A stretch of 64,000 bases of DNA, taken from positions 1 through 64,000 of the forward strand of contig JABIDL010000020.1 of assembly GCA_018651745.1 (NCBI GenBank), read 5' to 3'. Position 1 is the stretch's first letter. Each line of letters opens with the position of its first letter. The translations under genes were made by a program, and so were the position numbers. The stretch is from Candidatus Neomarinimicrobiota bacterium (GTDB taxonomy: Bacteria; Fidelibacterota; Marinisomatia; Marinisomatales; TCS55). The notes under the pieces are model-generated. The model was not told where the DNA came from and made no database searches. It saw nothing but the letters and a program-made list of their open reading frames with translations. Shown piece after piece: positions 1 through 64,000 of the stretch.

Positions 1-95
1 ACTGCGTTCAGATCCAAAGAAAACAGCTTAACCAACTGTCTAAATTTCTTCTCAGAAATATGGGAACGCTTAACATACTTGTTTCTCATTGTCAT
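1..95 (-). CDS. IS1595-family transposase, N-terminal fragment (runs off the window)
   Basis: An open minus-strand frame begins ATG at 95 (alternative ATG at 89) and runs off the left edge after 31 residues. It contains NKYVKRSHISEKKFRQLV followed by KLFSLDLNA, which I recognise as the start of IS1595/IS1016-type transposases (Zn-binding N-terminal domain followed by a DDE-type catalytic domain). Only the N-terminus is visible, so integrity of the element cannot be judged. It lies about 37 bp beyond the stop of a truncated recX, so the element probably inserted into recX. A stretch near 96-112 (GGCTGTAAATTCTTGT on the minus strand) could be the terminal inverted repeat; that is inference. Confidence 0.65.
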   Translation of the reverse strand, partial: MTMRNKYVKRSHISEKKFRQLVKLFSLDLNA

Positions 96-131
96 ACAAG
101 AATTTACAGCCTTTTGTCTTATGCATTCTAG

Positions 132-323
132 TCATGACCCTATATTATTTAATTCGGATTCGGAAATTTCATCCCCTTCTGCAATTGGGTTAAAAAGAAA
201 AACGTCTTCAGATATTCTGAAGACGTTTCCATTTTCCAATTCAATAATCCGGTGGTTATTTTTCACCTGGACCTTAGTGATTTTAAGATTTCTTTTTGGC
301 ACGCTTCTTTTCCGGCATACCAA
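132..323 (-). pseudogene. recX: recX N-terminal remnant, truncated
   Basis: The frame overlaps the end of recA and gives residues such as [15 protein letters not shown] and FRISEDVFLF, then EGDEISESELNNI. This is the usual N-terminal beta-strand region of the RecA regulator RecX. It ends at a TGA at 132-134 after at most 63 residues, whereas RecX is normally about 150 residues or more with three-helix repeats that are absent here. The true start is unclear: the first Met (323) would overlap recA by 41 bp, and an internal GTG is possible. Position directly after recA is the standard recA-recX order. The rest of recX, if it survives, would lie beyond the transposase to the left. Confidence 0.6.
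192..228 (-). terminator. Rho-independent terminator after recA, inside the recX frame
   Basis: On the minus strand a perfect 13-bp stem (AAACGTCTTCAGA / TCTGAAGACGTTT, plus positions 200-228) with a 3-nt loop is followed by TTCTTTTT. This is a strong intrinsic terminator 55 bp after the recA stop, and it also encodes part of the RecX-like frame. Confidence 0.75.
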
Positions 324-1308
324 GAAAATTCCTAACAGCCTTTACGATTTTTTCGCGGATATCCTCATTATCTTTCAGAAATTCTTTCGAATTTTCTCGC
401 CCTTGACCAATCTTAGATCCATCAAAAGAAAACCACGCACCCATTTTCTGAACAATATCACCGGCAACTGCAAGATCAAGAATATCGCCTAAATATGAAA
501 TACCTTGACCATACATGATGTCTAGTTCTGTATTCTTAAACGGAGGCGCAACCTTGTTTTTGACAACCTTTACTCTTACCCGATTGCCAACAGGATCTTG
601 TCCTTCTTTGATGGTTGCAATACGTCGGATATCCATTCTAATTGAGGTGTAAAATTTCAAAGCGCGTCCTCCGGGAGTTGTTTCCGGGCTTCCGTACATT
701 ACACCAATTTTTTCTCGAATTTGATTGATGAAAATGACACAAGTATTTGAACGCTTTACTGTCCCAGTCAACTTCCGTAGCGCCTGAGACATTAATCTTG
801 CCTGCAAACCAACATGAGAATCACCCATTTCGCCTTCAATCTCTGCTCGTGGAACTAATGCTGCAACTGAATCAATTACAATGATATCCAAAGCACCGCT
901 TCGTACAAGTGTTTCTGTAATTTCCAATGCCTGTTCCCCGTTGTCAGGCTGAGAAATGAGTAGATCTTTTACATTAACGCCAAGTTGTGCAGAATACGCA
1001 GGATCGAGGGCATGTTCCGCATCAATGAATGCCGCGTTGCCTCCCTCTTTTTGAGCTTCTGCAAGAATATGAAGTGCAAGGGTTGTTTTACCGGAAGATT
1101 CCGGACCATAAATTTCTATTATCCTTCCCCGCGGCACACCACCAACTCCTAGGGCCGCATCTAAACTGAGCGCTCCGGTAGAAATAACATTGTCCATTAT
1201 CTTGGGCTGATCTGTCCCAAGTTTCATTATAGATCCCTGACCGTACTGTTTATCAATCTGTGCGATTGCAAGTTCGAGGGATTTTGTCTTTTTTGTAGTC
1301 GTTGCCAT
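283..1308 (-). CDS. recA: Recombinase RecA
   Basis: A 341-residue RecA of normal length. It is the ATP-dependent strand-exchange protein of homologous recombination and the SOS coprotease. Walker [10 protein letters not shown] is at about 68-76 and Walker B around [10 protein letters not shown]. The [16 protein letters not shown] stretch and the [20 protein letters not shown] loop (DNA-binding L2 region) are intact. The C-terminus is short and basic (KKRAKKKS). The start ATG is preceded by a TAGGAGCG ribosome-binding site. It follows thpR after a 10-bp gap at the end of the dnaX-to-recA gene string, so it may be co-transcribed as well as having its own promoter. I did not find a clear LexA box. 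Confidence 0.98.
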
Positions 1309-1318
1309 TTAATCGCTC

Positions 1319-1891
1319 CTAATTATTAATAATGTGGGTGCCTAAAATAGTATACTCAGAACCATTTGGAAAGAGTTCACTTCGCATTAAAGAAAAATAT
1401 TTTGGTTTCCACGGAATGGGATCGAATCTTTTGGATAAATATTGTTTGATATTGGGTGTTTTTGTTCTCGGATACGTAATTCGACCCAAAGTAATGTGTG
1501 GATAAAATTTCTTTTCATCCGGTGGAAATCCAAGTTGGCTCATTGATTCTCGAACAGAATGTCCCAATTCTATTAGAGGAGCAGTGTTTCCTTTGGTACC
1601 CACCCAGAGAACTCGAGGTCGTTTGGATGTAGGAAAGCATCCCGATCCTGCAATATCCAATTCAAATGTTTGATGAGATTTTGCCACCGCATCAAGCGCA
1701 GTTTTAATATCCGGGATCATTGATTCCGGTGTAGGACCGAGAAATTGCAATGTGAAATGAATATTAGATGGATGCATCCAATTGATTTTTCCTGTATAAT
1801 CTGCGATTGTTGGCTTAAACATTGACTGAAGATTCGAAACAGCTTCCGGCACCGGTAAGGCAATAAATGTTCGTAAAAGCTGATTATTCAC
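1319..1891 (-). CDS. thpR: RNA 2',3'-cyclic phosphodiesterase (ThpR/LigT)
   Basis: A 190-residue member of the 2H phosphoesterase superfamily. The two catalytic HxTx motifs are visible as HFTL (about 45-48) and HITL (about 132-135), the spacing expected for ThpR. The family opens 2',3'-cyclic phosphates on RNA ends; the physiological substrate in bacteria is poorly known. The start overlaps the end of cinA by 8 bp, indicating translational coupling. The thpR-cinA-recA order is commonly seen in bacteria and fits a competence/DNA-maintenance operon. Confidence 0.9.
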   Translation of the reverse strand: MNNQLLRTFIALPVPEAVSNLQSMFKPTIADYTGKINWMHPSNIHFTLQFLGPTPESMIPDIKTALDAVAKSHQTFELDIAGSGCFPTSKRPRVLWVGTKGNTAPLIELGHSVRESMSQLGFPPDEKKFYPHITLGRITYPRTKTPNIKQYLSKRFDPIPWKPKYFSLMRSELFPNGSEYTILGTHIINN

Positions 1892-3098
1892 GTAATAAAT
1901 AAAGTCTGAGCAAATTTATAGCAGCTTGGGATGTAAGTTTTTTATTAGCGAGACGATTCTTTGTAAGATTTAATTTTTTCGTTAAGACTTCCTCATCATT
2001 CGCTAAAGCAATATACACTAATCCAACCGGTTTTTCTTCAGATCCACCACCCGGACCGGCAATGCCTGTAGAAGATAAACCAAGGTTTGATTTGAGCGAA
2101 GATCGGATTCCTTTTGCCATTTCATTTGCAGTTTGTTCGCTGACGGCGCCAAACTTTTCTATCGTTTCTTTCTTTACTCCAAGTTTCGAAATTTTGACTT
2201 CATTTTGGTACGCTATCACACTTCCAAGCAGATAGCCGGAACTTCCGGGAACATTCGTAAGTCGATCAGAAATGAGTCCTCCGGTGCAAGATTCAGCAAT
2301 AGAAATTGTCAATTGCTTGTCTAAGATTAATTTCCCGACAATTTCCTCTAAAGATATGCCATTTTCTCCGAATATATATTTTCCTACACGTTGATAAATG
2401 GATTCTTTTAATGTGGTTAAGGACTTTTTATCTTTGGAACTAATTCGTAAATCTACTCCGGTTAATTTTGGTAAAAATGCAAGTTTTGCATTGATATTTT
2501 TCAAAATAGGTTCAAGCTTTTCCGCTAATGCAGATTCCATTATTCCCGTTGTTCTTAATGTGAGAATATGGATTGGATTTTGAATATTTATTTTAAGAAA
2601 AGGAATGACCGATTCTACCATCATAGCTTTCATTTCGACAGGAACGCCGGGCAAGGCAACAATATCCATTCCATTTTTTTGTAATTGAATTCCGCGTGCC
2701 GATCCTAACGGATTGGGAATCAGTTCACCATTTATTGGCTTCAATGCTTGGTTTTTGTTCAGGTCAGGAATTGAAATGTGCCTGCTTTTAAACCTTCTTT
2801 TTAAATCTTGCCAATAATCATCATCGAATTCTGTTTCTACATCGGCCCAATCGAAAAGCGAGTTGGCTGTAATATCATCATGCGTTGGTCCAAGACCACC
2901 TGTAATAATTAAGGCATTCAGATATGTTGGAATAGAATTAAAACTATTTACGATTGCTTCATGGGAATCTTGTACTGTGTGGTGCCAAACGATTTCAGCA
3001 CCAATCTCACTCATTCGTTTTCCAATCCATGAAGCATTTGTATTGGTTGTAAATCCGGAAAGTAGCTCATTCCCGATCGTGATTAAACCGATTTTCAC
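1884..3098 (-). CDS. cinA: CinA: competence/damage-inducible protein with NMN amidohydrolase domain
   Basis: A 404-residue two-domain CinA. The N-terminal MoaB/MoeA-like domain (about 1-170) contains GNELLSG and the ITGGLGPTHDD motif, ascribed in the family to ADP-ribose pyrophosphatase or molybdopterin-binding folds. The C-terminal domain (about 245-404) is PncC-like (nicotinamide mononucleotide deamidase), with SIAESCTGGLISDRLTN and STGIAGPGGGSEEKPVGLVY. It overlaps pgpA by 4 bp and thpR by 8 bp, so it belongs to the same operon. Both domains look complete. Confidence 0.95.
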   Translation of the reverse strand: MKIGLITIGNELLSGFTTNTNASWIGKRMSEIGAEIVWHHTVQDSHEAIVNSFNSIPTYLNALIITGGLGPTHDDITANSLFDWADVETEFDDDYWQDLKRRFKSRHISIPDLNKNQALKPINGELIPNPLGSARGIQLQKNGMDIVALPGVPVEMKAMMVESVIPFLKINIQNPIHILTLRTTGIMESALAEKLEPILKNINAKLAFLPKLTGVDLRISSKDKKSLTTLKESIYQRVGKYIFGENGISLEEIVGKLILDKQLTISIAESCTGGLISDRLTNVPGSSGYLLGSVIAYQNEVKISKLGVKKETIEKFGAVSEQTANEMAKGIRSSLKSNLGLSSTGIAGPGGGSEEKPVGLVYIALANDEEVLTKKLNLTKNRLANKKLTSQAAINLLRLYLLRE

Positions 3099-3550
3099 AG
3101 TGTGAAATATCTTATAGAGTGTAAAATGATTAGGACAAACAAACCAGCGGCTAAATCATCGGCCATGACGCCAAGCCCGCCCTTTAATTTTTCAAGATCT
3201 TTGATGGGACCGGGCTTGATAATATCAAATACACGAAATAATACAAAAGCACCTAAAGCATATTCAGGAATAATAGGAAGTCCGATTACAGCCACCCATT
3301 GTCCAGCTAATTCATCAATAACTACAAAAGAAGGATCTTCTTGGCTTTGCCTTTTCACAACCGAATCAGAGACTCTTTTACCAATAAGAGATATGGATAA
3401 TATTAAACCAATGAAAGTGAAGATATGTAATAAATGCCCAAAATAAAACCACGATAAAATAGCAAACAAACTTCCCCAAGTTCCAGGGGCGAACGGAAGT
3501 TTACCAATGCCTACTACAGAAGCAATCCATTCAGGAAAACCCCATTTCAT
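3095..3550 (-). CDS. pgpA: Phosphatidylglycerophosphatase A
   Basis: A 151-residue PgpA-family membrane protein that removes the phosphate from phosphatidylglycerophosphate to give phosphatidylglycerol. Family features visible are the N-terminal SVVGIGKLPFAPGTWGS stretch, the central DPSFVVIDELAGQW motif, and the terminal GGLGVMADDLAAG motif with metal-binding acidic residues. Hydrophobic segments occur at about 40-57, 85-105 and 130-148. It sits 12 bp downstream of pgsA, which makes its substrate, so the two act consecutively in phospholipid synthesis. Confidence 0.93.
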   Translation of the reverse strand: MKWGFPEWIASVVGIGKLPFAPGTWGSLFAILSWFYFGHLLHIFTFIGLILSISLIGKRVSDSVVKRQSQEDPSFVVIDELAGQWVAVIGLPIIPEYALGAFVLFRVFDIIKPGPIKDLEKLKGGLGVMADDLAAGLFVLIILHSIRYFTL

Positions 3551-3562
3551 AAGACATGTACT

Positions 3563-4150
3563 TTAATCAAAGGCCCGCTTTATGATTGAGCGGTTTGTGT
3601 AAAAATAATTCATTCCTGTTACAACGGTGAACAGCGTGACGCTAATCGTTAAATAATAAATCACTCTGTATTCCTTAATGATCGCTCTCAAATCTGTAAT
3701 TGGAAAAAAGGTGAATGCTTTCGCACCAACATAGACCAATACAAAAATGATGAACCCAATCTGTACTCCAGTTTTGATTTTGGCTATTTTGCTGGTTTGA
3801 ATAATGAATCCTTTTTGATTCATTAACATTCGTAAGCCCGTAATAAACAAATCTCTGGAAATAATAAGTCCGACCATCCAAAATGGGACAATTTTCATGA
3901 CGGCAAAAGAAATAAAAGCAGATGAAACTAAAATTTTATCGGCAAGTGGATCAAGAAAACGTCCATAATCACTTTCAAGATCATATTTTCTGGCAACATA
4001 ACCGTCGTACGCATCGGTGATAGACGCAATGCTAAACACTACCAAAGCCCAAAAATTAGAATAAGGATGATCATGAAATAAGAGTACAATAAATATCGGA
4101 GTCAAAAGAATGCGTAAAAATGTTAACATATTTGGGATTTGTTTCTTCAT
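3563..4150 (-). CDS. pgsA: CDP-diacylglycerol-glycerol-3-phosphate 3-phosphatidyltransferase
   Basis: A 195-residue integral membrane CDP-alcohol phosphatidyltransferase. The signature D-x2-DG-x2-AR-x8-G-x3-D-x3-D is present, beginning DAYDGYVARKYDLESDYG and continuing with RFLDPLAD (about 47-72). Several hydrophobic helices follow. It condenses CDP-diacylglycerol with glycerol-3-phosphate. Its start overlaps the recR stop by 4 bp (ATGA), and pgpA follows directly, pairing the two steps to phosphatidylglycerol. Confidence 0.94.
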   Translation of the reverse strand: MKKQIPNMLTFLRILLTPIFIVLLFHDHPYSNFWALVVFSIASITDAYDGYVARKYDLESDYGRFLDPLADKILVSSAFISFAVMKIVPFWMVGLIISRDLFITGLRMLMNQKGFIIQTSKIAKIKTGVQIGFIIFVLVYVGAKAFTFFPITDLRAIIKEYRVIYYLTISVTLFTVVTGMNYFYTNRSIIKRAFD

Positions 4151-4737
4151 AAAGATGTTCTGCCTTCCATTGCACTTAAAATAGTTGCATCATCCGTGTA
4201 TTCTAAATCTGAACCAACAGATAATCCACGTGCGAGCCGTGATACAGTTACCCCTTTTTGTTTTAGGAGTTTCGCAAGATACAAATTGGTTGCTTCCCCT
4301 TCGATGCTCGGATTTGTGGCGAGCACAATTTCCATCCCCTCTTTCACACGGATCAATAAAGAGTCTATATTTAAATCATCTGGACCAATGCCATCCAAAG
4401 GTGACAATAATCCACCTAAGACGTGGTATCGTCCCATCGTGATGCTGGATTTTTCAAGCCGATAAATATCGTCGGCATCTTCTACTACACAAATCAAATG
4501 ATCGTCTCTCTTTGGATCAGAGCATAATGTGCACGGATCTTCTTGCGTTATGGAACCGCAAATAGAACAGGCCAAGATGGATTGTTTCATATCTAAAACG
4601 GCTTCAGCTAAATGAATCGATTGTTCTTTCGGAGCATTTAGTAAATAAAATGACATGCGTTCTGCAGTTTTTTTCCCAATTCCGGGGAATTTTGCAAATT
4701 GCTCAATTAATCGATCAATAGTGTCCGGTACAGCCAT
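4147..4737 (-). CDS. recR: Recombination mediator protein RecR
   Basis: RecR (196 residues from the chosen start) acts with RecF/RecO to load RecA at gaps. The sequence shows the N-terminal helix-hairpin-helix (LIEQFAKFPGIGKKTAERM), a Cys4 zinc finger (CSICGSITQEDPCTLC), and a Toprim domain starting LICVVEDADD with the family C-terminus ARGLSVGSDLEYTD. The frame is open further upstream to 4764, but that Met lies inside ybaB. The ATG at 4737, 2 nt after the ybaB stop, gives the canonical N-terminus. The ybaB-recR pairing downstream of dnaX is conserved across bacteria. Confidence 0.95.
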   Translation of the reverse strand: MAVPDTIDRLIEQFAKFPGIGKKTAERMSFYLLNAPKEQSIHLAEAVLDMKQSILACSICGSITQEDPCTLCSDPKRDDHLICVVEDADDIYRLEKSSITMGRYHVLGGLLSPLDGIGPDDLNIDSLLIRVKEGMEIVLATNPSIEGEATNLYLAKLLKQKGVTVSRLARGLSVGSDLEYTDDATILSAMEGRTSL

Positions 4738-4738
4738 A

Positions 4739-5065
4739 TTACATTCCCGGAATTTTACTTCCACCCATCATGGGTCCCGCTATCGAATTCAGACGCTGCT
4801 TACTTTCGTCATCTGCTTTCCGCATGGCTTTATTTACAGCAGAAAGTATGAGATCCTCCGCCATATCCACCTCTTCGCTCAATAATTCCGGTTTCAATTT
4901 TAATTCGAGTAATTCATGTTTTCCATTAACAATAGCAGTAACCAAACCTGATCCTGCATCAGCTTCGACTGTCAGATCAGCAAGTTCGGCATGAGCAGAT
5001 TCAAGTTCTGCTTGCATTTTCACCGCCTGTGCTTTCATTTTATTTAACTGTCCTTTATTAAACAT
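4739..5065 (-). CDS. ybaB: YbaB/EbfC family nucleoid-associated protein
   Basis: A 108-residue small protein with the YbaB pattern: an N-terminal Met-rich helix (MFNKGQLNKMKAQAVKMQ), the beta-sheet segment VEADAGSGLVTAIVNGKHEL, and a C-terminal helix. A GG/M-rich tail (GPMMGGSKIPGM) is typical. The family forms dimers that bind DNA as nucleoid-associated factors. It starts 3 bp after the dnaX stop and ends where recR begins, the standard dnaX-ybaB-recR operon. Confidence 0.94.
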   Translation of the reverse strand: MFNKGQLNKMKAQAVKMQAELESAHAELADLTVEADAGSGLVTAIVNGKHELLELKLKPELLSEEVDMAEDLILSAVNKAMRKADDESKQRLNSIAGPMMGGSKIPGM

Positions 5066-5068
5066 AAG

Positions 5069-6751
5069 CTACCTCATTATTTCTCCATCAAATCGTTCAA
5101 TCATTTTTTCCAAAATAGGATCTTCCCCATTAACCGATTTTGCTTCATCATTTAATTGGTCTGGATCTATTTTGGGTTTAATATCCTTATCAATAGTGTA
5201 ATTTAATCTCAACACTTTCCCGACAACAGATTCAATAATTGTCTCTATATCTTCTCTATTCTTTTTTAGGGAATTCACAGAAAATTTGGATGTGTCCGGG
5301 ATGCTGATTGTTAACTTACTTCCTTGGACATCTTGTGGAATTGAATGTTCCAAAATAGATCCCAAAGATGGACGCTTGGATGATAAAGTAGTTAAAAATT
5401 GACTCCAGTGATTATGTATAGCACCTAAATTTATTCCATTCGAAAGACCATTCGGTTCCGATTCTGGTGCTGTTCTTTCAATGATTGGTACTTCCTTTGG
5501 TTCAACCTTCTTTTCAGAGACGGAAGGCTGACTCAAAACCGCCGCACCTTTTGGTTTGACTTCAGGATTACTTTGTGGATTTGAATTGTCTTCTCTTGCT
5601 GGATATTTTTTTGGTAATCCCCCGGACACAGGTCCGTTGTTAATTAAATTTTCGATGGATTGCGTTTGATCCATTTCCAATAGTTTTAATGACATCATTT
5701 CCATTAACAGCTGGGGTTGTTCTGATCGTTTTATTTCTTTAGAAAAATCGCTGATAACATTTCCGATCCTTAATAAATCCCGGTTATCCCAAAATGTAAT
5801 TTCTTTTAAATAGGATTCCCGAATATCTTCATTCAATTCAAGAGCATCCAATCCCTTGTTAACAGATGCAAATAATAAATTCCGAATATGATGTGTCAAT
5901 CCAAAAACTATGTCCTCAAGCGGTGTTCCGAATGACCGAATTTCCCGTAACAAAGCTATCAAATCTTCACTATTCTTTTCACGTAGATATTGTGTGTATT
6001 GGAAATATAATTCATGCGGAATGAGACCAAGCACTTTACTGACTTCTTCCATAGAAATCACATCGCCCCCATAAGCAATAACTTGATCGAGAATACTTAA
6101 AGCATCCCGCATACTTCCATCAGCTTTGCGAGCAATTTCTTTTAAAGCATCTGCTTCAACTATTACTTTTTCATCTTTTAAAATATGCGATAGTCTGTCT
6201 TGAATCACCGGAACAGAAATTCGATGAAAATCGAACCTTTGACACCGTGAAATAATAGTTGAGGGCACTTTCTGTATATCGGTAGTACATAGCATGAATT
6301 TCCCGTGAGGCGGTGGTTCTTCTAATGTTCTTAGCAAAGCGTTAAACGCCTGAGTTGTAAGCATGTGTACTTCATCAATAATGAATATTTTATAGGGAGC
6401 ATTTACAGGTGCGTACTTAATGACCTCTCGAAGGTTTCGTATTTCATCAATACCTCGATTAGATGCGCCATCAATTTCCAGGACATCCATATTTCTTCCA
6501 TCGGTAATTTCAGTACAAACGGTACAAGAATTACAGGAAACTCCCTCTTTTGATTTGGGACAGTTTAGGCTTTTCGCTAGAATCCGTGCGGATGTTGTTT
6601 TTCCGACCCCGCGAGGACCGGTGAAAATATATCCTTGCGCAATCCTGTCTTTTTTAAACGCATTTATAAGCGTTGTTGAAACATGATCTTGTCCAACCAA
6701 ATCCTCAAAGGATTGTGGTCGCCATTTTAATGAAAGGACTTGGTAGCTCAT
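5069..6751 (-). CDS. dnaX: DNA polymerase III subunit gamma/tau
   Basis: A 560-residue clamp-loader ATPase. Walker A GPRGVGKT is at 45-52, the zinc-binding Cys cluster (CPKSKEGVSCNSCTVC) is at about 64-79, the DEVH Walker B box follows in IIDEVHML, and sensor/arginine-finger segments (TTDIQKVPSTIISRCQRF) are present. Residues beyond about 370 form a variable linker rich in Pro/Glu/Lys and a divergent tau-type C-terminal domain. I saw no obvious programmed-frameshift heptamer producing a separate gamma form. The SRP RNA gene lies 39 bp upstream on the same strand, an arrangement also seen in Bacillus. Confidence 0.96.
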   Translation of the reverse strand: MSYQVLSLKWRPQSFEDLVGQDHVSTTLINAFKKDRIAQGYIFTGPRGVGKTTSARILAKSLNCPKSKEGVSCNSCTVCTEITDGRNMDVLEIDGASNRGIDEIRNLREVIKYAPVNAPYKIFIIDEVHMLTTQAFNALLRTLEEPPPHGKFMLCTTDIQKVPSTIISRCQRFDFHRISVPVIQDRLSHILKDEKVIVEADALKEIARKADGSMRDALSILDQVIAYGGDVISMEEVSKVLGLIPHELYFQYTQYLREKNSEDLIALLREIRSFGTPLEDIVFGLTHHIRNLLFASVNKGLDALELNEDIRESYLKEITFWDNRDLLRIGNVISDFSKEIKRSEQPQLLMEMMSLKLLEMDQTQSIENLINNGPVSGGLPKKYPAREDNSNPQSNPEVKPKGAAVLSQPSVSEKKVEPKEVPIIERTAPESEPNGLSNGINLGAIHNHWSQFLTTLSSKRPSLGSILEHSIPQDVQGSKLTISIPDTSKFSVNSLKKNREDIETIIESVVGKVLRLNYTIDKDIKPKIDPDQLNDEAKSVNGEDPILEKMIERFDGEIMR

Positions 6752-6790
6752 AATCTGTTTAGAATCATTCTTGTAATTTATAAAAAATTA

Positions 6791-7060
6791 TGGTCGTGCG
6801 CCATAGTTTGACTTACCTGAAATTTAAAGCTGTAAACCAGTAAACTCCACTCCAGCACCCATCGGCTTATTGCTTAAAAACGTACCGCTGCTCCCTTCCG
6901 GGCCTGACGGGATTCAGTTAAAAGTAACTCCAATAGGATGAAGCTTCAACGTCACTTAATTCAAGAATCAAATCCAGCATAAGCCTCGCCATGGCATTCG
7001 ATCCTGCTATAGCGGATTGCAGGTTACAGGGCACCGCTGTCTCCCCATCTAGCACGACCA
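6791..7060 (-). ncRNA. ffs: Large-type bacterial SRP RNA (with Alu domain)
   Basis: The minus strand contains the invariant SRP domain GTCAGGCCCGGAAGGGAGCA (near 6890-6910), which binds Ffh. Upstream is a sequence recognisable as the Alu domain of large bacterial SRP RNAs (GTGCTAGATGGGGAGACAGC, then GGTGCCCTGTAACCTGC). The ends pair perfectly: 5' TGGTCGTGC (7060-7052) with 3' GCACGACCA (6799-6791). The pairing defines a transcript of about 270 nt, and a U-rich run follows as a likely terminator. The length matches the Bacillus-type scRNA rather than the short 4.5S RNA. A protein-like frame at 6918-7214 overlaps it and is not a gene. Confidence 0.92.
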
Positions 7061-7130
7061 AATTTTCAAAAAACTTCTCGCTCACCAATCGAAGATTGCG
7101 AAGATTGGTGGAATCAATCTCGATGTAAAA

Positions 7131-7151
7131 TCGGGACGACCTCTGCATTGC
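7131..7151 (-). repeat. Partial tRNA-Ala copy joined to a degenerate TCCCG hairpin
   Basis: Fourteen bases (7138-7151) exactly repeat the tRNA-Ala segment at 7182-7195 (anticodon 3' side to variable loop). On the minus strand the copy continues as GTCGTCCCGA and then an imperfect inverted repeat (ending TCGAGA near 7116). The junction GTCGTCCCGA is the same as in the tRNA-Gly fragments at 61.5 kb. This looks like a decayed insertion at the tRNA. Confidence 0.55.
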
Positions 7152-7156
7152 TTTTG

Positions 7157-7229
7157 TGGAACCGAGGAGGATCGAACTCCTGACCTCTGCATTGCGAACG
7201 CAGCGCTCTCCCAACTGAGCTACGGCCCC
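7157..7229 (-). tRNA. tRNA-Ala (CGC)
   Basis: The cloverleaf is complete: acceptor GGGGCCG pairs with CGGTTCC (two G-U pairs), the D arm has GCTC/GAGC, the anticodon stem CTGCG/TGCAG holds loop TTCGCAA, and the T arm is AGGAG-TTCGATC-CTCCT. The anticodon is CGC, reading GCG. CCA is not encoded. It lies upstream of the SRP RNA. Confidence 0.93.
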
Positions 7230-7385
7230 AAAAAATAATCACATTACGCTAAGGCTATTTATCCGCCGTAGCAAACCATCGGCGTGCTGGCCCAAAATAT
7301 AACACACAATTTAACGGATATTCTGAACTCGAGGCAATAGTTTGCCAAGTTTCATAATTCAATTAAATAAAATATAGAAAAACTA

Positions 7386-7820
7386 TTACTTTTTCTTCTT
7401 CCGTTTAAAGAATCCTTTTTTCTTGGGTTTTTTCTCTTTCTTTTCATCAGTTTCCCCTTTTTTATTTATCCCACTTGACTTGGATTCTTTCTCCTCAATT
7501 CTTTTTTCCCAATCACTTGCATCTTCCTGAGGCTCATCTAAACTTTCGGTCGAATCCTTTTCAGGCGTGTCCGACTCATTGGCTTTATTCGCCCAGCGGT
7601 TCTTCAGTTTTTCTTGTCGTTCCATAGATCGCTTTTTCAAGTCAACCAGCATATCAGATACTTCCTCATGGAAATCCGCCACCGTTTTTTCTAAACGATT
7701 CATCAGTTCTTCCAAAAGTGGTTCCCCATATCCTTCACCAATTCCATCGGAAATTTTATGTAATTGCTCACTTATATATTCTTTTTGGGGATCTAGTTTT
7801 TCAGTAGGTTTTTCAGCCAT
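7386..7820 (-). CDS. Hypothetical charged coiled-coil protein
   Basis: I do not recognise this 144-residue protein. The N-terminal half (about 10-75) is predicted to be helical, with the heptad-like segment LLEELMNRLEKTVADFHEEV. The second half is a low-complexity acidic/basic linker that ends in a Lys-rich tail (KKPKKKGFFKRKKKK). It has no signal peptide or membrane segment, so it is probably cytoplasmic, and the basic tail could bind nucleic acid or acidic lipid (inference). It is 11 bp downstream of the next secreted-protein gene and likely co-transcribed with it. Confidence 0.7.
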   Translation of the reverse strand: MAEKPTEKLDPQKEYISEQLHKISDGIGEGYGEPLLEELMNRLEKTVADFHEEVSDMLVDLKKRSMERQEKLKNRWANKANESDTPEKDSTESLDEPQEDASDWEKRIEEKESKSSGINKKGETDEKKEKKPKKKGFFKRKKKK

Positions 7821-7831
7821 TTTAGACTCCT

Positions 7832-8629
7832 TTAGTTTTTTAATTTGTCCATGTCATCAGGTGTTAGTTTAAATACAGTTTTTGGCGATGTTAAAACGGA
7901 AAATATTTGAAATGATTCCGATCCAGCCAACAACCCAAAAGTAGCACCTAAAAAGCGATTATACCATGCAAAATCTATATCCGGACGCGTTTGGACATTC
8001 CACCCCTCAGAAAGTAAAATGCCGGCTAAAGCACTTAAAGAATACACAATTGGTTTCCATGAATTCCGATCTTTAATCTCTTCTCGATAGGTGATTTGCT
8101 TCATATTCCACATTGGAATTATTTCAATGGAAATGGGCGTTTGAATTTCCAATTGATTGTTTTCAAAGGATGTAAGTGTCCCCTGAATTTTGCTGCCGTT
8201 TCTATGCATTAACGTGACAAATTGTCCACTGGGAATATTTTGAACCGTTTCTTTTGTTCGCAGAAATGTGAGGTTTTCCCGAATCCCGAGTCGATCGTTT
8301 TCTGTAATCATTTTTTGTAAATTCACGTGCGTTTGCATGGTTGTGAATTCTTGTAAGGAATAATATCGTTTTGAAGATTGCAAATTACTGAATTCCACGA
8401 AAACAATTCTCGCCATGTACTTATTTTTTTTGATTTCGTAAAATTGCACACTTTCTAATCCTTTGACTCCCTGAATAATTCCGTAGTGAATATTTTCTTC
8501 TGCATCAATGAGGAATCCTACTTTTTTGCTTAAGGCTATTACTTCAGGTTCAGATCCATTGGACCATCCAAACAGAATGGCCATCAATAAACTATTCCGA
8601 ATCAAAAAGAGCAATGATTTCATTGTCAT
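7832..8629 (-). CDS. Hypothetical exported protein
   Basis: A 265-residue protein of unknown function. It starts with an apparent signal sequence (MKSLLFLIRNSLLMAILFGW, then SNGSEPE), so it is likely periplasmic or envelope-associated. A second hydrophobic stretch (WKPIVYSLSALAGILLSEGW, about 191-210) and a Gly-rich segment RFLGATFGLLAGSE occur near the end. The middle contains VTLMHRNGSKIQGTLTSF, reminiscent of small beta-barrel (Sm/SH3-like) modules seen in other secreted proteins of this group; this is only a resemblance. Start may be Met1 (8629) or Met3 (8623); both overlap the end of the selW-like gene by about 30-38 bp in another frame. Confidence 0.75.
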   Translation of the reverse strand: MTMKSLLFLIRNSLLMAILFGWSNGSEPEVIALSKKVGFLIDAEENIHYGIIQGVKGLESVQFYEIKKNKYMARIVFVEFSNLQSSKRYYSLQEFTTMQTHVNLQKMITENDRLGIRENLTFLRTKETVQNIPSGQFVTLMHRNGSKIQGTLTSFENNQLEIQTPISIEIIPMWNMKQITYREEIKDRNSWKPIVYSLSALAGILLSEGWNVQTRPDIDFAWYNRFLGATFGLLAGSESFQIFSVLTSPKTVFKLTPDDMDKLKN

Positions 8630-8822
8630 CAGGAAAACGGTCTAAAGATTTTTTTGAAAAGATTAGGTTTTGATTTAGTATGACTTCAAATACGCCTCTG
8701 CCGGAAGGTATCATCTTTAGCGAAGTAATTTTCGTCCCGTAATTTTCGAGTAATTCGGTGGCCAGACCGGCCGCCCTTGGGAGGTAATTTCAAACGGTGC
8801 AATATTCGATTGATATGTTCAT
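8592..8822 (-). CDS. SelW-like (Rdx family) selenoprotein with in-frame TGA
   Basis: The minus frame from ATG at 8822 to TAG at 8592 encodes 76 residues if the TGA at 8790-8792 is read as selenocysteine. The product begins MNISIEYCTV-U-NYLPRAAGLA and continues to GRGVFEVILN, NLIFSKK and RFPDDNEI. This matches the SelT/SelW/SelH (Rdx) thioredoxin-like family, including the CxxU redox motif at residues 8-11, the GGVFEV-type strand, and the F-P-x2-E-I C-terminal motif. Rdx proteins are thought to act in thiol redox regulation. A hairpin with a GGUCU loop lies at the correct distance after TGA. The gene lies between a 46-residue membrane protein gene (9 bp upstream) and an exported protein gene. 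It is missed by standard gene calling because TGA is taken as a stop. Confidence 0.88.
8760..8772 (-). promoter_or_regulatory. Bacterial SECIS element of the SelW-like gene
   Basis: The minus-strand sequence GGCC-GGTCT-GGCC forms a 4-bp stem with a GGUCU apical loop. The loop begins 21 nt after the TGA. E. coli fdhF has the same GGUCU loop, 19 nt after its UGA, where SelB binds. Confidence 0.8.
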
Positions 8823-8830
8823 AGAAAGTC

Positions 8831-8971
8831 CTAAAATGAGGTTATCCAAAAAATTCCGAAAATTACAAGCATGGCTGACATTCCAACGAGAAATATCGCG
8901 GCTTTTTTAAAACCCTTCCCACCGGAATCATAGCGATAAATCGTCGTTTCATTATTTGCTTCAGTCGCCAT
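8831..8971 (-). CDS. Small single-span membrane protein (46 aa)
   Basis: ATG at 8971 lies 2 nt after the stop of the FecR-domain gene, and the frame ends TAG at 8831. The product begins MATEANNETTIYRYDSGGKG, then has basic FKK and one hydrophobic helix (AAIFLVGMSAMLVIFGIFWI). I do not recognise a family. Tight spacing to its neighbours on both sides supports translation in a four-gene unit (FecR protein, this protein, SelW-like, exported protein). A partner role for one of these neighbours is inference only. Confidence 0.65.
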   Translation of the reverse strand: MATEANNETTIYRYDSGGKGFKKAAIFLVGMSAMLVIFGIFWITSF

Positions 8972-8972
8972 G

Positions 8973-11228
8973 TCAGAATGTAAAAGCTGTTTCAATCGTT
9001 GTCATTTTCACAGGTTCGAGACTACCTGTACCATCATCACGGTAAAACTGTTTAAAATCCCAAATAAGACTCACACCCGAACTCACTTCGTATCCTAGCC
9101 TGTATCCCAGCACTGTATTAACGGATGGATTCGCAAAATCAAACGGATTTGAATCGTTGTTGCGCTGATAATACACCATTGCTTCGCTGAGCTTTGGAAT
9201 TTTTTCTGCGTTGATATTGATGGAAGCTGTAAAACTCTTCACTGTGTCAGTTTCTGAGGTCATATTCGCATATGCGCCGGTAATACTAGCAAAGCCGAAT
9301 ACATCCGCACCCATCGACCCGTAGAACCCTGTTAAATCTTCGTTCATAGTTGAATCTGCAAACAATAGCATATCTTTTGTATAGATCGATGCCTGCTCGT
9401 CAACAAATGTTTGAGTTACACGGGTAATGTCGTATGATTGATCAAAAAACTGAGGTACGTAATACCCGCTTTTCATTCGGAATTCAAAACTGAAATTCAG
9501 AAAACTGAATACGCTGGCTCTAATGCCGGGAACGGAAAAACCGGATCCGGATCTCGCTGGGCGGTAAAATGTAGAAGCGCCTGACGAATCCTGCGTTCCC
9601 GCTTCAGGAAAATTCAAGAAATTGAACTCAGCATATATGTCCAGTTTAAATACTTTTCCTTTAAGAACAGGATATCCAATATCAACCGCATAACCCGTTA
9701 CTGAAGCTTTATTATCTTCAATACTAAAAGGGGTGCCTTTAAGACCAAGATTCGTTTCATTGGCATCCACAACATTGTTTCCATTCGCATCAATATCAAC
9801 CAGCGAGCTGTCTAGTCCCGGATGCGGATCCGGAAAACCATCTCCGTCAGTGTCGTTCCAGAGAGAAACGTCATCCGGAAAATCATCAAAAATATCCGGA
9901 TATGAATCATCATCTTTATCGGACATACCGGAAAATTGGTTCATATCCATTACAAAATTAGCACCGATTCGTAGCGGGAATTTTTTAGAGACCGTATAAG
10001 ATCCACGTAAACCCATTAAGGTGCCACCTCGAGAAAAATCCTTGATATTTGAAAGAAATACTTCAGCACCCATTTTTCCAAAATTGACACCTGTATTAAT
10101 GCCAATACGACGGATAGACGGGAATTCCATCATATTTGAATATCCGGAAAGCAAACCACCATATCCGAGCGTTACATTATCCATAGAACCCCATTTAACC
10201 CAAAATGGATCTTCCTTTTCTCCCCAACGAATGAAGAGGAATTTGTCAATATAATCACTGGCTTCATCCCATTCATCTTTTCGAATTTCGCCTGCATTAT
10301 CAATGTACAAAGCAAGATCAAGGCCAATGCCGAGTTTCCCAATTTTGAATTCCGGACGAAGCGCTAGCTGATTGTAAAGAACACCATCAATCGTAACCGA
10401 TCCAACACCTAGACCCAGATCAAATGGTTTGTCCGGTACGTCTTTTGTATCTGCATCAGGTTCGCCTGCATCTTCACCTTTTTCAGCTGACTGCTCTTCA
10501 GAATCTTCCGGTTCTTCCGTTTCCTCAATCTCTTCCTTTTCATCTACTTCTTCAGATTCCTCAATTTCTTCCTGCGTTTCAGAATCTTCTTCAGATTCCT
10601 CTTCTTCAGCTTCTTCCTCTGGCTCTTCCTGAAAACCGGTTTCCGGGTCTTCCGGATAATCTCCGGGTGCGGCAGGTGCTTGCATTAAATTTCCCATGGA
10701 ATTTGAGATCGCCTTTTGCCCGGCACCTACATTAACAGTTTGTCCTGTAATCTGATTTGTTACATCAAAATTCCCAGACTTCCCTATAAAATTATCAACT
10801 CCAGCAGGATTTACGATTGCTGCAAATTCTGTTCCTTTTACACTAGCGACAGACACCGGAGTTTCTACTCGGAAATTTTTAGTACGCCCTTCTTTATTAA
10901 TGTTATTTAATATCGTTCCCTGATCAATTTGAAGCGTTCGAGTATTAGATGTTTCGATAAATTGGAATTCTGTATTTTCACGAACTTTCACTACTGAACG
11001 ATCATCAATAAATATTACAACCGCAAAACCACTTTCTCCGACGCGCATCGCATCGCCATTATTGATTGCCAAACCAGGTTTAGCTGCCTTATTGAATGAT
11101 GAGCTTCCCATCGTTTTCACCTTTACATCTCCATTGGACTTCATAACTCGTGCAATCGTTTCAGCTTGTCCAATACCGACAAATATTCCTAAAAATGTAA
11201 GTAATAATAGTTTTCGATTCCGTTTCAT
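8973..11228 (-). CDS. FecR-domain outer-membrane protein with acidic linker
   Basis: A 751-residue exported protein with a signal peptide (LLLLTFLGIFVGIGQAE). A FecR domain follows (about 25-175: ARVMKSNGDVKVKTMGSSSF, then GDAMRVGESGFAVVIFIDD and VETPVSVASVKGTEF). An uninterrupted Glu/Ser/Asp-rich linker spans about 195-262. The rest (about 265-751) has the alternating, aromatic-rich strands of a beta-barrel and ends in F (TTIETAFTF), typical of outer-membrane proteins. A loop near 425-475 carries DxDxDG-like stretches (DKDDDSYPD, NDTDGDGFPDP, DIDANGN) suggestive of calcium binding. It is not the usual FecR sigma regulator; the periplasmic FecR fold on a barrel fits an envelope-anchoring role (inference). 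Confidence 0.85.
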   Translation of the reverse strand: MKRNRKLLLLTFLGIFVGIGQAETIARVMKSNGDVKVKTMGSSSFNKAAKPGLAINNGDAMRVGESGFAVVIFIDDRSVVKVRENTEFQFIETSNTRTLQIDQGTILNNINKEGRTKNFRVETPVSVASVKGTEFAAIVNPAGVDNFIGKSGNFDVTNQITGQTVNVGAGQKAISNSMGNLMQAPAAPGDYPEDPETGFQEEPEEEAEEEESEEDSETQEEIEESEEVDEKEEIEETEEPEDSEEQSAEKGEDAGEPDADTKDVPDKPFDLGLGVGSVTIDGVLYNQLALRPEFKIGKLGIGLDLALYIDNAGEIRKDEWDEASDYIDKFLFIRWGEKEDPFWVKWGSMDNVTLGYGGLLSGYSNMMEFPSIRRIGINTGVNFGKMGAEVFLSNIKDFSRGGTLMGLRGSYTVSKKFPLRIGANFVMDMNQFSGMSDKDDDSYPDIFDDFPDDVSLWNDTDGDGFPDPHPGLDSSLVDIDANGNNVVDANETNLGLKGTPFSIEDNKASVTGYAVDIGYPVLKGKVFKLDIYAEFNFLNFPEAGTQDSSGASTFYRPARSGSGFSVPGIRASVFSFLNFSFEFRMKSGYYVPQFFDQSYDITRVTQTFVDEQASIYTKDMLLFADSTMNEDLTGFYGSMGADVFGFASITGAYANMTSETDTVKSFTASININAEKIPKLSEAMVYYQRNNDSNPFDFANPSVNTVLGYRLGYEVSSGVSLIWDFKQFYRDDGTGSLEPVKMTTIETAFTF

Positions 11229-11301
11229 AATACCTCTCTCAATTCTATTTAATTCAATGCTAAGCTGAAATTTACTTAATTATTTACAGACTTCAAGTGA
11301 T

Positions 11302-14085
11302 TCAGTTCGCATTTTCATTATTTTGGTTCAGATAATCTCTTACGAGCACAGCGATTGGATAAAATGGATGTTGTATTGCTGTCGTCAATCCAATTTCGCA
11401 AGTCAAGCTGGTAGAATATCCTATTACCTCTTTTTCTGTGTTTTTCCACTTTTCTGTAATGTCTGATGTCGCGCTGGCTGTGAGTTCTGGATGTGTCAAA
11501 CCTCTATCTCCGGCAAACCCGCAACAAAAGGAATTTTCCGGATATTCCACAGTTTTTGCACATTTTTTTGCAATTGCTATTAAATCTGAGTCAGTTTTCA
11601 TCTTTTGATCCGAGCAGGTTGGATGGACCAGGATTTTTCTCTCTAATGGTGGGAGGACTTCCTTTTTCAATACAGTTTTCATGAAACTTGACATGTCCAT
11701 AAATGTCAAACCGAATTCTGAAGATTCTTTGGAAATTTCCATGAATTGGGTCATGCATGGAGACGTATCTATTAAAATTGAGTATTTTCCATTGTTTGAT
11801 ACTTCTTTTAACATGGATATGGTTTTCTCTGCCATGCGTTTTCCTGCCTGTGCAAATCCTTTTGAAACAAAAGGTTGCCCACAGCAAAACGTATCAATCC
11901 CATCAGGAATCATTAACTCTATCCCCGCACTCCGGACAATTTCATCCAATACATCTGCCATGCTTTGTTTTCCACCTGCACCAAAAATCCTACTAATACA
12001 GGACGGGAAATAAATCATTTTTTTTCCTTGCCCAAACAAGCCGGGTTTGATTTTATTTGCCTTTTCCGGAAAATTAAGATTCCATCCCGGGAATTTGGGA
12101 AATATTTTTTGCGTGATTTTTGAGATACCAGTCATAATTGTATCACCGAAAAACTTTCCTTTTGCTAATGCCGTTCTTGCGCAAAACTGGATAAATGCAA
12201 AATGGTCCACACACCAATTAGCAAGCGCAATAGAAATGTCACTTGCTTTAGATTCTCTCAAAGACTTGATATACGACCCTGTATTGATATTGACCGGACA
12301 GGAAAGCTGACACAATCCGTCTGTAGCACAGGTATTTTCACCATCGTAATGATATTCCTTAAGCACCTGAATAATTCTTGGGTCATTTTTGGATCGCATG
12401 GATACAATTTCCCTCGAGACCGCGATACGTTGGCGTGGTGTCATGGTTAAATTTTTTGAAGGACAAACTGATTCGCAAAATCCGCATTCAACACAAAGAT
12501 CAATTTTTTCAGAAACATTGGGTAATGGCTTTATATTCTTTAAATGAAGTGAATTATCCCTATTCAATAAAACACCTGGATTCAAAATGTGATTAGGATC
12601 TGAAGCCGATTTGATTTTCCACATAATATCATACAATTCGCCGCCCCATTCCGCCTCAACAAATGGTGCCATATTTCGTCCGGTTCCATGTTCTGCTTTT
12701 AATGAACCGTCAAATGTAGTCAAAGTCATTTCGGCAATATCTCTCATCAACCCATCAAATCGGCTGATTCCCGTAGATGTATTCAAATCAACAGAACTGA
12801 CGAAATGAAGATTTCCGTCTTTCGCATGCCCGAAAATAACCGCATCTTTAAATGTCCATTTTTGAAATAATTCTACTAGAGAATCAACCGCTTCCGGCAT
12901 TCGACTATAATCGACACAAATATCCTCTGTAATTAATGTCGTTCCCGATTTTCGCAATGATCCGACGGTTGGGTAAAGACCTTTTCTGATTTCCCAAATT
13001 CGATTTCGAATTTGAGTTTCGGATGAAAAATTCTGCAATATTTTTGATTCTTGCTTTAATTCTAGCTGAATGGCATTGCACATTGCATTGACAGTTTCCT
13101 TGTCATCCCCATGGAATTCAATGAGCATTCCCGTCGAATTCTTATTTAAAATGGTTCTATCGTAAATAGGATTATCTCTATACGAAATGGTACAAAGGGA
13201 TGCGTAATCCATCAATTCTACAGCGCTGGCATTTTTTTCTATTAACATCGGTATAGATTCACAAGCGTCATGGATGGATTCAAATAATAATAGTCCTGTA
13301 GATTTTACCAACGGATTAGGAATTGTGTTCAAAACAACTTCAGAAATAAATGCTAATGTTCCTTCGGATCCCACAAGCAAATGAGCAAAAATATCCAATG
13401 GATTATCATAATCAAGAAATGCATTAAGTGAATACCCTATCGTATTTTTAATGCGATATTTATTACGTATTTTTTTCATCAAAATAGGTGAAGATTCAAT
13501 CTGAAATTTGCATTGGTGAATCGCATCGCAGAGATCAGATTCTTCTGACAGAAACCTTTCTCGATCTTCCTTATTGTCTGTATTGTAAAGATTTCCATTT
13601 GCCAGAATAAACCGGATTGAATCCAAAGTATGATATGCATTGAATTGGGTGCCACAAATCATTCCTGAAGAATTATTGGATACAATTCCTCCAATCATAC
13701 ATGCATCCATAGATGCGGGGTCCGGGCCAATCTTTCGACCGTATGGTGCTAAATAACGATTGGCATGACTACCGATAATTCCGGGCTGTAGTCGAATTTT
13801 GTCACCATTTTCAAGTATTTTGAATGATTTCCAATCTCTCACCGTTTCGGCTAGGATTCCTTTTGTGACGGATTGCCCGGATAATGAGGTTCCCCCAGCA
13901 CGAAATGTGACTGGAATCTTGTTGGAGTAACAATGTTTCATCAAAGCTGAAACATCCTTATCATTTCTGGGACGGACAACTGCTTCGGGTACTAGCCGAT
14001 ACATGCTTGCATCATGTGCGTAAGCAAGTCGATCGATTAATCGAATAGATACGCGTTCTTTAGGAAGAACGGAGTTAAGCATCAT
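11302..14085 (-). CDS. FAD-binding and Fe-S cluster oxidoreductase (D-lactate/2-hydroxyacid dehydrogenase type)
   Basis: A 927-residue three-part enzyme. Residues about 1-470 form a PCMH-type FAD-binding oxidase domain (PVTFRAGGTSLSGQSVTKGI, then GPDPASMDACMIGGIVSNNS) with the GlcD-like C-terminal cap. Two 4Fe-4S motifs follow (CVECGFCESVCP and CATDGLCQLSCPVN, about 540-610). The last part (about 700-920) has cysteine-rich CCG domains (DTFCCGQPF, NSFCCGFAGDRG) as in GlpC/LldE. The architecture is that of the large FAD/Fe-S dehydrogenases (YdiJ/Dld-II type) oxidising 2-hydroxyacids; the substrate is not determinable. It is downstream of a thioesterase gene with a 1-bp overlap. No signal peptide is visible; it is probably cytoplasmic and membrane-associated. 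Confidence 0.9.
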   Translation of the reverse strand: MMLNSVLPKERVSIRLIDRLAYAHDASMYRLVPEAVVRPRNDKDVSALMKHCYSNKIPVTFRAGGTSLSGQSVTKGILAETVRDWKSFKILENGDKIRLQPGIIGSHANRYLAPYGRKIGPDPASMDACMIGGIVSNNSSGMICGTQFNAYHTLDSIRFILANGNLYNTDNKEDRERFLSEESDLCDAIHQCKFQIESSPILMKKIRNKYRIKNTIGYSLNAFLDYDNPLDIFAHLLVGSEGTLAFISEVVLNTIPNPLVKSTGLLLFESIHDACESIPMLIEKNASAVELMDYASLCTISYRDNPIYDRTILNKNSTGMLIEFHGDDKETVNAMCNAIQLELKQESKILQNFSSETQIRNRIWEIRKGLYPTVGSLRKSGTTLITEDICVDYSRMPEAVDSLVELFQKWTFKDAVIFGHAKDGNLHFVSSVDLNTSTGISRFDGLMRDIAEMTLTTFDGSLKAEHGTGRNMAPFVEAEWGGELYDIMWKIKSASDPNHILNPGVLLNRDNSLHLKNIKPLPNVSEKIDLCVECGFCESVCPSKNLTMTPRQRIAVSREIVSMRSKNDPRIIQVLKEYHYDGENTCATDGLCQLSCPVNINTGSYIKSLRESKASDISIALANWCVDHFAFIQFCARTALAKGKFFGDTIMTGISKITQKIFPKFPGWNLNFPEKANKIKPGLFGQGKKMIYFPSCISRIFGAGGKQSMADVLDEIVRSAGIELMIPDGIDTFCCGQPFVSKGFAQAGKRMAEKTISMLKEVSNNGKYSILIDTSPCMTQFMEISKESSEFGLTFMDMSSFMKTVLKKEVLPPLERKILVHPTCSDQKMKTDSDLIAIAKKCAKTVEYPENSFCCGFAGDRGLTHPELTASATSDITEKWKNTEKEVIGYSTSLTCEIGLTTAIQHPFYPIAVLVRDYLNQNNENAN

Positions 14086-14522
14086 TAGAATTGATGTAAA
14101 TGAGCTATGACTTCTTTAGGTACAGGAATAGAATGATTATTGTTATAGTTAAATGAAACCATCCTGAATAAACCGACGCAAAGAGGATGGTCTTTAGTCT
14201 TTGAAAAAACAGCGCCTAACAAGTCAAAACTCTTATTCCCAACCCTGTTTACTCTATGGCATATATTTAACTCAACCGGGTGCTCACATTGGTCAAGATA
14301 TACAATATCCATTCCACCTAAAATAATACTTTTATCTTGTTCTTTCCGTACACTTGAGAATCCCATAGAAACATAAAAATCCGTCCGGGCGGATTCCATG
14401 TAGGTAAGGTAAATTGCATGGTTCAAATGTCCAATCGCATCCATATCTCGCCATCTTGAATTCATTTTAATTATATGATCAAAATCGGATCGAGTTAACG
14501 CGTTATAATTTGAATTTTTCAT
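14085..14522 (-). CDS. Acyl-CoA thioesterase, hot-dog fold (YbgC/FadM-like)
   Basis: A 145-residue 4HBT-family protein. The sequence SRWRDMDAIGHLNHAIYLTY holds the family catalytic Asp-x-x-x-H-x-N pattern and continues with MESARTDFYVSMG. The protein probably hydrolyses small acyl-CoA or acyl-ACP thioesters; substrate unknown. The frame is open to 14567, but that extension runs through the tRNA-Ser gene, so I chose the ATG at 14522, giving MKNSNYN as N-terminus. It overlaps the FAD/Fe-S oxidoreductase start by 1 bp, suggesting one operon transcribed from near the tRNA. Confidence 0.85.
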   Translation of the reverse strand: MKNSNYNALTRSDFDHIIKMNSRWRDMDAIGHLNHAIYLTYMESARTDFYVSMGFSSVRKEQDKSIILGGMDIVYLDQCEHPVELNICHRVNRVGNKSFDLLGAVFSKTKDHPLCVGLFRMVSFNYNNNHSIPVPKEVIAHLHQF

Positions 14523-14526
14523 ATTG

Positions 14527-14614
14527 CGGAGAGGGAGGGATTCGAACCCCCGATGATCTAGGACCATACCGCATTTCGAGTGCGGCGCATTCAGCCAGGC
14601 TCTGCCACCTCTCC
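14527..14614 (-). tRNA. tRNA-Ser (CGA)
   Basis: A class II tRNA with acceptor GGAGAGG/CCTCTCC, anticodon stem CCGCA/TGCGG with loop CTCGAAA (anticodon CGA), a long variable arm (GGTCCTAGATCATC region), T loop TTCGAAT and discriminator G. CCA is not encoded. Confidence 0.93.
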
Positions 14615-14694
14615 CCTTTGGTTCTATAAATTCCTAAAGGATCATTATTTACCAAAAATCTTTGGTCAATTTAAATGGGTTAATCCTAAGATTT

Positions 14695-15420
14695 TTACGG
14701 AAACAGATTATATCTAATAATGTGAAAAAATGCGGAAACACCATCTCGCCAGGTGATTTTTTTTCCTTCATCATAGGTTCGTCCGTGATAAGAAATCGGT
14801 ACTTCATAAATGCGATACCCTGCTTTGGAAACTTTTGCTGTAAATTCGGGTTCAAATCCAAACCTATTTGATTTAAATGTGATTTTTTCTAAAATTTCTC
14901 TCTTAAACATTTTATAACACGTTTCCATATCCGTTAAGTTTAGGTTAGAAAACATATTTGACATAAGCGTTAACATTTTATTTCCAAAATAATGCCAAAA
15001 ATACAATACTCTATGCGGACCGCCAAGGAACCGGCTGCCGTAAACAACATCCGCATTTCCGTCAATTATCGGTTTCATTAGTTTTGGATACTCTTCAGGA
15101 TCGTATTCAAGGTCTGCATCCTGAATTACAACGATGTCACAAGATGCTTTTTCGAATGCTGTCCGCAAAGCTCTTCCTTTGCCATAATTTTTTTCATGTT
15201 GGTAAAACTCAAGTTTCACATTTGGATATTGATTCTTCAAATCATCCAATGCATTCTTTACCACCGATGCAGAATGATCTGTAGAATAATCATCCACAAG
15301 AATCATTTCATTAACGCAAGGTGATTGCGCTACTTTGTTCAATAGCGCCACAACACTATTTTCTTCATTAAAAATTGGAAGAACTACGGTTAATGTAAGA
15401 TTTGATTCGGGGGAAGTCAT
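14695..15420 (-). CDS. Family 2 glycosyltransferase (dolichyl/polyprenyl-phosphate sugar synthase-like)
   Basis: A 241-residue GT-A glycosyltransferase: TVVLPIFNEENSVVALLNKV at the N-terminus, the nucleotide-sugar DDYSTDHS and QDADLEYDPEEYP (DxD) motifs, and RFGFEPEFTAKVSK toward the end. It resembles DPM1/GtrB-type enzymes that charge a polyprenyl phosphate with a sugar but lacks C-terminal membrane helices. Its start overlaps the next gene upstream, a multi-span GT39-like protein, by 4 bp. The pair suggests a donor-lipid synthase acting with a membrane transferase. Confidence 0.88.
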   Translation of the reverse strand: MTSPESNLTLTVVLPIFNEENSVVALLNKVAQSPCVNEMILVDDYSTDHSASVVKNALDDLKNQYPNVKLEFYQHEKNYGKGRALRTAFEKASCDIVVIQDADLEYDPEEYPKLMKPIIDGNADVVYGSRFLGGPHRVLYFWHYFGNKMLTLMSNMFSNLNLTDMETCYKMFKREILEKITFKSNRFGFEPEFTAKVSKAGYRIYEVPISYHGRTYDEGKKITWRDGVSAFFHIIRYNLFP

Positions 15421-16949
15421 GATTTATACTTGAATTCAAGGACATAATTTTCGGGTGCTTGTGTGACATACACAAGCTTAAATAATTCAGGATATTTTTT
15501 TACAGCCGGCACTAAATACCGAGGAGTAGATGAAAACCCTAATTGATCCACAATAACATATTTTACTTCATTATCTACCAAATGTTGAACTACCTCATCC
15601 GGTTTAAGAGAATATTTATATCGTACACACTTTCTATCGCTAAAAAGGTAAGTAAATTCTCCTTTCCTGCAAGAGATAATATCAGTTTTATCTGAGTTCC
15701 GCTTAATCCATTGAGATGCTGATTTGTATTGCGCGAATTGCACAGGATAAGATGATCTCCCAGTTTCGATTCTTGCAATATTTGAACCGATTACACTAAT
15801 GAATACAATTCCCCTGATCCATAATGATTTATCCCAATTTTTCAATAGTGAAAATCCATAAGTTCCAATTAATAGTAAAAATGGAAGCATCGGAATAACA
15901 AATCTTTGGGTAGTCCAGACAGACGGCCATATCAGCAGAATACCACATCCGCAAACTGTGATAGAAACAATTAATGAATTCTTTTTTCGAATTCCGTTTA
16001 TGATTCCTGCAACCAAAATAATGGTGATTAAAATTGCTAGGATAGTAAAAACAATAGCACCCTGACCATTTCGTATTGCAGCAAGAGCATTAGCATTAAA
16101 TATCGTCGGAAAAGTCATACTAGGAATTATACTATTTGAATACAGTAAAAAATTATCTACCAACCGTTGAACCAAGTCACCAAGCGAAGCCATACCAAGT
16201 TCGGGTCTATACGGGTTTATTTGAAATATTTTTGCGCCATATCCACCTGCTGATACTCCATAGAATTTTTTTATTATTCCCCAAAATAATAATGGGCCAA
16301 TTGATGAAATTCCAAATACCACGCTTTCTTTCCATTGTTTATTGATGATTAAAAATAACAAACCAGATGGAACTAAAAAAATTAATGCAGATCGGGTCAG
16401 AAGACCAATCGCACAAAATAATCCTGCTATAACAACAGGTTTGTAATTATTTTTTGTTATTCTTTGCAAAAATCCTACTGTCATGATTGCAAAAAACATA
16501 GATGGAATTTCAGACATAACCCAATGACCAAAACTAACAATCTCAAAATTTAAAGCAAGAATGATTGCCAATAAAAATCCAATCAATTTTGATTGAGGGG
16601 AAAATGCCCAATAACACGCCAAGACAGACGCAACATAAAACAAGGTAACAAGTATTTTATAATCCACAATGGTACCGGGAGTAATCCAATGAGTGATTGC
16701 AATTAGTAAAGGGAAAATTGGTGGATATTGACTGTGAAATGATTCTGCAGGCGCATGCATATTCTTATAACCATCACCATCGGCTATTGCTTCCCCCAAA
16801 ATTATATAAATCGCATTATCACCGTTAGTATGAAGAAATTTATCAAATGAAATCACTGCCATGAAAACGCAAACTATAAATAATATTCCATAAGATAGGG
16901 TGGGATTTTCGGAAACCCGTTTTAATCTATCTTTAATCGTAACTATCAT
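15417..16949 (-). CDS. Multi-span membrane glycosyltransferase (GT39/PMT-like)
   Basis: A 510-residue polytopic protein with roughly 10-12 hydrophobic segments. The first periplasmic loop has HTNGDNAIYIILGEAIADG and the acidic/His stretch HSQYPPIFPLLIAI, similar to GT-C enzymes (dolichyl-phosphate-mannose transferases, ArnT). A soluble C-terminal part (about 410-510) follows. It would transfer a sugar from a polyprenyl-phosphate donor to protein or lipid; the acceptor is unknown. It overlaps tadA and the GT2 gene by 4 bp each, so the three are translated from one message. Confidence 0.8.
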   Translation of the reverse strand: MIVTIKDRLKRVSENPTLSYGILFIVCVFMAVISFDKFLHTNGDNAIYIILGEAIADGDGYKNMHAPAESFHSQYPPIFPLLIAITHWITPGTIVDYKILVTLFYVASVLACYWAFSPQSKLIGFLLAIILALNFEIVSFGHWVMSEIPSMFFAIMTVGFLQRITKNNYKPVVIAGLFCAIGLLTRSALIFLVPSGLLFLIINKQWKESVVFGISSIGPLLFWGIIKKFYGVSAGGYGAKIFQINPYRPELGMASLGDLVQRLVDNFLLYSNSIIPSMTFPTIFNANALAAIRNGQGAIVFTILAILITIILVAGIINGIRKKNSLIVSITVCGCGILLIWPSVWTTQRFVIPMLPFLLLIGTYGFSLLKNWDKSLWIRGIVFISVIGSNIARIETGRSSYPVQFAQYKSASQWIKRNSDKTDIISCRKGEFTYLFSDRKCVRYKYSLKPDEVVQHLVDNEVKYVIVDQLGFSSTPRYLVPAVKKYPELFKLVYVTQAPENYVLEFKYKS

Positions 16950-17407
16950 AATTCATTTCTTTTTTTCATAAAAAAGTTTGATAAAATATCAGCACATTCG
17001 TTTTCCATCAAACCACCAATTACGGCTATTGGTTTCCCTAGCCTACGATCCCCGCACATTTGATAGAGAGATCCGCAACACCCTTTTTGTTCATCATAGC
17101 ACCCAAATACAACTTGTTTTAATCGTGAATTGATAATTGCTCCGGCACACATTGCACATGGTTCTTTGGTAACATACAAAATAGAATCGTTCAGCCGCCA
17201 ATCTTCTAGCGTATTGGCAGCGGCTGTTATAGCAATGATTTCAGCGTGGGCTGTAGGATCTTTTAATAATTCGGTCTGGTTATAACCGCGTCCAATGATT
17301 TTAGAATTATGAACAATGATTGCCCCGATAGGGATTTCACCATTTTTAAGAGCCTTCTCAGCTAGTGAAAAAGCTTTTTCCATGTAAGATTTATGAATTC
17401 CGTTCAT
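16946..17407 (-). CDS. tadA: tRNA adenosine(34) deaminase
   Basis: A 153-residue zinc deaminase with the signature HAEIIAI (about 53-59) and PCAMCAGAI (about 82-90). It also has NQTELLKDPTAHAE and the C-terminal helices of TadA. It makes inosine at the wobble position of tRNA-Arg(ACG), and a tRNA-Arg with ACG anticodon is in this window at 26.7 kb. Length and motifs match housekeeping TadA rather than a nucleoside deaminase. Confidence 0.9.
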   Translation of the reverse strand: MNGIHKSYMEKAFSLAEKALKNGEIPIGAIIVHNSKIIGRGYNQTELLKDPTAHAEIIAITAAANTLEDWRLNDSILYVTKEPCAMCAGAIINSRLKQVVFGCYDEQKGCCGSLYQMCGDRRLGKPIAVIGGLMENECADILSNFFMKKRNEL

Positions 17408-17442
17408 TGGGAATTTTTAAAATGGATTTTTGTATTTTTATT

Positions 17443-18114
17443 CTACGGGGTCGCCAAATATGTCTGTAACGAATCCAACTGAACGGCTAGTTCTCTTCTA
17501 CCATCAACTGTTAAAATATCGATATTTGCTACACTAATACTAGGATTTAACACAGCCCAAATTTCGGAAACATGATCCAAACTTTGTGAAAAGTTTCCTA
17601 CTCCGAAATTGGACATCCCAAGTGTCAACATGACATCAAGATAGTTCATCGTTGTATCATGAGTAAATGTCCAAGGTGTTTTATTGAATCCAACAGTTGC
17701 ACCAATTACAGTGTCTCCCCAAATGATTGCCATGGAATCGTCACCCACATTTCCACGTGCATTGTACGCAAAACAAAGTCCTGCTTTTAATTCATTTGCA
17801 ACATCAATTACATTAAACGGATCATCGGAAAGCAATATCCCTTTATTGAAGTACTTGATACTTGAATCTATATAAGTCAATTGTCCAAAAGACCATGCAA
17901 TACCGTTGTACCCATCTTTATAAATCGTATCATTTTGAATTGAATTCTGAAACCAAAGAGCGCTGTTAGAAAAGTCTTCTTGTTCATACAAAGTCCATCC
18001 ATACTCCGACATATCTTGTGCGGTTGCATCATAATTATTTCGACAAGCATCACCCATAATAACCATAAATATCATAGCTAATATCAGACCTGAGTTTTGA
18101 AAAAGTTTTTTCAT
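17443..18114 (-). CDS. TPR-like lipoprotein, unknown function
   Basis: A 223-residue protein with a lipoprotein-type signal (LILAMIFMVIMGDAC, Cys about 24), so probably anchored in the envelope. Residues about 37-95 look like tetratricopeptide helices (SEYGWTLYEQEDFSNSALWF, then YKDGYNGIAWSFGQL). The start overlaps the stop of the 2494-residue secreted protein by 4 bp, indicating coupled expression. A role in assembly or anchoring of that protein is possible but unproven. Confidence 0.75.
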   Translation of the reverse strand: MKKLFQNSGLILAMIFMVIMGDACRNNYDATAQDMSEYGWTLYEQEDFSNSALWFQNSIQNDTIYKDGYNGIAWSFGQLTYIDSSIKYFNKGILLSDDPFNVIDVANELKAGLCFAYNARGNVGDDSMAIIWGDTVIGATVGFNKTPWTFTHDTTMNYLDVMLTLGMSNFGVGNFSQSLDHVSEIWAVLNPSISVANIDILTVDGRRELAVQLDSLQTYLATP

Positions 18115-21100
18115 CGAATTAACATAACTTTTAATGTTTTAGCAATTCCTCTATCAGTCATCATTCTTGCAAAATAAATTCCGGAAGAAACTGGAACACC
18201 AAATTCATCTTTACCAAACCAGCGAACCGAATATCGTCCGATAGATTTATCTTCATTCACTAAAGTCTTTACATGTTGCCCGAGTAAATTATAGATTGAA
18301 AGATTCACTTTTTGGCGAGGACCCTGAACTATCCCGAGATCATATTCAATCGTTGTTACTGGATTGAATGGATTCGGATAATTTTTATGGATAGAGGTCA
18401 TTTCGGGGACAAATATTGTTTTAAGACCAAGTTTGAAATATCCCATTTTTTCTGACCATGCTCTAACCAAACCATATTCAGTAATAGAAGGAAGTTCTTC
18501 CCACTTTCCACCGTCGATTCTCCTATGAATTGCCTGGTTATCATCTGTTGCAGGAAGCATTACCTCAACAGCTCCATCAAAATCAAAATATTCATTTCCC
18601 AATAAATATGAGGCTTGATCGCCAAAATATGGACCAAACATGGTGGAATCGGAAATCATCATTAATTGATCATTTCTAACTGATCCGGGGTATCCGTTCA
18701 CCCTAAAACGCCCATCTATACTTGAACCGGTCCAAGTTCGTGCAGAGGTTGCGAGCGATAGGTTTATTCCTTTTGAAATTGAAGTATCACCTACAATTCC
18801 TTTTGCCAAAATATCAAAAATATAAACGCCCGGACTCGTAAAATAATAATTTCCAGCATAAGTGTAAAGACCTACAGTGTCAATTGCAATTGGAATACTC
18901 TGAACTTCCACAGAACATCGCTTAACCTTTTGAGCGGTATCTGTTACAAAAAGATCATAATAATTCGTAAATGCATTATTTTGTACAACACTTAAAAATA
19001 AATGCGGCCTTGGAACTCGAAGAACATCAATCGTGAATGTGACTGTGTCTGATTTTACGTTAGTTTCGGAAAAAGTGGATCTATCTCGAACAATCAATCG
19101 GATGACCGATGAATCTGACCAAAGTTTTTGTGGTTCAAATTTGATCAAATATCCAGTCGTGTCTATAGAAAATGAAGTGTCAGAAATTGACATGTAACCA
19201 GAATTCGTTAAAGCGCTTATATGAAAATAAAGTAGCGTATCATCAACATCTGTTACATAAGAACCCAAATCAAGAATCAGTGAATCATTTTCGGTTACAG
19301 TAGTATCGGAAAGCAGTACAGTTCCTTTATTTATTTCAGGTGCATCATTGTTGGGCGTAACCGTGACAAATGTTGTATCGCTTGCAAGCGCCCCTTGTGG
19401 GTCTGAAACTTCAAAAATGATTTGATAATCCTCAATATAGTAATTTGAATCTGCATCAAAAGTTGCAAAAGTGTTACCTCCACTCGTATCAATGGTAACT
19501 TGAATTTTTGTAGATCGGTTTACTGGAAGGTTTAAAGAGTTCTCTGAATCAGAAAATAAAGAATTCTGTTTCGAAGACGTTTTAGGTTGATATTTTCGTC
19601 TGATATTTTCCTTGGCAATGTCTGATGTATTTGGACCAAAAACGAATGAAGGCATTGTTCTTGGATATCCTGGTATATCAGGCGTTGTCGCCAATACAGC
19701 AGTCCAACTCAGTTCTGTGCTATCGTTGTCCACATCCGTTGCATAAGTTGTCATTGTGTATTTCACTGTATCCTGATAATCTTCTTCAAAAGATATTTGC
19801 CTTGCTGGTGTTACGATGGAAACAACAGGTGTATCATTCACTCCAATCACTGTCATGTTCCATGCAGTGGAATCAATAAATTTGGTTGACTCCCAATTGT
19901 CTTTCACCCAAGCAGTGATCGTATATTTCCCGGTATCGGCCTGAAGTGGCGTCCACGAAACGATAGCGGAATCCTTGCTAATTTGGGTAATAGTGGCTGA
20001 ATCTGCAGAAATAGTACCTGTAATTCCGACAGATTGAATTTTATAAAAACTTATAGAATCGGATAGTAAAGTAAGAAAATCTGGATCAGACACAGTTAGT
20101 GTGTCTTTCCATAGAATATCTTCATACGATATTGCAGAATCCATTGAAGCGAGAGTCGGTTTTGTATTATATCTTCGAAAAGTAGCGGAAGCAAGTGTAT
20201 CTGAAATGTTTCCAGCAACATCGAATGCGCGGATATGAATGCTATACTCATTATCGTGCTCTAATGGAAGCAAGGTGTCAAACGATGCTGTTGACATCGT
20301 ATTTACCCAATTCATGAACTGGGTAATAGAGTCATCCCCAACATGTGCAATGGCAACTTGATATTTATCAAGACCAGAAGCGGTAGCGGGTGTCGGTTCA
20401 TCAAAATCATCCCATTCAACTCTAACAGTATCACTAGAGATCAATGTATCCACATTTAATGTATTTCCAACGGTTATTTGGTTTGTCCCAATAGTCATTT
20501 TGTTTGGATCATAAACATATTTGGTTATGCTTTCTGTTCCGTTAGTAAAATTCCCTGCAGCATCATATAAAACAGCCCGTGTTACAATACTATCGCCTTG
20601 AACTAATCCTTCCGGTGTTAAAGCTGCAAGTATTTCAGCAGTTGTCTTGTAAACAACCGAATCAACGGTAGTCTCAATACTGTCTTTAGCTCCAACCTGA
20701 ACCCACGTTGCAGCAGGCATACGCAGAGGAATGCGCATTTGTATGTAGATATCCCCGCCAAAAAGTAAGGTGCCATCATTTTGATCAATCGGAACCACAA
20801 CTGATACACTGTCGGTTTCACCATTAATCCATCCAGCAACCTGATTGTAACCGAATGTTGTAATCGTGCTGACGGTAAATGGGGTCGGATCTGTATTATC
20901 TACAACAAACTCGGTACTATCCACATAAATTAATGTTTTATTACCAGCTACATCGTAGGCAGTTAATGTAGCCTTCAGGTTACCATCATTCGTGCTGCTG
21001 TCTGGCAAAGTGAATGAAAAAGTCCATGTTGTATCATTATTTGAATTATTACCTGCCGTACCGGTAAAAGAAGCAGTGGTAGAATCGGCATATTGAACAT

Positions 21101-24100
21101 TTAATACAGGTTCAGGATTTGTCCCGGTATGCTCATTAAATTGTGCAATGAGAGTAATTTGATCTTGGTATTTTCCAAGATTAGTGAGATGCGTTTGGGT
21201 AGTATTCACATAAGTCAACGAGCAGGTTGGCGCGGTATAATCTAAAATGACATTAGCCAAACTAGAACTTTGAACAAGATTCCCAGATGTGTCTTCGCTG
21301 CTAACATATAGCGAATATGTTCCTTCAGAAATACTTCCTTCTGTAATAGTAAAATTAGTTCCCGTAGAATCCGAACCTACCACTGATATAATACTATCAA
21401 TTGCCGTATTTGCAGTATCTACAACCATGAATTTCATTTGTGTACCCGATTCTAGATTTGTAGTTCTAAAAGTCGGTGACCGATCTTTTGTAATATTATC
21501 GTTGTCTGAATCTCCCAAATCTTCTGTAGAAAGTAAATCCGGAGCAGAAGGTGTAGAAGGATCTATAAGGTCAATAATGACTGGATAAAGTGCTTCACTT
21601 GTGTCAGAGATATTTCCAGCTGAATCCATAGCAAACACATTAAACGTATAGGTCCCGGAAATTAAAGCGCTGGTTTGCAACGTATCAGAATCGAGTTGGG
21701 AAGTCCATGAGGACGAAACAACCGTAGATGAATCTTTCAGAAGAAACACAGAATCAATAATTCCGGGACTAGTTGGACTTACGCCTGTAATTTCAAACTG
21801 TGGTTGATCAACGTTTGTTATTTCATCTGTGTTTGAAACCCATCCGCTGTCTATAGCAGTTAACATTAAAGGTGCACTATTAGGTTTGGCAGGAGCTTCT
21901 GTGTCAATTTCCACGGATACTGCTGTAGATGCATCTGAAAGATTTCCGGCATAATCCCGCAAAAGAGAAGAATAACTGTAAGTTGCGTTTGCTGTGACTG
22001 TATCGGTAGAAACTATATCCGGACTGGTGCTGGTAACATCTCTCCCGACCGTATCGGTATTTGTAATGATATATACTGAATCTGTTGCGCTTCCTCCCCA
22101 GACATTAAATCTTGGATTAACAACATTGGTTAAATTATCTGAATCTAGTACACCGCTGTCATCCGCCGAACGAAGCGTTAGCGTAGGTGCGGTAGGAGCT
22201 TGCGAATCAAGTGTAATATCTAATAATGATGCGCCGGAAAGGGTTGTGGCGGTATTTCCGGCAGAATCCACTGCATATGCGTGAACTGATATAACACCGT
22301 TTCCAAAAACTAAAAAACTTGTATCAATTGTAGATAACGTAATATTTGTAGAATTACCACTGGTTACAAATCCATTCCCAAGTGTATCCTGGACGCTACC
22401 TTTTTTGAGAACTACGAAAATAGAGTCACCCACAAAACCATCATCACTCGTGATTGTAAATTGTGGTGTAAGTTTGTTCGTTAAATTATCAGTTGAGTCT
22501 ACGCCGGAATCCGATGTTCCTTTTAAATCGGCAGAAGAAATGGAATTGGGATTTGTTAAGTCTATTGTTAAACTAAATCCATTTGCAATCGAGGTTGTGT
22601 CAGAAACATTTCCCGCAGAATCAATAGCAACTGCTCTGAGAGTGTACGATCCTTCAGGTATATTGGTTTCAGGTGTTAAATTGTCTGTTCCTCCATGGCC
22701 TATAGCTACAACCGAATCTACCGCGGTAGTAATGCCGGTATAAAAAACTCTAACCGAATCTCTGTTGTTTGCATCCAGGTTTGAAACAATAATTGTAGGT
22801 TTCTGAATATTTGTATATCCATCATTATCGTAATGACCGGAATCGTCGGTAGATAAAATTCCTGTAATTGACGGAGCATTTGGAGCATCTGTGTCAATTT
22901 GTATATAGAAGGATTCAGATGTTTCAGATGAATTTCCAGCAAGATCAATTGCCTTCACACGTGCCCAAAATTCATTATCGACTTGAGATGAAGCTGTTAA
23001 TGTTGCTGAACCGGACACGTCAATTGGTCCTGACACTACCACAGACCCGATACTGACAAGAGTTCCAAAATAAATATCTGCTGAATCGGGATAATCGGCA
23101 TTTAGTGAAAATTCCGGTGTATTATCATTGGTAATACCATCCGAAGAACTAATCCCAGGGTCGCTGGTAAGGGTCAGATTTGTAGGTTTGGTCGGGTTGG
23201 TAACATCCAAGACTAAATTATTTCCCATCGCGCTGGAAAGTGAACCAATATTCCCGGCCGGATCTTTTGCAATTGATTTAACAACATGCGTTCCCTCTGT
23301 TGCAGAGCTTACAGTTATATCCACTGTTGTTTCTGATGCTTTTCCTCTTCCGACCGTATCTGTGCCAAAAAGAATGAAAACAGAATCATCTGCAGTGACT
23401 CCACTGACTGTGAAAATAAGCGTAGTTTCCTTTGTTACATCATCATTATCAAATTTCCCGCTATCATCAGCTGCTTGTAAATCAATTCCACTTGGAGCAT
23501 CTGGACCTGAAACGTCAATTGTAATGGATTGATTAAATCCTGTCGTGTCCCGCAAATTTCCCGCACTATCTAAAATAGCTGCTGTAACATAATAATTTCC
23601 TTCATCCTGATTTACTGTTGGTTGAAGTGTATGCGGATCAGCAGTAATAATTTCCGCATCAACGGCATTTGTGGATCCGTCAGACTTATCCGTGAAATAT
23701 AAAATGATGGAATCCGCATCGGCAATACTGGTACTAGAACCTGATAAATCAATTTCAAATTTGGGACGCTGGTTACTGGTAATTTTATCTGTCTGACTTT
23801 CACCCGTGTCATTGGTTTCATCCTCTACCATATTTATGCTAACAAGTGCGGCAGGAAATGTAGAATCTATACTTACACTAAAAGCAGCGGATGCATTACT
23901 AACATTCCCCGCCAAATCTATATCAGTATAAGTAATTGAATACGTTCCATCTGCACCAACATCGGGAATGGTGATTTCTATATTACTCGTTGCCCCCGCC
24001 AAAGCGGTTACAACTTTAGATCCATCCTGATAAACATAAATAGAATCCGTGGAAGCTTCTGCAGCAAAAACAAAAGTTGGAGTTCTTCGGTTTGTTAATC

Positions 24101-25595
24101 GGTCATTAGTTAATGTTCCCGTGTCGTGCCCAGATTTAAGACTTGGTGCAGAAGCAGGGTCGCTCGGAGCTGAAGTATCCACAACGAGGTCTGGGGTAAG
24201 GTAGGATGTTGCACCAGAAGTATTTCCGGCAGAATCAACAACAAAGGCTGCTATAGAATTATATGTTGCTGCGCCCAAGGCGTTTGCTGCAGGAACTGTA
24301 AGCGTAATGGTTCCATTTGTCGCAACCCAACCGCCTACCAACACCGTAGCTCCGTTTTTAACTTCTATAGAATCTCCAGCCAGCACGCCGGCACCTGTCA
24401 TAATAAATGTTGGGGTCGTATCGCTGGTATAATGATCAGATTGGCTGAACCCTGTATCAACATTTTCATCCGTATCCAAATTTGGCGTTACATTTGTAGC
24501 GTCTGCATCGGTATCAATTGTAACAGAAATAGAATTTGATGCGCTTGACCGATTTCCTGCCGGGTCAACTATGACAGTCGTGACCGTATAGGTTCCATCA
24601 GTTATGGCACTGCCTATAGTAACATCCACAATATCATCATTATCTGTGGTGCTGTCTGTGGCTGATCCATCCAGATAAATTACTGCCCGTCCAAAAGTCC
24701 AACCAACATTGCTAACCCAATTTGATAATTCTGATCCACCCACTCTAAAAGTAGGAGTATTATCATTGGTTAATCTGTCCCATTCGGAAATACCACTATC
24801 CGTGCTAGACAATAAATTCCATTCATTGGCTTGATCTGCATCTTCTTCGGACACGACCAATGGTGGCGATGGCGAAGTTTGATCTAAATAAACATATAAA
24901 TATGTGGAAGTACCTTCGCTTCCATATTGATCTTTAGTAACCGTATATACAGAATTAGTGCCGGCGACGAGAGATGCTGGCCATTGATATGACGCGGAAC
25001 CAGAACTAGCTTCCACATGATTTACGGCAGATCCAACATAAAGGGTAACTGTATGCGTACCTCCAGCGTTTGCATTTGAAATGCTAAATTCAACACCATC
25101 ATCATTCGTATAATTATCAGAATCGCTTCCGCCTGTATCATCGTTCGCAACTAGGTCCGGTTGGTCAGTAGCTGTTGGAGCTGTTTCACGAAATTGAAAA
25201 GTTCCTGCTGTAAGGGTGTCTTGTTGGGCACCATTATTATATCTTATAACATAAACCGTAAAGTTGACACCCGTTCCCCGACCCGAAATATTTTCAATGG
25301 TTGAAGAGCTAGTATTTGATAAAGAATAGGTACTAGCTGAAAGGCCATTTGTAGTGCCTCCAAAATATTTCCACGTTTCTCCGGCTACTACTCCATAAAC
25401 TGCATATCCATTCCCATCACCTGAATTACTTAAAACGATTCCAGTTACATCAATATCTGTATTTGTATTATTCCAATAATAATCAGTTCCACTTCCCGTG
25501 ACTACATTGCCACCATCAGGGACAGCAGTCTGTGCTTGTAAGAAAAAAACGGTAGCCCCTCCTACCGTCAATAGAATCCTGAGGAATTTATTCAT
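18111..25595 (-). CDS. Giant secreted Ig-like repeat protein with type IX sorting domain
   Basis: A 2494-residue exported protein. After a signal peptide (ILLTVGGATVFFLQAQ), about 13 Ig-like repeats of roughly 95-110 residues run from about 140 to 1550. Each repeat has the pattern D-T/S-G-x-x-x-x-D-x-x-T-N...TPxF...D-x-AGN-x-S...IDxxxPxxP. A region of fibronectin/cadherin-like modules follows, including NDAPEINKGTVLLSDTTVTE. The C-terminus carries KNYPNPFNPVTTIEYDLG and SSGIYFARM, the FlgD-like type IX secretion sorting domain. Ig stacks of this kind act as surface adhesins or stalks. It ends overlapping a TPR lipoprotein gene and starts 13 bp after an acidic outer-membrane protein gene. Confidence 0.88.
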   Translation of the reverse strand: MNKFLRILLTVGGATVFFLQAQTAVPDGGNVVTGSGTDYYWNNTNTDIDVTGIVLSNSGDGNGYAVYGVVAGETWKYFGGTTNGLSASTYSLSNTSSSTIENISGRGTGVNFTVYVIRYNNGAQQDTLTAGTFQFRETAPTATDQPDLVANDDTGGSDSDNYTNDDGVEFSISNANAGGTHTVTLYVGSAVNHVEASSGSASYQWPASLVAGTNSVYTVTKDQYGSEGTSTYLYVYLDQTSPSPPLVVSEEDADQANEWNLLSSTDSGISEWDRLTNDNTPTFRVGGSELSNWVSNVGWTFGRAVIYLDGSATDSTTDNDDIVDVTIGSAITDGTYTVTTVIVDPAGNRSSASNSISVTIDTDADATNVTPNLDTDENVDTGFSQSDHYTSDTTPTFIMTGAGVLAGDSIEVKNGATVLVGGWVATNGTITLTVPAANALGAATYNSIAAFVVDSAGNTSGATSYLTPDLVVDTSAPSDPASAPSLKSGHDTGTLTNDRLTNRRTPTFVFAAEASTDSIYVYQDGSKVVTALAGATSNIEITIPDVGADGTYSITYTDIDLAGNVSNASAAFSVSIDSTFPAALVSINMVEDETNDTGESQTDKITSNQRPKFEIDLSGSSTSIADADSIILYFTDKSDGSTNAVDAEIITADPHTLQPTVNQDEGNYYVTAAILDSAGNLRDTTGFNQSITIDVSGPDAPSGIDLQAADDSGKFDNDDVTKETTLIFTVSGVTADDSVFILFGTDTVGRGKASETTVDITVSSATEGTHVVKSIAKDPAGNIGSLSSAMGNNLVLDVTNPTKPTNLTLTSDPGISSSDGITNDNTPEFSLNADYPDSADIYFGTLVSIGSVVVSGPIDVSGSATLTASSQVDNEFWARVKAIDLAGNSSETSESFYIQIDTDAPNAPSITGILSTDDSGHYDNDGYTNIQKPTIIVSNLDANNRDSVRVFYTGITTAVDSVVAIGHGGTDNLTPETNIPEGSYTLRAVAIDSAGNVSDTTSIANGFSLTIDLTNPNSISSADLKGTSDSGVDSTDNLTNKLTPQFTITSDDGFVGDSIFVVLKKGSVQDTLGNGFVTSGNSTNITLSTIDTSFLVFGNGVISVHAYAVDSAGNTATTLSGASLLDITLDSQAPTAPTLTLRSADDSGVLDSDNLTNVVNPRFNVWGGSATDSVYIITNTDTVGRDVTSTSPDIVSTDTVTANATYSYSSLLRDYAGNLSDASTAVSVEIDTEAPAKPNSAPLMLTAIDSGWVSNTDEITNVDQPQFEITGVSPTSPGIIDSVFLLKDSSTVVSSSWTSQLDSDTLQTSALISGTYTFNVFAMDSAGNISDTSEALYPVIIDLIDPSTPSAPDLLSTEDLGDSDNDNITKDRSPTFRTTNLESGTQMKFMVVDTANTAIDSIISVVGSDSTGTNFTITEGSISEGTYSLYVSSEDTSGNLVQSSSLANVILDYTAPTCSLTYVNTTQTHLTNLGKYQDQITLIAQFNEHTGTNPEPVLNVQYADSTTASFTGTAGNNSNNDTTWTFSFTLPDSSTNDGNLKATLTAYDVAGNKTLIYVDSTEFVVDNTDPTPFTVSTITTFGYNQVAGWINGETDSVSVVVPIDQNDGTLLFGGDIYIQMRIPLRMPAATWVQVGAKDSIETTVDSVVYKTTAEILAALTPEGLVQGDSIVTRAVLYDAAGNFTNGTESITKYVYDPNKMTIGTNQITVGNTLNVDTLISSDTVRVEWDDFDEPTPATASGLDKYQVAIAHVGDDSITQFMNWVNTMSTASFDTLLPLEHDNEYSIHIRAFDVAGNISDTLASATFRRYNTKPTLASMDSAISYEDILWKDTLTVSDPDFLTLLSDSISFYKIQSVGITGTISADSATITQISKDSAIVSWTPLQADTGKYTITAWVKDNWESTKFIDSTAWNMTVIGVNDTPVVSIVTPARQISFEEDYQDTVKYTMTTYATDVDNDSTELSWTAVLATTPDIPGYPRTMPSFVFGPNTSDIAKENIRRKYQPKTSSKQNSLFSDSENSLNLPVNRSTKIQVTIDTSGGNTFATFDADSNYYIEDYQIIFEVSDPQGALASDTTFVTVTPNNDAPEINKGTVLLSDTTVTENDSLILDLGSYVTDVDDTLLYFHISALTNSGYMSISDTSFSIDTTGYLIKFEPQKLWSDSSVIRLIVRDRSTFSETNVKSDTVTFTIDVLRVPRPHLFLSVVQNNAFTNYYDLFVTDTAQKVKRCSVEVQSIPIAIDTVGLYTYAGNYYFTSPGVYIFDILAKGIVGDTSISKGINLSLATSARTWTGSSIDGRFRVNGYPGSVRNDQLMMISDSTMFGPYFGDQASYLLGNEYFDFDGAVEVMLPATDDNQAIHRRIDGGKWEELPSITEYGLVRAWSEKMGYFKLGLKTIFVPEMTSIHKNYPNPFNPVTTIEYDLGIVQGPRQKVNLSIYNLLGQHVKTLVNEDKSIGRYSVRWFGKDEFGVPVSSGIYFARMMTDRGIAKTLKVMLIR

Positions 25596-25608
25596 GCTCA
25601 GTTATGAT

Positions 25609-26430
25609 TTATATACTTACGCCGAGAATCAAAATTCCGTCCATCCAACTTACGGTACCAAGGTCAGCCCCCTTAGAGTCTTTCACGCCAAAACCTGTGG
25701 TCGATCGGACGCCAAACCTGATTTCCACCGCATTACCGAGTGTAAGTCCATAAGAAGATTCAGCAGTTAATCCGAAAACATTTCCGACGAGACCTGCCCC
25801 CAGTTTTACTTGTCCGGGACCAGCAGGAAAGGACAATATTCCCATAGCCAAAAAACCACTGAATTCGCCGCCTACAGGCTTGTAATTGGTAAATGAGAAA
25901 GTTCCAAGTTCAGCACCCAAGCGGAATCGGAGCGGTCCGACTTGCATCAGTGCAGGAAATTCAAGTCCTGCTTTAAAATCAACACTGGAATTGTATGTAT
26001 TTAATTGGTGATTTACAAAACCGGGTGATGCACCCATAATTGTGAGCGAATATCCCTGCCTCTCAGCAGCATCTGCTAATTCAACATCCTCAAGTTCTCC
26101 TTCTCCGTCAAATTCTTCGTCTTCATACTCTTCATCATAAATTTCTTCGTCATCACCTTCTTCATAAAATGCATCATCTTCTTCATCAAAATATTCATCT
26201 TCTTCATACTCTTCGTCCTCGAATTCATCATCATATTCTTCATCTTCATAATCTTCTTCATACTCTTCGTCTTCATAATCCTCATCATCGTACTCGTCCT
26301 CATCATCCCCCCAGAATATTTCGACGGGATCATCCGAGTCATCTTGTGCAACCAGAGTACTTCCAGATGTAAATAATAGGAAAAACCCAAGAAAACCGGG
26401 TAATAATATTCGATATATATATTGATTCAT
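25609..26430 (-). CDS. Outer-membrane protein with extreme Asp/Glu/Tyr-rich segment
   Basis: A 273-residue protein beginning MNQYIYRILLPGFLGFFLLF, a signal sequence ending ...TLVAQ. Residues about 40-115 are almost only Asp, Glu and Tyr with some Phe, in imperfect YEDEEY/DDEEY units. The remaining 150 residues look like a small beta-barrel or OmpW-like fold (Gly-rich strands, NAVEIRFGVRSTTG). I chose the ATG at 26430, preceded by TGAGGCG, over the upstream Met at 26559, which would put 43 residues before the signal. The acidic run could bind calcium (inference). It precedes the giant Ig-repeat gene and may be co-expressed with it. Confidence 0.78.
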   Translation of the reverse strand: MNQYIYRILLPGFLGFFLLFTSGSTLVAQDDSDDPVEIFWGDDEDEYDDEDYEDEEYEEDYEDEEYDDEFEDEEYEEDEYFDEEDDAFYEEGDDEEIYDEEYEDEEFDGEGELEDVELADAAERQGYSLTIMGASPGFVNHQLNTYNSSVDFKAGLEFPALMQVGPLRFRLGAELGTFSFTNYKPVGGEFSGFLAMGILSFPAGPGQVKLGAGLVGNVFGLTAESSYGLTLGNAVEIRFGVRSTTGFGVKDSKGADLGTVSWMDGILILGVSI

Positions 26431-26669
26431 TCGCGCCTCATTTGGACATGCTATGTGTAATTTATTTTTCATTGAAGGAATCCTTACCTCGCGTGGGAAT
26501 TCTTTCGGTAGGTGAATATAATTCTCACCGTCAATCCAATGCAATTGCAAATCTGACATAATATAAGTTTCTTTTCTACTAAATTATAAATGGTTTTATA
26601 TGTAATACTAAGTGATATAGATCAAAATTAAGAACTTAGAAAAATCTTCCTAATCTAAATCCAATTTAG

Positions 26670-26743
26670 TACGCCCGGGAGGATTCGAACCCCCAATCCC
26701 CTGGTCCGTAGCCAGGTGCTCTATCCAATTAAGCCACGGGCGC
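26670..26743 (-). tRNA. tRNA-Arg (ACG)
   Basis: Acceptor GCGCCCG pairs with CGGGCGT, the anticodon stem CCTGG/CCAGG holds loop CTACGGA (anticodon ACG, normally edited to ICG by TadA), and the T loop is TTCGAAT. First of a three-tRNA cluster on the minus strand. Confidence 0.94.
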
Positions 26744-26809
26744 ATATTTTTCGATGTTCTAAACCAAAATTTAAGGGATTCCTCTATCCAATACCCCCGA
26801 AATTATGAC

Positions 26810-26881
26810 GTAGCTCGTAGGGGGATCGAACCCCTGTTGCAGGAATGAGAATCCTGAGTCCTAACCACTAGACGAACGAGC
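26810..26881 (-). tRNA. tRNA-Glu (CTC)
   Basis: Acceptor GGCTCGT/ACGAGCT, D-arm GTCTAGTGGTTAGGAC, anticodon stem CAGGA/TCCTG with loop TTCTCAT (anticodon CTC), T arm AGGGG-TTCGATC-CCCCT. The middle gene of the Arg-Glu-Gln cluster; it reads GAG codons. Confidence 0.93.
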
Positions 26882-26888
26882 CAATGCG

Positions 26889-26959
26889 CTGGGGAGCAGG
26901 GTTTCGAACCCCGATTGCCTGGGCCAGAGCCAGGTGTCCTGCCGTTAGACGACTCCCCA
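26889..26959 (-). tRNA. tRNA-Gln (CTG)
   Basis: Acceptor TGGGGAG/CTCCCCA with discriminator G, anticodon stem CCTGG/CCAGG with loop CTCTGGC (anticodon CTG), T loop TTCGAAA. The U1-A72 end pair is typical of tRNA-Gln. Confidence 0.93.
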
Positions 26960-27038
26960 TAATGATTATCAAAAATCGGGCGGAAATATACGGATGTTTA
27001 CCGTGTTCGCTCAAAGATTATTTACAGTGTTGGGGCTA

Positions 27039-28820
27039 TTATTTAACCAGGAATGCTTTGCGCAATTCCTGAGCAATCGGTGTTGAAATCTTCACAAAGT
27101 AAATACCGGAAGAATAAGCGGAAGCATCCCAAGTAAAGACATGGAAACCACCAGACATGTAAGGATTATCCACCAATGTGGCCACATGCTGACCTGTAAT
27201 ATTATAAATGGAAATATTGGTATACATTTCATACGGAATTGAGAATGGAATGGAAATTGATGGATTGAATGGATTTGGATAGAGTGCCTCAACTTTTAAA
27301 TTTTTGGGGACTTCAATTTTCTGAGGTAAGCCAGATTCCGAAGAAACTTTAATCAGACATCCGCCTGGGCTACATGCTACAATATCTGAAATTCCTCGTA
27401 TTTGAGATGGGAAATCCATGACTAATTTATATTGGCTTTGGTTCCCGCTGATGTCTGCAACAATGACTTCCATATTTCCTTCTAACATTCGTGATTCAAT
27501 AATCCAACCATTAGGCAGATAAACATTCTCAAGAACTTCATTAGAAACAGGATGAGAAAGGGTGAATTGGATTCCACTAACCTCATTTGAACTTTCAATT
27601 ATAATTGATGTGCGGTCACGTCCCGGCAATATAGAAATTTCTCCGGTACCGGTTTCTCCTTTACTTAAATTAGATGATGGATATACTATTTGGTAGGCAA
27701 GTTGCACAATATCTAACATACTTACAGAGCCGTTGCCGCTGTAGTCTGCAATTTCCGCGGCGCAACCTGGATAATCATTGTCTTTCCAATAATCTACAAG
27801 TGTCAATACATCAAAAATATCAATAGACGGCGCATTGTTAATCATATCACCATTGATATTCCCGGCAACCCAAATATTTACATTATCGCAAGGATCACAA
27901 ACGTCCCCCGGACCATCATTATCAGTATCTAGCTGATCAGGATTATACGTTTCAGGACAATTATCAACATCAGATAGTATTCCGTCACCATCAACATCAG
28001 CATTCATTGCATCTATTAATATAGCATTTACTTGAAAAATTTCATCACTCGATGAATTCTGCACAATAGCGATAACTTTCAAATTTTCTTGCACCCAAGA
28101 AGAACCAATATCAAACGATCCGGAATAAACTTGAGATTCTCCCGAAGAACTAATTGTCAAATTTTCCGGAGGAGTGAAATCTCGATTTACATTTCTGGCC
28201 ATATGATATTGGCCTACTGCACCCCAATAGGAATATATATTATCTTCAACTAGAAAAACATATACTCGCTGGTTAGAAGAACTATGATCAGAATCCATAG
28301 ACACTGTAATATCATAATCAATTGTACCGTTATTGACCAACCCATTAATATCTATCGAATAGGGTGATGTAGCGCCAATCATTCCGTTATAGATAATAAG
28401 AAAATTATCATACATAGGCGGCCAATTTGCATTGGCGTATCCACCTTCAGTGCTTTCCAAGCCATTCCATTCTGAATGAGGAATCCCGTTGATAGTGTAC
28501 AAATTTGCTCTCATATCGTACATTGCTGGAATAGAAAAATCAGAATTAGAAGGTGTATAGACTGCGTTATGAAGTTCTATACTGAAAAGCGTTTCGGGGA
28601 ACTGATTTAATAAGGTGTCTATCGCAAAACTTGCGCTTGGGCAGTATGGTCAGTCAAGCCCGGTAAAATCTTCTACGAATACTTTTTGATCGGAGCGGCT
28701 TGCCATTTCAACGATTTCGCGAAGATTTCCCTTAGAAACCAATTGATTTGGATTCGAAATCAATTTTTGAGAAAAGATTGCACTCACCACTACAGTAAGA
28801 AATAATATGTTTTTATTCAT
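27039..28820 (-). CDS. Omp28-like thioredoxin-fold surface protein with Sec (UPYC) and type IX sorting domain
   Basis: Read through TGA at 28650-28652, the frame from ATG 28820 to 27039 gives 593 residues with selenocysteine at 57. The N-terminus is a signal peptide ([15 protein letters not shown]), then [19 protein letters not shown]. This aligns with Omp28-type proteins (VEEFTGxxCxxC) with the first redox Cys replaced by Sec. The thioredoxin-like part continues through [18 protein letters not shown]. Later come thrombospondin-3-like calcium repeats ([30 protein letters not shown]), a dockerin-like pair (about 400-445) and a C-terminal [15 protein letters not shown] sorting domain. It would be a secreted or cell-surface thiol/selenol oxidoreductase. 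Without readthrough only an implausible 494-residue fragment without signal (from 28523) remains. Downstream of DUF6029-like and tlpA genes. Confidence 0.85.
28623..28635 (-). promoter_or_regulatory. Bacterial SECIS-like hairpin of the Omp28-like gene
   Basis: The minus strand CGCAA-GTT-TTGCG forms a 5-bp stem with a loop containing the conserved GU, starting 19 nt after the TGA. The loop is smaller than the GGUCU loops of the other two candidates, so this one is the weakest of the three. Confidence 0.6.
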
Positions 28821-28882
28821 TATTTAATCCGAGTTTATTAATAGCCAAATTTTAGTTTTTTCAATTTAAGAATAATTCAGTC

Positions 28883-30613
28883 TTAAAACATAGAAGTGAA
28901 ACTGATCTTGAATCCGTCTTCAAATGCTTTTATCTCTCGACATACACCATTACTACAAACCAAGCCTCCTTGCAAAGATCCATACATCACAGATAAGCGA
29001 TGCGTAGGTGAAACATTATAAACTGCATCAATCGCAATCCAACTTCGTTCAATTTTCGCAAATCGCTTCAATAATTTTTCAAGTTCGTTCCCTGTAGAAG
29101 ATTTAGCAGTCGTCCCATATTGGAAAGTTGAGATATTATCAATACTCAATGTGAATGACCATTTGGGGGATTTAGAAACAGATAATGCAAAAAAGCGATT
29201 TTCTTGCTCCGGTTTTCGAAAAAGGCTTATTGATGTATCCAATGTGGTTATTTCGTTAAGTTTATCTTCCTGAACATAGTTTTTTGTAACATATTGATAT
29301 TCACTCGAAATTCCGATATTCAAACCATTGGGAAACAAATAATCAAATTCTATCGGAAGGGATGTACCCTGTATTTCTTCATACATCAACCTACGACTAG
29401 AATCAGTATAGATATTCCTAATCAGGAGTGAAACGTCATTCAAAAAATTGACTCCGACATTAGAATGCAATTTATCGTTTAAGAAAAACCCATCTATGTT
29501 CACATTCATTTCCTTTACCGGATTGGATGGTTTTTCTTGACTGAACAAAAATCCGGTTGTTGAATTTGGAACCCAAGTGAACCAATCAACTTGTGACCAA
29601 ATATGGGTTCGGCTTGCCTGCGCAACATGTGCGGAAAAAGTGATTCTATCCGTAATCGGACCACTGAGTTCAATTTGAATTCCTTTCTCGCTGTTAAAAT
29701 CCACTGGATGCGTTAAACGATTTTGTAGGGTTGATGTAAATTCATTAATTCCAATTGGAGGTTGCTGAAAAGGCGTTCGCCCACCATAATAATTCACAAT
29801 ATCAGATCGGTAGTTAGGATCAATATCCAAAAATTGATACCTTTTCATGTCCACACTAAGCGTCCATAAACCTAAATAAATGTTCATATTTGCAAATAAA
29901 CCATGACCACTATTTTCCGATGTTGTGCTGTCCGTATGATCTTCAAGTGTATTATTATCCACATATTCTGCGTAGAGATCGAAAAAATCGCCAAAATATT
30001 CGATCCTGCTGCCAAGCATTGCAGTTATCAGCTGCACAGAATCCGGCGGAATGGGGTGATTTTCTCTGGTACGTAAATAAGATAGTCCAAGATTCATTTT
30101 CTTGTACTGCGCAGAAAGGTCGACACCGAAAAGGGAATGGTCAATTTCATAATTGTGCACACGATCATTGAAATTATTCACATAAATGCTACTTTGGCGG
30201 ATAGTACTCTCCCCTGAAATAAATTTACTTTCCAACCAATCATTCGAATATTGAAATGATAATCCCCGAATACCGTTGTCAAAATCAATAGACTGATCAT
30301 CAAACTGGTTCAGTACCAGCCCTCTTCCCCAAATCTGGTAAATGTCACCAACTTTTAGCAGGAACGGACCATTATTATACTCAAAGCTTATTTTTCTAAG
30401 ACCATTGAATGATTTTCCAAGTTCTGGTTCCGGGCTGAATTCAAATTCTCCCCAAAATGATACATGATTCCAAAATCCATTCAACGCAAGATGTGTTTCA
30501 GAATAATTGAATCCGTTTTCGCTTTCACCAATTTGAAGTTCAGAATTCCCGGAAATTGCTACCTGTCCATGCAATATTATTGTGGTAAATAGGATGGCAA
30601 CCGAGTGCCGCAT
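28883..30613 (-). CDS. DUF6029-like outer-membrane beta-barrel protein
   Basis: A 576-residue protein with a signal peptide (HSVAILFTTIILHGQVA) and barrel-like alternating strands throughout. The stretch LLKVGDIYQIWGRGLVLNQF, followed by DNGIRGLSFQY, resembles the conserved core of DUF6029 proteins found beside Omp28-like genes in Bacteroidetes relatives; this is recognition from memory. It ends in IS-F-T-S-M-F. It lies between tlpA (14 bp upstream) and the selenocysteine-containing Omp28-like gene (62 bp downstream). A role as a porin-like partner of the redox pair is inference. Confidence 0.75.
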   Translation of the reverse strand: MRHSVAILFTTIILHGQVAISGNSELQIGESENGFNYSETHLALNGFWNHVSFWGEFEFSPEPELGKSFNGLRKISFEYNNGPFLLKVGDIYQIWGRGLVLNQFDDQSIDFDNGIRGLSFQYSNDWLESKFISGESTIRQSSIYVNNFNDRVHNYEIDHSLFGVDLSAQYKKMNLGLSYLRTRENHPIPPDSVQLITAMLGSRIEYFGDFFDLYAEYVDNNTLEDHTDSTTSENSGHGLFANMNIYLGLWTLSVDMKRYQFLDIDPNYRSDIVNYYGGRTPFQQPPIGINEFTSTLQNRLTHPVDFNSEKGIQIELSGPITDRITFSAHVAQASRTHIWSQVDWFTWVPNSTTGFLFSQEKPSNPVKEMNVNIDGFFLNDKLHSNVGVNFLNDVSLLIRNIYTDSSRRLMYEEIQGTSLPIEFDYLFPNGLNIGISSEYQYVTKNYVQEDKLNEITTLDTSISLFRKPEQENRFFALSVSKSPKWSFTLSIDNISTFQYGTTAKSSTGNELEKLLKRFAKIERSWIAIDAVYNVSPTHRLSVMYGSLQGGLVCSNGVCREIKAFEDGFKISFTSMF

Positions 30614-30627
30614 AAAATCAATAATTG

Positions 30628-31143
30628 TTAATTTTCTTCAGATTTAGACAGGTTGAGAACCCTTTGGATTTGGTGCTCAATTTCCACTTCATCGCCAGCC
30701 ATATATCCTTGGTGACGCCATACAATTTCACCCGCTTGGTTAACCAATAACGTAGTAGGAAGCAACCGGGCATTCAATTTTTCGGAAATTTGTTTATTGG
30801 GGTCCATCGCAACAAGAAAATTGAATTTCCTAGAGCGAACTGTAGATTTTACTTTTGACAAACTTTTCGGAGTATCTTGATTGATGCTTAACACTTTAAA
30901 CCCGGTTTCTGCATATTTTGCGTGGAAGCCATCCAGGAAACGCATTCCTTTTAAGCAAGGTTTGCACCACGTAGCCCAAAAATCAATCAGTACAGGTCCA
31001 TCCTCTAGCAATTCATTCATAGTCATTTTTTTGCCATCAAGCATTTTGAGTTTGAAATTGGGAATTTTTGTGGTGTTTACAGAACCTTCTGCCAAAAGGA
31101 TAGTAATAAGACAAATTGAAATTGTGAATAAATATTTCATCAA
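30628..31143 (-). CDS. TlpA-family thiol-disulfide oxidoreductase
   Basis: A 171-residue thioredoxin-fold protein with a signal peptide (YLFTISICLITILLAEGS). The redox centre is WATWCKPC (about 55-62) with ordinary cysteines. Further family motifs are GFKVLSINQDTPKSL, the cis-Pro in ARLLPTTLLV and AGEIVWRHQG. It is probably a periplasmic disulfide reductase and is placed to feed electrons to the Omp28-like selenoprotein two genes downstream (inference). First Met (31143) and second Met are adjacent; either may be used. Confidence 0.9.
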   Translation of the reverse strand: MMKYLFTISICLITILLAEGSVNTTKIPNFKLKMLDGKKMTMNELLEDGPVLIDFWATWCKPCLKGMRFLDGFHAKYAETGFKVLSINQDTPKSLSKVKSTVRSRKFNFLVAMDPNKQISEKLNARLLPTTLLVNQAGEIVWRHQGYMAGDEVEIEHQIQRVLNLSKSEEN

Positions 31144-31229
31144 TTTTTTCTATTTATTGAAAAATGAACACTCGACCGTGGATAATAATCGAGCATTTTT
31201 TGAAAGGGAATCCAATCAGTTTCAACCAT

Positions 31230-32519
31230 CTATAAATAAGGTCGAAGAAATAATTCTAATTCGTGTTCAGGAATAAACTTGAGGCTGATTCTTTGAAGGT
31301 TTCTTGCTTCATCAACATCTATAATAAATGAATAGTCCACCGGGATATTAACTGCTTCCATAGCAACTTGAAGTGACCACCCACCAACGGTAAAATCTAT
31401 CAATTGAGCAAATTTTCGTTCTACAATATAATGAATACGTTCACTTTTGGCCGTGTGCCACACTTTTTCCGGAGTATCCACAATGACAACTTTTACTGCA
31501 CCATTATTATCGTAAAACCGTATGACCGGAACAGCACGGTATTTACCAAATTTAATTCGTTTGGTTAGTTCACCGGGGAAATTGAATTTGTCTTTATCAA
31601 AAAAGAAAACTGTGAGCGCACCTTCTTGCTTAAGTCCGGAATATGGCAATGAAGTAAGCATTTCTTTAATTACATTGCCTTTAATTGAAAAATTTACCGG
31701 AAGATGAATGGTTATTTTTCCGATGTTATCTTCTGAATAGATAAAATCTGGACGCGTAATGGTTACTTCATACGGATCAGCCATAAGTTTGTCAAGAACC
31801 CCAATCAGCATGGATGTGTTTTCTGCCATATCGGGATCGCCGGAAATAAAAGGGTCGGAAGTAATATCCATAGACCACTCGCCACCGGATTTTTTATAAT
31901 TTGGTTTAATAGGAATTCCTCTCGCGCCAGCCATAATATCCATAGACGCCTCTAAAGCTTCAAGGGATTTGTCTATTTCTATACCCACTTCAGAGGATGA
32001 TCTGGCATAGGATTTGTCCATTGGACTTGGCTTAGATTCAAGTAAAGCAGGATATTTCGAAGGTGCGATTTTAGGCAGGAATGGTGTCAGCATTGTCTGG
32101 ATTGCCTCCGTTAATTTTATATTGAGCTTGGGGATTTCATTATATTTTTCAGAAATTTTTCGTCGATCAGCTTCCTCCCAAGTTGCAACGTCAATCAATT
32201 GAATATTGATTTGGATATTATCTAAAGATCTCGAAAACTTGCCAAGTAACAGTAGATTTTTAGATCCGCGAGGTTGGTGTAGCATTAACGAGCGGTTATC
32301 CATAATTACTTCAAGATCTTGTCTATTTTTTAAAACAACTCCCTGCTGGTTTGTCAGCTGAGCATTTAGCATATCCACGAACCCCTGGGCAAGCCAATCT
32401 ACGGATTCATCCCGTTCAGTATTTTCGAACTTGAGGATATAGACGAAAGTCTTTGGAGCAGAAAAGGCGATAGTAGAAAACGCTATTAGCGCAATGATGG
32501 TTTGTTTGCTTCTAAGCAT
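31230..32519 (-). CDS. Exported protein with TolB/CsgG-like N-terminal domain
   Basis: A 429-residue protein with a signal peptide (QTIIALIAFSTIAFSAPK). Residues about 25-150 (VDWLAQGFVDMLNAQLTNQQ, then LLLLGKFSRSLDNIQINIQL and DVATWEEADRR) follow the pattern of TolB-N/CsgG-type domains that sense or assemble at the envelope. The C-terminal half (about 170-429) has no family I recognise, with a possible STAND-like beta segment (DPYEVTITRPDFIYSEDNIG). It is 11 bp downstream of gltX but probably unrelated in function. Confidence 0.7.
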   Translation of the reverse strand: MLRSKQTIIALIAFSTIAFSAPKTFVYILKFENTERDESVDWLAQGFVDMLNAQLTNQQGVVLKNRQDLEVIMDNRSLMLHQPRGSKNLLLLGKFSRSLDNIQINIQLIDVATWEEADRRKISEKYNEIPKLNIKLTEAIQTMLTPFLPKIAPSKYPALLESKPSPMDKSYARSSSEVGIEIDKSLEALEASMDIMAGARGIPIKPNYKKSGGEWSMDITSDPFISGDPDMAENTSMLIGVLDKLMADPYEVTITRPDFIYSEDNIGKITIHLPVNFSIKGNVIKEMLTSLPYSGLKQEGALTVFFFDKDKFNFPGELTKRIKFGKYRAVPVIRFYDNNGAVKVVIVDTPEKVWHTAKSERIHYIVERKFAQLIDFTVGGWSLQVAMEAVNIPVDYSFIIDVDEARNLQRISLKFIPEHELELFLRPYL

Positions 32520-32530
32520 ACGAATTCAAA

Positions 32531-33949
32531 TTAGTCGCTTTGAGGTAGTTTTTCCAATGCAAATTTAAGGCGACGGATACAAATTTCTTTTCCCAATATT
32601 TGCATCAATTCAAACAATGATGGGCCAAATCCAATTCCTGTTAATCCTAGTCTGACAGGATGAATTAATTTACCTGCAGATATTTCGAGTTTTTCTGCTG
32701 ATACACGCAATGCCGATTCAAGGTTTTCTTCTGACCAATCTGTCAGTCCTTCTAAAGACAAAACATAATTCTGTACGAATTCATTTATCGATTTATCTTT
32801 CCACCGTTTTCGAACTGCTTTTTCTTCATAATTTTCAGGATCTTGAAAATAAAAAGCACTTAAATTTCTCAATTCGGATAAAGATTTGACGCGGTCTTTC
32901 AAAGAAGATATAACTTCCATCGCAAAAGATTCTGTGGATCTGTTCGCCCAATCCGGGTAAAGTGCATTCATCATTTCAAATACTTGAGGGCCGGTTAAGC
33001 GAAACATATGTTGTCCGCTCACCCAATGTAATTTCTTCTCGTCAAATACAGCACCTTTTTTTTGAACTTGCGATATATCAAACAATTCAACCAAATCTTC
33101 ACGCGTAAATATTTCCTGTTCTGTATCCGGATTCCACCCCAACAAGCCAAGGTAATTCAATAATGCATCCGGCACATAGCCTTCATCCCGGAATTCTTGG
33201 ACACCCGGCGCACCATGGCGCTTACTTAACCTTTTTTTATCCTGCCCCAAAATCATTGGTAAATGTGCAAATTCGGGCTCAGTAAAACCAAATAATTTAT
33301 AAATAATGAGTTGCTTTGGTGTATTTGGGATATGATCTTCACCTCGAATAACATGTGTAATTTCCATCGCATTATCATCCAGTACACAAACAAAATTAAA
33401 TGTTGGGCTCCCATCAGATCGAGCAATAATAAAGTCGTCTATTTCGGAATGTTGCACGGTTATAGCACCGTAAATAAGGTCTTTGTAGTGGGTCTCCCCT
33501 TTGGGAATTTTTATGCGAATTGTATAGTTCTCTCCCCTATTCAGTCGATCGCTCTCTTCTTTTTCATCTAAATTTCTACAGGTTTTAGCATACCGATAAA
33601 CACGTTTTTCTTTATCTGCAATTTTTCTATCCTCATCAAGTTTTTCTTTAGAACAAAAACAGCGGTACGCATTCCCGTCTTTTAAGATGTGCTGGATTGC
33701 TGCATGGTAGGAATCTTCTCTTTCAGATTGAAAAACGAGCGGCCCGTCCCATATAAGACCCAACCATCGCATAGATTCGCAGATTTGATCTACATATTTC
33801 TGTTGCGATCTCTCTTTGTCTGTATCTTCGATGCGTAGATAAAACTGACCTCCTGTTTTTTTCACAAAAAGCCAATTGAACAAGGCTGTCCGAGCACCTC
33901 CTAAATGAAGTTCCCCTGTTGGGCTGGGAGCAAATCGTACTTTAGTCAT
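32531..33949 (-). CDS. gltX: Glutamyl-tRNA synthetase
   Basis: A 472-residue class I synthetase. The HIGH box appears as HLGGARTALFN (about 16-26) and the KMSKS box as KKRLSKRHGA (about 246-255). Bacterial GluRS also shows YLRIEDTDKERS near residue 39 and the anticodon-binding helices at the end. A zinc-type cluster is suggested by YRCFCSKEKL. It charges tRNA-Glu; a tRNA-Glu(CTC) is present at 26.8 kb. Length and motifs are normal. Confidence 0.97.
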   Translation of the reverse strand: MTKVRFAPSPTGELHLGGARTALFNWLFVKKTGGQFYLRIEDTDKERSQQKYVDQICESMRWLGLIWDGPLVFQSEREDSYHAAIQHILKDGNAYRCFCSKEKLDEDRKIADKEKRVYRYAKTCRNLDEKEESDRLNRGENYTIRIKIPKGETHYKDLIYGAITVQHSEIDDFIIARSDGSPTFNFVCVLDDNAMEITHVIRGEDHIPNTPKQLIIYKLFGFTEPEFAHLPMILGQDKKRLSKRHGAPGVQEFRDEGYVPDALLNYLGLLGWNPDTEQEIFTREDLVELFDISQVQKKGAVFDEKKLHWVSGQHMFRLTGPQVFEMMNALYPDWANRSTESFAMEVISSLKDRVKSLSELRNLSAFYFQDPENYEEKAVRKRWKDKSINEFVQNYVLSLEGLTDWSEENLESALRVSAEKLEISAGKLIHPVRLGLTGIGFGPSLFELMQILGKEICIRRLKFALEKLPQSD

Positions 33950-33999
33950 TTGATTGAATTTAATTCGAACATAAGCTTTGCTAAATTACAAAAGATAAA

Positions 34000-34806
34000 T
34001 CAAAGTAAAGAAAACAACTCCGCAAGAAATCTATCTGTAAAAATGATGAATTCTAGGAATTTGAAAGATGAGATGATGGATGGAAGCAATACAATTTCTA
34101 ATAGAATAAAACCAAATACCATGCCCGTTCCAAATGGAATTTGAATGGGGTTTTTATCTAAATTTTTTATTTTCATCATTGCGACCCAATAAAGAATTCC
34201 AAACACAGAAGCAATAAAATACATTAAAAAAGAACGATAAGGTCCAAGATAAAATCCCAAAGAAATTGCCAAAAGTATATCGCCACCGCCAAGATTTTTG
34301 CGTTTATTAAAAACTTGCACTATCCAGCTGACACCCCAAATAAATCCCGGACAAAATACCATCCCGGCTATATGGTATTTCCATGAAAAACTGCCAAAAA
34401 ATAATGATGTTGCTAAAAAGATGAATGAGGCGATTAAAAGCCCATGATAAATTTGAAAATGTTTTAAATCAATAATGGCAATTGCTAAAAGGAAACAAAT
34501 CCCCAGACAAAGTGAGGTCGTTTCAAATGGATGATTGAAATTGAAAAATAATATCCAAATTCCAGCACAAAGTAATTCAACGATTGGATATTGCCATGAA
34601 ATCCTACCCGAACAATAGCAGCATTTTCCTCCAAATATGAAAAAGGAAAACAGGGGAATGTTCATCCACCACTTAAGAGGTGTGTTGCATAAAATACAAT
34701 GAGAACCGGGGGTAATAATACTTTCTGATTTTGGCACCCTCACGATTAGAACATTGATAAATGAACCGATAAGTAAACCGAATAATATTTTAAGAGTAAG
34801 AATCAA
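34000..34806 (-). CDS. Prepilin peptidase (type IV leader peptidase)
   Basis: An A24-family membrane aspartic protease and methylase (268 residues from the chosen start). Visible motifs are FGLLIGSFINVLIVRVP, a CxxC...CxxC zinc motif (CILCNTPLKW...CCYCSGRI) and the catalytic Asp in IAIIDLKHFQ and GGGDILLAISLG. It processes prepilins and pseudopilins; no pilin gene is in the window. The frame is open to 34854, but that extension runs through the tRNA-Ser(TGA) gene, so translation likely begins at TTG 34806 a few bases past the tRNA end. No good ribosome-binding site is seen, suggesting a leaderless message after tRNA processing. Confidence 0.85.
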   Translation of the reverse strand: MILTLKILFGLLIGSFINVLIVRVPKSESIITPGSHCILCNTPLKWWMNIPLFSFFIFGGKCCYCSGRISWQYPIVELLCAGIWILFFNFNHPFETTSLCLGICFLLAIAIIDLKHFQIYHGLLIASFIFLATSLFFGSFSWKYHIAGMVFCPGFIWGVSWIVQVFNKRKNLGGGDILLAISLGFYLGPYRSFLMYFIASVFGILYWVAMMKIKNLDKNPIQIPFGTGMVFGFILLEIVLLPSIISSFKFLEFIIFTDRFLAELFSLL

Positions 34807-34822
34807 GGGGCTGGAATCGTTG

Positions 34823-34911
34823 CGGAGGCGAGAGGATTCGAACCTCTGGTCCACGTAAGTGGACGCTGGTTTTCAAGACCAGTGCATTCAGCCAGACTCT
34901 GCCACGCCTCC
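34823..34911 (-). tRNA. tRNA-Ser (TGA)
   Basis: A class II tRNA with acceptor GGAGGCG/CGCCTCC, anticodon stem CTGGT/ACCAG with loop CTTGAAA (anticodon TGA), a long variable arm (GTCCACTTACGTGGAC) and T loop TTCGAAT. Discriminator G; no encoded CCA. Confidence 0.94.
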
Positions 34912-34938
34912 AATTTTAAGTATGAGTTAATATTGATT

Positions 34939-35026
<88 letters not shown>

Positions 35027-35031
35027 AATAT

Positions 35032-35283
35032 CTAAACAATTCCAATAAGCTGTTTAAACGCTTCTCCACCTTTGTATGATTTAATCTTCTTTTCCCTTTT
35101 TCGTGCTTCTGCTATTGTACCATAATTTTCTATGTGAATCAACTGTAGTGGCCTTCTCAATTTAGTGGATTTTACCGATCCATTGTTATGAGCAATTAAT
35201 CTTTCTTCAAAATTTTTGGAATAACCAATATAATAATTTCCGTCTTTTAAACTTTGAAGAACATAAACACAATATTTACTCAT
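35032..35283 (-). CDS. GIY-YIG nuclease domain protein, tRNA-Ser associated
   Basis: An 83-residue single-domain GIY-YIG protein (UvrC/YhbQ fold). The signature is YCVYVLQSLKDGNYYIGYS, with the conserved Arg in FEERLIAHNNG and a basic helix EARKREKKIKSYKGG. The catalytic Tyr/Arg residues are present; the final Glu/Asn region is short. The frame continues upstream to 35337 through tRNA-like sequence, but ATG 35283 is the sensible start. It is enclosed between a copied 5' half of tRNA-Ser and the intact tRNA-Ser(GGA), which begins 6 bp downstream of its stop. That arrangement suggests the ORF entered by targeting this tRNA. Confidence 0.82.
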   Translation of the reverse strand: MSKYCVYVLQSLKDGNYYIGYSKNFEERLIAHNNGSVKSTKLRRPLQLIHIENYGTIAEARKREKKIKSYKGGEAFKQLIGIV

Positions 35284-35299
35284 ATTGATTATAGGTACA

Positions 35300-35343
35300 T
35301 CCCGCAGAATGCGGGACTCCTTAAGCCACTCGGACACCTCTCC
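35300..35343 (-). repeat. 5' half tRNA-Ser copy plus TCCCG...CGGGA hairpin
   Basis: Positions 35317-35343 duplicate the first 27 nt (acceptor 5' strand and D arm) of tRNA-Ser(GGA) at 35000-35026. On the minus strand the copy runs into the hairpin TCCCGCATTCTGCGGGA (35316-35300). The copy cannot form a tRNA. Confidence 0.85.
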
Positions 35344-35361
35344 AATCGAGCATAAAAATAA

Positions 35362-36018
35362 TTAATTGGATTCTTCGGATTTATCCTTTTCCTCTGAATC
35401 TTCAGTACCATTTTCTTCAACAGTTTCATCAGTTTCTTCGGGTTGTTCATCTTCCGGTGTGTCGGCATTTTCGGCCTTATCTTTTTCTTCAGAAGATTCT
35501 TTTGATTCATCTTCAGAAGAATCTTGAGACGATTCTTCCAATTTAATTTCCGGTTCTACGTTAGGTTCTGGATCTTCTTTTGAATTAGTATCTACAGGTT
35601 CTTCATTCTCTGTATTTTCGGTTGAACCATCTTCAGTTTCAACATCTTCCAATGATTCTGTAGTCGCATTTTCCGCTTCGGTAGATTCATCAACCTTTTC
35701 TTCTGCATTCGGATCCGGTGATGATTCGGAAACTGGTTCTTCTGCGAGATCTTTTTCTTGAGTGTCTTCAGATTGTTCAGCCCCTTCTTCCTGCACTGCA
35801 TCATTATCCAAAACAATATCCGCCAAATGAGCTTCTTCATCCATACGCTTTAAAGCACCGTCCAAAGTTTCACCATCGTTCATTTTTACCATTTGTTCAT
35901 TAAAACGGTAGTACCCAGTCTTTTCGGATAACACACTTTTTACATATTTAACAAATGTAGCTGCTTTATCCTTTTTGCCTTTCGCTTTATCTGCAAATGA
36001 TTTTTGTTTCTTAGCCAT
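35362..36018 (-). CDS. Hypothetical protein with conserved basic N-terminus and acidic tail
   Basis: A 218-residue protein of unknown function. The first 65 residues are basic and ordered-looking (KSFADKAKGKKDKAATFVKY, then SEKTGYYRFNEQMVKMNDGE). From about 75 to the end it is a disordered Glu/Asp/Ser/Pro-rich tail. It has no signal peptide or membrane segment. The bipolar charge suggests an adaptor or nucleic-acid-associated protein; nothing firmer can be said. It is monocistronic-looking, with a 344-bp distance to tRNA-Ser(GGA) filled by the GIY-YIG element. Confidence 0.68.
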   Translation of the reverse strand: MAKKQKSFADKAKGKKDKAATFVKYVKSVLSEKTGYYRFNEQMVKMNDGETLDGALKRMDEEAHLADIVLDNDAVQEEGAEQSEDTQEKDLAEEPVSESSPDPNAEEKVDESTEAENATTESLEDVETEDGSTENTENEEPVDTNSKEDPEPNVEPEIKLEESSQDSSEDESKESSEEKDKAENADTPEDEQPEETDETVEENGTEDSEEKDKSEESN

Positions 36019-36103
36019 TGTTATACTTTCTTTTGATTTATGTTAATAAAAATTATCAATGAATTTAGTGGCTTATTCGTATTAATTCAAAAACCAATTC
36101 ACC

Positions 36104-39100
36104 TTATGGTTTGTAATCATACTCCATTATTTCTCCATCAGACCAAGATGTTGGGTTTTTCTTTGCTTTTGTTAAGACTTTAATCCTATTTGGTCCAATA
36201 AATTCAATTAGACTAAATCGTTTTTCACCTGTATCCGTTTGTTCGGTTTCTAATATCCACGGAGAAGATGAATAATCAATGGTATAGGTTCCAAATGTCT
36301 GATTACTAATCTTACTTCCAATGGCTGCACCCTCAGCGAATTCCCCCGTCAATCCAAATGAACCATTCAGCGGTGTAAAGGTCCACACCACCTGCATAAT
36401 AGGTCCCTGCCAATACCAATTTCCTTCAAGGCTTCTGACGTACGTTATCCCGTTAATAGATACCGGATCATTCTCGTTCCCGGCAATATCTTTTCCGGAA
36501 AAAGATAAACTATATTCCGTTCCGGGCGATAATTCATTCATATTGTTTAATTCAATATTAGGATGTTCACCTGCATTTAGTTCATCATCAATTAATAGTA
36601 TTGCGTGTGGCGCTTGGGCATCGGGATTGCCTCCGGTTCGAGAGAAATTAACAGTCGCCGTTGTTAACAATTCTGAATTTGAGTAGGTCAAATTCGGTCC
36701 CAGCATAACTTGATTCCCACTTGGTTTTTGAAATAAAATTTTAGGTTTGGTTATATCATACAAAACATCATTCGAAACGTTTAAAATAGAATTAGAAGTG
36801 TTAGAATTATTTGCTAAATCCATACCTTTAAATTTGACCAGATATATGGATCCATCTTGCAATGTTGCAGAATTTGATAAATGAGTTGGCGATAATTGAA
36901 CAATCTCTAATTCCAAATCTTGTAAAGATACTGAATGCGGGGAAGATGGATCAGTGGTCCCTCCTGTTTGAATATAAGTTATGCTACCTTCTGATAAAGG
37001 TTCGGATATTTTATATGCTAACTTAGAATTATTTATTGTCGAATTATTTTCCGGATATAACAATTCCAATGTTGGAGGAATATCATCGTACACGATATTC
37101 ATAACAAGTTTTTTACCAATATTCCCTGAAAAGTCCGCTCCTTCAAATGTGATTCGGTACATCGTTCCCGTCACAAGATCTGGTTGGATAACCGTCTCCG
37201 ACGAATGACTTCCTGCAGATAGCATTTCCGAGGTAAAATCTACTCGATGAGGCACACTCGGATCATCAGTTCCTCCCATGTATTTCCAAGTAAATGCCCC
37301 GGATTTTAATGTTTCATTTATAGTGAACTTGACTAAAGGTGAATTAATTCTACTCGTCATTTTTGGAAACAGATTGGTAAACATGGGTTTTGAAACATCA
37401 TAAGTAAGCCCATGAGCAAGGTCTATTCTGGTGGAATTTCCTGCTCTATCTGTTCCCGTTGCCAATAATGAATACACTGTTCCATCCTGCAATTCCGTTT
37501 GAAAACTTAGCGACCCAAGAGTTGGCATACCGTTTGCCAATTCGGATTCAGAAAATTCAATATTGCGAGGACTTAATGGGTCTGTTTCGCCGCCGGTAGC
37601 TGACCACACAATTGATCCATTTACCAATAGCTCATCAATTTCGAATTGAACATTAGGATCTTTAATGAACATTTTTGTTACGGGTAAATAATGGGTAAAA
37701 CTGGGTGGCTGGTTATCAAAATGCATTTCAGTTAAATGTGCTGTAGCAGAATTCCCGGCAAGATCAACACCGTGTAACGCCATTGAATAAGTCACATCAC
37801 TCACCAATTTCGGTGAATTACTCAAAAGGATATTATCATATTTTCCTGCCAACAAATATTGGCCCGTCAACAGCTGTTGATGTGGCGAATTTGGATCCGG
37901 TTCACCGGAAACCCGCGTCCAAGAAATGGCTGCCTCTTGCAAAGTCTCACCTATCCTAATTCCAAATCTAGTATGATTGACAAACGTATCAACCAACGGT
38001 GAAGTGATTTCCAAAAATGGGCGATCTCTATCAATTTGGATATTTTCTACAACAACAGTCGTAGCGACATTTCCTGCTAAATCTTCCCCTGAATATGAAA
38101 TCGAATACGTTGATCCACTCACTAATTCCATACTTGTCAAATCCAATGAATATTCTCCTGGATTTAAATGATTCGCTTCCAATGAAAAGGTATGTGGGCT
38201 TTTGGGGTCTATTTGCCCACCGGTTTGTATAAGGTTAATGTCCCCTTTTTTAAGGTTTTCATCGGAAAAAATATTTACCATTAAATTTTGATGAAATGAT
38301 TTTGCTTCAGGATAGTGAATGGAAAGTGCTGGATCAGTAATGTCATAATTTATTTCTGTAAGCGTGACAGTCTCAGATCGATTCCCTGCAAAATCCATTC
38401 CGTCAAAACTAATTGTATAAATACTTCCATCTTGCAAGGGATGATTGACATTTATCAATTCGTGGATTCCGTTGCTTAACTCATCCTCTGCCAATTGATA
38501 AACATGCGGACTCCCGGGGTCTGGGGCACCACCGGTTCGAAAAAATGTTATTGAGCCATCTGCCATCTTTTCTGATGACGAAAAAGAAACAGTAGAATGG
38601 TTCACTTTTGAAGAAGGAATTGGATAATTCAATGTTAGCATGGGAGGTTTTACATCAAATAAAACGTTTGTAGCTTGAGCCACCTTTGCAATATTCCCCG
38701 CATTGTCTCCTCCTTCAATCGAAATCGTATATCGCCCTCCATCCGCAAGTTTATCCATGATATTGAGGTCAAATCCAGAATGCATTCCTTGTTCCATTTC
38801 TATTCCAGACATTTCATGAATATGCGGTGAATTTGGATCCTGCGTGCCACCGAATTGAATAAATCTGATTTTTCCCCAAGCAAGATTGTCTGAAAGCATA
38901 TAAGAAACATCGCTGGTTTTTATCTGTTCGGAATCGAGTGGCTGACTAATTGAAATTATCGGGGGCTCATTGTCAAAACCGACATCAGAAACCACATTAG
39001 ATGTAGCTTCATTTCCTGCAAAATCGACCGTAGATACTGAATAATTATATATTGCGCCGTTTACAAGATTTGGTCTGTTTGTAGATAAAAAATATAAAGC

Positions 39101-42100
39101 TGAAAGGTCTTTTCTGCCTTTTTCTAATTCGGCGCCGGTCAGTTGAATGAAATGTGGAGATTCAGAGTCCATTTCACCATCCGTTCGTTTGATGGTTAAT
39201 GTAGCCTCTTTTACATTTTCATTGATTGAATAGGAAAATGTTTCTTCACGGATTTCAGAATTCGATATCGGGTTCAATATATTAATTTCCGGAGGGTTAA
39301 TGTCGTAGGAAATATTTGAATTTGTAGCGGCATCGCCAACATTACCGGCTAAGTCAGTACCCGATAGCGTAATAGAATACACGCCGCCGTCTTCCCACAC
39401 ATCCAACCCCGGAATCGTTACATTATTAAAATTATTTGCATTCAAATATTCACCGGACAATGCTACTCGTATTGGTTGTTGACCATTTTGGAGCAACTCG
39501 ATGGATCCCTCCTTTAAATGTTCACTAATGCCAAACGAAATTGAACTTTGCCTTACAAATGTGTTAGACTCGGGCGCAAATAATGCAATATTTGGTTTTT
39601 CGCTGTCAAATTTAATATCAGTTATATTTGTTGGACTTGTTTCATTTCCAGCTAAATCTTTTCCATAGAATTCCATTTCATATACAATACCACTTTCCAA
39701 GCCAACAGATGGCGGTAACTCACCCCCTCCTATACCGGCTTTAAGTCTATTTCCATCTAATTTGAGTTCAAATTTTCCTTGACCTAAATTTTTTGTTTTG
39801 CCGATGCTGATTTTTCCTTCGGTTAAATCTTCTGTCAGATTGTACGAAAGGGTAATTGAATTTAATAATGTGTCACTCGATGGTGAAATATGGATAAATG
39901 CAGGTTGGGTAATATCATACTTAATATTTTCCAAAATTGATATTTCTGACAGATTCTCAGCGCGATCAAATCCCTGGATGGCAATTGAATAAAATACGCC
40001 ATCTACCAGATTCAATCTATCCATTGAATAATCATTATATTCACCTACTTTCAAAAGTGCATCGGTTAATTGTAATCGATGCGGACTGGCTTCATCGGCA
40101 CCATCCGTTGCTGTCCACGTTATATTACCACTTGATAAAGTTTCATTTGTGGAAAATGAAAAACGTGTATGATTAACAGAAGAATTGGAAGATGGTTCTG
40201 TTAATTTGATTTCCGGTGGTGTACCGTCGTAAGTGACGTTTATAATATCTTCTGCAATACCTTCATTCCCGGCTAAGTCAACTCCGGTAAATTTGATAGT
40301 ATTTGGAATATTTTCTTTGATGGATAATAAAGAGCCAGAAATAATATGTATTCCTTTAGCTAAATATTCCAGTCCCAAATCAATTTGCGATTCTTCATAT
40401 TCACTCGAAATCCAGGTTATCGAACCACTTTTGAGTGTTTCATTGAGAGAAATTTTCATATCAGAATTTGTGATATAACTATCACTAACCGGTGATATAA
40501 TATTCAAAATCGGCATAGAAATGTCATAAATAATGTTCGTTTCAATCAAAGGCTCCGAATTATTCCCTGCAAAGTCAGTACCAATGACAGAAATAGTGTA
40601 ATTGGTTCCATCTTTTAAATTTCGCATGTGGCCTACGAAATTTGGATTTTTTGATGCTGTTTTTAACTCTTCCGGGGATAAGTCTATTGTAAAATTTTGA
40701 TTACCGGATATCATCACTTTTCCGGATGCCAATACTTCAGAAATGGTAAAGATGATGTCATCTGAATTAATAAAACTATTTGATTTTGGAAACAGATTCG
40801 TTATTTCTGGAGGCGTTCGATCAACCCTGAATTCTGTTATTGTAACTGGTGTAGCCTGATTCCCGGCTGGGTCTGTCGCTTTGATGGAAATATTATACAA
40901 CCCACCGTCTGTTAAGATTGGTTGAATATATGTATCTGAATGATGGATTCCTTTTTTAGCTGCTTTTTCTGCGATTTCAAAAAGTTTATGAAGCGGAGCA
41001 CCGGAAATGTCTTTTCCATTCCATGCAATAGAACCGGTTGCAATGTTTTCAGAAAGGCTGTATTCAATGTCGGTTAAGGCACTTATAATTTGACTGTTTG
41101 GTGAAACAATTTCGATTACAGGTGGCGTGATATCATATAAAATATTATTAACGTAAACCGTATCACTATAATTTCCTGCAAAATCAGTTGCATAAAACTG
41201 AAGGTCGTATGTTGATCCATCTACGAGATTTGGCTGATTTTTTAAAACTATATTAGTAGTCAATCCATCGTTCAATTCTTGGCCCTCTAACACAATGATT
41301 TTCGGAGATTCTGTGACAGTTGTTCCACCGGATTGAGACCAAACCATAAAGGCAGTCTTCAACTTTTCGCTATTATTAAAACTTACTTTCGTATGATTCA
41401 CTGCGGAATTTTCTTTCGGCATTGTAATGGATAACCTCGGCGGAGTAGAATCAAAAATGATGCGTTGAATTGTTTTATTAGCAATCATATTTCCTGCTCT
41501 GTCTCGTCCTGAGAATTCAACTGTATAAATTCCTTGTTCAACGAGAGTTGGACCATTCAAAAGAAAAACATCTTGGTGGTCACCCTTTTTCAACATCGCA
41601 TCTTTCATATTAAAAATATAGGGACTATTGGAATCAGGTTTTCCACCGACAAATCGATACAATACAGATCCTTCAAATAGATCTTCGTTGATAGAAAACC
41701 CGATTGCCGGCGTGGAAATATATTGATCATCCTGAGGATATAAAGGTGTTAATACCGGAGCGGTTATGTCATACAGGATATTTTCTATCGTAGGAATATT
41801 TGATTCATTTCCGGCTGGATCTTTTCCACGAATAAATACCCGATAAATTGTTCCATCAACCAATAAAGGCGCTCTTACGATGACCTGATTATCTTTGTTT
41901 CCCGCGTTCAATTCAAACCCAACCAGAGGCTGGATATGAGGTGAATTATTATCATCCCTTCCACCCATCTTTTCCCAAATTACTTCTGCACTCAACAAAT
42001 CTTCGCTCAATGAAAAACTGATTTCTTTATGATTTACCGCCGTTCCGGATTCAGGAAATGTCAAAGAAATATCAGGAGGGGTAAAATCATACATGATATT

Positions 42101-44620
42101 AGAAAGAATAACTTCTTCAGCGTGATTCCCAGCGCGATCTGATCCATTAAATGATATAGAATAAAGGACATTTTCTAACACATCAGGCATTCCTTCAATT
42201 TCGATTTCTAAATGTTCGCCGGGTTTTTTATCCTGATCTGACCAAATAACTTCGAATGGATCATTTAACTCCCCATCGGTTTCGGTTGGATTCCAAACAA
42301 TCATGCCTTTATTTAGCTTTTCTGATAAAGAATATGAAATATGTGTATGATTCAAAATCATTTCGGACAATGGATGGGGCACTGAAATAATTGGTTTGGA
42401 AAAATCGTATAAAATATCTTCGATCATCAAAGTATCAGATTGATTCCCTGCTCTATCTGATCCTCGGAATTCAAGCTTGTAAATTCCACCATCCACAAGT
42501 CTAGGATTATTCCTTAGCGTAATGTCTGCATGAATCCCTGATTCTAATTCTTCTTTGGCCAGATTCATTCTATAGTTGTTCTTTGGATCTTCTTCCCCTC
42601 CAGTTCGAGTCCATTTAATTGACCCTTCATGTAATTTTTCAGACAATGTATATGATAAATTATGATGATTCAGGGCAGAACCATTAAGTGGCATTAAATC
42701 AGTAAATTTAGGTGGACTTGCATCAAATAGTATATGTTGTATTTGAATCAATTCCCCTTCGTTTCCGGCATAATCTATTCCGGTAAGGGTAAGTGCATAT
42801 TCGGTTCCATCTACCAATTCGGGTTCTTGTTCTAAATTGATTCGAATTTTTTCACCTTTTGTAAGTTCATCCTTTAGAAGTGGGACGATTCGTGGCGAAC
42901 TAGAATCAGCGGTCCCATCCGTTCTATCCCAACGAAATTCAGCAGCTTGTAAATTTTCATTAAAAGCAAATGAAACAGACGGATCACGAATAGCTACATC
43001 ATTTATCGGATAAATCAAGGTTAGAACAGGTGGTGAAATATCGTAAAATATAGAATCCACATTTACAATTTTAGATATATTCCCGGCTAGGTCAACGCCA
43101 GACACCGAGAAACGATACATTGCACCATCAACAAGCATAATGGATTCGGTAACATCTAATTTGAATTCTGATCTTTCTTCAGAAATCATTTCTCGATCAA
43201 TGATATGCGGCGCATTCACATCTTTCAAACCAGCCATCTGACGAATTTCTAATTTCCAAGATTGAATTGCTTCATCCGTTGAAAAGGTCGTATTCCCATT
43301 ATTAATAAACGAAGCTAATGGAGGATTCGTAAGAGAAAATCTTGGTGCGGTAATGTCATAATGAATCGAATCAACTTTTACAGGAATTGAAATATTTCCA
43401 GCTTTGTCAATTCCAATCATTTCAAGTTGGTATATTACACTATCCTGCAAATCAGTTTGATTGGTTAAAATCATTTTTCCTGAATCTGGAATCAATTCAT
43501 TTTCAATAAATTGAATAGTATCAATGGAAGTATTAAAATCAACGTTGTCAGGAATCCACATAACAAAAGCACGTTCCATAGATTCTGAAACACTAAACCC
43601 AAATTCCGGTTGATTGATATGAGGATCCACGTTCAGTGTTAAAATTGGTGGTGAATTATCAAAAACTAAATTCCGAATGATTCGCTTATTTGCCACGTAT
43701 TCTTTTGTTGTAAATCCTGTAAATGTAACATCGTATTCCAAACTGTCGATCATAAGAGTGTCAACTCTCCAATCAATCAGATGATTCCCTGTTTTAATTT
43801 CAGCCTTACTCATTTGGAAGCGTAATGTATCTTGAAGATGACGCCAAGTAGAATCAGATAAAGTCCACGCCAAAAACCCGTACTCAAGATCACCGTCCAA
43901 TTTATAACCAACTCGAGAATGATTGACTAAGGATGAATCTTCAGGAGACAAAAAATGTAATATTACCTCCGTTCCATCTGCAGCAAGATTGATTTCAAAT
44001 GCAAGTGTATTTGTCGAATCATATTCAAGAATGTGAGTAACATTTGTAATTGGGTCAGTAGCATACAGCCATTTACGCATAGATTTGCCGGAGGGTCGTT
44101 TAATCCATTCTTGTTTCGACATATACCCAAGAGAATCGTATTCAAATCTAATGTTTCCGTACTCAAACGCATCCACATCTAAAAACTGATAGGTTTCAAC
44201 TCGTCCGCTCTTATTAAATGTTTGGATGGTAAACCGGTCATTCCATCGCTTTACCGTATCTACTCCATATACATATTCGATATACGCTTCCGTTTTTTCC
44301 TCATGACCAAATGTAGTCTTTTGAACCATTACCGTATCATTAATCAGGATTTCCTTTGTGGATAGGTCATCTGTAGAGTCCGCGTATGTATATCGCTCAA
44401 ACCGAGTCATGTCACCCTGTTCGTTTATGATGGATTTTAGGATCAATTTCCCTTGAGAATCAAAATCAGCGCGAATGTATATTTTTCCGCTTACTTTATA
44501 TTTTGACACCGGCTGATCACTAAGAAACTCAGCTTCGGACTGATAGTATTTCGTTTGATCTTCCGAAAGCGCAAATAGACATAGCGCAAGTGTGAAAATG
44601 GAAAGGATAACCCGTTTCAT
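36104..44620 (-). CDS. Giant secreted tandem-repeat protein (about 23 Ig-like repeats)
   Basis: A 2838-residue exported protein. A signal peptide (VILSIFTLALCLFALS) is followed by about 250 residues with YD-repeat-like text (FERYTYADSTDDL, FEYDSLGYMSKQEW). From about 325 to 2720 there are roughly 23 tandem repeats of about 100-115 residues. Each follows YDITPPxLxxxxP-x5-INHxxxSFxxSE-x-L-x-x-G-x-I...DPNSPHxxxL...LVDGxxYxIxFxGxDxAGN. The C-terminal 100 residues (EGNWYWQGPIMQVVWTFTPL) form a distinct, lipocalin-like small domain. There is no type IX sorting motif, so the export route differs from the other giant protein. Ig stacks suggest a cell-surface fibre. It stands alone between the acidic hypothetical and CorC genes. 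Confidence 0.85.
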   Translation of the reverse strand: MKRVILSIFTLALCLFALSEDQTKYYQSEAEFLSDQPVSKYKVSGKIYIRADFDSQGKLILKSIINEQGDMTRFERYTYADSTDDLSTKEILINDTVMVQKTTFGHEEKTEAYIEYVYGVDTVKRWNDRFTIQTFNKSGRVETYQFLDVDAFEYGNIRFEYDSLGYMSKQEWIKRPSGKSMRKWLYATDPITNVTHILEYDSTNTLAFEINLAADGTEVILHFLSPEDSSLVNHSRVGYKLDGDLEYGFLAWTLSDSTWRHLQDTLRFQMSKAEIKTGNHLIDWRVDTLMIDSLEYDVTFTGFTTKEYVANKRIIRNLVFDNSPPILTLNVDPHINQPEFGFSVSESMERAFVMWIPDNVDFNTSIDTIQFIENELIPDSGKMILTNQTDLQDSVIYQLEMIGIDKAGNISIPVKVDSIHYDITAPRFSLTNPPLASFINNGNTTFSTDEAIQSWKLEIRQMAGLKDVNAPHIIDREMISEERSEFKLDVTESIMLVDGAMYRFSVSGVDLAGNISKIVNVDSIFYDISPPVLTLIYPINDVAIRDPSVSFAFNENLQAAEFRWDRTDGTADSSSPRIVPLLKDELTKGEKIRINLEQEPELVDGTEYALTLTGIDYAGNEGELIQIQHILFDASPPKFTDLMPLNGSALNHHNLSYTLSEKLHEGSIKWTRTGGEEDPKNNYRMNLAKEELESGIHADITLRNNPRLVDGGIYKLEFRGSDRAGNQSDTLMIEDILYDFSKPIISVPHPLSEMILNHTHISYSLSEKLNKGMIVWNPTETDGELNDPFEVIWSDQDKKPGEHLEIEIEGMPDVLENVLYSISFNGSDRAGNHAEEVILSNIMYDFTPPDISLTFPESGTAVNHKEISFSLSEDLLSAEVIWEKMGGRDDNNSPHIQPLVGFELNAGNKDNQVIVRAPLLVDGTIYRVFIRGKDPAGNESNIPTIENILYDITAPVLTPLYPQDDQYISTPAIGFSINEDLFEGSVLYRFVGGKPDSNSPYIFNMKDAMLKKGDHQDVFLLNGPTLVEQGIYTVEFSGRDRAGNMIANKTIQRIIFDSTPPRLSITMPKENSAVNHTKVSFNNSEKLKTAFMVWSQSGGTTVTESPKIIVLEGQELNDGLTTNIVLKNQPNLVDGSTYDLQFYATDFAGNYSDTVYVNNILYDITPPVIEIVSPNSQIISALTDIEYSLSENIATGSIAWNGKDISGAPLHKLFEIAEKAAKKGIHHSDTYIQPILTDGGLYNISIKATDPAGNQATPVTITEFRVDRTPPEITNLFPKSNSFINSDDIIFTISEVLASGKVMISGNQNFTIDLSPEELKTASKNPNFVGHMRNLKDGTNYTISVIGTDFAGNNSEPLIETNIIYDISMPILNIISPVSDSYITNSDMKISLNETLKSGSITWISSEYEESQIDLGLEYLAKGIHIISGSLLSIKENIPNTIKFTGVDLAGNEGIAEDIINVTYDGTPPEIKLTEPSSNSSVNHTRFSFSTNETLSSGNITWTATDGADEASPHRLQLTDALLKVGEYNDYSMDRLNLVDGVFYSIAIQGFDRAENLSEISILENIKYDITQPAFIHISPSSDTLLNSITLSYNLTEDLTEGKISIGKTKNLGQGKFELKLDGNRLKAGIGGGELPPSVGLESGIVYEMEFYGKDLAGNETSPTNITDIKFDSEKPNIALFAPESNTFVRQSSISFGISEHLKEGSIELLQNGQQPIRVALSGEYLNANNFNNVTIPGLDVWEDGGVYSITLSGTDLAGNVGDAATNSNISYDINPPEINILNPISNSEIREETFSYSINENVKEATLTIKRTDGEMDSESPHFIQLTGAELEKGRKDLSALYFLSTNRPNLVNGAIYNYSVSTVDFAGNEATSNVVSDVGFDNEPPIISISQPLDSEQIKTSDVSYMLSDNLAWGKIRFIQFGGTQDPNSPHIHEMSGIEMEQGMHSGFDLNIMDKLADGGRYTISIEGGDNAGNIAKVAQATNVLFDVKPPMLTLNYPIPSSKVNHSTVSFSSSEKMADGSITFFRTGGAPDPGSPHVYQLAEDELSNGIHELINVNHPLQDGSIYTISFDGMDFAGNRSETVTLTEINYDITDPALSIHYPEAKSFHQNLMVNIFSDENLKKGDINLIQTGGQIDPKSPHTFSLEANHLNPGEYSLDLTSMELVSGSTYSISYSGEDLAGNVATTVVVENIQIDRDRPFLEITSPLVDTFVNHTRFGIRIGETLQEAAISWTRVSGEPDPNSPHQQLLTGQYLLAGKYDNILLSNSPKLVSDVTYSMALHGVDLAGNSATAHLTEMHFDNQPPSFTHYLPVTKMFIKDPNVQFEIDELLVNGSIVWSATGGETDPLSPRNIEFSESELANGMPTLGSLSFQTELQDGTVYSLLATGTDRAGNSTRIDLAHGLTYDVSKPMFTNLFPKMTSRINSPLVKFTINETLKSGAFTWKYMGGTDDPSVPHRVDFTSEMLSAGSHSSETVIQPDLVTGTMYRITFEGADFSGNIGKKLVMNIVYDDIPPTLELLYPENNSTINNSKLAYKISEPLSEGSITYIQTGGTTDPSSPHSVSLQDLELEIVQLSPTHLSNSATLQDGSIYLVKFKGMDLANNSNTSNSILNVSNDVLYDITKPKILFQKPSGNQVMLGPNLTYSNSELLTTATVNFSRTGGNPDAQAPHAILLIDDELNAGEHPNIELNNMNELSPGTEYSLSFSGKDIAGNENDPVSINGITYVRSLEGNWYWQGPIMQVVWTFTPLNGSFGLTGEFAEGAAIGSKISNQTFGTYTIDYSSSPWILETEQTDTGEKRFSLIEFIGPNRIKVLTKAKKNPTSWSDGEIMEYDYKP

Positions 44621-44668
44621 GGATCGAAATTTAGGCGATCCTACCCACGGATGGAATGATGAGTTATT

Positions 44669-45709
44669 TTATTGTTTTTCTGAATACTCGCGTCTTTTTC
44701 GCATTTTTTCAACTGCGAGTTTCCGCATGTCTTCTACCGAGTCGAATTCGTCAACAATCTCTACGCCAAGAAGCGTTTCGATTGCATCTTCTAGCGTGAT
44801 CAAACCAACTGTACGATCATTTTCATCCGTAGCAATAAATAGATGTTCACGTTTCTTTACTAACAAATCGAGTATTTCCGAAACAGATTTTTTTTGATTA
44901 ACACTTATCACAGGTCCTGCCAATGTTTCCATCGTTACATTAAATTTATCTTCAGCTTTACTTTTTATGATTTGATATCGCCGCACCATTCCAATGATGT
45001 CATCCAAATCGCTACCATAAACAGGAATCCGAGAGAAAGATATATTTTTATTGGTATCAAGAACTTCTTTAACGGTTTGGTTTTTTTGAAGAGTGAACAA
45101 AACAGACCTAGGCGTCATTACTTCTTCTGCGGTAATATTATCCAGTCGAAGAAGATTTTCGATAATCGTTCCTTCCCGATCTTCAATGGCGCCTTCATCT
45201 TCACCCATTTCTGCCAAAACGCCGATTTCTTCCCGCGTTACCTTTATAACAGCTTCATCTGCTCCGAGCCAATTAGACACTAATTCCAAAAGCAAGACAA
45301 AGGGATAGTTAATCCAAATCATCAATTGGATCATGTAAGCTGTTGAGCCTGAAATTCGTTTCCAATGAATTACACCAAGTGTTTTAGGTATAATTTCTGA
45401 AAAAATTAGAATAGACAATGTCAAAATTCCAGATGCGATTGCCACCCATTCTGATCCAAGGAGTATATATGCCTGCGCACCCACACCTGCAGCGCCAACC
45501 GTATTAGCAACTGTGTTTAATGTTAAAATAGCTGCCAAGGGTCGATTGATTGACTCTTTCATTTTTTTTAATATTTTAGCACTTTTATGGTTTTCTTTTT
45601 CCATCATCATAATATGGGTATGAGTTACAGAAAGAAGAACTGATTCCAGAAGTGAACATAGAAATGACACAGACAAGGCGAGTAGGAAATAAACAATTAA
45701 CAAAGTCAT
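44669..45709 (-). CDS. CNNM/CorC-type membrane protein with CBS domains
   Basis: A 346-residue protein: an N-terminal DUF21/CNNM transmembrane domain (about 1-140, with LTLNTVANTVGAAGVGAQAY, then FSEIIPKTLGVI), then two CBS domains (about 195-310; MTPRSVLFTLQKNQTVKEVL, GLITLEDAIETLLGVEIVDE). It lacks the C-terminal CorC_HlyC domain of longer relatives. The family is implicated in Mg2+/Co2+ transport or efflux. It lies 13 bp downstream of the TIGR02206-like gene. Confidence 0.9.
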   Translation of the reverse strand: MTLLIVYFLLALSVSFLCSLLESVLLSVTHTHIMMMEKENHKSAKILKKMKESINRPLAAILTLNTVANTVGAAGVGAQAYILLGSEWVAIASGILTLSILIFSEIIPKTLGVIHWKRISGSTAYMIQLMIWINYPFVLLLELVSNWLGADEAVIKVTREEIGVLAEMGEDEGAIEDREGTIIENLLRLDNITAEEVMTPRSVLFTLQKNQTVKEVLDTNKNISFSRIPVYGSDLDDIIGMVRRYQIIKSKAEDKFNVTMETLAGPVISVNQKKSVSEILDLLVKKREHLFIATDENDRTVGLITLEDAIETLLGVEIVDEFDSVEDMRKLAVEKMRKRREYSEKQ

Positions 45710-45722
45710 ATAGATAATGTAA

Positions 45723-46439
45723 TTAAGTAGAAATCAATCTACTAATATTTTCCTTTCGGTATTTAAGTCCATATGGAAGATACACAACGGCAAAATGCAG
45801 AAGTCCCGCAATTTCAAGTCCGATTAGATGTTCCGGAAAATCACCGATAATAAACGGATTTTCAACAATCGGCGGTGCACAGATGTACATATAATTTGCA
45901 TCTATTAACCAATTAAATATGCCAATAATCGGTAATAATATTTGGGAACCGAGGAATATTTTCCACCATGAACCGGGTCTCGGCTTGAATCCTAGAAGGA
46001 TCGTACACATCAATGCACTTAGTATAATTCCTCCATGGGAAATATAATATTCTACAAATAAAAGCCCCTGCCAGCCTTGTGTAAATTCCGGCGTAACCAG
46101 CGAATGAAATGCGCCAGGAATTCCCCAGAAATATACCAATTCAAATAACAGTTGTTTCCTGACTAAAAGTACAATGCCGGAAAGAATTGCCGACAATCCA
46201 CAAAGATGCAGCGGTAAACTGTTGTATATATCCCAGCCAACAGTATAATGAACATATGGATGCACCAAAATAGCTCGCGCAATCAAGAATGCAGCCACCG
46301 TCTTTATGAGCATTTCCCTTTTTATGGAATCAAGCTTTTTTCCAATAAATATAATCCCAGCAATTAAGCCGGCAGACCAGATGATCGTCTGCCACCAAAT
46401 TGGCGTCAACGGAATAAGTATTTCGTGCGGACTGGTCAA
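45723..46439 (-). CDS. TIGR02206/YwaF-like integral membrane protein
   Basis: A 238-residue protein with six or seven hydrophobic segments. The motifs NSLPLHLCGLSAILSGIVLL, then GIPGAFHSLVTPEF and FVEYYISHGGIILSALM are typical of the YwaF (TIGR02206) family. The molecular function of that family is unknown. The conserved His residues in the membrane could bind a metal or cofactor (inference). It is 13 bp upstream of the CorC-like gene and likely shares its message. Confidence 0.82.
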   Translation of the reverse strand: MTSPHEILIPLTPIWWQTIIWSAGLIAGIIFIGKKLDSIKREMLIKTVAAFLIARAILVHPYVHYTVGWDIYNSLPLHLCGLSAILSGIVLLVRKQLLFELVYFWGIPGAFHSLVTPEFTQGWQGLLFVEYYISHGGIILSALMCTILLGFKPRPGSWWKIFLGSQILLPIIGIFNWLIDANYMYICAPPIVENPFIIGDFPEHLIGLEIAGLLHFAVVYLPYGLKYRKENISRLIST

Positions 46440-46519
46440 TGTTTATTATAGGGTTTTGTGGTGGTTTAATTTTTTGAAAAACCTCATTAGAGACTCCTAT
46501 TCTCATTTATTATTCTAAT

Positions 46520-46620
46520 CCCGCACACGGAGTGTCGGGAGAAGAATCTCAAACGTCTGGTTCGTATTCATAGATTATTTGAAATCACCCTCCGCCATCC
46601 GCCGAATCAGAATGACAGTG
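46520..46620. repeat. Intergenic repeat-like segment with TCCCG hairpin
   Basis: This gene-free stretch contains an imperfect hairpin, TCCCG-C-ACAC-GGA-GTGT-CGGGA (plus near 46519-46540), and a CACTGTCATTCTGATTC-like edge on the minus strand. Such text resembles short interspersed repeats. No second copy in the window matches closely, so the call is tentative. Confidence 0.35.
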
Positions 46621-46639
46621 AAAAACTTGAGAAATTTTG

Positions 46640-47452
46640 TCAATTCTTTTGGAAGACTTTACTTAAATACACAAGGCGTCCATTTGTAAATCCATTGTAA
46701 ATGCGCGACCCTTTTACAGCAGCAAAATCATTGAAAGCACTTCGGATAAATCCCGGGACAAATTGGCTAATGGCTTTTTCTTTTCGATTCGTGATACCAT
46801 CCAGCGCTTTGAGGACATTTTCGGTAATGACTTCCTCTTTGACTATGGTCAAACCTGAATGTTTAAATACAGTTTCCAATGCATCCACATCATCCGCCCC
46901 ACGCAAATCCACCCAGGAAAAAATACCTCCCGGTTTTAGCACGCGCTTCACTTCGCCTACGAACGATTCCATGGAACCGTAGCAATGGGACGATTCCACG
47001 TTGATGACTGCATCAAAAGTTTCTGCCTCGAAAGGCAAGGACTCCGCATCCCCTTGCACATAGTCTAAATTATCTTCATTAAAAAACTGGTTGGCGAGTC
47101 CTACGGCGTTTTCCGAATAATCCAGCCCTGTCATGTGAGCCGGATTCAAATAGGATGCCACATACCACGATCCGCCGCCACGGCCCGAACCGACCTCCAA
47201 TATCCGCTTTCCGTTTGGATCTGCAGATTGTGCCGCATGGTGATAAAGCTGAATGAAATAGCGGTCTTCTTCGTCTTCCTCAGATTGTAGTTCAATCGGC
47301 ATAGAACCGTTCAATGGCGCATATCCGTAATTCATAAAGCGCCAGTTTTTCCCCTCGTGTTTTTTTGCAAGTTTCTGATACCACCATTTCCAAATCGCTC
47401 GGCGAATTGTCGGCGAAAGTTGAATGATTTTATTAAAGAGTTTTGATAGCAT
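46640..47452 (-). CDS. Class I SAM-dependent methyltransferase
   Basis: A 270-residue methyltransferase. The SAM-binding motif I is ILEVGSGRGGGSWYVASYL (about 84-102), with acidic motif II LDYSENAV, post-I QGDAESLPFEAETFDAVINV and motif VLKPGGIF. An N-terminal helical part (LSKLFNKIIQLSPTIRRAIW) resembles sterol or phthiotriol-type small-molecule methyltransferases. The substrate is unknown. It lies alone between two repeat-containing intergenic regions. Confidence 0.88.
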   Translation of the reverse strand: MLSKLFNKIIQLSPTIRRAIWKWWYQKLAKKHEGKNWRFMNYGYAPLNGSMPIELQSEEDEEDRYFIQLYHHAAQSADPNGKRILEVGSGRGGGSWYVASYLNPAHMTGLDYSENAVGLANQFFNEDNLDYVQGDAESLPFEAETFDAVINVESSHCYGSMESFVGEVKRVLKPGGIFSWVDLRGADDVDALETVFKHSGLTIVKEEVITENVLKALDGITNRKEKAISQFVPGFIRSAFNDFAAVKGSRIYNGFTNGRLVYLSKVFQKN

Positions 47453-47505
47453 TTATTTTTATCGGATAATGTGGTGTATTTCGTCAAATAAGTTTGTTGA
47501 TTTTT

Positions 47506-47587
47506 GTCATACCGGACTTGTTCCGGTATCCAGCAAGGATAATCAAATGTTTTCTGGATACCAGGTATCCTTCGGATCCCGGTATGA
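47506..47587. repeat. 82-bp dyad repeat, copy 1
   Basis: This copy matches the one at 49628-49709 at 81 of 82 positions, in the same orientation. The ends are inverted (GTCATACCGG / CCGGTATGA), and the element consists of two imperfect hairpins separated by about 24 bp. It flanks the TolB/TPR gene downstream. Confidence 0.9.
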
Positions 47588-47596
47588 TACTGTTGT

Positions 47597-49609
47597 TCAA
47601 TCCAACCCCTGCATTTTTCGCATTTCCGCAATCAAGTCTTTAAATGGTTTATAGTCTTGTATCTTGGCCATTTCAGCATCGTGTAGCAAAAATCCGATCC
47701 AAGCATTCATGGGCATCACATTATACACTTTTCGCAATTCCTTTAACGCAAGATCAAATTCGCCTACTAAAACATAAATTTTGGCCAATTGGTAATTATA
47801 ATCCCCTCCTTGTAGCTTATCAGTCTCTATGGATTTTCGGGCAATAGCTTTTTCACCATTTTTAATGGCTTCTTCAAACCTTCCCAAATAAGCAAGAATC
47901 TTCCCTTTAGAAAATAAAAAACGTTCATCATTAGGTAATTCTGCCAATTTTTGATTTACATCAAGCAATGCTTTTTCAAAATATTGGTTTGCTTTCTCTT
48001 TATCGCCTTTTGTTTTATATACAATTCCCAGCAAGTAATCATTGTTTCTATAGATAGTCTGGTTTATTGCATCTTCTTCTTTCATACGATTAATGTTTTT
48101 TATGGCATTATCATAATCTCCTGAAATCAAATAATAAAAACTAATTTCACCATAAAACCAACTTTCATGGTCTATCTTTTTCGCTTCTTCCACCACTTTT
48201 TTAAATTCATCAATATCACCGTTCCGTCCAAATTTTTCAGTATTATTGAGTCCCAAACCCATACCTATCTCCATACCCATATCTTTGGCTATAGAATAGT
48301 AATTATCAAATTTTTCCGTTAATCCAAGCAAAGTACTCATTCCTATTAATTGATTTGGATATTGATAATTCTTTGGATCCATCTCCATACATTTTTCCAT
48401 CAAATCATAAGATTCCTGAAATTTCCCCTGCCGTCTGTAAACAAGGGCCTGACGCCATAAAGTTTCAACATTATTTGGTTCAAGACGATCAGCAAGGGCA
48501 AATTCCTTTAATGCTGTTTCGTAATCCGCTTGTATATAATAGTAAAATCCGACGCTCTGGTGCACTTCTGCTAATAGCGGATCAAGATCCATGGCTTTAT
48601 CCAATGCAGCCTTGGAGTTTGCTAACCGGGCTTCTGACCGATCCATACCTAAGAAATATATCCATGAATGAATTTCCCCAAGCCTGGACTGAATGTAAGC
48701 AGATTTCGGGTCCAACATTGCCGCCTTCTCATACAGTTCCATTTTTTTAGTATTTTCTTCTTTAATAAACCACTTTAAAGGTTTTGTTTTCTGAAGCAAT
48801 TCATAGGCGTCCGGATTGGTGGTCATTGTCTTATTCAGCCGTTCCACATCCTTGTCTGTCATTTCCGTTTCCAGTGCAGCGGCGATGCTTTTTGCCACTT
48901 CTGTCTGAACCGTAAAAATATTGGCCATATTCCTATCAAAAATGTCCGCCCATAGATGTTCGTCTGTAATTGCATCAATCAACTGCCCTGTAATGCGCAC
49001 TTGATCTCCAGCTCGCCGTACGCTTCCTTCTAATATATTGGTAACACCCAACTCCCTGGCAATATCCTTAATATTCATTTTGGTATCTTTATACTGCATC
49101 ACCGATGTTCGGGAAATCACTTTTAATCCTTCAATTTTAGAAAGGTACGTAATGATATCTTCCGTAATACCATCGCTAAAATAGTCATCATTCTCCCCCT
49201 CACTCATATTATCAAACGGCAGTACTGCGATGGAAGCTCGTGTATCAACCGGGGAAGTTTCGCTTTTGCCAAATCCAACTGCCACATAATATCCGAGTCC
49301 AATACCCAGTATAATTCCCACAATAGCAAACCACGAACGCTTTTTCCCGAAAGTAGCGCGTGTATCAGATGTTTCCATTGGCTGACTTCGGACAATGCCT
49401 TTGTTTGTTACATCAAACAACCACGAGAAAACGATAATGACCGGAAAACCAATGAAAATTAAAATAATAATCATCCGTCCTGCCCAGTCTGGAATACCAA
49501 ATATAGGAAAGACAATCTCCACTATTTGCATAATAATAAATGCGACTACAGCATAGGCTGCAGCAGTGCGATAAACTTTGCGCTGTTTTAGTTCTTCGAA
49601 GAAAGACAT
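47597..49609 (-). CDS. Membrane protein with TolB-like domain and TPR repeats
   Basis: A 670-residue protein. Two or three N-terminal membrane segments (TAAAYAVVAFIIMQIVEIVF, GRMIIILIFIGFPVIIVFSW, SWFAIVGIILGIGLGYYV) occupy residues 12-115. A TolB/FlgO-type domain follows (about 122-245: IAVLPFDNMSEGENDDYFSD, SRTSVMQYKDTKMN, NILEGSVRRAGDQVRITGQL), common in adenylate-cyclase- and eukaryotic-like-kinase-associated proteins. About nine TPRs complete it. The cyclase or kinase part is absent. It likely acts as an inner-membrane scaffold. It is bracketed by two 82-bp repeats (10 bp and 19 bp from its ends), as if moved as a cassette. Confidence 0.85.
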   Translation of the reverse strand: MSFFEELKQRKVYRTAAAYAVVAFIIMQIVEIVFPIFGIPDWAGRMIIILIFIGFPVIIVFSWLFDVTNKGIVRSQPMETSDTRATFGKKRSWFAIVGIILGIGLGYYVAVGFGKSETSPVDTRASIAVLPFDNMSEGENDDYFSDGITEDIITYLSKIEGLKVISRTSVMQYKDTKMNIKDIARELGVTNILEGSVRRAGDQVRITGQLIDAITDEHLWADIFDRNMANIFTVQTEVAKSIAAALETEMTDKDVERLNKTMTTNPDAYELLQKTKPLKWFIKEENTKKMELYEKAAMLDPKSAYIQSRLGEIHSWIYFLGMDRSEARLANSKAALDKAMDLDPLLAEVHQSVGFYYYIQADYETALKEFALADRLEPNNVETLWRQALVYRRQGKFQESYDLMEKCMEMDPKNYQYPNQLIGMSTLLGLTEKFDNYYSIAKDMGMEIGMGLGLNNTEKFGRNGDIDEFKKVVEEAKKIDHESWFYGEISFYYLISGDYDNAIKNINRMKEEDAINQTIYRNNDYLLGIVYKTKGDKEKANQYFEKALLDVNQKLAELPNDERFLFSKGKILAYLGRFEEAIKNGEKAIARKSIETDKLQGGDYNYQLAKIYVLVGEFDLALKELRKVYNVMPMNAWIGFLLHDAEMAKIQDYKPFKDLIAEMRKMQGLD

Positions 49610-49627
49610 TTCTAAATCATCTCTATT

Positions 49628-49709
49628 GTCATACCGGACTTGTTCCGGTATCCAGCAAGGATAATCAAATGTTTTCTGGATACCGGGTATCCTTCGGATC
49701 CCGGTATGA
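49628..49709. repeat. 82-bp dyad repeat, copy 2
   Basis: This copy differs by one base (G for A near the second hairpin) from that at 47506-47587. It lies 19 bp upstream of the TolB/TPR start. After it comes GACATTTCATTCCTCGCAAT, which resembles another interspersed repeat edge. Confidence 0.9.
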
Positions 49710-49760
49710 CAGTTTTTGTTGGCAGTGTAATCGACATTTCATTCCTCGCAATGACGATAA

Positions 49761-50030
49761 TTATTCTTCCTCTTCAGCGGGTTCTGGCACATCATCCACA
49801 GCATCTGAGCCTAACCTTACTGAATGAATCGGTACCGTCCAAATCTTCCCGGATGCATCTTTCAAATGATACCGAGTTGGAAAATGAATGATGGCATCAA
49901 CAGTCAATTTGGAACCAATGGAAATCTCTTTCCCAAATTCACGGTGATCCCTGAGAAGCGTCACTTCTGTGCCGGCTTCTATTCCGCCGTGTTCATCAGA
50001 CGGAAGATGAAATTCTTTTGATTCTCCCAT
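49761..50030 (-). CDS. Small hypothetical protein with acidic tail
   Basis: An 89-residue protein I do not recognise. It is mostly beta-like (HGGIEAGTEVTLLRDHREFG, then GSKLTVDAIIHFPTRYHL and GKIWTVPIHSVRLG), which would suit a small SH3/KOW-like barrel. The tail is DDVPEPAEEEE. It has no signal or membrane segment. It is 27 bp downstream of the GT2 gene and ends 51 bp from a repeat copy. Confidence 0.6.
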   Translation of the reverse strand: MGESKEFHLPSDEHGGIEAGTEVTLLRDHREFGKEISIGSKLTVDAIIHFPTRYHLKDASGKIWTVPIHSVRLGSDAVDDVPEPAEEEE

Positions 50031-50057
50031 ATTAGAAATTAACAGAAGTCTTCCATC

Positions 50058-50897
50058 TTAATCCACATTCTTTATTCTAAACTTTCGTATAAAATTCTGA
50101 CATTCTTCTATAACCATTTCGTTTTCACGTTTATTGGCGCCTTGTAATACAATTTTAGCCTTTTCTATGAGCATTTTAATCGCAGCGTTTTTATAAGAGT
50201 CTGATAAAGTTTCATCAGAAATTAGCTTATCTAACGCCTGAATTCTAAATCTATCCATTCCCCAATGTTTGCGAGAAAGTTGATCCTCATGACCACCATA
50301 TTTTACAATGAGTTTTTCTACCAAATAATGAACAGGATATTTTGAGCAAATCCTAAGCCACAAATCGTAATCTTCGCAAACTTCCAATAATTCATCAAAC
50401 ATTCCTATTTCAGAAAACAATGCTCTTTTGATCAATACTGAAGATGGTGAAATCAAGCACAACGGCAGACATTTTTCAAAGATCCACCCACCGGATTTTT
50501 CATGCTTTTTCATAGGATTGACTCGAACGCCATTGCGGATCCATATTTCATCCGTATGAATCAGGACAGCTTTCGGATTTTTTTGAAAATGATCCAATTG
50601 TTTCTCAATTTTTGTCGGAAGCCATTCATCGTCCGAATCCAAAAATGCAATCCATTGATGTGTTGATTTTACTATTCCTGTATTTCTAGCAGAACTTACG
50701 CCGGCATTTTTTTTACTAACCAATTTAACATCAGGAAAATCTCGTTTAACTAGGCCAGCTGTTCCGTCAGTAGAACCGTCATCCACTACAATGATTTCAT
50801 CGGGTTTTACAGTTTGATTTAATACAGAATGAAGCGCACGTGGAAGGACATTTTTTCTATTCCAGGTAGGAATAATGACAGAAACAGATGTGGTCAT
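50058..50897 (-). CDS. Family 2 glycosyltransferase
   Basis: A 279-residue GT-A enzyme: SVIIPTWNRKNVLPRALHSV at the start, VDDGSTDGTAGLV, the SARNTGIVKS and LDSDDEWLPTK (DxD) motifs, and the C-terminal Trp/Asp motif CEDYDLWLRIC. It would transfer a sugar from a nucleotide donor to a surface polysaccharide; the acceptor is unknown. A terminator lies just upstream, ending the ywqK transcription unit, so this gene begins a new unit. Confidence 0.9.
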   Translation of the reverse strand: MTTSVSVIIPTWNRKNVLPRALHSVLNQTVKPDEIIVVDDGSTDGTAGLVKRDFPDVKLVSKKNAGVSSARNTGIVKSTHQWIAFLDSDDEWLPTKIEKQLDHFQKNPKAVLIHTDEIWIRNGVRVNPMKKHEKSGGWIFEKCLPLCLISPSSVLIKRALFSEIGMFDELLEVCEDYDLWLRICSKYPVHYLVEKLIVKYGGHEDQLSRKHWGMDRFRIQALDKLISDETLSDSYKNAAIKMLIEKAKIVLQGANKRENEMVIEECQNFIRKFRIKNVD

Positions 50898-50901
50898 AAA
50901 T

Positions 50902-50930
50902 TAAAAAAGGGAAGCATGGCTTCCCTTTTA
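50902..50930 (-). terminator. Rho-independent terminator of the ywqK-like gene
   Basis: On the minus strand AAGGGAAGCC-ATG-CTTCCCTT is followed by a run of T, 22 bp after the ywqK-like stop. Confidence 0.8.
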
Positions 50931-50951
50931 CATTGTTTTATTAAATAAATA

Positions 50952-51446
50952 TTAGCGTACAAAATTACCGTTACTCCATACTTCTTCACGGTCAAATTTT
51001 CCATCAGGATTCCAATAAGTCCAAGTACCGTGCCATGTACCATTTTTGAAATTACCAGACTCACCTTTGGTACCATTATTCCACCACACAGTCCACTCAC
51101 CAGTTTTCAATCCATTATGAAACGAACCTTCTTTATGCGTCTGCCCATTTTCATACCAAAAAGTCCAGACACCTTCCTGGTAATTATCGGAAAATGATCC
51201 TTCCGCTTTTTTATTTCCGTTTTCCCAATAGTATTCCCATAATCCTTCTTGACTTCCGTTATCATATTCACCCGTGACTCTCGGTGAACCATTGTCGAAA
51301 TTCCACACCCAGCTACTATCGGCAATTCTGTTAGTTAAAAATCCATCATATTCTACGGTCGTTTCGTCAAGCATCCCTGTTGTAGAACGAGTTCCGCAAG
51401 AAATCCACAATAAGATTATGGGCAATAATGTATATAATGTTTTCAT
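50952..51446 (-). CDS. YwqK/MORN-repeat lipoprotein
   Basis: A 164-residue protein starting MKTLYTLLPIILLWISCGTR, with a lipoprotein signal (Cys 17). The rest is four or five repeats of about 23 residues (WYENGQTHKEGSFHNGLKTG, NGNKKAEGSFSDNYQEGVWT) of the MORN/YwqK type, ending VWSNGNFVR. YwqK is often annotated as an antitoxin in a secreted-toxin pair; nothing beside it is a recognisable toxin, so that label is not justified here. ATG 51446 was chosen; an in-frame Met at 51485 lies in the duplicated upstream repeat. A decayed second copy is at 52262-52320. Confidence 0.8.
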   Translation of the reverse strand: MKTLYTLLPIILLWISCGTRSTTGMLDETTVEYDGFLTNRIADSSWVWNFDNGSPRVTGEYDNGSQEGLWEYYWENGNKKAEGSFSDNYQEGVWTFWYENGQTHKEGSFHNGLKTGEWTVWWNNGTKGESGNFKNGTWHGTWTYWNPDGKFDREEVWSNGNFVR

Positions 51447-51520
51447 ATTTTCAATCAAAAGTGATGTGGAACTTAGGACATTCAAACTTTATGAAAAACA
51501 TTCAATTCATTCGGTATGGA
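51439..51520. repeat. 82-bp direct repeat, copy A (ywqK 5' region)
   Basis: This segment matches 52313-52394 at about 79 of 82 positions. It contains the 5' untranslated region and first codons of ywqK and what resembles the last codons of the 169-residue gene at 52376. It marks a tandem duplication now separated by a methyltransferase gene. Confidence 0.85.
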
Positions 51521-51528
51521 TTGTATTT

Positions 51529-52275
51529 CTACAATGAATTTGAAACAATGGTTAAATATCCTTCGTTCACAATGAAATATTTTGGATATAATTTTCTGAT
51601 TTCTTTATGAACTTCTTTATTGTCTTCTACAAAGTAAACAAATTCATCGGCTAAATATGGAATAATGTTCTTCATTGTATTTAAAATGCTACTATTGGAA
51701 TGATAGCCGTCATCTATACAAATATCTATTTTATCTCCCTTCAATAAACCGCCAATTAATTCAGTATTATCTAGAAACTGATCAAACTCATAAAGTTCGG
51801 GATGGTTGTTTTGGAATGCTCCAATTTTTTTCAAGTTTTTCATATTTTTGTTTATGTGTTCCAGATCTATATCAAATCCAAGAATCCGCCCATTTTTAAA
51901 TAGCTCACACCAAATTGCCAATCCTGTACCTTTAAGAATACCAATCTCCACAAGAGTTAGAGGTTTCCCCCTCATCACAAAAGGAATGAGATATTTTGAA
52001 TAATTTGATGCATACCCATGGTGAAGCATCCTATCTCCACCTATCATGCCTCCAATTAGTAGTTGTTTTTCGGATCGTGGATCCTTTGGGCTAACCTTTG
52101 TCCTCGGTACGTTAGTGTGAATTCCTCCGTACTTAATTTCAGTATTTATTAGCCAATCTTCAGTTCCTGGATTAATTGAAGAATGTCTAATTATCCCACC
52201 TAACTGATATTTACAAATTTTACATTTGTTTCTTATTGAAACTAGAATTTGTTTAATGATAGTAATTATTTTCAT
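51529..52275 (-). CDS. Class I methyltransferase (cephalosporin-hydroxylase/FkbM-like)
   Basis: A protein of about 248 residues beginning MKIITIIKQILVSIRNKCKI. The SAM-binding core is LVEIGILKGTGLAIWCELF, then ILGFDIDLEHIN and IDICIDDGYHSNSSILNT, with the acidic/His motif. It resembles O-methyltransferases of sugar or antibiotic pathways. The frame is also open through 52320 from the duplicated ywqK ATG (MKTVLKKACG...), so translation may use that ywqK start. Context is accessory: it separates ywqK from its duplicate, and its AT-rich text differs from neighbours, which suggests acquisition. Confidence 0.78.
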   Translation of the reverse strand: MKIITIIKQILVSIRNKCKICKYQLGGIIRHSSINPGTEDWLINTEIKYGGIHTNVPRTKVSPKDPRSEKQLLIGGMIGGDRMLHHGYASNYSKYLIPFVMRGKPLTLVEIGILKGTGLAIWCELFKNGRILGFDIDLEHINKNMKNLKKIGAFQNNHPELYEFDQFLDNTELIGGLLKGDKIDICIDDGYHSNSSILNTMKNIIPYLADEFVYFVEDNKEVHKEIRKLYPKYFIVNEGYLTIVSNSL

Positions 52276-52320
52276 TTTCCCAATAATATACCCACAAGCC
52301 TTCTTGAGTACCGTTTTCAT
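52262..52320 (-). pseudogene. ywqK remnant fused to its own start codon
   Basis: In one frame these bases read ENGTQEGLWVYYWENEN, equivalent to an internal MORN repeat of the intact gene (compare NGSQEGLWEYYWENGNK). They are joined directly to the duplicated ATGAAAAC start. The junction lies in AAAAC, shared by the start and the ENG codons, so a deletion between short homologies explains it. Confidence 0.75.
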
Positions 52321-52394
52321 ATTTTCAATCAAAGGTGATGTGAAACTTAGGACATTCAAACTTTATGAAAAACATTCAATACATTCGGTATGGA
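52313..52394. repeat. 82-bp direct repeat, copy B
   Basis: Second copy of the segment at 51439-51520; it spans the end of the 169-residue gene and the ywqK remnant start. Confidence 0.85.
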
Positions 52395-52885
52395 TACACA
52401 ACAATTCTCCAGCGCAAACTGCTTTCTACATTAAGATGGTACATTCCAGCCTGAACATTGTAAATAACGACTAATTCCTCGTGAGATGATTTCTTTTTTT
52501 GCCAAGATTCATCTAATGGGAAATTCGACCGAATCGAGAAAGTTCCATTAACCACTGCCATACCATCTTCTGAAACAATTTCGTATTTGGAAATGGGTGC
52601 TACCACTCCTTGAGCTTGGTAAGTTGTAACCTCAAAAGACGCCTCAGTTCCTGGCAAATAAAAACTACGAGTTGATCCGATTCCTTCACCATGGAAAAAT
52701 TGAACCCCCATTCCGGAATCTTCGGTCTGAAAGAATAATGATATAATTTTTTGGAATATGGATATTTTTTCAGTATTTGAAGTGTCAGAAGTTTGAGCTT
52801 TTAGCGAGAAAGAAAAACTAATTAGAATAGTAAATAGTAATCTAGAATTCCATTTTAATATTCGGCTTAGGTAATGATTCATCAT
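52376..52885 (-). CDS. Hypothetical exported protein
   Basis: A 169-residue protein with a signal peptide (LLFTILISFSFSLKAQ) and no family I recognise. It has a beta-rich mature part (FFHGEGIGSTRSFYLPGTEA, then YEIVSEDGMAVVNGTFSIR) ending RWRIVVYPYRMY. The duplicated repeat just downstream preserves text like its last codons, showing that this gene and ywqK were once adjacent and were duplicated together. Confidence 0.7.
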   Translation of the reverse strand: MMNHYLSRILKWNSRLLFTILISFSFSLKAQTSDTSNTEKISIFQKIISLFFQTEDSGMGVQFFHGEGIGSTRSFYLPGTEASFEVTTYQAQGVVAPISKYEIVSEDGMAVVNGTFSIRSNFPLDESWQKKKSSHEELVVIYNVQAGMYHLNVESSLRWRIVVYPYRMY

Positions 52886-52954
52886 TTTAAAAAAGGTCGG
52901 GTATCATTTCTTTGAATTCGAAACACCCACTATTTTACGACGTGAAACCAATGG

Positions 52955-53038
52955 TACCCGGGGCCGGACTCGAACCGGCACGGCCAATTAGCCAACAGAT
53001 TTTAAGTCTGTAGTGTCTACCAATTCCACCACCCGGGC
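52955..53038 (-). tRNA. tRNA-Leu (TAA)
   Basis: A class II tRNA with acceptor GCCCGGG/CCCGGGT, anticodon stem ACAGA/TCTGT with loop CTTAAAA (anticodon TAA), long variable arm, T loop TTCGAGT. CCA is encoded (to 52952), unlike most tRNAs in this window. Confidence 0.94.
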
Positions 53039-53079
53039 AATTCATTATAGGGCTTCACAAGAATATAACTACTCATGAG

Positions 53080-53153
53080 AGGCGTCGGCCGGATTCGAAC
53101 CGGCGAATGACAGTTTTGCAAACTGCTCCCTTAGACCACTTGGGTACGACGCC
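53080..53153 (-). tRNA. tRNA-Cys (GCA)
   Basis: Acceptor GGCGTCG/CGACGCC with discriminator U, anticodon stem GCAGT/ACTGT with loop TTGCAAA (anticodon GCA), T arm GCCGG-TTCGAAT-CCGGC. Confidence 0.92.
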
Positions 53154-53221
53154 ATTATTTAAGCAACATATAATCTTCATAAATAGGCGAGGAATATAAT
53201 TCGTCTTTTGGTGCGGTACAA

Positions 53222-53368
53222 TTAGACAAGCCTAAATAAAAGCTCACTAATTGAATCAATCTTGATTTTAAGATTATTCAAAGTCTGCGCTTGAATCCAT
53301 AACTGGGCCATTAAAGATAAAAATCCAACAATCACAAGCGCATACAATATTTTGATATGTTTTTCCAT
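53222..53368 (-). CDS. Small membrane protein (48 aa)
   Basis: ATG at 53368, preceded by GAAGGGAAAT, runs to TAA at 53222. The product begins MEKHIKILYALVIVGFLSLM, a single hydrophobic helix, followed by an amphipathic part (AQLWIQAQTLNNLKIKIDSI). I do not recognise a family. It lies between tRNA-Cys and a divergent plus-strand gene. Confidence is moderate because the coding signal is short. Confidence 0.55.
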   Translation of the reverse strand: MEKHIKILYALVIVGFLSLMAQLWIQAQTLNNLKIKIDSISELLFRLV

Positions 53369-53412
53369 ATTTCCCTTCTTTTCAACCTTAGAACTTTTCC
53401 GTAGCTTGAAGC

Positions 53413-53637
53413 ATGGATATTCTCAAACTTTCAATCTTTGAGCGCCTTCGGGATTTTCGAGTCCCAATGGCTGTCCTCGATGAAATTTTTGCAAATAGCG
53501 ACGATTTAGCAATTTTGATTAAATCCTGGCGTGAACTCGAATCCGCCGGAATGACCGGTGACCAAATTGCATCGCAAGTAGCAGATACGATATTTAAAGA
53601 ATTGGATATTGATCCTCATGATTTTGACGAAAAATAA
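53413..53637 (+). CDS. Small hypothetical protein, plus strand
   Basis: A 74-residue acidic protein (MDILKLSIFERLRDFRVPMA ... DIDPHDFDEK), predominantly helical and without a signal. It is one of only two plus-strand genes here and is divergent from the 48-residue membrane protein gene (44 bp apart). Its 3' end overlaps the end of the next, convergent minus-strand gene by 22 bp. I cannot assign a function. Confidence 0.6.
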   Translation: MDILKLSIFERLRDFRVPMAVLDEIFANSDDLAILIKSWRELESAGMTGDQIASQVADTIFKELDIDPHDFDEK

Positions 53638-53978
53638 TGCTTAAAATATTTAACCGGTTTATCCTGATCTAAGATAATTTGGTAATTCCTTCCTTTAATA
53701 GTTTTCAATTGGTTAATAACTCCTACCGCAGATTTATCTAATTCCCAAGCATCTAACGATCCATTCTGAATCTCTTGATGAAGCTCATCAACTTTTTCAC
53801 CCAATATTTTTAGATCCACCGATTTCCAATCCGTTAAGTGGATATCAGGATTATGGATTAAGTTTATCCAAACAATGGTATTCGCATATTTCAATTTTTG
53901 AACGTCTTTTTCCATTTGTGGGTCTGATCCAATGAGATGACCCATTGAAATCGTTACAATAATAAGGAAAGTTTTCAC
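53616..53978 (-). CDS. Hypothetical exported protein
   Basis: A 120-residue protein starting MKTFLIIVTISMGHLIGSDP, a probable signal peptide. The mature part is helical and polar (KWKSVDL-type text is replaced by TDWKSVDLKILGEKVDELHQ). No known family is recognised. It starts 4 bp inside the end of the M3 peptidase gene, implying translational coupling with it. Confidence 0.65.
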   Translation of the reverse strand: MKTFLIIVTISMGHLIGSDPQMEKDVQKLKYANTIVWINLIHNPDIHLTDWKSVDLKILGEKVDELHQEIQNGSLDAWELDKSAVGVINQLKTIKGRNYQIILDQDKPVKYFKHYFSSKS

Positions 53979-56056
53979 AGTCCAAGACTTCGGGTAAATG
54001 CTTCACTATTTGGCTCTCTTCCGAGAAACTCTCTAACTAGATCCAGCGGATTTTCTGTTCCACCCTTTCCAAGAATCACTTCTCTATAACGTTTCCCTGT
54101 TTCAGGATCCATTATTCCTTTTTCTTCGAAAATAGAAAACATATCCTGCGCAAATACTTTAGACCACATATATCCATAATAAGCGGCACCATAACCATTG
54201 AGATGCCCAAAGGCTGCCTGCATGTGTGTCCCGGCTTGCATCGGATAAAATGTGATTTCGTTTTGAAGCTTATTCACAATTTTCGTTGTTGACATTTCGC
54301 CTGTCGGATCGAATCCGTCATGAAGCGTAAAATCTAGCACACCGTAAAATATTTGCTGAAGCGTTCGAGTCCCAGAATTCACGTTTTTTGCAGCTATCAT
54401 TTTGTTCAACAATTCATCAGGGATCACTTCACCAGTTTCATAATGTTTCGCAAAAAGCGATAAAGATTCTTTCTGCCACACCCAATTCTCTAACATTTGC
54501 GATGGTGCTTCTACAAAATCTCGTGGAACCGATGTTCCTGCATAGCTCATAAGATTCGATTCTGTTAGGACGCCATGCACTAAATGTCCGAATTCATGAA
54601 AGTAAGTTTCTACATTATCATGCGTTAGTAAAGATGGTTGAAATTCGGTTGGTTTTGGGAAATTGCACACCAAAGCAGTCGCAGGTTTTTGATACCCATT
54701 GTCTGTCATTTTTCCCATCGTAACAGAAAATGCGGCTGCATGTCCGTATTTATTTGGTCTCGGAAACATATCGAGATAAAACCTACCTATCAAATCCTTC
54801 GATTCTCGATCGTAAACCTCAAACATTTGTACATCTTCGTGCCAAATTGATGGATGCTCAACTTGTTTAAATCGAACATCAAATAATGTTTGATAAATGG
54901 TAAAAAGTCCTTCTGTTACATTATTGAACTCGAAATACTTGCGAACTTCTTCAGGGTCCAGATCAAATTTTTCCTTCAAGATTTGATTGTAATAAAAGCT
55001 AGCCTCCCACGGCTGAATGACATTCTCGTCTTTTCCGGTACGTTTCGATTTGATCTTCAACATTTCATTCACATCAAGCTGTCCTTTTGGCCGAACTTTC
55101 TTTTTTAAGTCATTTTCAAAATTCCAGACATTCTCTGGGTTCTGCGCCATGCGGTTTTCCGTTCTATACTCCGCATACGAAGCATAACCAAGCACCTGAA
55201 CCAGTTCCCGGCGCTTGCTGATAATATTATCCAAAACAGATAAATTGGAATTTTTCGCACGATTTTTGTATTTGAACTGAAGCTGCTCTCTCGCTTCATC
55301 TGACTCTGAAAATTCCATGAACGGCACATACGATGGATACGGCATATCAATAGCATAACGACCATCATCCAGCAAATGCTCTTTTTGATACGATTCCGGA
55401 AGACCTTTCATTTCCTTTTCCGTTACATAAAGCGTATCCTGAAAATCAGATATATTTTTACTGAATTCCAACCCGAGATCAGACAATTCGTTGAAAATGA
55501 TTTTCACCTTATCTCGTTCTTCCTTCGACAAATCAAAACCGCTTCGCTTGTAATCCAAAATCGTATCATCCAGAAATTTCTTTTTATAGCCTGAGAGACC
55601 TATGGCTTCTGCTGAAGCAGAATACGCCATGACGGCATTGTACAAATCTTCATTGAGCGAAAGATCCGTAATGTATTTTTGAATGGTGCGGCTGGATTCC
55701 AATCCTTCATCTCGAATCAGTTTTTCTGTATGGGTGGATCCCATCAGGTAGCCCGGACTCCATACCGCTTCAATCGCGACATAAATATCATCAATGCTAA
55801 CCATTGTATTTTTGAAATTACGATTTTCATCTGCAACGGCTAGAATCTCGGCTAGAATCATATCAGTTGATTCCAAAGCATAGGTTGTGGCACGCTTAAT
55901 ATGCCCAGGTTTTAAAGCACTAAAATCGTGCACATCATTAAAATCTACTAACAATGGATTATTGATCGGTTTCCGTATTTTTGGATTCTCTTTATTATAC
56001 ATAAAAAGAACGACAGCGATAGAAATAATGCCAATAAAAATAGTATTCTTATTCAT
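53975..56056 (-). CDS. M3-family zinc oligopeptidase (oligopeptidase A / dipeptidyl carboxypeptidase type)
   Basis: A 693-residue thimet-oligopeptidase family enzyme. The zinc motif is HEFGHLVHG, followed by the third ligand Glu in VEAPSQMLENWVW. Family text around it includes ALVCNFPKPTEFQPSLLTHD and the C-terminal MQAAFGHLNGYGAAYYGYMW substrate-binding Tyr region. An N-terminal hydrophobic segment (TIFIGIISIAVVLFMY) suggests a periplasmic, membrane-tethered enzyme cutting short peptides. Length is normal (about 680-700). Confidence 0.93.
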   Translation of the reverse strand: MNKNTIFIGIISIAVVLFMYNKENPKIRKPINNPLLVDFNDVHDFSALKPGHIKRATTYALESTDMILAEILAVADENRNFKNTMVSIDDIYVAIEAVWSPGYLMGSTHTEKLIRDEGLESSRTIQKYITDLSLNEDLYNAVMAYSASAEAIGLSGYKKKFLDDTILDYKRSGFDLSKEERDKVKIIFNELSDLGLEFSKNISDFQDTLYVTEKEMKGLPESYQKEHLLDDGRYAIDMPYPSYVPFMEFSESDEAREQLQFKYKNRAKNSNLSVLDNIISKRRELVQVLGYASYAEYRTENRMAQNPENVWNFENDLKKKVRPKGQLDVNEMLKIKSKRTGKDENVIQPWEASFYYNQILKEKFDLDPEEVRKYFEFNNVTEGLFTIYQTLFDVRFKQVEHPSIWHEDVQMFEVYDRESKDLIGRFYLDMFPRPNKYGHAAAFSVTMGKMTDNGYQKPATALVCNFPKPTEFQPSLLTHDNVETYFHEFGHLVHGVLTESNLMSYAGTSVPRDFVEAPSQMLENWVWQKESLSLFAKHYETGEVIPDELLNKMIAAKNVNSGTRTLQQIFYGVLDFTLHDGFDPTGEMSTTKIVNKLQNEITFYPMQAGTHMQAAFGHLNGYGAAYYGYMWSKVFAQDMFSIFEEKGIMDPETGKRYREVILGKGGTENPLDLVREFLGREPNSEAFTRSLGL

Positions 56057-56077
56057 GAGTTTTCCTTTCGGTCAATA

Positions 56078-56413
56078 TTATAAACTTGATGAAACAATAA
56101 ACACAAATACTGCTGCAATTGAGCAATATGCAATGCAGGATGTAAATCCTTGAAACGATTTCGATGCTTCAAAATCTGCTTCATGCTGTTCCATGTTTGC
56201 ATTCATTAAATATCTTGAATTGTTAATTGATTTCCGGCATTGAAACCTATCCCAATAAAATACTGGGACTTCCCAAACCTTTAATGATCTTAGCCCATGC
56301 TCTTTTACTTTTTCGATCAAGGGCGTTCGGCAAGGGTGGTCTTCAGGATTCTCAACCTGAGCAGAAATTACGGCTAGACCGGAACAGAAAAAAATTAAGA
56401 TTATTTTCACCAT
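56078..56413 (-). CDS. Hypothetical small membrane-associated protein
   Basis: A 111-residue protein with an N-terminal signal-like segment (KIILIFFCSGLAVISAQ) and a C-terminal hydrophobic helix (SCIAYCSIAAVFVFIVSSSL). Cysteines occur at HPC, QC and TSC, a possible disulfide arrangement. It overlaps the next upstream gene by 7 bp (56407-56413), implying co-translation. No family is recognised. Confidence 0.6.
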   Translation of the reverse strand: MVKIILIFFCSGLAVISAQVENPEDHPCRTPLIEKVKEHGLRSLKVWEVPVFYWDRFQCRKSINNSRYLMNANMEQHEADFEASKSFQGFTSCIAYCSIAAVFVFIVSSSL

Positions 56414-57078
56414 CCAAAAATAATCCGCATAGTAATCATAGGCACATTACTTAGATTTAACACAGGACCCGTAACTGTATCCCCCTGAAAAGTCCACTTG
56501 GTTTCGTCATAATAATTTTCCATAAATCCAATTTTCGATTCTAAACTCATCCAAGTAAATAAATGATATCTTAGACCGATAGAACTAGTAAACCCAAACC
56601 ATGTTGTCGTCATTTGATCAGACCGAGATACAATTGAAGAAGGATTTCCGAAATCACTTAATAGATTATCCCACTCTTGGTCTGTTGCATCTGTAGTCAT
56701 TGAAATAGTTCCTGAATTGTACATCGGCGATAAAGTAAAATTAAATTCAATTCTTTTCCATGGACGATAAAATGATTCAATTGAAAATTCTCGATATGTC
56801 AAAGTCCGAGTAAATGGAAACGTATTGATATTTCCAATTTCGAAAGAATTATGCGATGCATATCCCACACGTACATTGGGATAGAATTGATAAGAAACTC
56901 CATATCCGATTAATATATTTTCTGTTACTGAAGTTGGTGTCGGAAAAAGTGAACTGTTTTTAAATCCCGTTAACTCCGGTGAATACAATCCCATTTCTAA
57001 ATGGGCACTGATTTTGGGTTGAGCGGATAAAATTCCGACCATTATAATCCCGAAAACTAGTTTTTCTTTGCCATGCAT
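56407..57078 (-). CDS. Outer-membrane beta-barrel-like protein
   Basis: A 223-residue protein with a signal peptide (LVFGIIMVGILSAQPK) and alternating aromatic strands (ILIGYGVSYQFYPNVRVGYA, RTLTYREFSIESFYRPWKRI, SIGLRYHLFTWMSLESKIGF), ending RIIFGW. It is compatible with a small 8-10-strand outer-membrane barrel. Start codon 57078 is 3 bp from the divergent plus-strand frame (its usual ATG is at 57124), so a bidirectional promoter probably lies near 57080-57120. Confidence 0.7.
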   Translation of the reverse strand: MHGKEKLVFGIIMVGILSAQPKISAHLEMGLYSPELTGFKNSSLFPTPTSVTENILIGYGVSYQFYPNVRVGYASHNSFEIGNINTFPFTRTLTYREFSIESFYRPWKRIEFNFTLSPMYNSGTISMTTDATDQEWDNLLSDFGNPSSIVSRSDQMTTTWFGFTSSIGLRYHLFTWMSLESKIGFMENYYDETKWTFQGDTVTGPVLNLSNVPMITMRIIFGW

Positions 57079-57123
57079 TAGGTGTTGAATTTAATGGCTG
57101 AATTGTTCATAATTAAGGGCAGA

Positions 57124-57924
57124 ATGAAACACTTTTTTTCAATCATACTCACCATTCTTTTATTTTCCTCTTTCGGGAAGCCAAATGACGTCCAGCACGT
57201 TATTGTGATGAATGATGGAAAATCAAAAATTGGACTCATCGATTCAATGGATTACAATACGGTCCACTATTTCGATATCGATGAACAAAAACAAATTTCA
57301 ACCAACATGCAGGAAATCTATTATATTTACGAAGACTTAAATAAATCTTTTTACTTCAGCCCCTCCTTATTTGATCGGTTAGATTACGCAGAAGAACGGG
57401 GCGGTTATGTTATAACAGTCCAAAATGATACCATCTTTTATAATCAAGTCAAATTTAACCGAAATTTGAAAGATCCCCTCGCACTTCTATACTTACGAGA
57501 TGGCGGATTTTCAACGATCCCACTATTAGACCTTCATGCTATCCGCGTCGATAAAACCGTAATAGAACATTCCGTTCGAAAAGGTGCACGAGCAACGAGC
57601 GCTGCATTTCTCATTTCAGTGTATTTTCATCTAAAGGACAGTTTTTCAAATGCAACTAATTATTTGCCAAATTTTGTCCAGACTGAAAATGGTGAACAAT
57701 TTCAATCGATAACATTCATATTCCCGGTAACTACAATGGGTTGGATGATTTATGATCTTATTATCGATAAACGGACAAATTATATCCGCCCATTAGAACG
57801 TGAGAAACAATTTCCACGAAGCATGTTTGTTTTTTCTCTGAAACGGAAAATTAAAGGCGGACTTCGGAATCAGTGGAAGCAAATTTTTCCAAAGAAACAT
57901 ATTCCAAATATACTGGCAAGATAA
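57124..57924 (+). CDS. Hypothetical exported protein, plus strand
   Basis: A 266-residue protein starting MKHFFSIILTILLFSSFGKP (signal peptide). The upstream frame (ATG 57082) adds 14 residues that are unlikely to be coding. The mature part has VIVMNDGKSKIGLIDSMDYN and YVITVQNDTIFYNQVKF, beta-rich repeats of the kind seen in secreted proteins of this lineage (compare KSKIGLI with GSKIQGTL at 8.2 kb). A hydrophobic patch (FIFPVTTMGWMIYDLIIDKR) occurs near 220. The function is unknown. Confidence 0.7.
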   Translation: MKHFFSIILTILLFSSFGKPNDVQHVIVMNDGKSKIGLIDSMDYNTVHYFDIDEQKQISTNMQEIYYIYEDLNKSFYFSPSLFDRLDYAEERGGYVITVQNDTIFYNQVKFNRNLKDPLALLYLRDGGFSTIPLLDLHAIRVDKTVIEHSVRKGARATSAAFLISVYFHLKDSFSNATNYLPNFVQTENGEQFQSITFIFPVTTMGWMIYDLIIDKRTNYIRPLEREKQFPRSMFVFSLKRKIKGGLRNQWKQIFPKKHIPNILAR

Positions 57925-57956
57925 TGACTAACCGCAGGGGTCGCGGTAATAATATT

Positions 57957-58760
57957 TCAATTTTTCAATCTTTTTTTACTTACTTTCGGAACGCCAAATA
58001 ATTTCAAAACCCAGTCGCCTAATGTTGGAGAAATCTGATCTAAGGCCAATAATGGTTTCATTGGTCCCTGATTTACAATAATCTGCGCTTTATTTTTTTT
58101 GATCGCCTTCAAAACTGCTGATGCTACTTTCTCTGCTTTGGATGACCCCAGCAAAAACGGTGGTTTCACACCGGCATCATGGTACATCCCCGCTTCGGAA
58201 ACAAATCCCGGACAAATAACCGAAACATTCACTTTAGTTCCTCTCAAATCCTGCCGAAGCCCATCCGTCCACATAATGACTCCTGCTTTACTGGCGGAGT
58301 AGATATTGTTCAAGGACACACCTTTTTTTCCGGCGAGCGACGCAATATTTACAATATGCCCGCCTCTCTCTTTCATTCTTCCCAAGGTCAACCGAACCAA
58401 TTCCATTGGTGCTTTAAGGTTTAAATCAATTATGGAATCAATATCATCTTTAGCATAATGTTCAAATGTGTTATACTTCTCGATCCCTGCATTATTTATG
58501 AGAATATCGATCTCGCCTGCTGTTTCGCGAACGGTTTCAATGAGAGCTTCAAACGTGGAAGTGTCCGCCAAATTCCACGGAATCGAATAACACGTTCCTC
58601 CTGTATTTTGAATCATTTTTTCGGTCTTTATGAGCCCACCTTCTGATCTTGCCACTCCAACAATTATTGCCCCTTCTTTGGCGAGCACCGAAGAAATTAA
58701 CGGACCAATTCCGCGAGAGTTTCCCGTTATAAGTGCAATTTTTCCATTAAGATTATTCAT
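57957..58760 (-). CDS. Short-chain dehydrogenase/reductase
   Basis: A 267-residue SDR starting MNNLNGKIALITGNSRGIGP. The NAD(P)-binding motif is TGNSRGIG, NNAG occurs in LINNAGIEKY, and the active site is Ser...Y-x-x-x-K (IASLAGKKG, then NIYSASKAG). The last 40 residues are hydrophobic (LALDQISPTLGDWVLKLFGV), as in membrane-associated SDRs. The start ATG overlaps the stop of the M28 peptidase gene (ATGA), so expression is coupled. The substrate is unknown. Confidence 0.9.
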   Translation of the reverse strand: MNNLNGKIALITGNSRGIGPLISSVLAKEGAIIVGVARSEGGLIKTEKMIQNTGGTCYSIPWNLADTSTFEALIETVRETAGEIDILINNAGIEKYNTFEHYAKDDIDSIIDLNLKAPMELVRLTLGRMKERGGHIVNIASLAGKKGVSLNNIYSASKAGVIMWTDGLRQDLRGTKVNVSVICPGFVSEAGMYHDAGVKPPFLLGSSKAEKVASAVLKAIKKNKAQIIVNQGPMKPLLALDQISPTLGDWVLKLFGVPKVSKKRLKN

Positions 58761-60118
58761 TCTTTTTTTACCCTTGGGAGCCTTTCCGGCATATCCGCAA
58801 CTATAAATGCGAGAACCGCCATCGCCGCTTTGCATTTGTTCACTTCTTGAGGATCAAGTTTATCCATCATATCTGCATTGGTATGATGAAACCAAAAATA
58901 TTTTGATCCTTCAACATGCAACCCAGCTTGAGGGACACCAAATGGTTTCATCGGACCAATATCAGCACCGCCGCCGCCAACTTTTATTGTCCCGGCACCG
59001 ATAGGTTCAAGTAGTGTGCCAATCTCACGTATGATTTCCAACGCTTTTGGCGAACCAGTAAATCCAAATCCTTCCGGAGCGAAAACTCCACCATCAGATT
59101 CTACCGCTAATATATGATTTGGTAATTCATCTAAATGCGCATCACGGTAAGCTTTCCCACCACCCAAACCGTTTTCCTCATTGGTCCACAGAACACAGCG
59201 GATGGTTCGTTTGGGTTTGAGCCCGAGAGATTGAATTACATTTAGAGCATCCCACGCTACCATGCAGCCGCCCGCGTCATCCATCGCGCCCTGACCAACG
59301 TCCCAGGAATCTATGTGTCCCCCTATGACCACAATTTCTTCCGGTTTTTCTGATCCCCGGATTTCAGCAATCACATTCCGGGATTTAGCATCAGGAAACA
59401 TTTTTGCAGACATCTTTAGCTTCACCACAATTTTCTGTCCGCGGTCTTGCATACGCTGAAGCATCATCGCATCTTCCACTGTGATGGCAGCGTGCGGAAT
59501 TTTTCGAACACCATCTTCATATTTCATTACACCGGTGTGTGGCGTATCCATGGAATAAGGTCCAACTGATCGAATCAAACTTGCTACAGCACCTACTTTG
59601 GCTGCCTCAGAAGCACCGCTATATCGATACTGCACCGTTTTTCCGTAACTGGTAAATTCCGCATTAAATAATACAATTTTCCCTTTGGCTTCTGCTTTTC
59701 TCTCTTCGAGCTCGTTAAAATCTTTTACAACCAAAACTTCCGCACAAATACCGGTCCTTGGTGTAGATATGCTACCGCCGAGACCTAACATATTTAAGTT
59801 TTTCCGATGTGGTACCATGAGTTCAGCAGATTCTTCTCCTCGGACCCAATGGGGAACCAATACCCCTTCAGCATGAACATTATCCAGATTGTCATTCTTC
59901 ATCTCATTTAAAATCCAGTCAATGGCGTCCTCAAGATTTTTGCTTCCGCTGAAGCGAGGACCGAACGTATCGCACAATTCGGAAAGACGATCGTATGTGG
60001 CGCTATCCTTCAAGGAAGCTTTGATAATGGCATTCGTTGTTGCCGAATAATCAGAAACAGTTTGGGCAAAGAGAGTATGGCAAACAAATACAGTGTAAAC
60101 AATTCGAGTTAATTTCAT
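58757..60118 (-). CDS. M28 (M20-like) zinc carboxypeptidase, plasma glutamate carboxypeptidase type
   Basis: A 453-residue exported metallopeptidase. A signal peptide (IVYTVFVCHTLFAQ) is followed by a protease-associated (PA) insert and a catalytic domain with zinc ligands H and D in VIGGHIDSWDVGQGAMDDAG, the Glu pair in WTNEENGLGG, and AVESDGG and HHTNADMMDKLD. This is the CPQ/PGCP family that cleaves unsubstituted dipeptides. It stops with TGA, showing TGA is a normal stop here. Confidence 0.9.
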   Translation of the reverse strand: MKLTRIVYTVFVCHTLFAQTVSDYSATTNAIIKASLKDSATYDRLSELCDTFGPRFSGSKNLEDAIDWILNEMKNDNLDNVHAEGVLVPHWVRGEESAELMVPHRKNLNMLGLGGSISTPRTGICAEVLVVKDFNELEERKAEAKGKIVLFNAEFTSYGKTVQYRYSGASEAAKVGAVASLIRSVGPYSMDTPHTGVMKYEDGVRKIPHAAITVEDAMMLQRMQDRGQKIVVKLKMSAKMFPDAKSRNVIAEIRGSEKPEEIVVIGGHIDSWDVGQGAMDDAGGCMVAWDALNVIQSLGLKPKRTIRCVLWTNEENGLGGGKAYRDAHLDELPNHILAVESDGGVFAPEGFGFTGSPKALEIIREIGTLLEPIGAGTIKVGGGGADIGPMKPFGVPQAGLHVEGSKYFWFHHTNADMMDKLDPQEVNKCKAAMAVLAFIVADMPERLPRVKKE

Positions 60119-60192
60119 ATTAGATGATCCTTAATTTTAATTACAATATGCAAAATGAATTGCAAATTTATAATCGTTTTTTGTATATAAAA

Positions 60193-60513
60193 TCAGTTGA
60201 ACCAAACTCCCATTCCACCTGCCCTGAGCGCTTTTCCTAGCATGGTTTCAATTTCTTCTGCATCTTTCCGCGTTGGAATAGGATTATATTTTTCGTATAG
60301 ATCTTTCCGGAGTTTGAGCCCAAACCGTTTTGCAAACGTATTAGATTTGTATCCTTCTTTGTGTTGTTCAAATCTTATCTCCGGTTTTCGCGTAGATTGC
60401 CCAACATAAACGCAATTGTTTCCTTTTATATATTTTGGGTTTTTGTTTCTGAATTTTTTTAAATCTGCAACAAGACGGTCAAGTTCAATGACATAAACGT
60501 AATAGCGTTTCAT
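60193..60513 (-). CDS. GIY-YIG-like nuclease domain protein (no tRNA nearby)
   Basis: A 106-residue protein, MKRYYVYVIELDRLVADLKK, then NCVYVGQSTRKPEIRFEQH and the C-terminal GGMGVWFN. The YVYVIEL...CVYVGQS arrangement is a variant GIY-YIG motif with an insertion of about 20 residues; the Arg is in IRFEQH. Unlike the other two GIY-YIG ORFs it has no tRNA fragment nearby and lies 8 bp downstream of a pyridoxamine-phosphate-oxidase-like gene. Confidence 0.72.
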   Translation of the reverse strand: MKRYYVYVIELDRLVADLKKFRNKNPKYIKGNNCVYVGQSTRKPEIRFEQHKEGYKSNTFAKRFGLKLRKDLYEKYNPIPTRKDAEEIETMLGKALRAGGMGVWFN

Positions 60514-60521
60514 TTTAGTAT

Positions 60522-61148
60522 TTACTTTTTCGTATCGATAACAGGTTGGAAAGTTTTTTTGATTTCTTCTGCAGTTTTAAGATCTACCTTGTTATTTCTT
60601 TCTTTTAATTTTTCGATCAGAATTTTTCTTTTATTTACACTCATATTTTGTCCAAATTTGAATTTACAATCAATTTTTCCCGGAGCAATTTTGAAAATAA
60701 TTACTTCTTCTAAAGCCTGTTTATATAGGGAATCTTTGGTTGTTATTTCCTTATAGTTCCCTTCAGGTTGATATTTTTCCATCAATCCTTGTAACATCAT
60801 TGCTTTTTGTTCCAAATCATTTACTACATTTCCTTTTCCGATTATATAAACAGATTTGAAAAATACTGTTGCTGGGCAGGCATAATCTTTTGCGATCCAA
60901 TAAGATGGAATCATGGAGTACATTTCTACCATACTAAAAGTCACTTTAGGATTTGTTTGAAATACATCAAATTTGTCACCTTCGTCTGCTCCGTGAAAAT
61001 AAATGCAATTATTCTGAAGAATAAAATTTAACGGAATTACACGAGGGTATTCTTTTGGATCAACCATACCAAGATACCCAACAATACAATTGTTCGCTAT
61101 TGAAATCAGTTCATTAGCATGATTTGGGATAAATTCAGACCGTCTCAT
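60522..61148 (-). CDS. Pyridoxamine 5'-phosphate oxidase-like (FMN-binding, NimA-type) protein
   Basis: A 208-residue FMN-split-barrel protein: NNCIVGYLGMVDPKEYPRVI, then LNFILQNNCIYFHGADEGDK (phosphate-binding Lys) and WIAKDYACPATVFFKSVYII. The last 60 residues are an extra helical, Lys-rich extension (NKRKILIEKLKERNNKVDLK). The family contains nitroimidazole reductases and flavin-binding proteins of unknown reaction. It lies upstream of a GIY-YIG-like ORF with 8 bp between them. Confidence 0.82.
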   Translation of the reverse strand: MRRSEFIPNHANELISIANNCIVGYLGMVDPKEYPRVIPLNFILQNNCIYFHGADEGDKFDVFQTNPKVTFSMVEMYSMIPSYWIAKDYACPATVFFKSVYIIGKGNVVNDLEQKAMMLQGLMEKYQPEGNYKEITTKDSLYKQALEEVIIFKIAPGKIDCKFKFGQNMSVNKRKILIEKLKERNNKVDLKTAEEIKKTFQPVIDTKK

Positions 61149-61207
61149 TTGTTAGTTATTCTTACTAAAATTTAACGATAGCATTTGAACTTTTTATCCA
61201 AAACATA

Positions 61208-61233
61208 AAACCCTGCAAATTTGCAGGGTTTAA
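61208..61233. terminator. Terminator-like hairpin between GIY-YIG element and oxidase gene
   Basis: AAACCCTGCAAA / TTTGCAGGGTTT is a perfect 12-bp dyad flanked by A and T, so it could stop transcription from either strand, chiefly the minus-strand tRNA-Gly/GIY-YIG unit. Confidence 0.65.
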
Positions 61234-61239
61234 GTGGGT

Positions 61240-61276
61240 GAGCGAGAGATCCCGACTTAGTCGGGACGACATCCAC
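61240..61276 (-). repeat. Truncated tRNA-Gly 3' copy with TCCCG hairpin
   Basis: On the minus strand the end of the GIY-YIG ORF runs GTGGATGTCG-type text into TCCCGACTAAGTCGGGA and then TCTCTCGCTCA, the tRNA-Gly 3' acceptor strand. Boundaries are accurate to about 1 nt. The ORF's last codons (SGCRPD) and TAA lie inside it. Confidence 0.75.
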
Positions 61277-61517
61277 TTTGCTTAATCAGTTTCTCAGTCA
61301 TTATTCTGCTTTTCCACCCTTTGAATTCCATTTCACGTTTTACAGCTTCACTTTTTGTAGCAAAAGTTTCATCATATTTCAATTCCCACGGAATTCCCAC
61401 TTTTGTAAATGGGTTTATACCGGAGTTATGCCGCTTTAATCTTTTCTTTAAATCTTTGCAATGACCGTAATAATATCGATCCCTGCTATCTGAAAATAAA
61501 ATATAAGCGTAATACAT
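61257..61517 (-). CDS. GIY-YIG nuclease domain protein, tRNA-Gly associated
   Basis: An 86-residue single-domain protein: YYAYILFSDSRDRYYYGHCK, conserved Arg in KKRLKRHNSGINPFT, and ATKSEAVKREMEFKGWKS with the catalytic Glu. The last residues SGCRPD and the stop are encoded by tRNA-Gly-derived sequence, so the ORF fuses into a tRNA fragment at its 3' end, and another fragment lies just upstream. It is clearly distinct from the tRNA-Ser-associated ORF in sequence, yet has the same hairpin context. Confidence 0.8.
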   Translation of the reverse strand: MYYAYILFSDSRDRYYYGHCKDLKKRLKRHNSGINPFTKVGIPWELKYDETFATKSEAVKREMEFKGWKSRIMTEKLIKQSGCRPD

Positions 61518-61524
61518 AAATTTT

Positions 61525-61580
61525 GAGCGAGAGATCCCGACTTAGTCGGGACGACATCCACGTTGGCAACGTGGTGCTCT
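61525..61580 (-). repeat. Partial tRNA-Gly copy with TCCCG hairpin replacing the T arm
   Basis: Read on the minus strand, AGAGCACCACGTTGCCAACG and the anticodon arm of tRNA-Gly are copied up to the variable loop. The T arm is replaced by TCCCGACTAAGTCGGGA (61551-61535), followed by the 3' acceptor strand (CTCTCGC). The 5' acceptor strand is missing. Confidence 0.85.
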
Positions 61581-61594
61581 CCTAATATTATTTG

Positions 61595-61667
61595 AGCGAG
61601 AGACGAGATTCGAACTCGCGACATCCACGTTGGCAACGTGGTGCTCTACCAGCTGAGCTACTCTCGC
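61595..61667 (-). tRNA. tRNA-Gly (GCC)
   Basis: Acceptor GCGAGAG/CTCTCGC, D arm AGCTCAGCTGGTAGAGC, anticodon stem CCACG/CGTGG with loop TTGCCAA (anticodon GCC), T arm GCGAG-TTCGAAT-CTCGT. Discriminator U. Partial copies follow downstream. Confidence 0.94.
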
Positions 61668-61715
61668 AATATTGTCAAAATATTCTGACTGAATTTATTC
61701 GAAAACTAAAACCTG

Positions 61716-62162
61716 TCAAACAGGTTTTGGGTAGAATTCCAACAATCTTGAGGGGCGATTCATGACCCATAAACAAAAACCTAATAATATGAAATCTTGA
61801 AAAAGTGTTGAAAAACCTAAAGAACGTCCGGTTTCGGTTACCTTAAAACAACCACAGGAAATATCAATCCCGCGCCCGAGTGCTTGACTTATAGAGACTA
61901 TAAACATAATCAGCATCGCAGTGATGAGTAAATTTGCACCGTCCACCAAAATTCCTGTTATCAGGAGAACTCCGGCAAGTAACTCAACCCACGGTAAAAA
62001 TATTGCCATGGTATTTTCAAGTCCAAAGGGAACCAATTGATAGTTGGCAATGGCACGTGCAAATAAATCAGGATGTGCAATTTTATCTAAACTGGCATAT
62101 ACAAAAAATCCACCTAAAATCCATCTTGCCAGAACCGGTCCATATGTTTTAAGCCGATCCAT
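61716..62162 (-). CDS. MauE/DoxX-like membrane protein
   Basis: A 148-residue protein with four hydrophobic helices. It begins MDRLKTYGPVLARWILGGFF, with LPWVELLAGVLLITGILVDG typical of the DoxX/MauE superfamily, and the segment GIDISCGCFK holds a Cys-Gly-Cys pair. MauE proteins are required for disulfide formation in methylamine dehydrogenase; relatives supply redox equivalents through the membrane. Its start overlaps the rhodanese gene stop (62162). The gene order Sec-lipoprotein, rhodanese, MauE suggests a periplasmic thiol/sulfur relay (inference). Confidence 0.8.
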   Translation of the reverse strand: MDRLKTYGPVLARWILGGFFVYASLDKIAHPDLFARAIANYQLVPFGLENTMAIFLPWVELLAGVLLITGILVDGANLLITAMLIMFIVSISQALGRGIDISCGCFKVTETGRSLGFSTLFQDFILLGFCLWVMNRPSRLLEFYPKPV

Positions 62163-62656
62163 TATTGTGAACTTTCAGTCGGATAACCGGCTTCATCCCA
62201 TGACAGCCAACCTCCCTTAAATACATACAGTTGAGTGAATTCGGAAAGCTGCATATCGTAGGCAAGATCCTCGCTAGATCCACAATCATCATCGCTGCAG
62301 TAAATTACAATCGGTTTTTCTTTTCCCTGAATTGAATCAATTCTAAATAAGAGTTCCATGAAATTATCGCTCACAATGGCCCCCTTAATACGTCCTTCTT
62401 TCCAATATTCTACACCTCGAGCATCTACGAATAGAATTCCTTCATCATGTAAAATTTTGGCTTGGGACAGAGAAATACCGGTCAAAATTGGTTCTTCAAT
62501 ATTTTCTACCTCGAGCAAAATCTCTTTCGTTACAGTCAACTCTTCAGCAATAAAGGGAATTGAATCTGAACGAATTGCATTTGAAATAAACCCCAAAATG
62601 ATGGTAGTGATAACAATTAATAATGACTGGTGTATTGGTGAATGTATTGGAATCAT
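62162..62656 (-). CDS. Membrane-anchored rhodanese-like protein
   Basis: A 164-residue protein starting MIPIHSPIHQSLLIVITTII (N-terminal anchor). The rhodanese domain (about 65-160) has FVDARGVEYWKEGRIKGAI and the active-site Cys in VIYCSDDDCGSS, a loop lacking the usual +1..+6 basic pattern. It is therefore probably a periplasmic sulfur carrier. The frame is open to 62704, but that part overlaps the upstream gene, so ATG 62656 was chosen. It is 8 bp downstream of the selenocysteine-containing gene and coupled to MauE. Confidence 0.82.
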   Translation of the reverse strand: MIPIHSPIHQSLLIVITTIILGFISNAIRSDSIPFIAEELTVTKEILLEVENIEEPILTGISLSQAKILHDEGILFVDARGVEYWKEGRIKGAIVSDNFMELLFRIDSIQGKEKPIVIYCSDDDCGSSEDLAYDMQLSEFTQLYVFKGGWLSWDEAGYPTESSQ

Positions 62657-62664
62657 TGAAGCCT

Positions 62665-63792
62665 TTAGCCTGAAGATTGGTTTTTTTTTGTGAGTTCCGA
62701 ACACGTTTCTAGGATTCCATCAACGATTGTAAGTAATTCTGGGTCACTTTTAATTTTCCTATTTAAATCTACCAAAGCATATTCGGATGTGTTATTTGCA
62801 TTATCAAGTTCAGCTTGTATCAGCTGTTTCTTAACATTGTATTCTGTAATAATACTTAAGACATTCGGCTGACCGGCATATAATTCTTTAAGTGATTTGT
62901 CAGGATCTCGTTTTTGCAGATTTTCCAATCGTCTATTTATGAGACCAAGCTCACCCACTTTTGGAGAAGTATTCACAATGGCTTCATCTCGATTATTAAA
63001 TGATAAGCTAATTTGAGCTATATATTTTCCTTGTATTCCGGTAGAATAAATCATTGGACCGGAGGGCTGATTAACACTTGGCTGTGTTCTCGATCGTGTT
63101 TTACTTAAAAAAATGTAATCCGCTGTGGGAAAGTTTTCTCTTAGTTTAGCTGTAATTTTTCGATCAACATTTGCAAGAATTATCGCAATATCTGCTTTGG
63201 ATTCGACCTCTTTTAAATATCTCTTTCCTGCAGTAAAAACATCATTTATACCAAGATCATCAATATGGGGCGGAAGATGATCAGTCAATCCGATAACTGC
63301 AATTTTGATACCATCACGATCCAAAATAATATATGGCTCAAAGATTAAATTAGCTGTCTCCTTCTCTACAATATTTGCCGAAATAAATGGGATATTACTT
63401 GACTGACCAAGGGTTAGCAAAAAATCTTTCCCATTCGCAAAATCAAATCCACCAACATTAATGCAGTCATATCCAATCCTGTCATATCCATCCATTATGG
63501 TTCGAGCTTTAAGGATATCGGCGTCGCGAGTGTTTCTTGGCAATACATCGGATTTGAAAAATGCATCTCCGGAATCTAATACAAGCAGGGTTTTTCCTGC
63601 TTTCCTGAATTTATTTACCTGTGTTGCGCGTCTGGGCAGACCGCCCAGTGGATTCTTTTTTCAGCCACAGGGATCTAATTGACCGTGCACATTGGCTGTC
63701 ACAAGCATCACTATATTGGCTTCTGGCGATGTTTCGCAAGACCAAACAGCGAGTAGTACAAATATTAGAATTGTATTATTTATGATTTTCAT
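62665..63792 (-). CDS. Metallophosphatase-fold lipoprotein with CGU (selenocysteine)
   Basis: The frame starts ATG at 63792 and, if TGA at 63661-63663 is read as Sec, gives 375 residues with Sec at 44. The N-terminus is MKIINNTILIFVLLAVWSCE, a lipoprotein signal. Then follow TANVHGQLDPCG-U-KKNPLGGLPRRA and LVLDSGDAFFKSD, matching UshA-like 5'-nucleotidase/metallophosphatase proteins that carry DPCGCK at this place. The metal motifs are degenerate: the usual Asp in the first motif is Ala/Asn and the GHxH box is LSKTRSRT. Phosphatase activity is thus doubtful and a redox role through CGU is more likely (inference). Without readthrough only a 292-residue fragment (63543) with TTG start and no signal remains. 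It heads a three-gene operon with rhodanese and MauE-like genes. Confidence 0.86.
63632..63648 (-). promoter_or_regulatory. Bacterial SECIS element of the CGU lipoprotein gene
   Basis: On the minus strand CTGGGC-GGTCT-GCCCAG forms a perfect 6-bp stem with GGUCU loop. The loop starts 19 nt after the TGA, the same spacing and loop as E. coli fdhF. Confidence 0.88.
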
Positions 63793-63835
63793 AATCAAAG
63801 AAGTTAAATGATTTTAATCATTGTTTAAAACAGGA

Positions 63836-64000
63836 TTAACCGCCGGATGGTTTTGCGATATGTCCTTTTTTGATCAGAATGCTGACAATTTTATCTCTGT
63901 GGTCTCCCTGAATGAGAATTTCCCCATTTTTGACAGATCCGCCAGAGCCACATGATATTTTCAGCTCTTTTCCCAGCGATTTTAAATTAGATTCCGTCCC
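63836..64000 (-). CDS. yciH: Translation initiation factor SUI1/YciH family, C-terminal part
   Basis: The frame is open from the right edge to TAA at 63836-63838 (54 residues seen). It contains [20 protein letters not shown] and [18 protein letters not shown], the conserved C-terminal half of bacterial eIF1/SUI1 proteins (YciH), including the GGxVK...IQGDHR motif. The 5' part is outside the window. It lies upstream of the Sec-containing gene with a 44-bp gap. Confidence 0.88.

Follow-up and report, generated by a model that had tools for sequence, protein, structure and literature searches.

Can the TGA codon inside a lipoprotein gene of a Candidatus Neomarinimicrobiota bacterium be read as selenocysteine (Sec), and what would the resulting protein do together with the rhodanese and MauE genes next to it? 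The gene lies in a stretch of 64,000 nucleotides (contig JABIDL010000020.1, assembly GCA_018651745.1), which is called the window throughout. Translation yields a single frame of 375 codons with U44 as the sole internal TGA, ending with TAA (Table 1). The protein begins with MKII...SCETSP..., carries a lipoprotein-type signal (...LLAVWSC) at its N-terminus and contains the motif DPCGUKKNPLGGLPRR. An alignment of 40 sequences shows no exception to C42, G43 and U/C44 of this motif.

Table 1. Features of the selenoprotein locus, in window coordinates.
Feature	Position	Strand	Remarks
UshA-like (seleno)lipoprotein gene	62665..63792	-	375 aa, Sec = residue 44; translation
Selenocysteine codon, in-frame TGA of the C-G-U motif	63661..63663	-	TGA in 51 aligned loci
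bSECIS hairpin	63632..63648	-	6-bp stem, loop GGUCU; folding and near-invariant GGCGGTCT in relatives
Rhodanese, N-terminal membrane anchor, CX4C active-site loop (CSDDDC)	62162..62656	-	PF00581, 5.6e-11
MauE/DoxX-type membrane protein with CGC motif	61716..62162	-	PF07291, 1.5e-26
SUI1/YciH-like upstream neighbour	63836..64000 (runs past window end)	-	PF01253, 4.6e-13

The bacterial SECIS model asks for an apical loop of 3-9 nt with a G in loop position 1 or 2, located 16-37 nt from the UGA (PMC13188914). The hairpin of the window (CUGGGC-GGUCU-GCCCAG, MFE -11.1 kcal/mol by folding) conforms to this model, its stem starting 12 nt and its loop 18 nt after the UGA; an Rfam search gave no SECIS match for it. 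The energy alone is unremarkable (z -0.2 to -1.6 in folding), and because it did not single out the hairpin we relied on conservation and on synonymous sites instead. The codon of Gly50 is GGC in all 51 TGA-bearing loci and that of Gly51 is GGT in 49 of the 51. Hairpins of the relatives share the near-invariant GGCGGTCT, with loop registers of 5 or 6 nt, and one stem pair (alignment columns 38/50 in the 5-nt-loop register) is found as G-C, A-T, T-A and C-G. Between the window and a congener there are no changes at 10.3 synonymous sites in the 12 codons following the TGA, and further on the synonymous sites are saturated. A dN of 0.17 with a dS of 2.6 after the TGA in the same comparison indicates purifying selection. 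Judged by its conservation, the hairpin is not a chance structure.

In the genome to which the window belongs, each component of the Sec machinery was searched for by its own family, and tRNA-Sec (68.7 bits), selB (355 bits), selA (502 bits) and selD (402 bits) were all identified. The selD gene (G000:C8:10947-11873) has one in-frame TGA as well, so that SelD is probably itself a selenoprotein. The UshA-like protein is present in 166 of 200 relatives searched, mostly with one internal TGA; the clade falls within Candidatus Marinimicrobia/Neomarinimicrobiota. Loci were gathered with a DNA pattern permitting TGA, TGY or TGG at the Sec site; among the pattern matches listed, 112 have TGA, five Cys and none Trp (117 loci re-read). 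One of the 112, a locus from Comamonadaceae, turned out to be a chance match of 32 codons. Cys forms were found at the loci L028, L074, L089, L090, L099, L112, L151, L168 and L188. In the genus g22, which has small genomes, the site is Cys, the hairpin sequence is lost and the codons there are free, and selB was found in none of 14 genomes, whereas it is present in 15 of 16 Sec-form genomes tested. The Cys forms L028 and L112 stand beside the Sec forms L029 and L182, and selB is still present in the genome of the Cys form; L028 has TGC at the site and retains the SECIS hairpin. These represent a very recent change from Sec to Cys. Another relative (L078) has SCPTC instead of CGU; its genome is 99% complete and has no selB.

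Because the genome encodes the Sec machinery and both TGA and hairpin are conserved across Candidatus Marinimicrobia, we read the codon as Sec, and Sec at residue 44 is as certain as sequence allows. The initial annotation had proposed this reading, with a TGA in a frame open on both sides, a lipoprotein signal and a 6-bp hairpin with a GGUCU loop 19 nt downstream. All of these points hold, the 19 nt referring to the first base of the loop. Two checks named there also came out in favour of Sec: selA, selB, selC and selD are all in the genome, and the homologues have TGA or Cys at the site.

The same annotation had stated that no selenoprotein of this family was described, which is wrong. A selenoprotein listed as "COG0737, UshA-like, CxU" was reported in 2008 in the Global Ocean Sampling selenoproteome (Zhang and Gladyshev 2008, PMC2398784), UshA-like CxU selenoproteins also appear in later reviews (PMC9312934, PMC13188914), and the family is curated as NCBIfam NF041198. 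The window protein matches this model of an UshA-like (seleno)protein with 2.9e-64 and 217.5 bits (209.4 in six-frame search), below the cut-off of 275. The match stops at profile position 386 of 519, and the multiheme (cytochrome c554) region is absent. NF041198 also matches each of the 40 proteins in the alignment; the Marinimicrobia proteins end near position 390, and nearly all remain under the cut-off. The window protein scores below it because the model runs on into the heme-binding region. In long family members a cytochrome c554 domain lies C-terminal to the UshA-like domain, as in a member from Calditrichaeota (PF13435; NF041198 score 351.7), and this domain points to electron transfer. 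The window protein is a short, heme-less, lipid-anchored variant of the UshA-like CxU group. Since the curated model includes the heme domain, the short forms do not reach its cut-off, and annotation may treat them as truncated genes.

The AlphaFold model of the window protein has a pLDDT of 92.7 overall, the CGU loop being modelled with less certainty (block mean 62); a Foldseek search matches it to E. coli UshA (1oie, 9.7e-22). The two-metal site of UshA, which we take to consist of Asp41, His43, Asp84, Asn116, His217 and His252, was transferred by local motif alignment and not by superposed coordinates. In this assignment the equivalents of Asp41 and Asn116 are Asp/Asn in none of the 40 sequences, those of His43 and His217 are other residues for the most part, and Asp76, corresponding to Asp84, is kept in 28. 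As far as the alignment tells, the UshA-type ligand positions are lost except for this Asp76. The metallophosphatase fold, the degenerate metal motifs and a redox rather than a phosphatase role had all been suggested earlier, and they are supported here. The genome also encodes a second UshA-like protein (L010:1387-2403). It contains CxC (ENCYCPDHPYG), its histidine motifs are better preserved (LSHQGY, IGSHSQS), and its best match is likewise NF041198 (2.4e-26).

The neighbouring rhodanese scores 43.2 bits against PF00581 (cut-off 22.2) and has its active-site Cys; from the sequence, a start at ATG 62656 is likelier than at GTG 62704 of the ORF list. CX4C is present in 75 of 82 unique rhodanese relatives and CGC in all 78 unique MauE relatives. 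The MauE protein reaches 93.7 bits against PF07291 (cut-off 27) and also matches DoxX (2.6e-8). The SUI1/YciH-like neighbour, of which homologues again lie upstream in some members of the clade, is not thought to be part of the system. Elsewhere in the window a tRNA-Gly(gcc) gene is present in incomplete copies (61239-61280, 61524-61580, 61594-61667), with a 42-nt repeat occurring twice and a 29-nt tRNA piece repeated alongside. They surround a small gene of the GIY-YIG type (61257-61517), and another GIY-YIG gene occupies 60193-60513. The arrangement of tRNA-Gly copies and GIY-YIG gene resembles a small mobile element or homing element at a tRNA.

After removal of duplicates 177 non-redundant loci were counted; they represent a sample in which many loci come from draft metagenome assemblies, and related genomes are not independent events. 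Rhodanese and MauE adjoin the selenoprotein gene in 102 of them (73 downstream, 29 upstream). The remaining loci comprise five with one partner, 35 with sufficient sequence and neither partner, and 35 that could not be judged. In several of the upstream cases rhodanese and MauE are fused to one protein, in which, by hydropathy only, the CGC loop is placed on the same membrane side as the rhodanese domain. The pair was found together elsewhere in seven of 12 examined genomes that lack MauE beside the selenoprotein gene. The partnership is not universal, because in two class-level relatives from another family (L217, L218) the sole MauE is joined to a thioredoxin-like domain (CPHC/CEHC), and in one Sec-form genome (G171) MauE was not found. 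The MauE-thioredoxin fusions have no rhodanese beside them. In four of five genomes of the Cys-form genus g22 MauE is absent, and the single match there lacks CGC. Three Cys forms of this genus (L074, L089, L090) directly follow a small membrane protein, which in L089 matches PepSY_TM (2.9e-7), and neither rhodanese nor MauE was found nearby. In Acidobacteria and other phyla rhodanese-MauE was not seen near the CGU protein. A literature search on the rhodanese-MauE link gave nothing relevant, an earlier mention being possible in Haft and Tolstoy 2025. The partnership of rhodanese and MauE with the UshA-like selenoprotein, repeated across most of the lineage, appears to be undescribed. It ties selenium use to sulfur chemistry in an abundant, largely uncultured marine lineage, and for UshA-like selenoproteins, listed since 2008 without a function, it offers one that can be tested.

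On balance we lean towards the heme-less selenolipoprotein being a periplasmic selenol/thiol oxidoreductase or an acceptor of sulfane sulfur, in exchange with the rhodanese and, by way of it, with MauE and the membrane electron pool. The protein would keep the nucleotidase fold without the two-metal site, and the Cys-Gly-Sec pair in a flexible loop would form the active site. Working in the periplasm in either role, it would exchange electrons or sulfur with the membrane-anchored CX4C rhodanese, and the rhodanese would be coupled to MauE, with CGC facing the periplasm, and from there to the membrane electron pool. A relay carrying electrons or sulfane sulfur between some periplasmic substrate and the membrane is suggested by three vicinal dithiol/selenothiol sites on the periplasmic side, together with a domain for sulfur transfer and a DoxX/MauE-type membrane protein; we infer the redox chemistry, the order of the relay and the quinone coupling. 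In other phyla the hemes fused to the UshA-like domain could do the same job as the membrane partners. More tentatively, and with some doubt, we propose that CGU lipoprotein, CX4C rhodanese and CGC MauE constitute an undescribed membrane-coupled, selenium-dependent sulfane-sulfur oxidoreductase, which would be ancestral to much of Marinimicrobia and whose membrane partners would replace the fused cytochrome domain of other phyla. That the three genes share an operon does not establish that their proteins touch one another. The initial annotation had supposed a rhodanese-MauE operon and a periplasmic selenium/sulfur relay: the operon is borne out by the Pfam matches in Table 1 and the link with both partners is real, while the relay itself is a reasonable hypothesis drawn from the conserved gene set.

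Several other readings have to be weighed against this oxidoreductase. The view that the TGA truly ends translation, arose by sequencing error or has been reassigned, which would leave the upstream piece as a pseudogene, could appeal to the TTG start of the downstream ORF (292 aa), but its probability is negligible: the identical TGA occurs in genomes across the phylum, and seven of 18 long frames of the window end in TGA. A reading as Trp was rejected since homologues carry Cys and never Trp, and a pseudogene since selection acts on either side of the TGA and persists past it. The UshA fold and the retained Asp76 would fit a protein that has remained a nucleotidase or phosphoesterase requiring metal, with Sec as metal ligand or regulatory residue. 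We regard this as highly improbable; the remaining ligands are lost or variable, C-G-U/C is what stays invariant in the family, and the partners are rhodanese and MauE, with none that handles nucleotides.

Two further alternatives accept the partners and assign them another chemistry. In a thiosulfate-oxidation module the protein would act like SoxB on S-sulfonate or thiosulfate on a carrier thiol, and the rhodanese would pass on the sulfane sulfur. The SoxB model TIGR04486 matches with 4.9e-13 (9.2e-26 for the best relative), the family profile finds solved SoxB structures (1.7e-9), and the partners are a rhodanese and a DoxX-like protein. However, the TIGR04486 score of 48.2 bits does not reach the cut-off of 550, SoxB is a di-metal hydrolase whose ligand positions are lost in the window protein, and CGU is no SoxB motif, which makes such a module quite unlikely. 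Also unlikely is a Dsb-like chain of CGU, CX4C and CGC that would serve envelope disulfides or defend against peroxide without transferring sulfur. Three vicinal thiol motifs on one membrane side and the MauE-thioredoxin fusions of some relatives speak for such a chain, and the mycobacterial SodA-DoxX-SseA complex, in the passages of the articles given below, serves thiol homeostasis; yet the rhodanese keeps its catalytic Cys, suggesting sulfur transfer, and the cluster contains no Dsb or Trx protein.

Compared with known systems, the selenolipoprotein shares the UshA-like domain, C-G-U, export and the alternation of Sec and Cys at one site with the UshA-like CxU family (PMC2398784; NF041198 UshA_like_PCGU), whose model spans 519 positions including the C-terminal multiheme region, whereas the Marinimicrobia proteins are shorter. 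With E. coli UshA and the CD73 ecto-5'-nucleotidases it has the N-terminal metallophosphoesterase fold in common, but it lacks the metal ligands and the substrate-binding C-terminal domain and has the CGU loop. Among the sulfur enzymes of the superfamily SoxB thiosulfohydrolase comes closest, sharing sulfur context and periplasmic location; the window protein differs in CGU, the missing di-metal ligands and the other partners. The rhodanese partner is weakly similar to the selenoproteins TsoB (NF045694, 2.5e-5) and rhodanese_LYCAU (NF041203, 4.8e-15), but has Cys only (CX4C) and stays far under both cut-offs. The thiol oxidoreductase SseA is of the rhodanese type. In M. tuberculosis DoxX associates with SseA and SodA in an oxidoreductase complex of the membrane (Nambi et al. 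2015, as cited by PMC6201333 and PMC10501769). As described in these citing passages, the complex is tied to cytosolic mycothiol and superoxide dismutase, and neither a selenoprotein nor an UshA-like part is named. There too a membrane protein of the DoxX type cooperates, in this case with SseA, and the mycobacterial DoxX-SseA complex is the nearest studied analogue.
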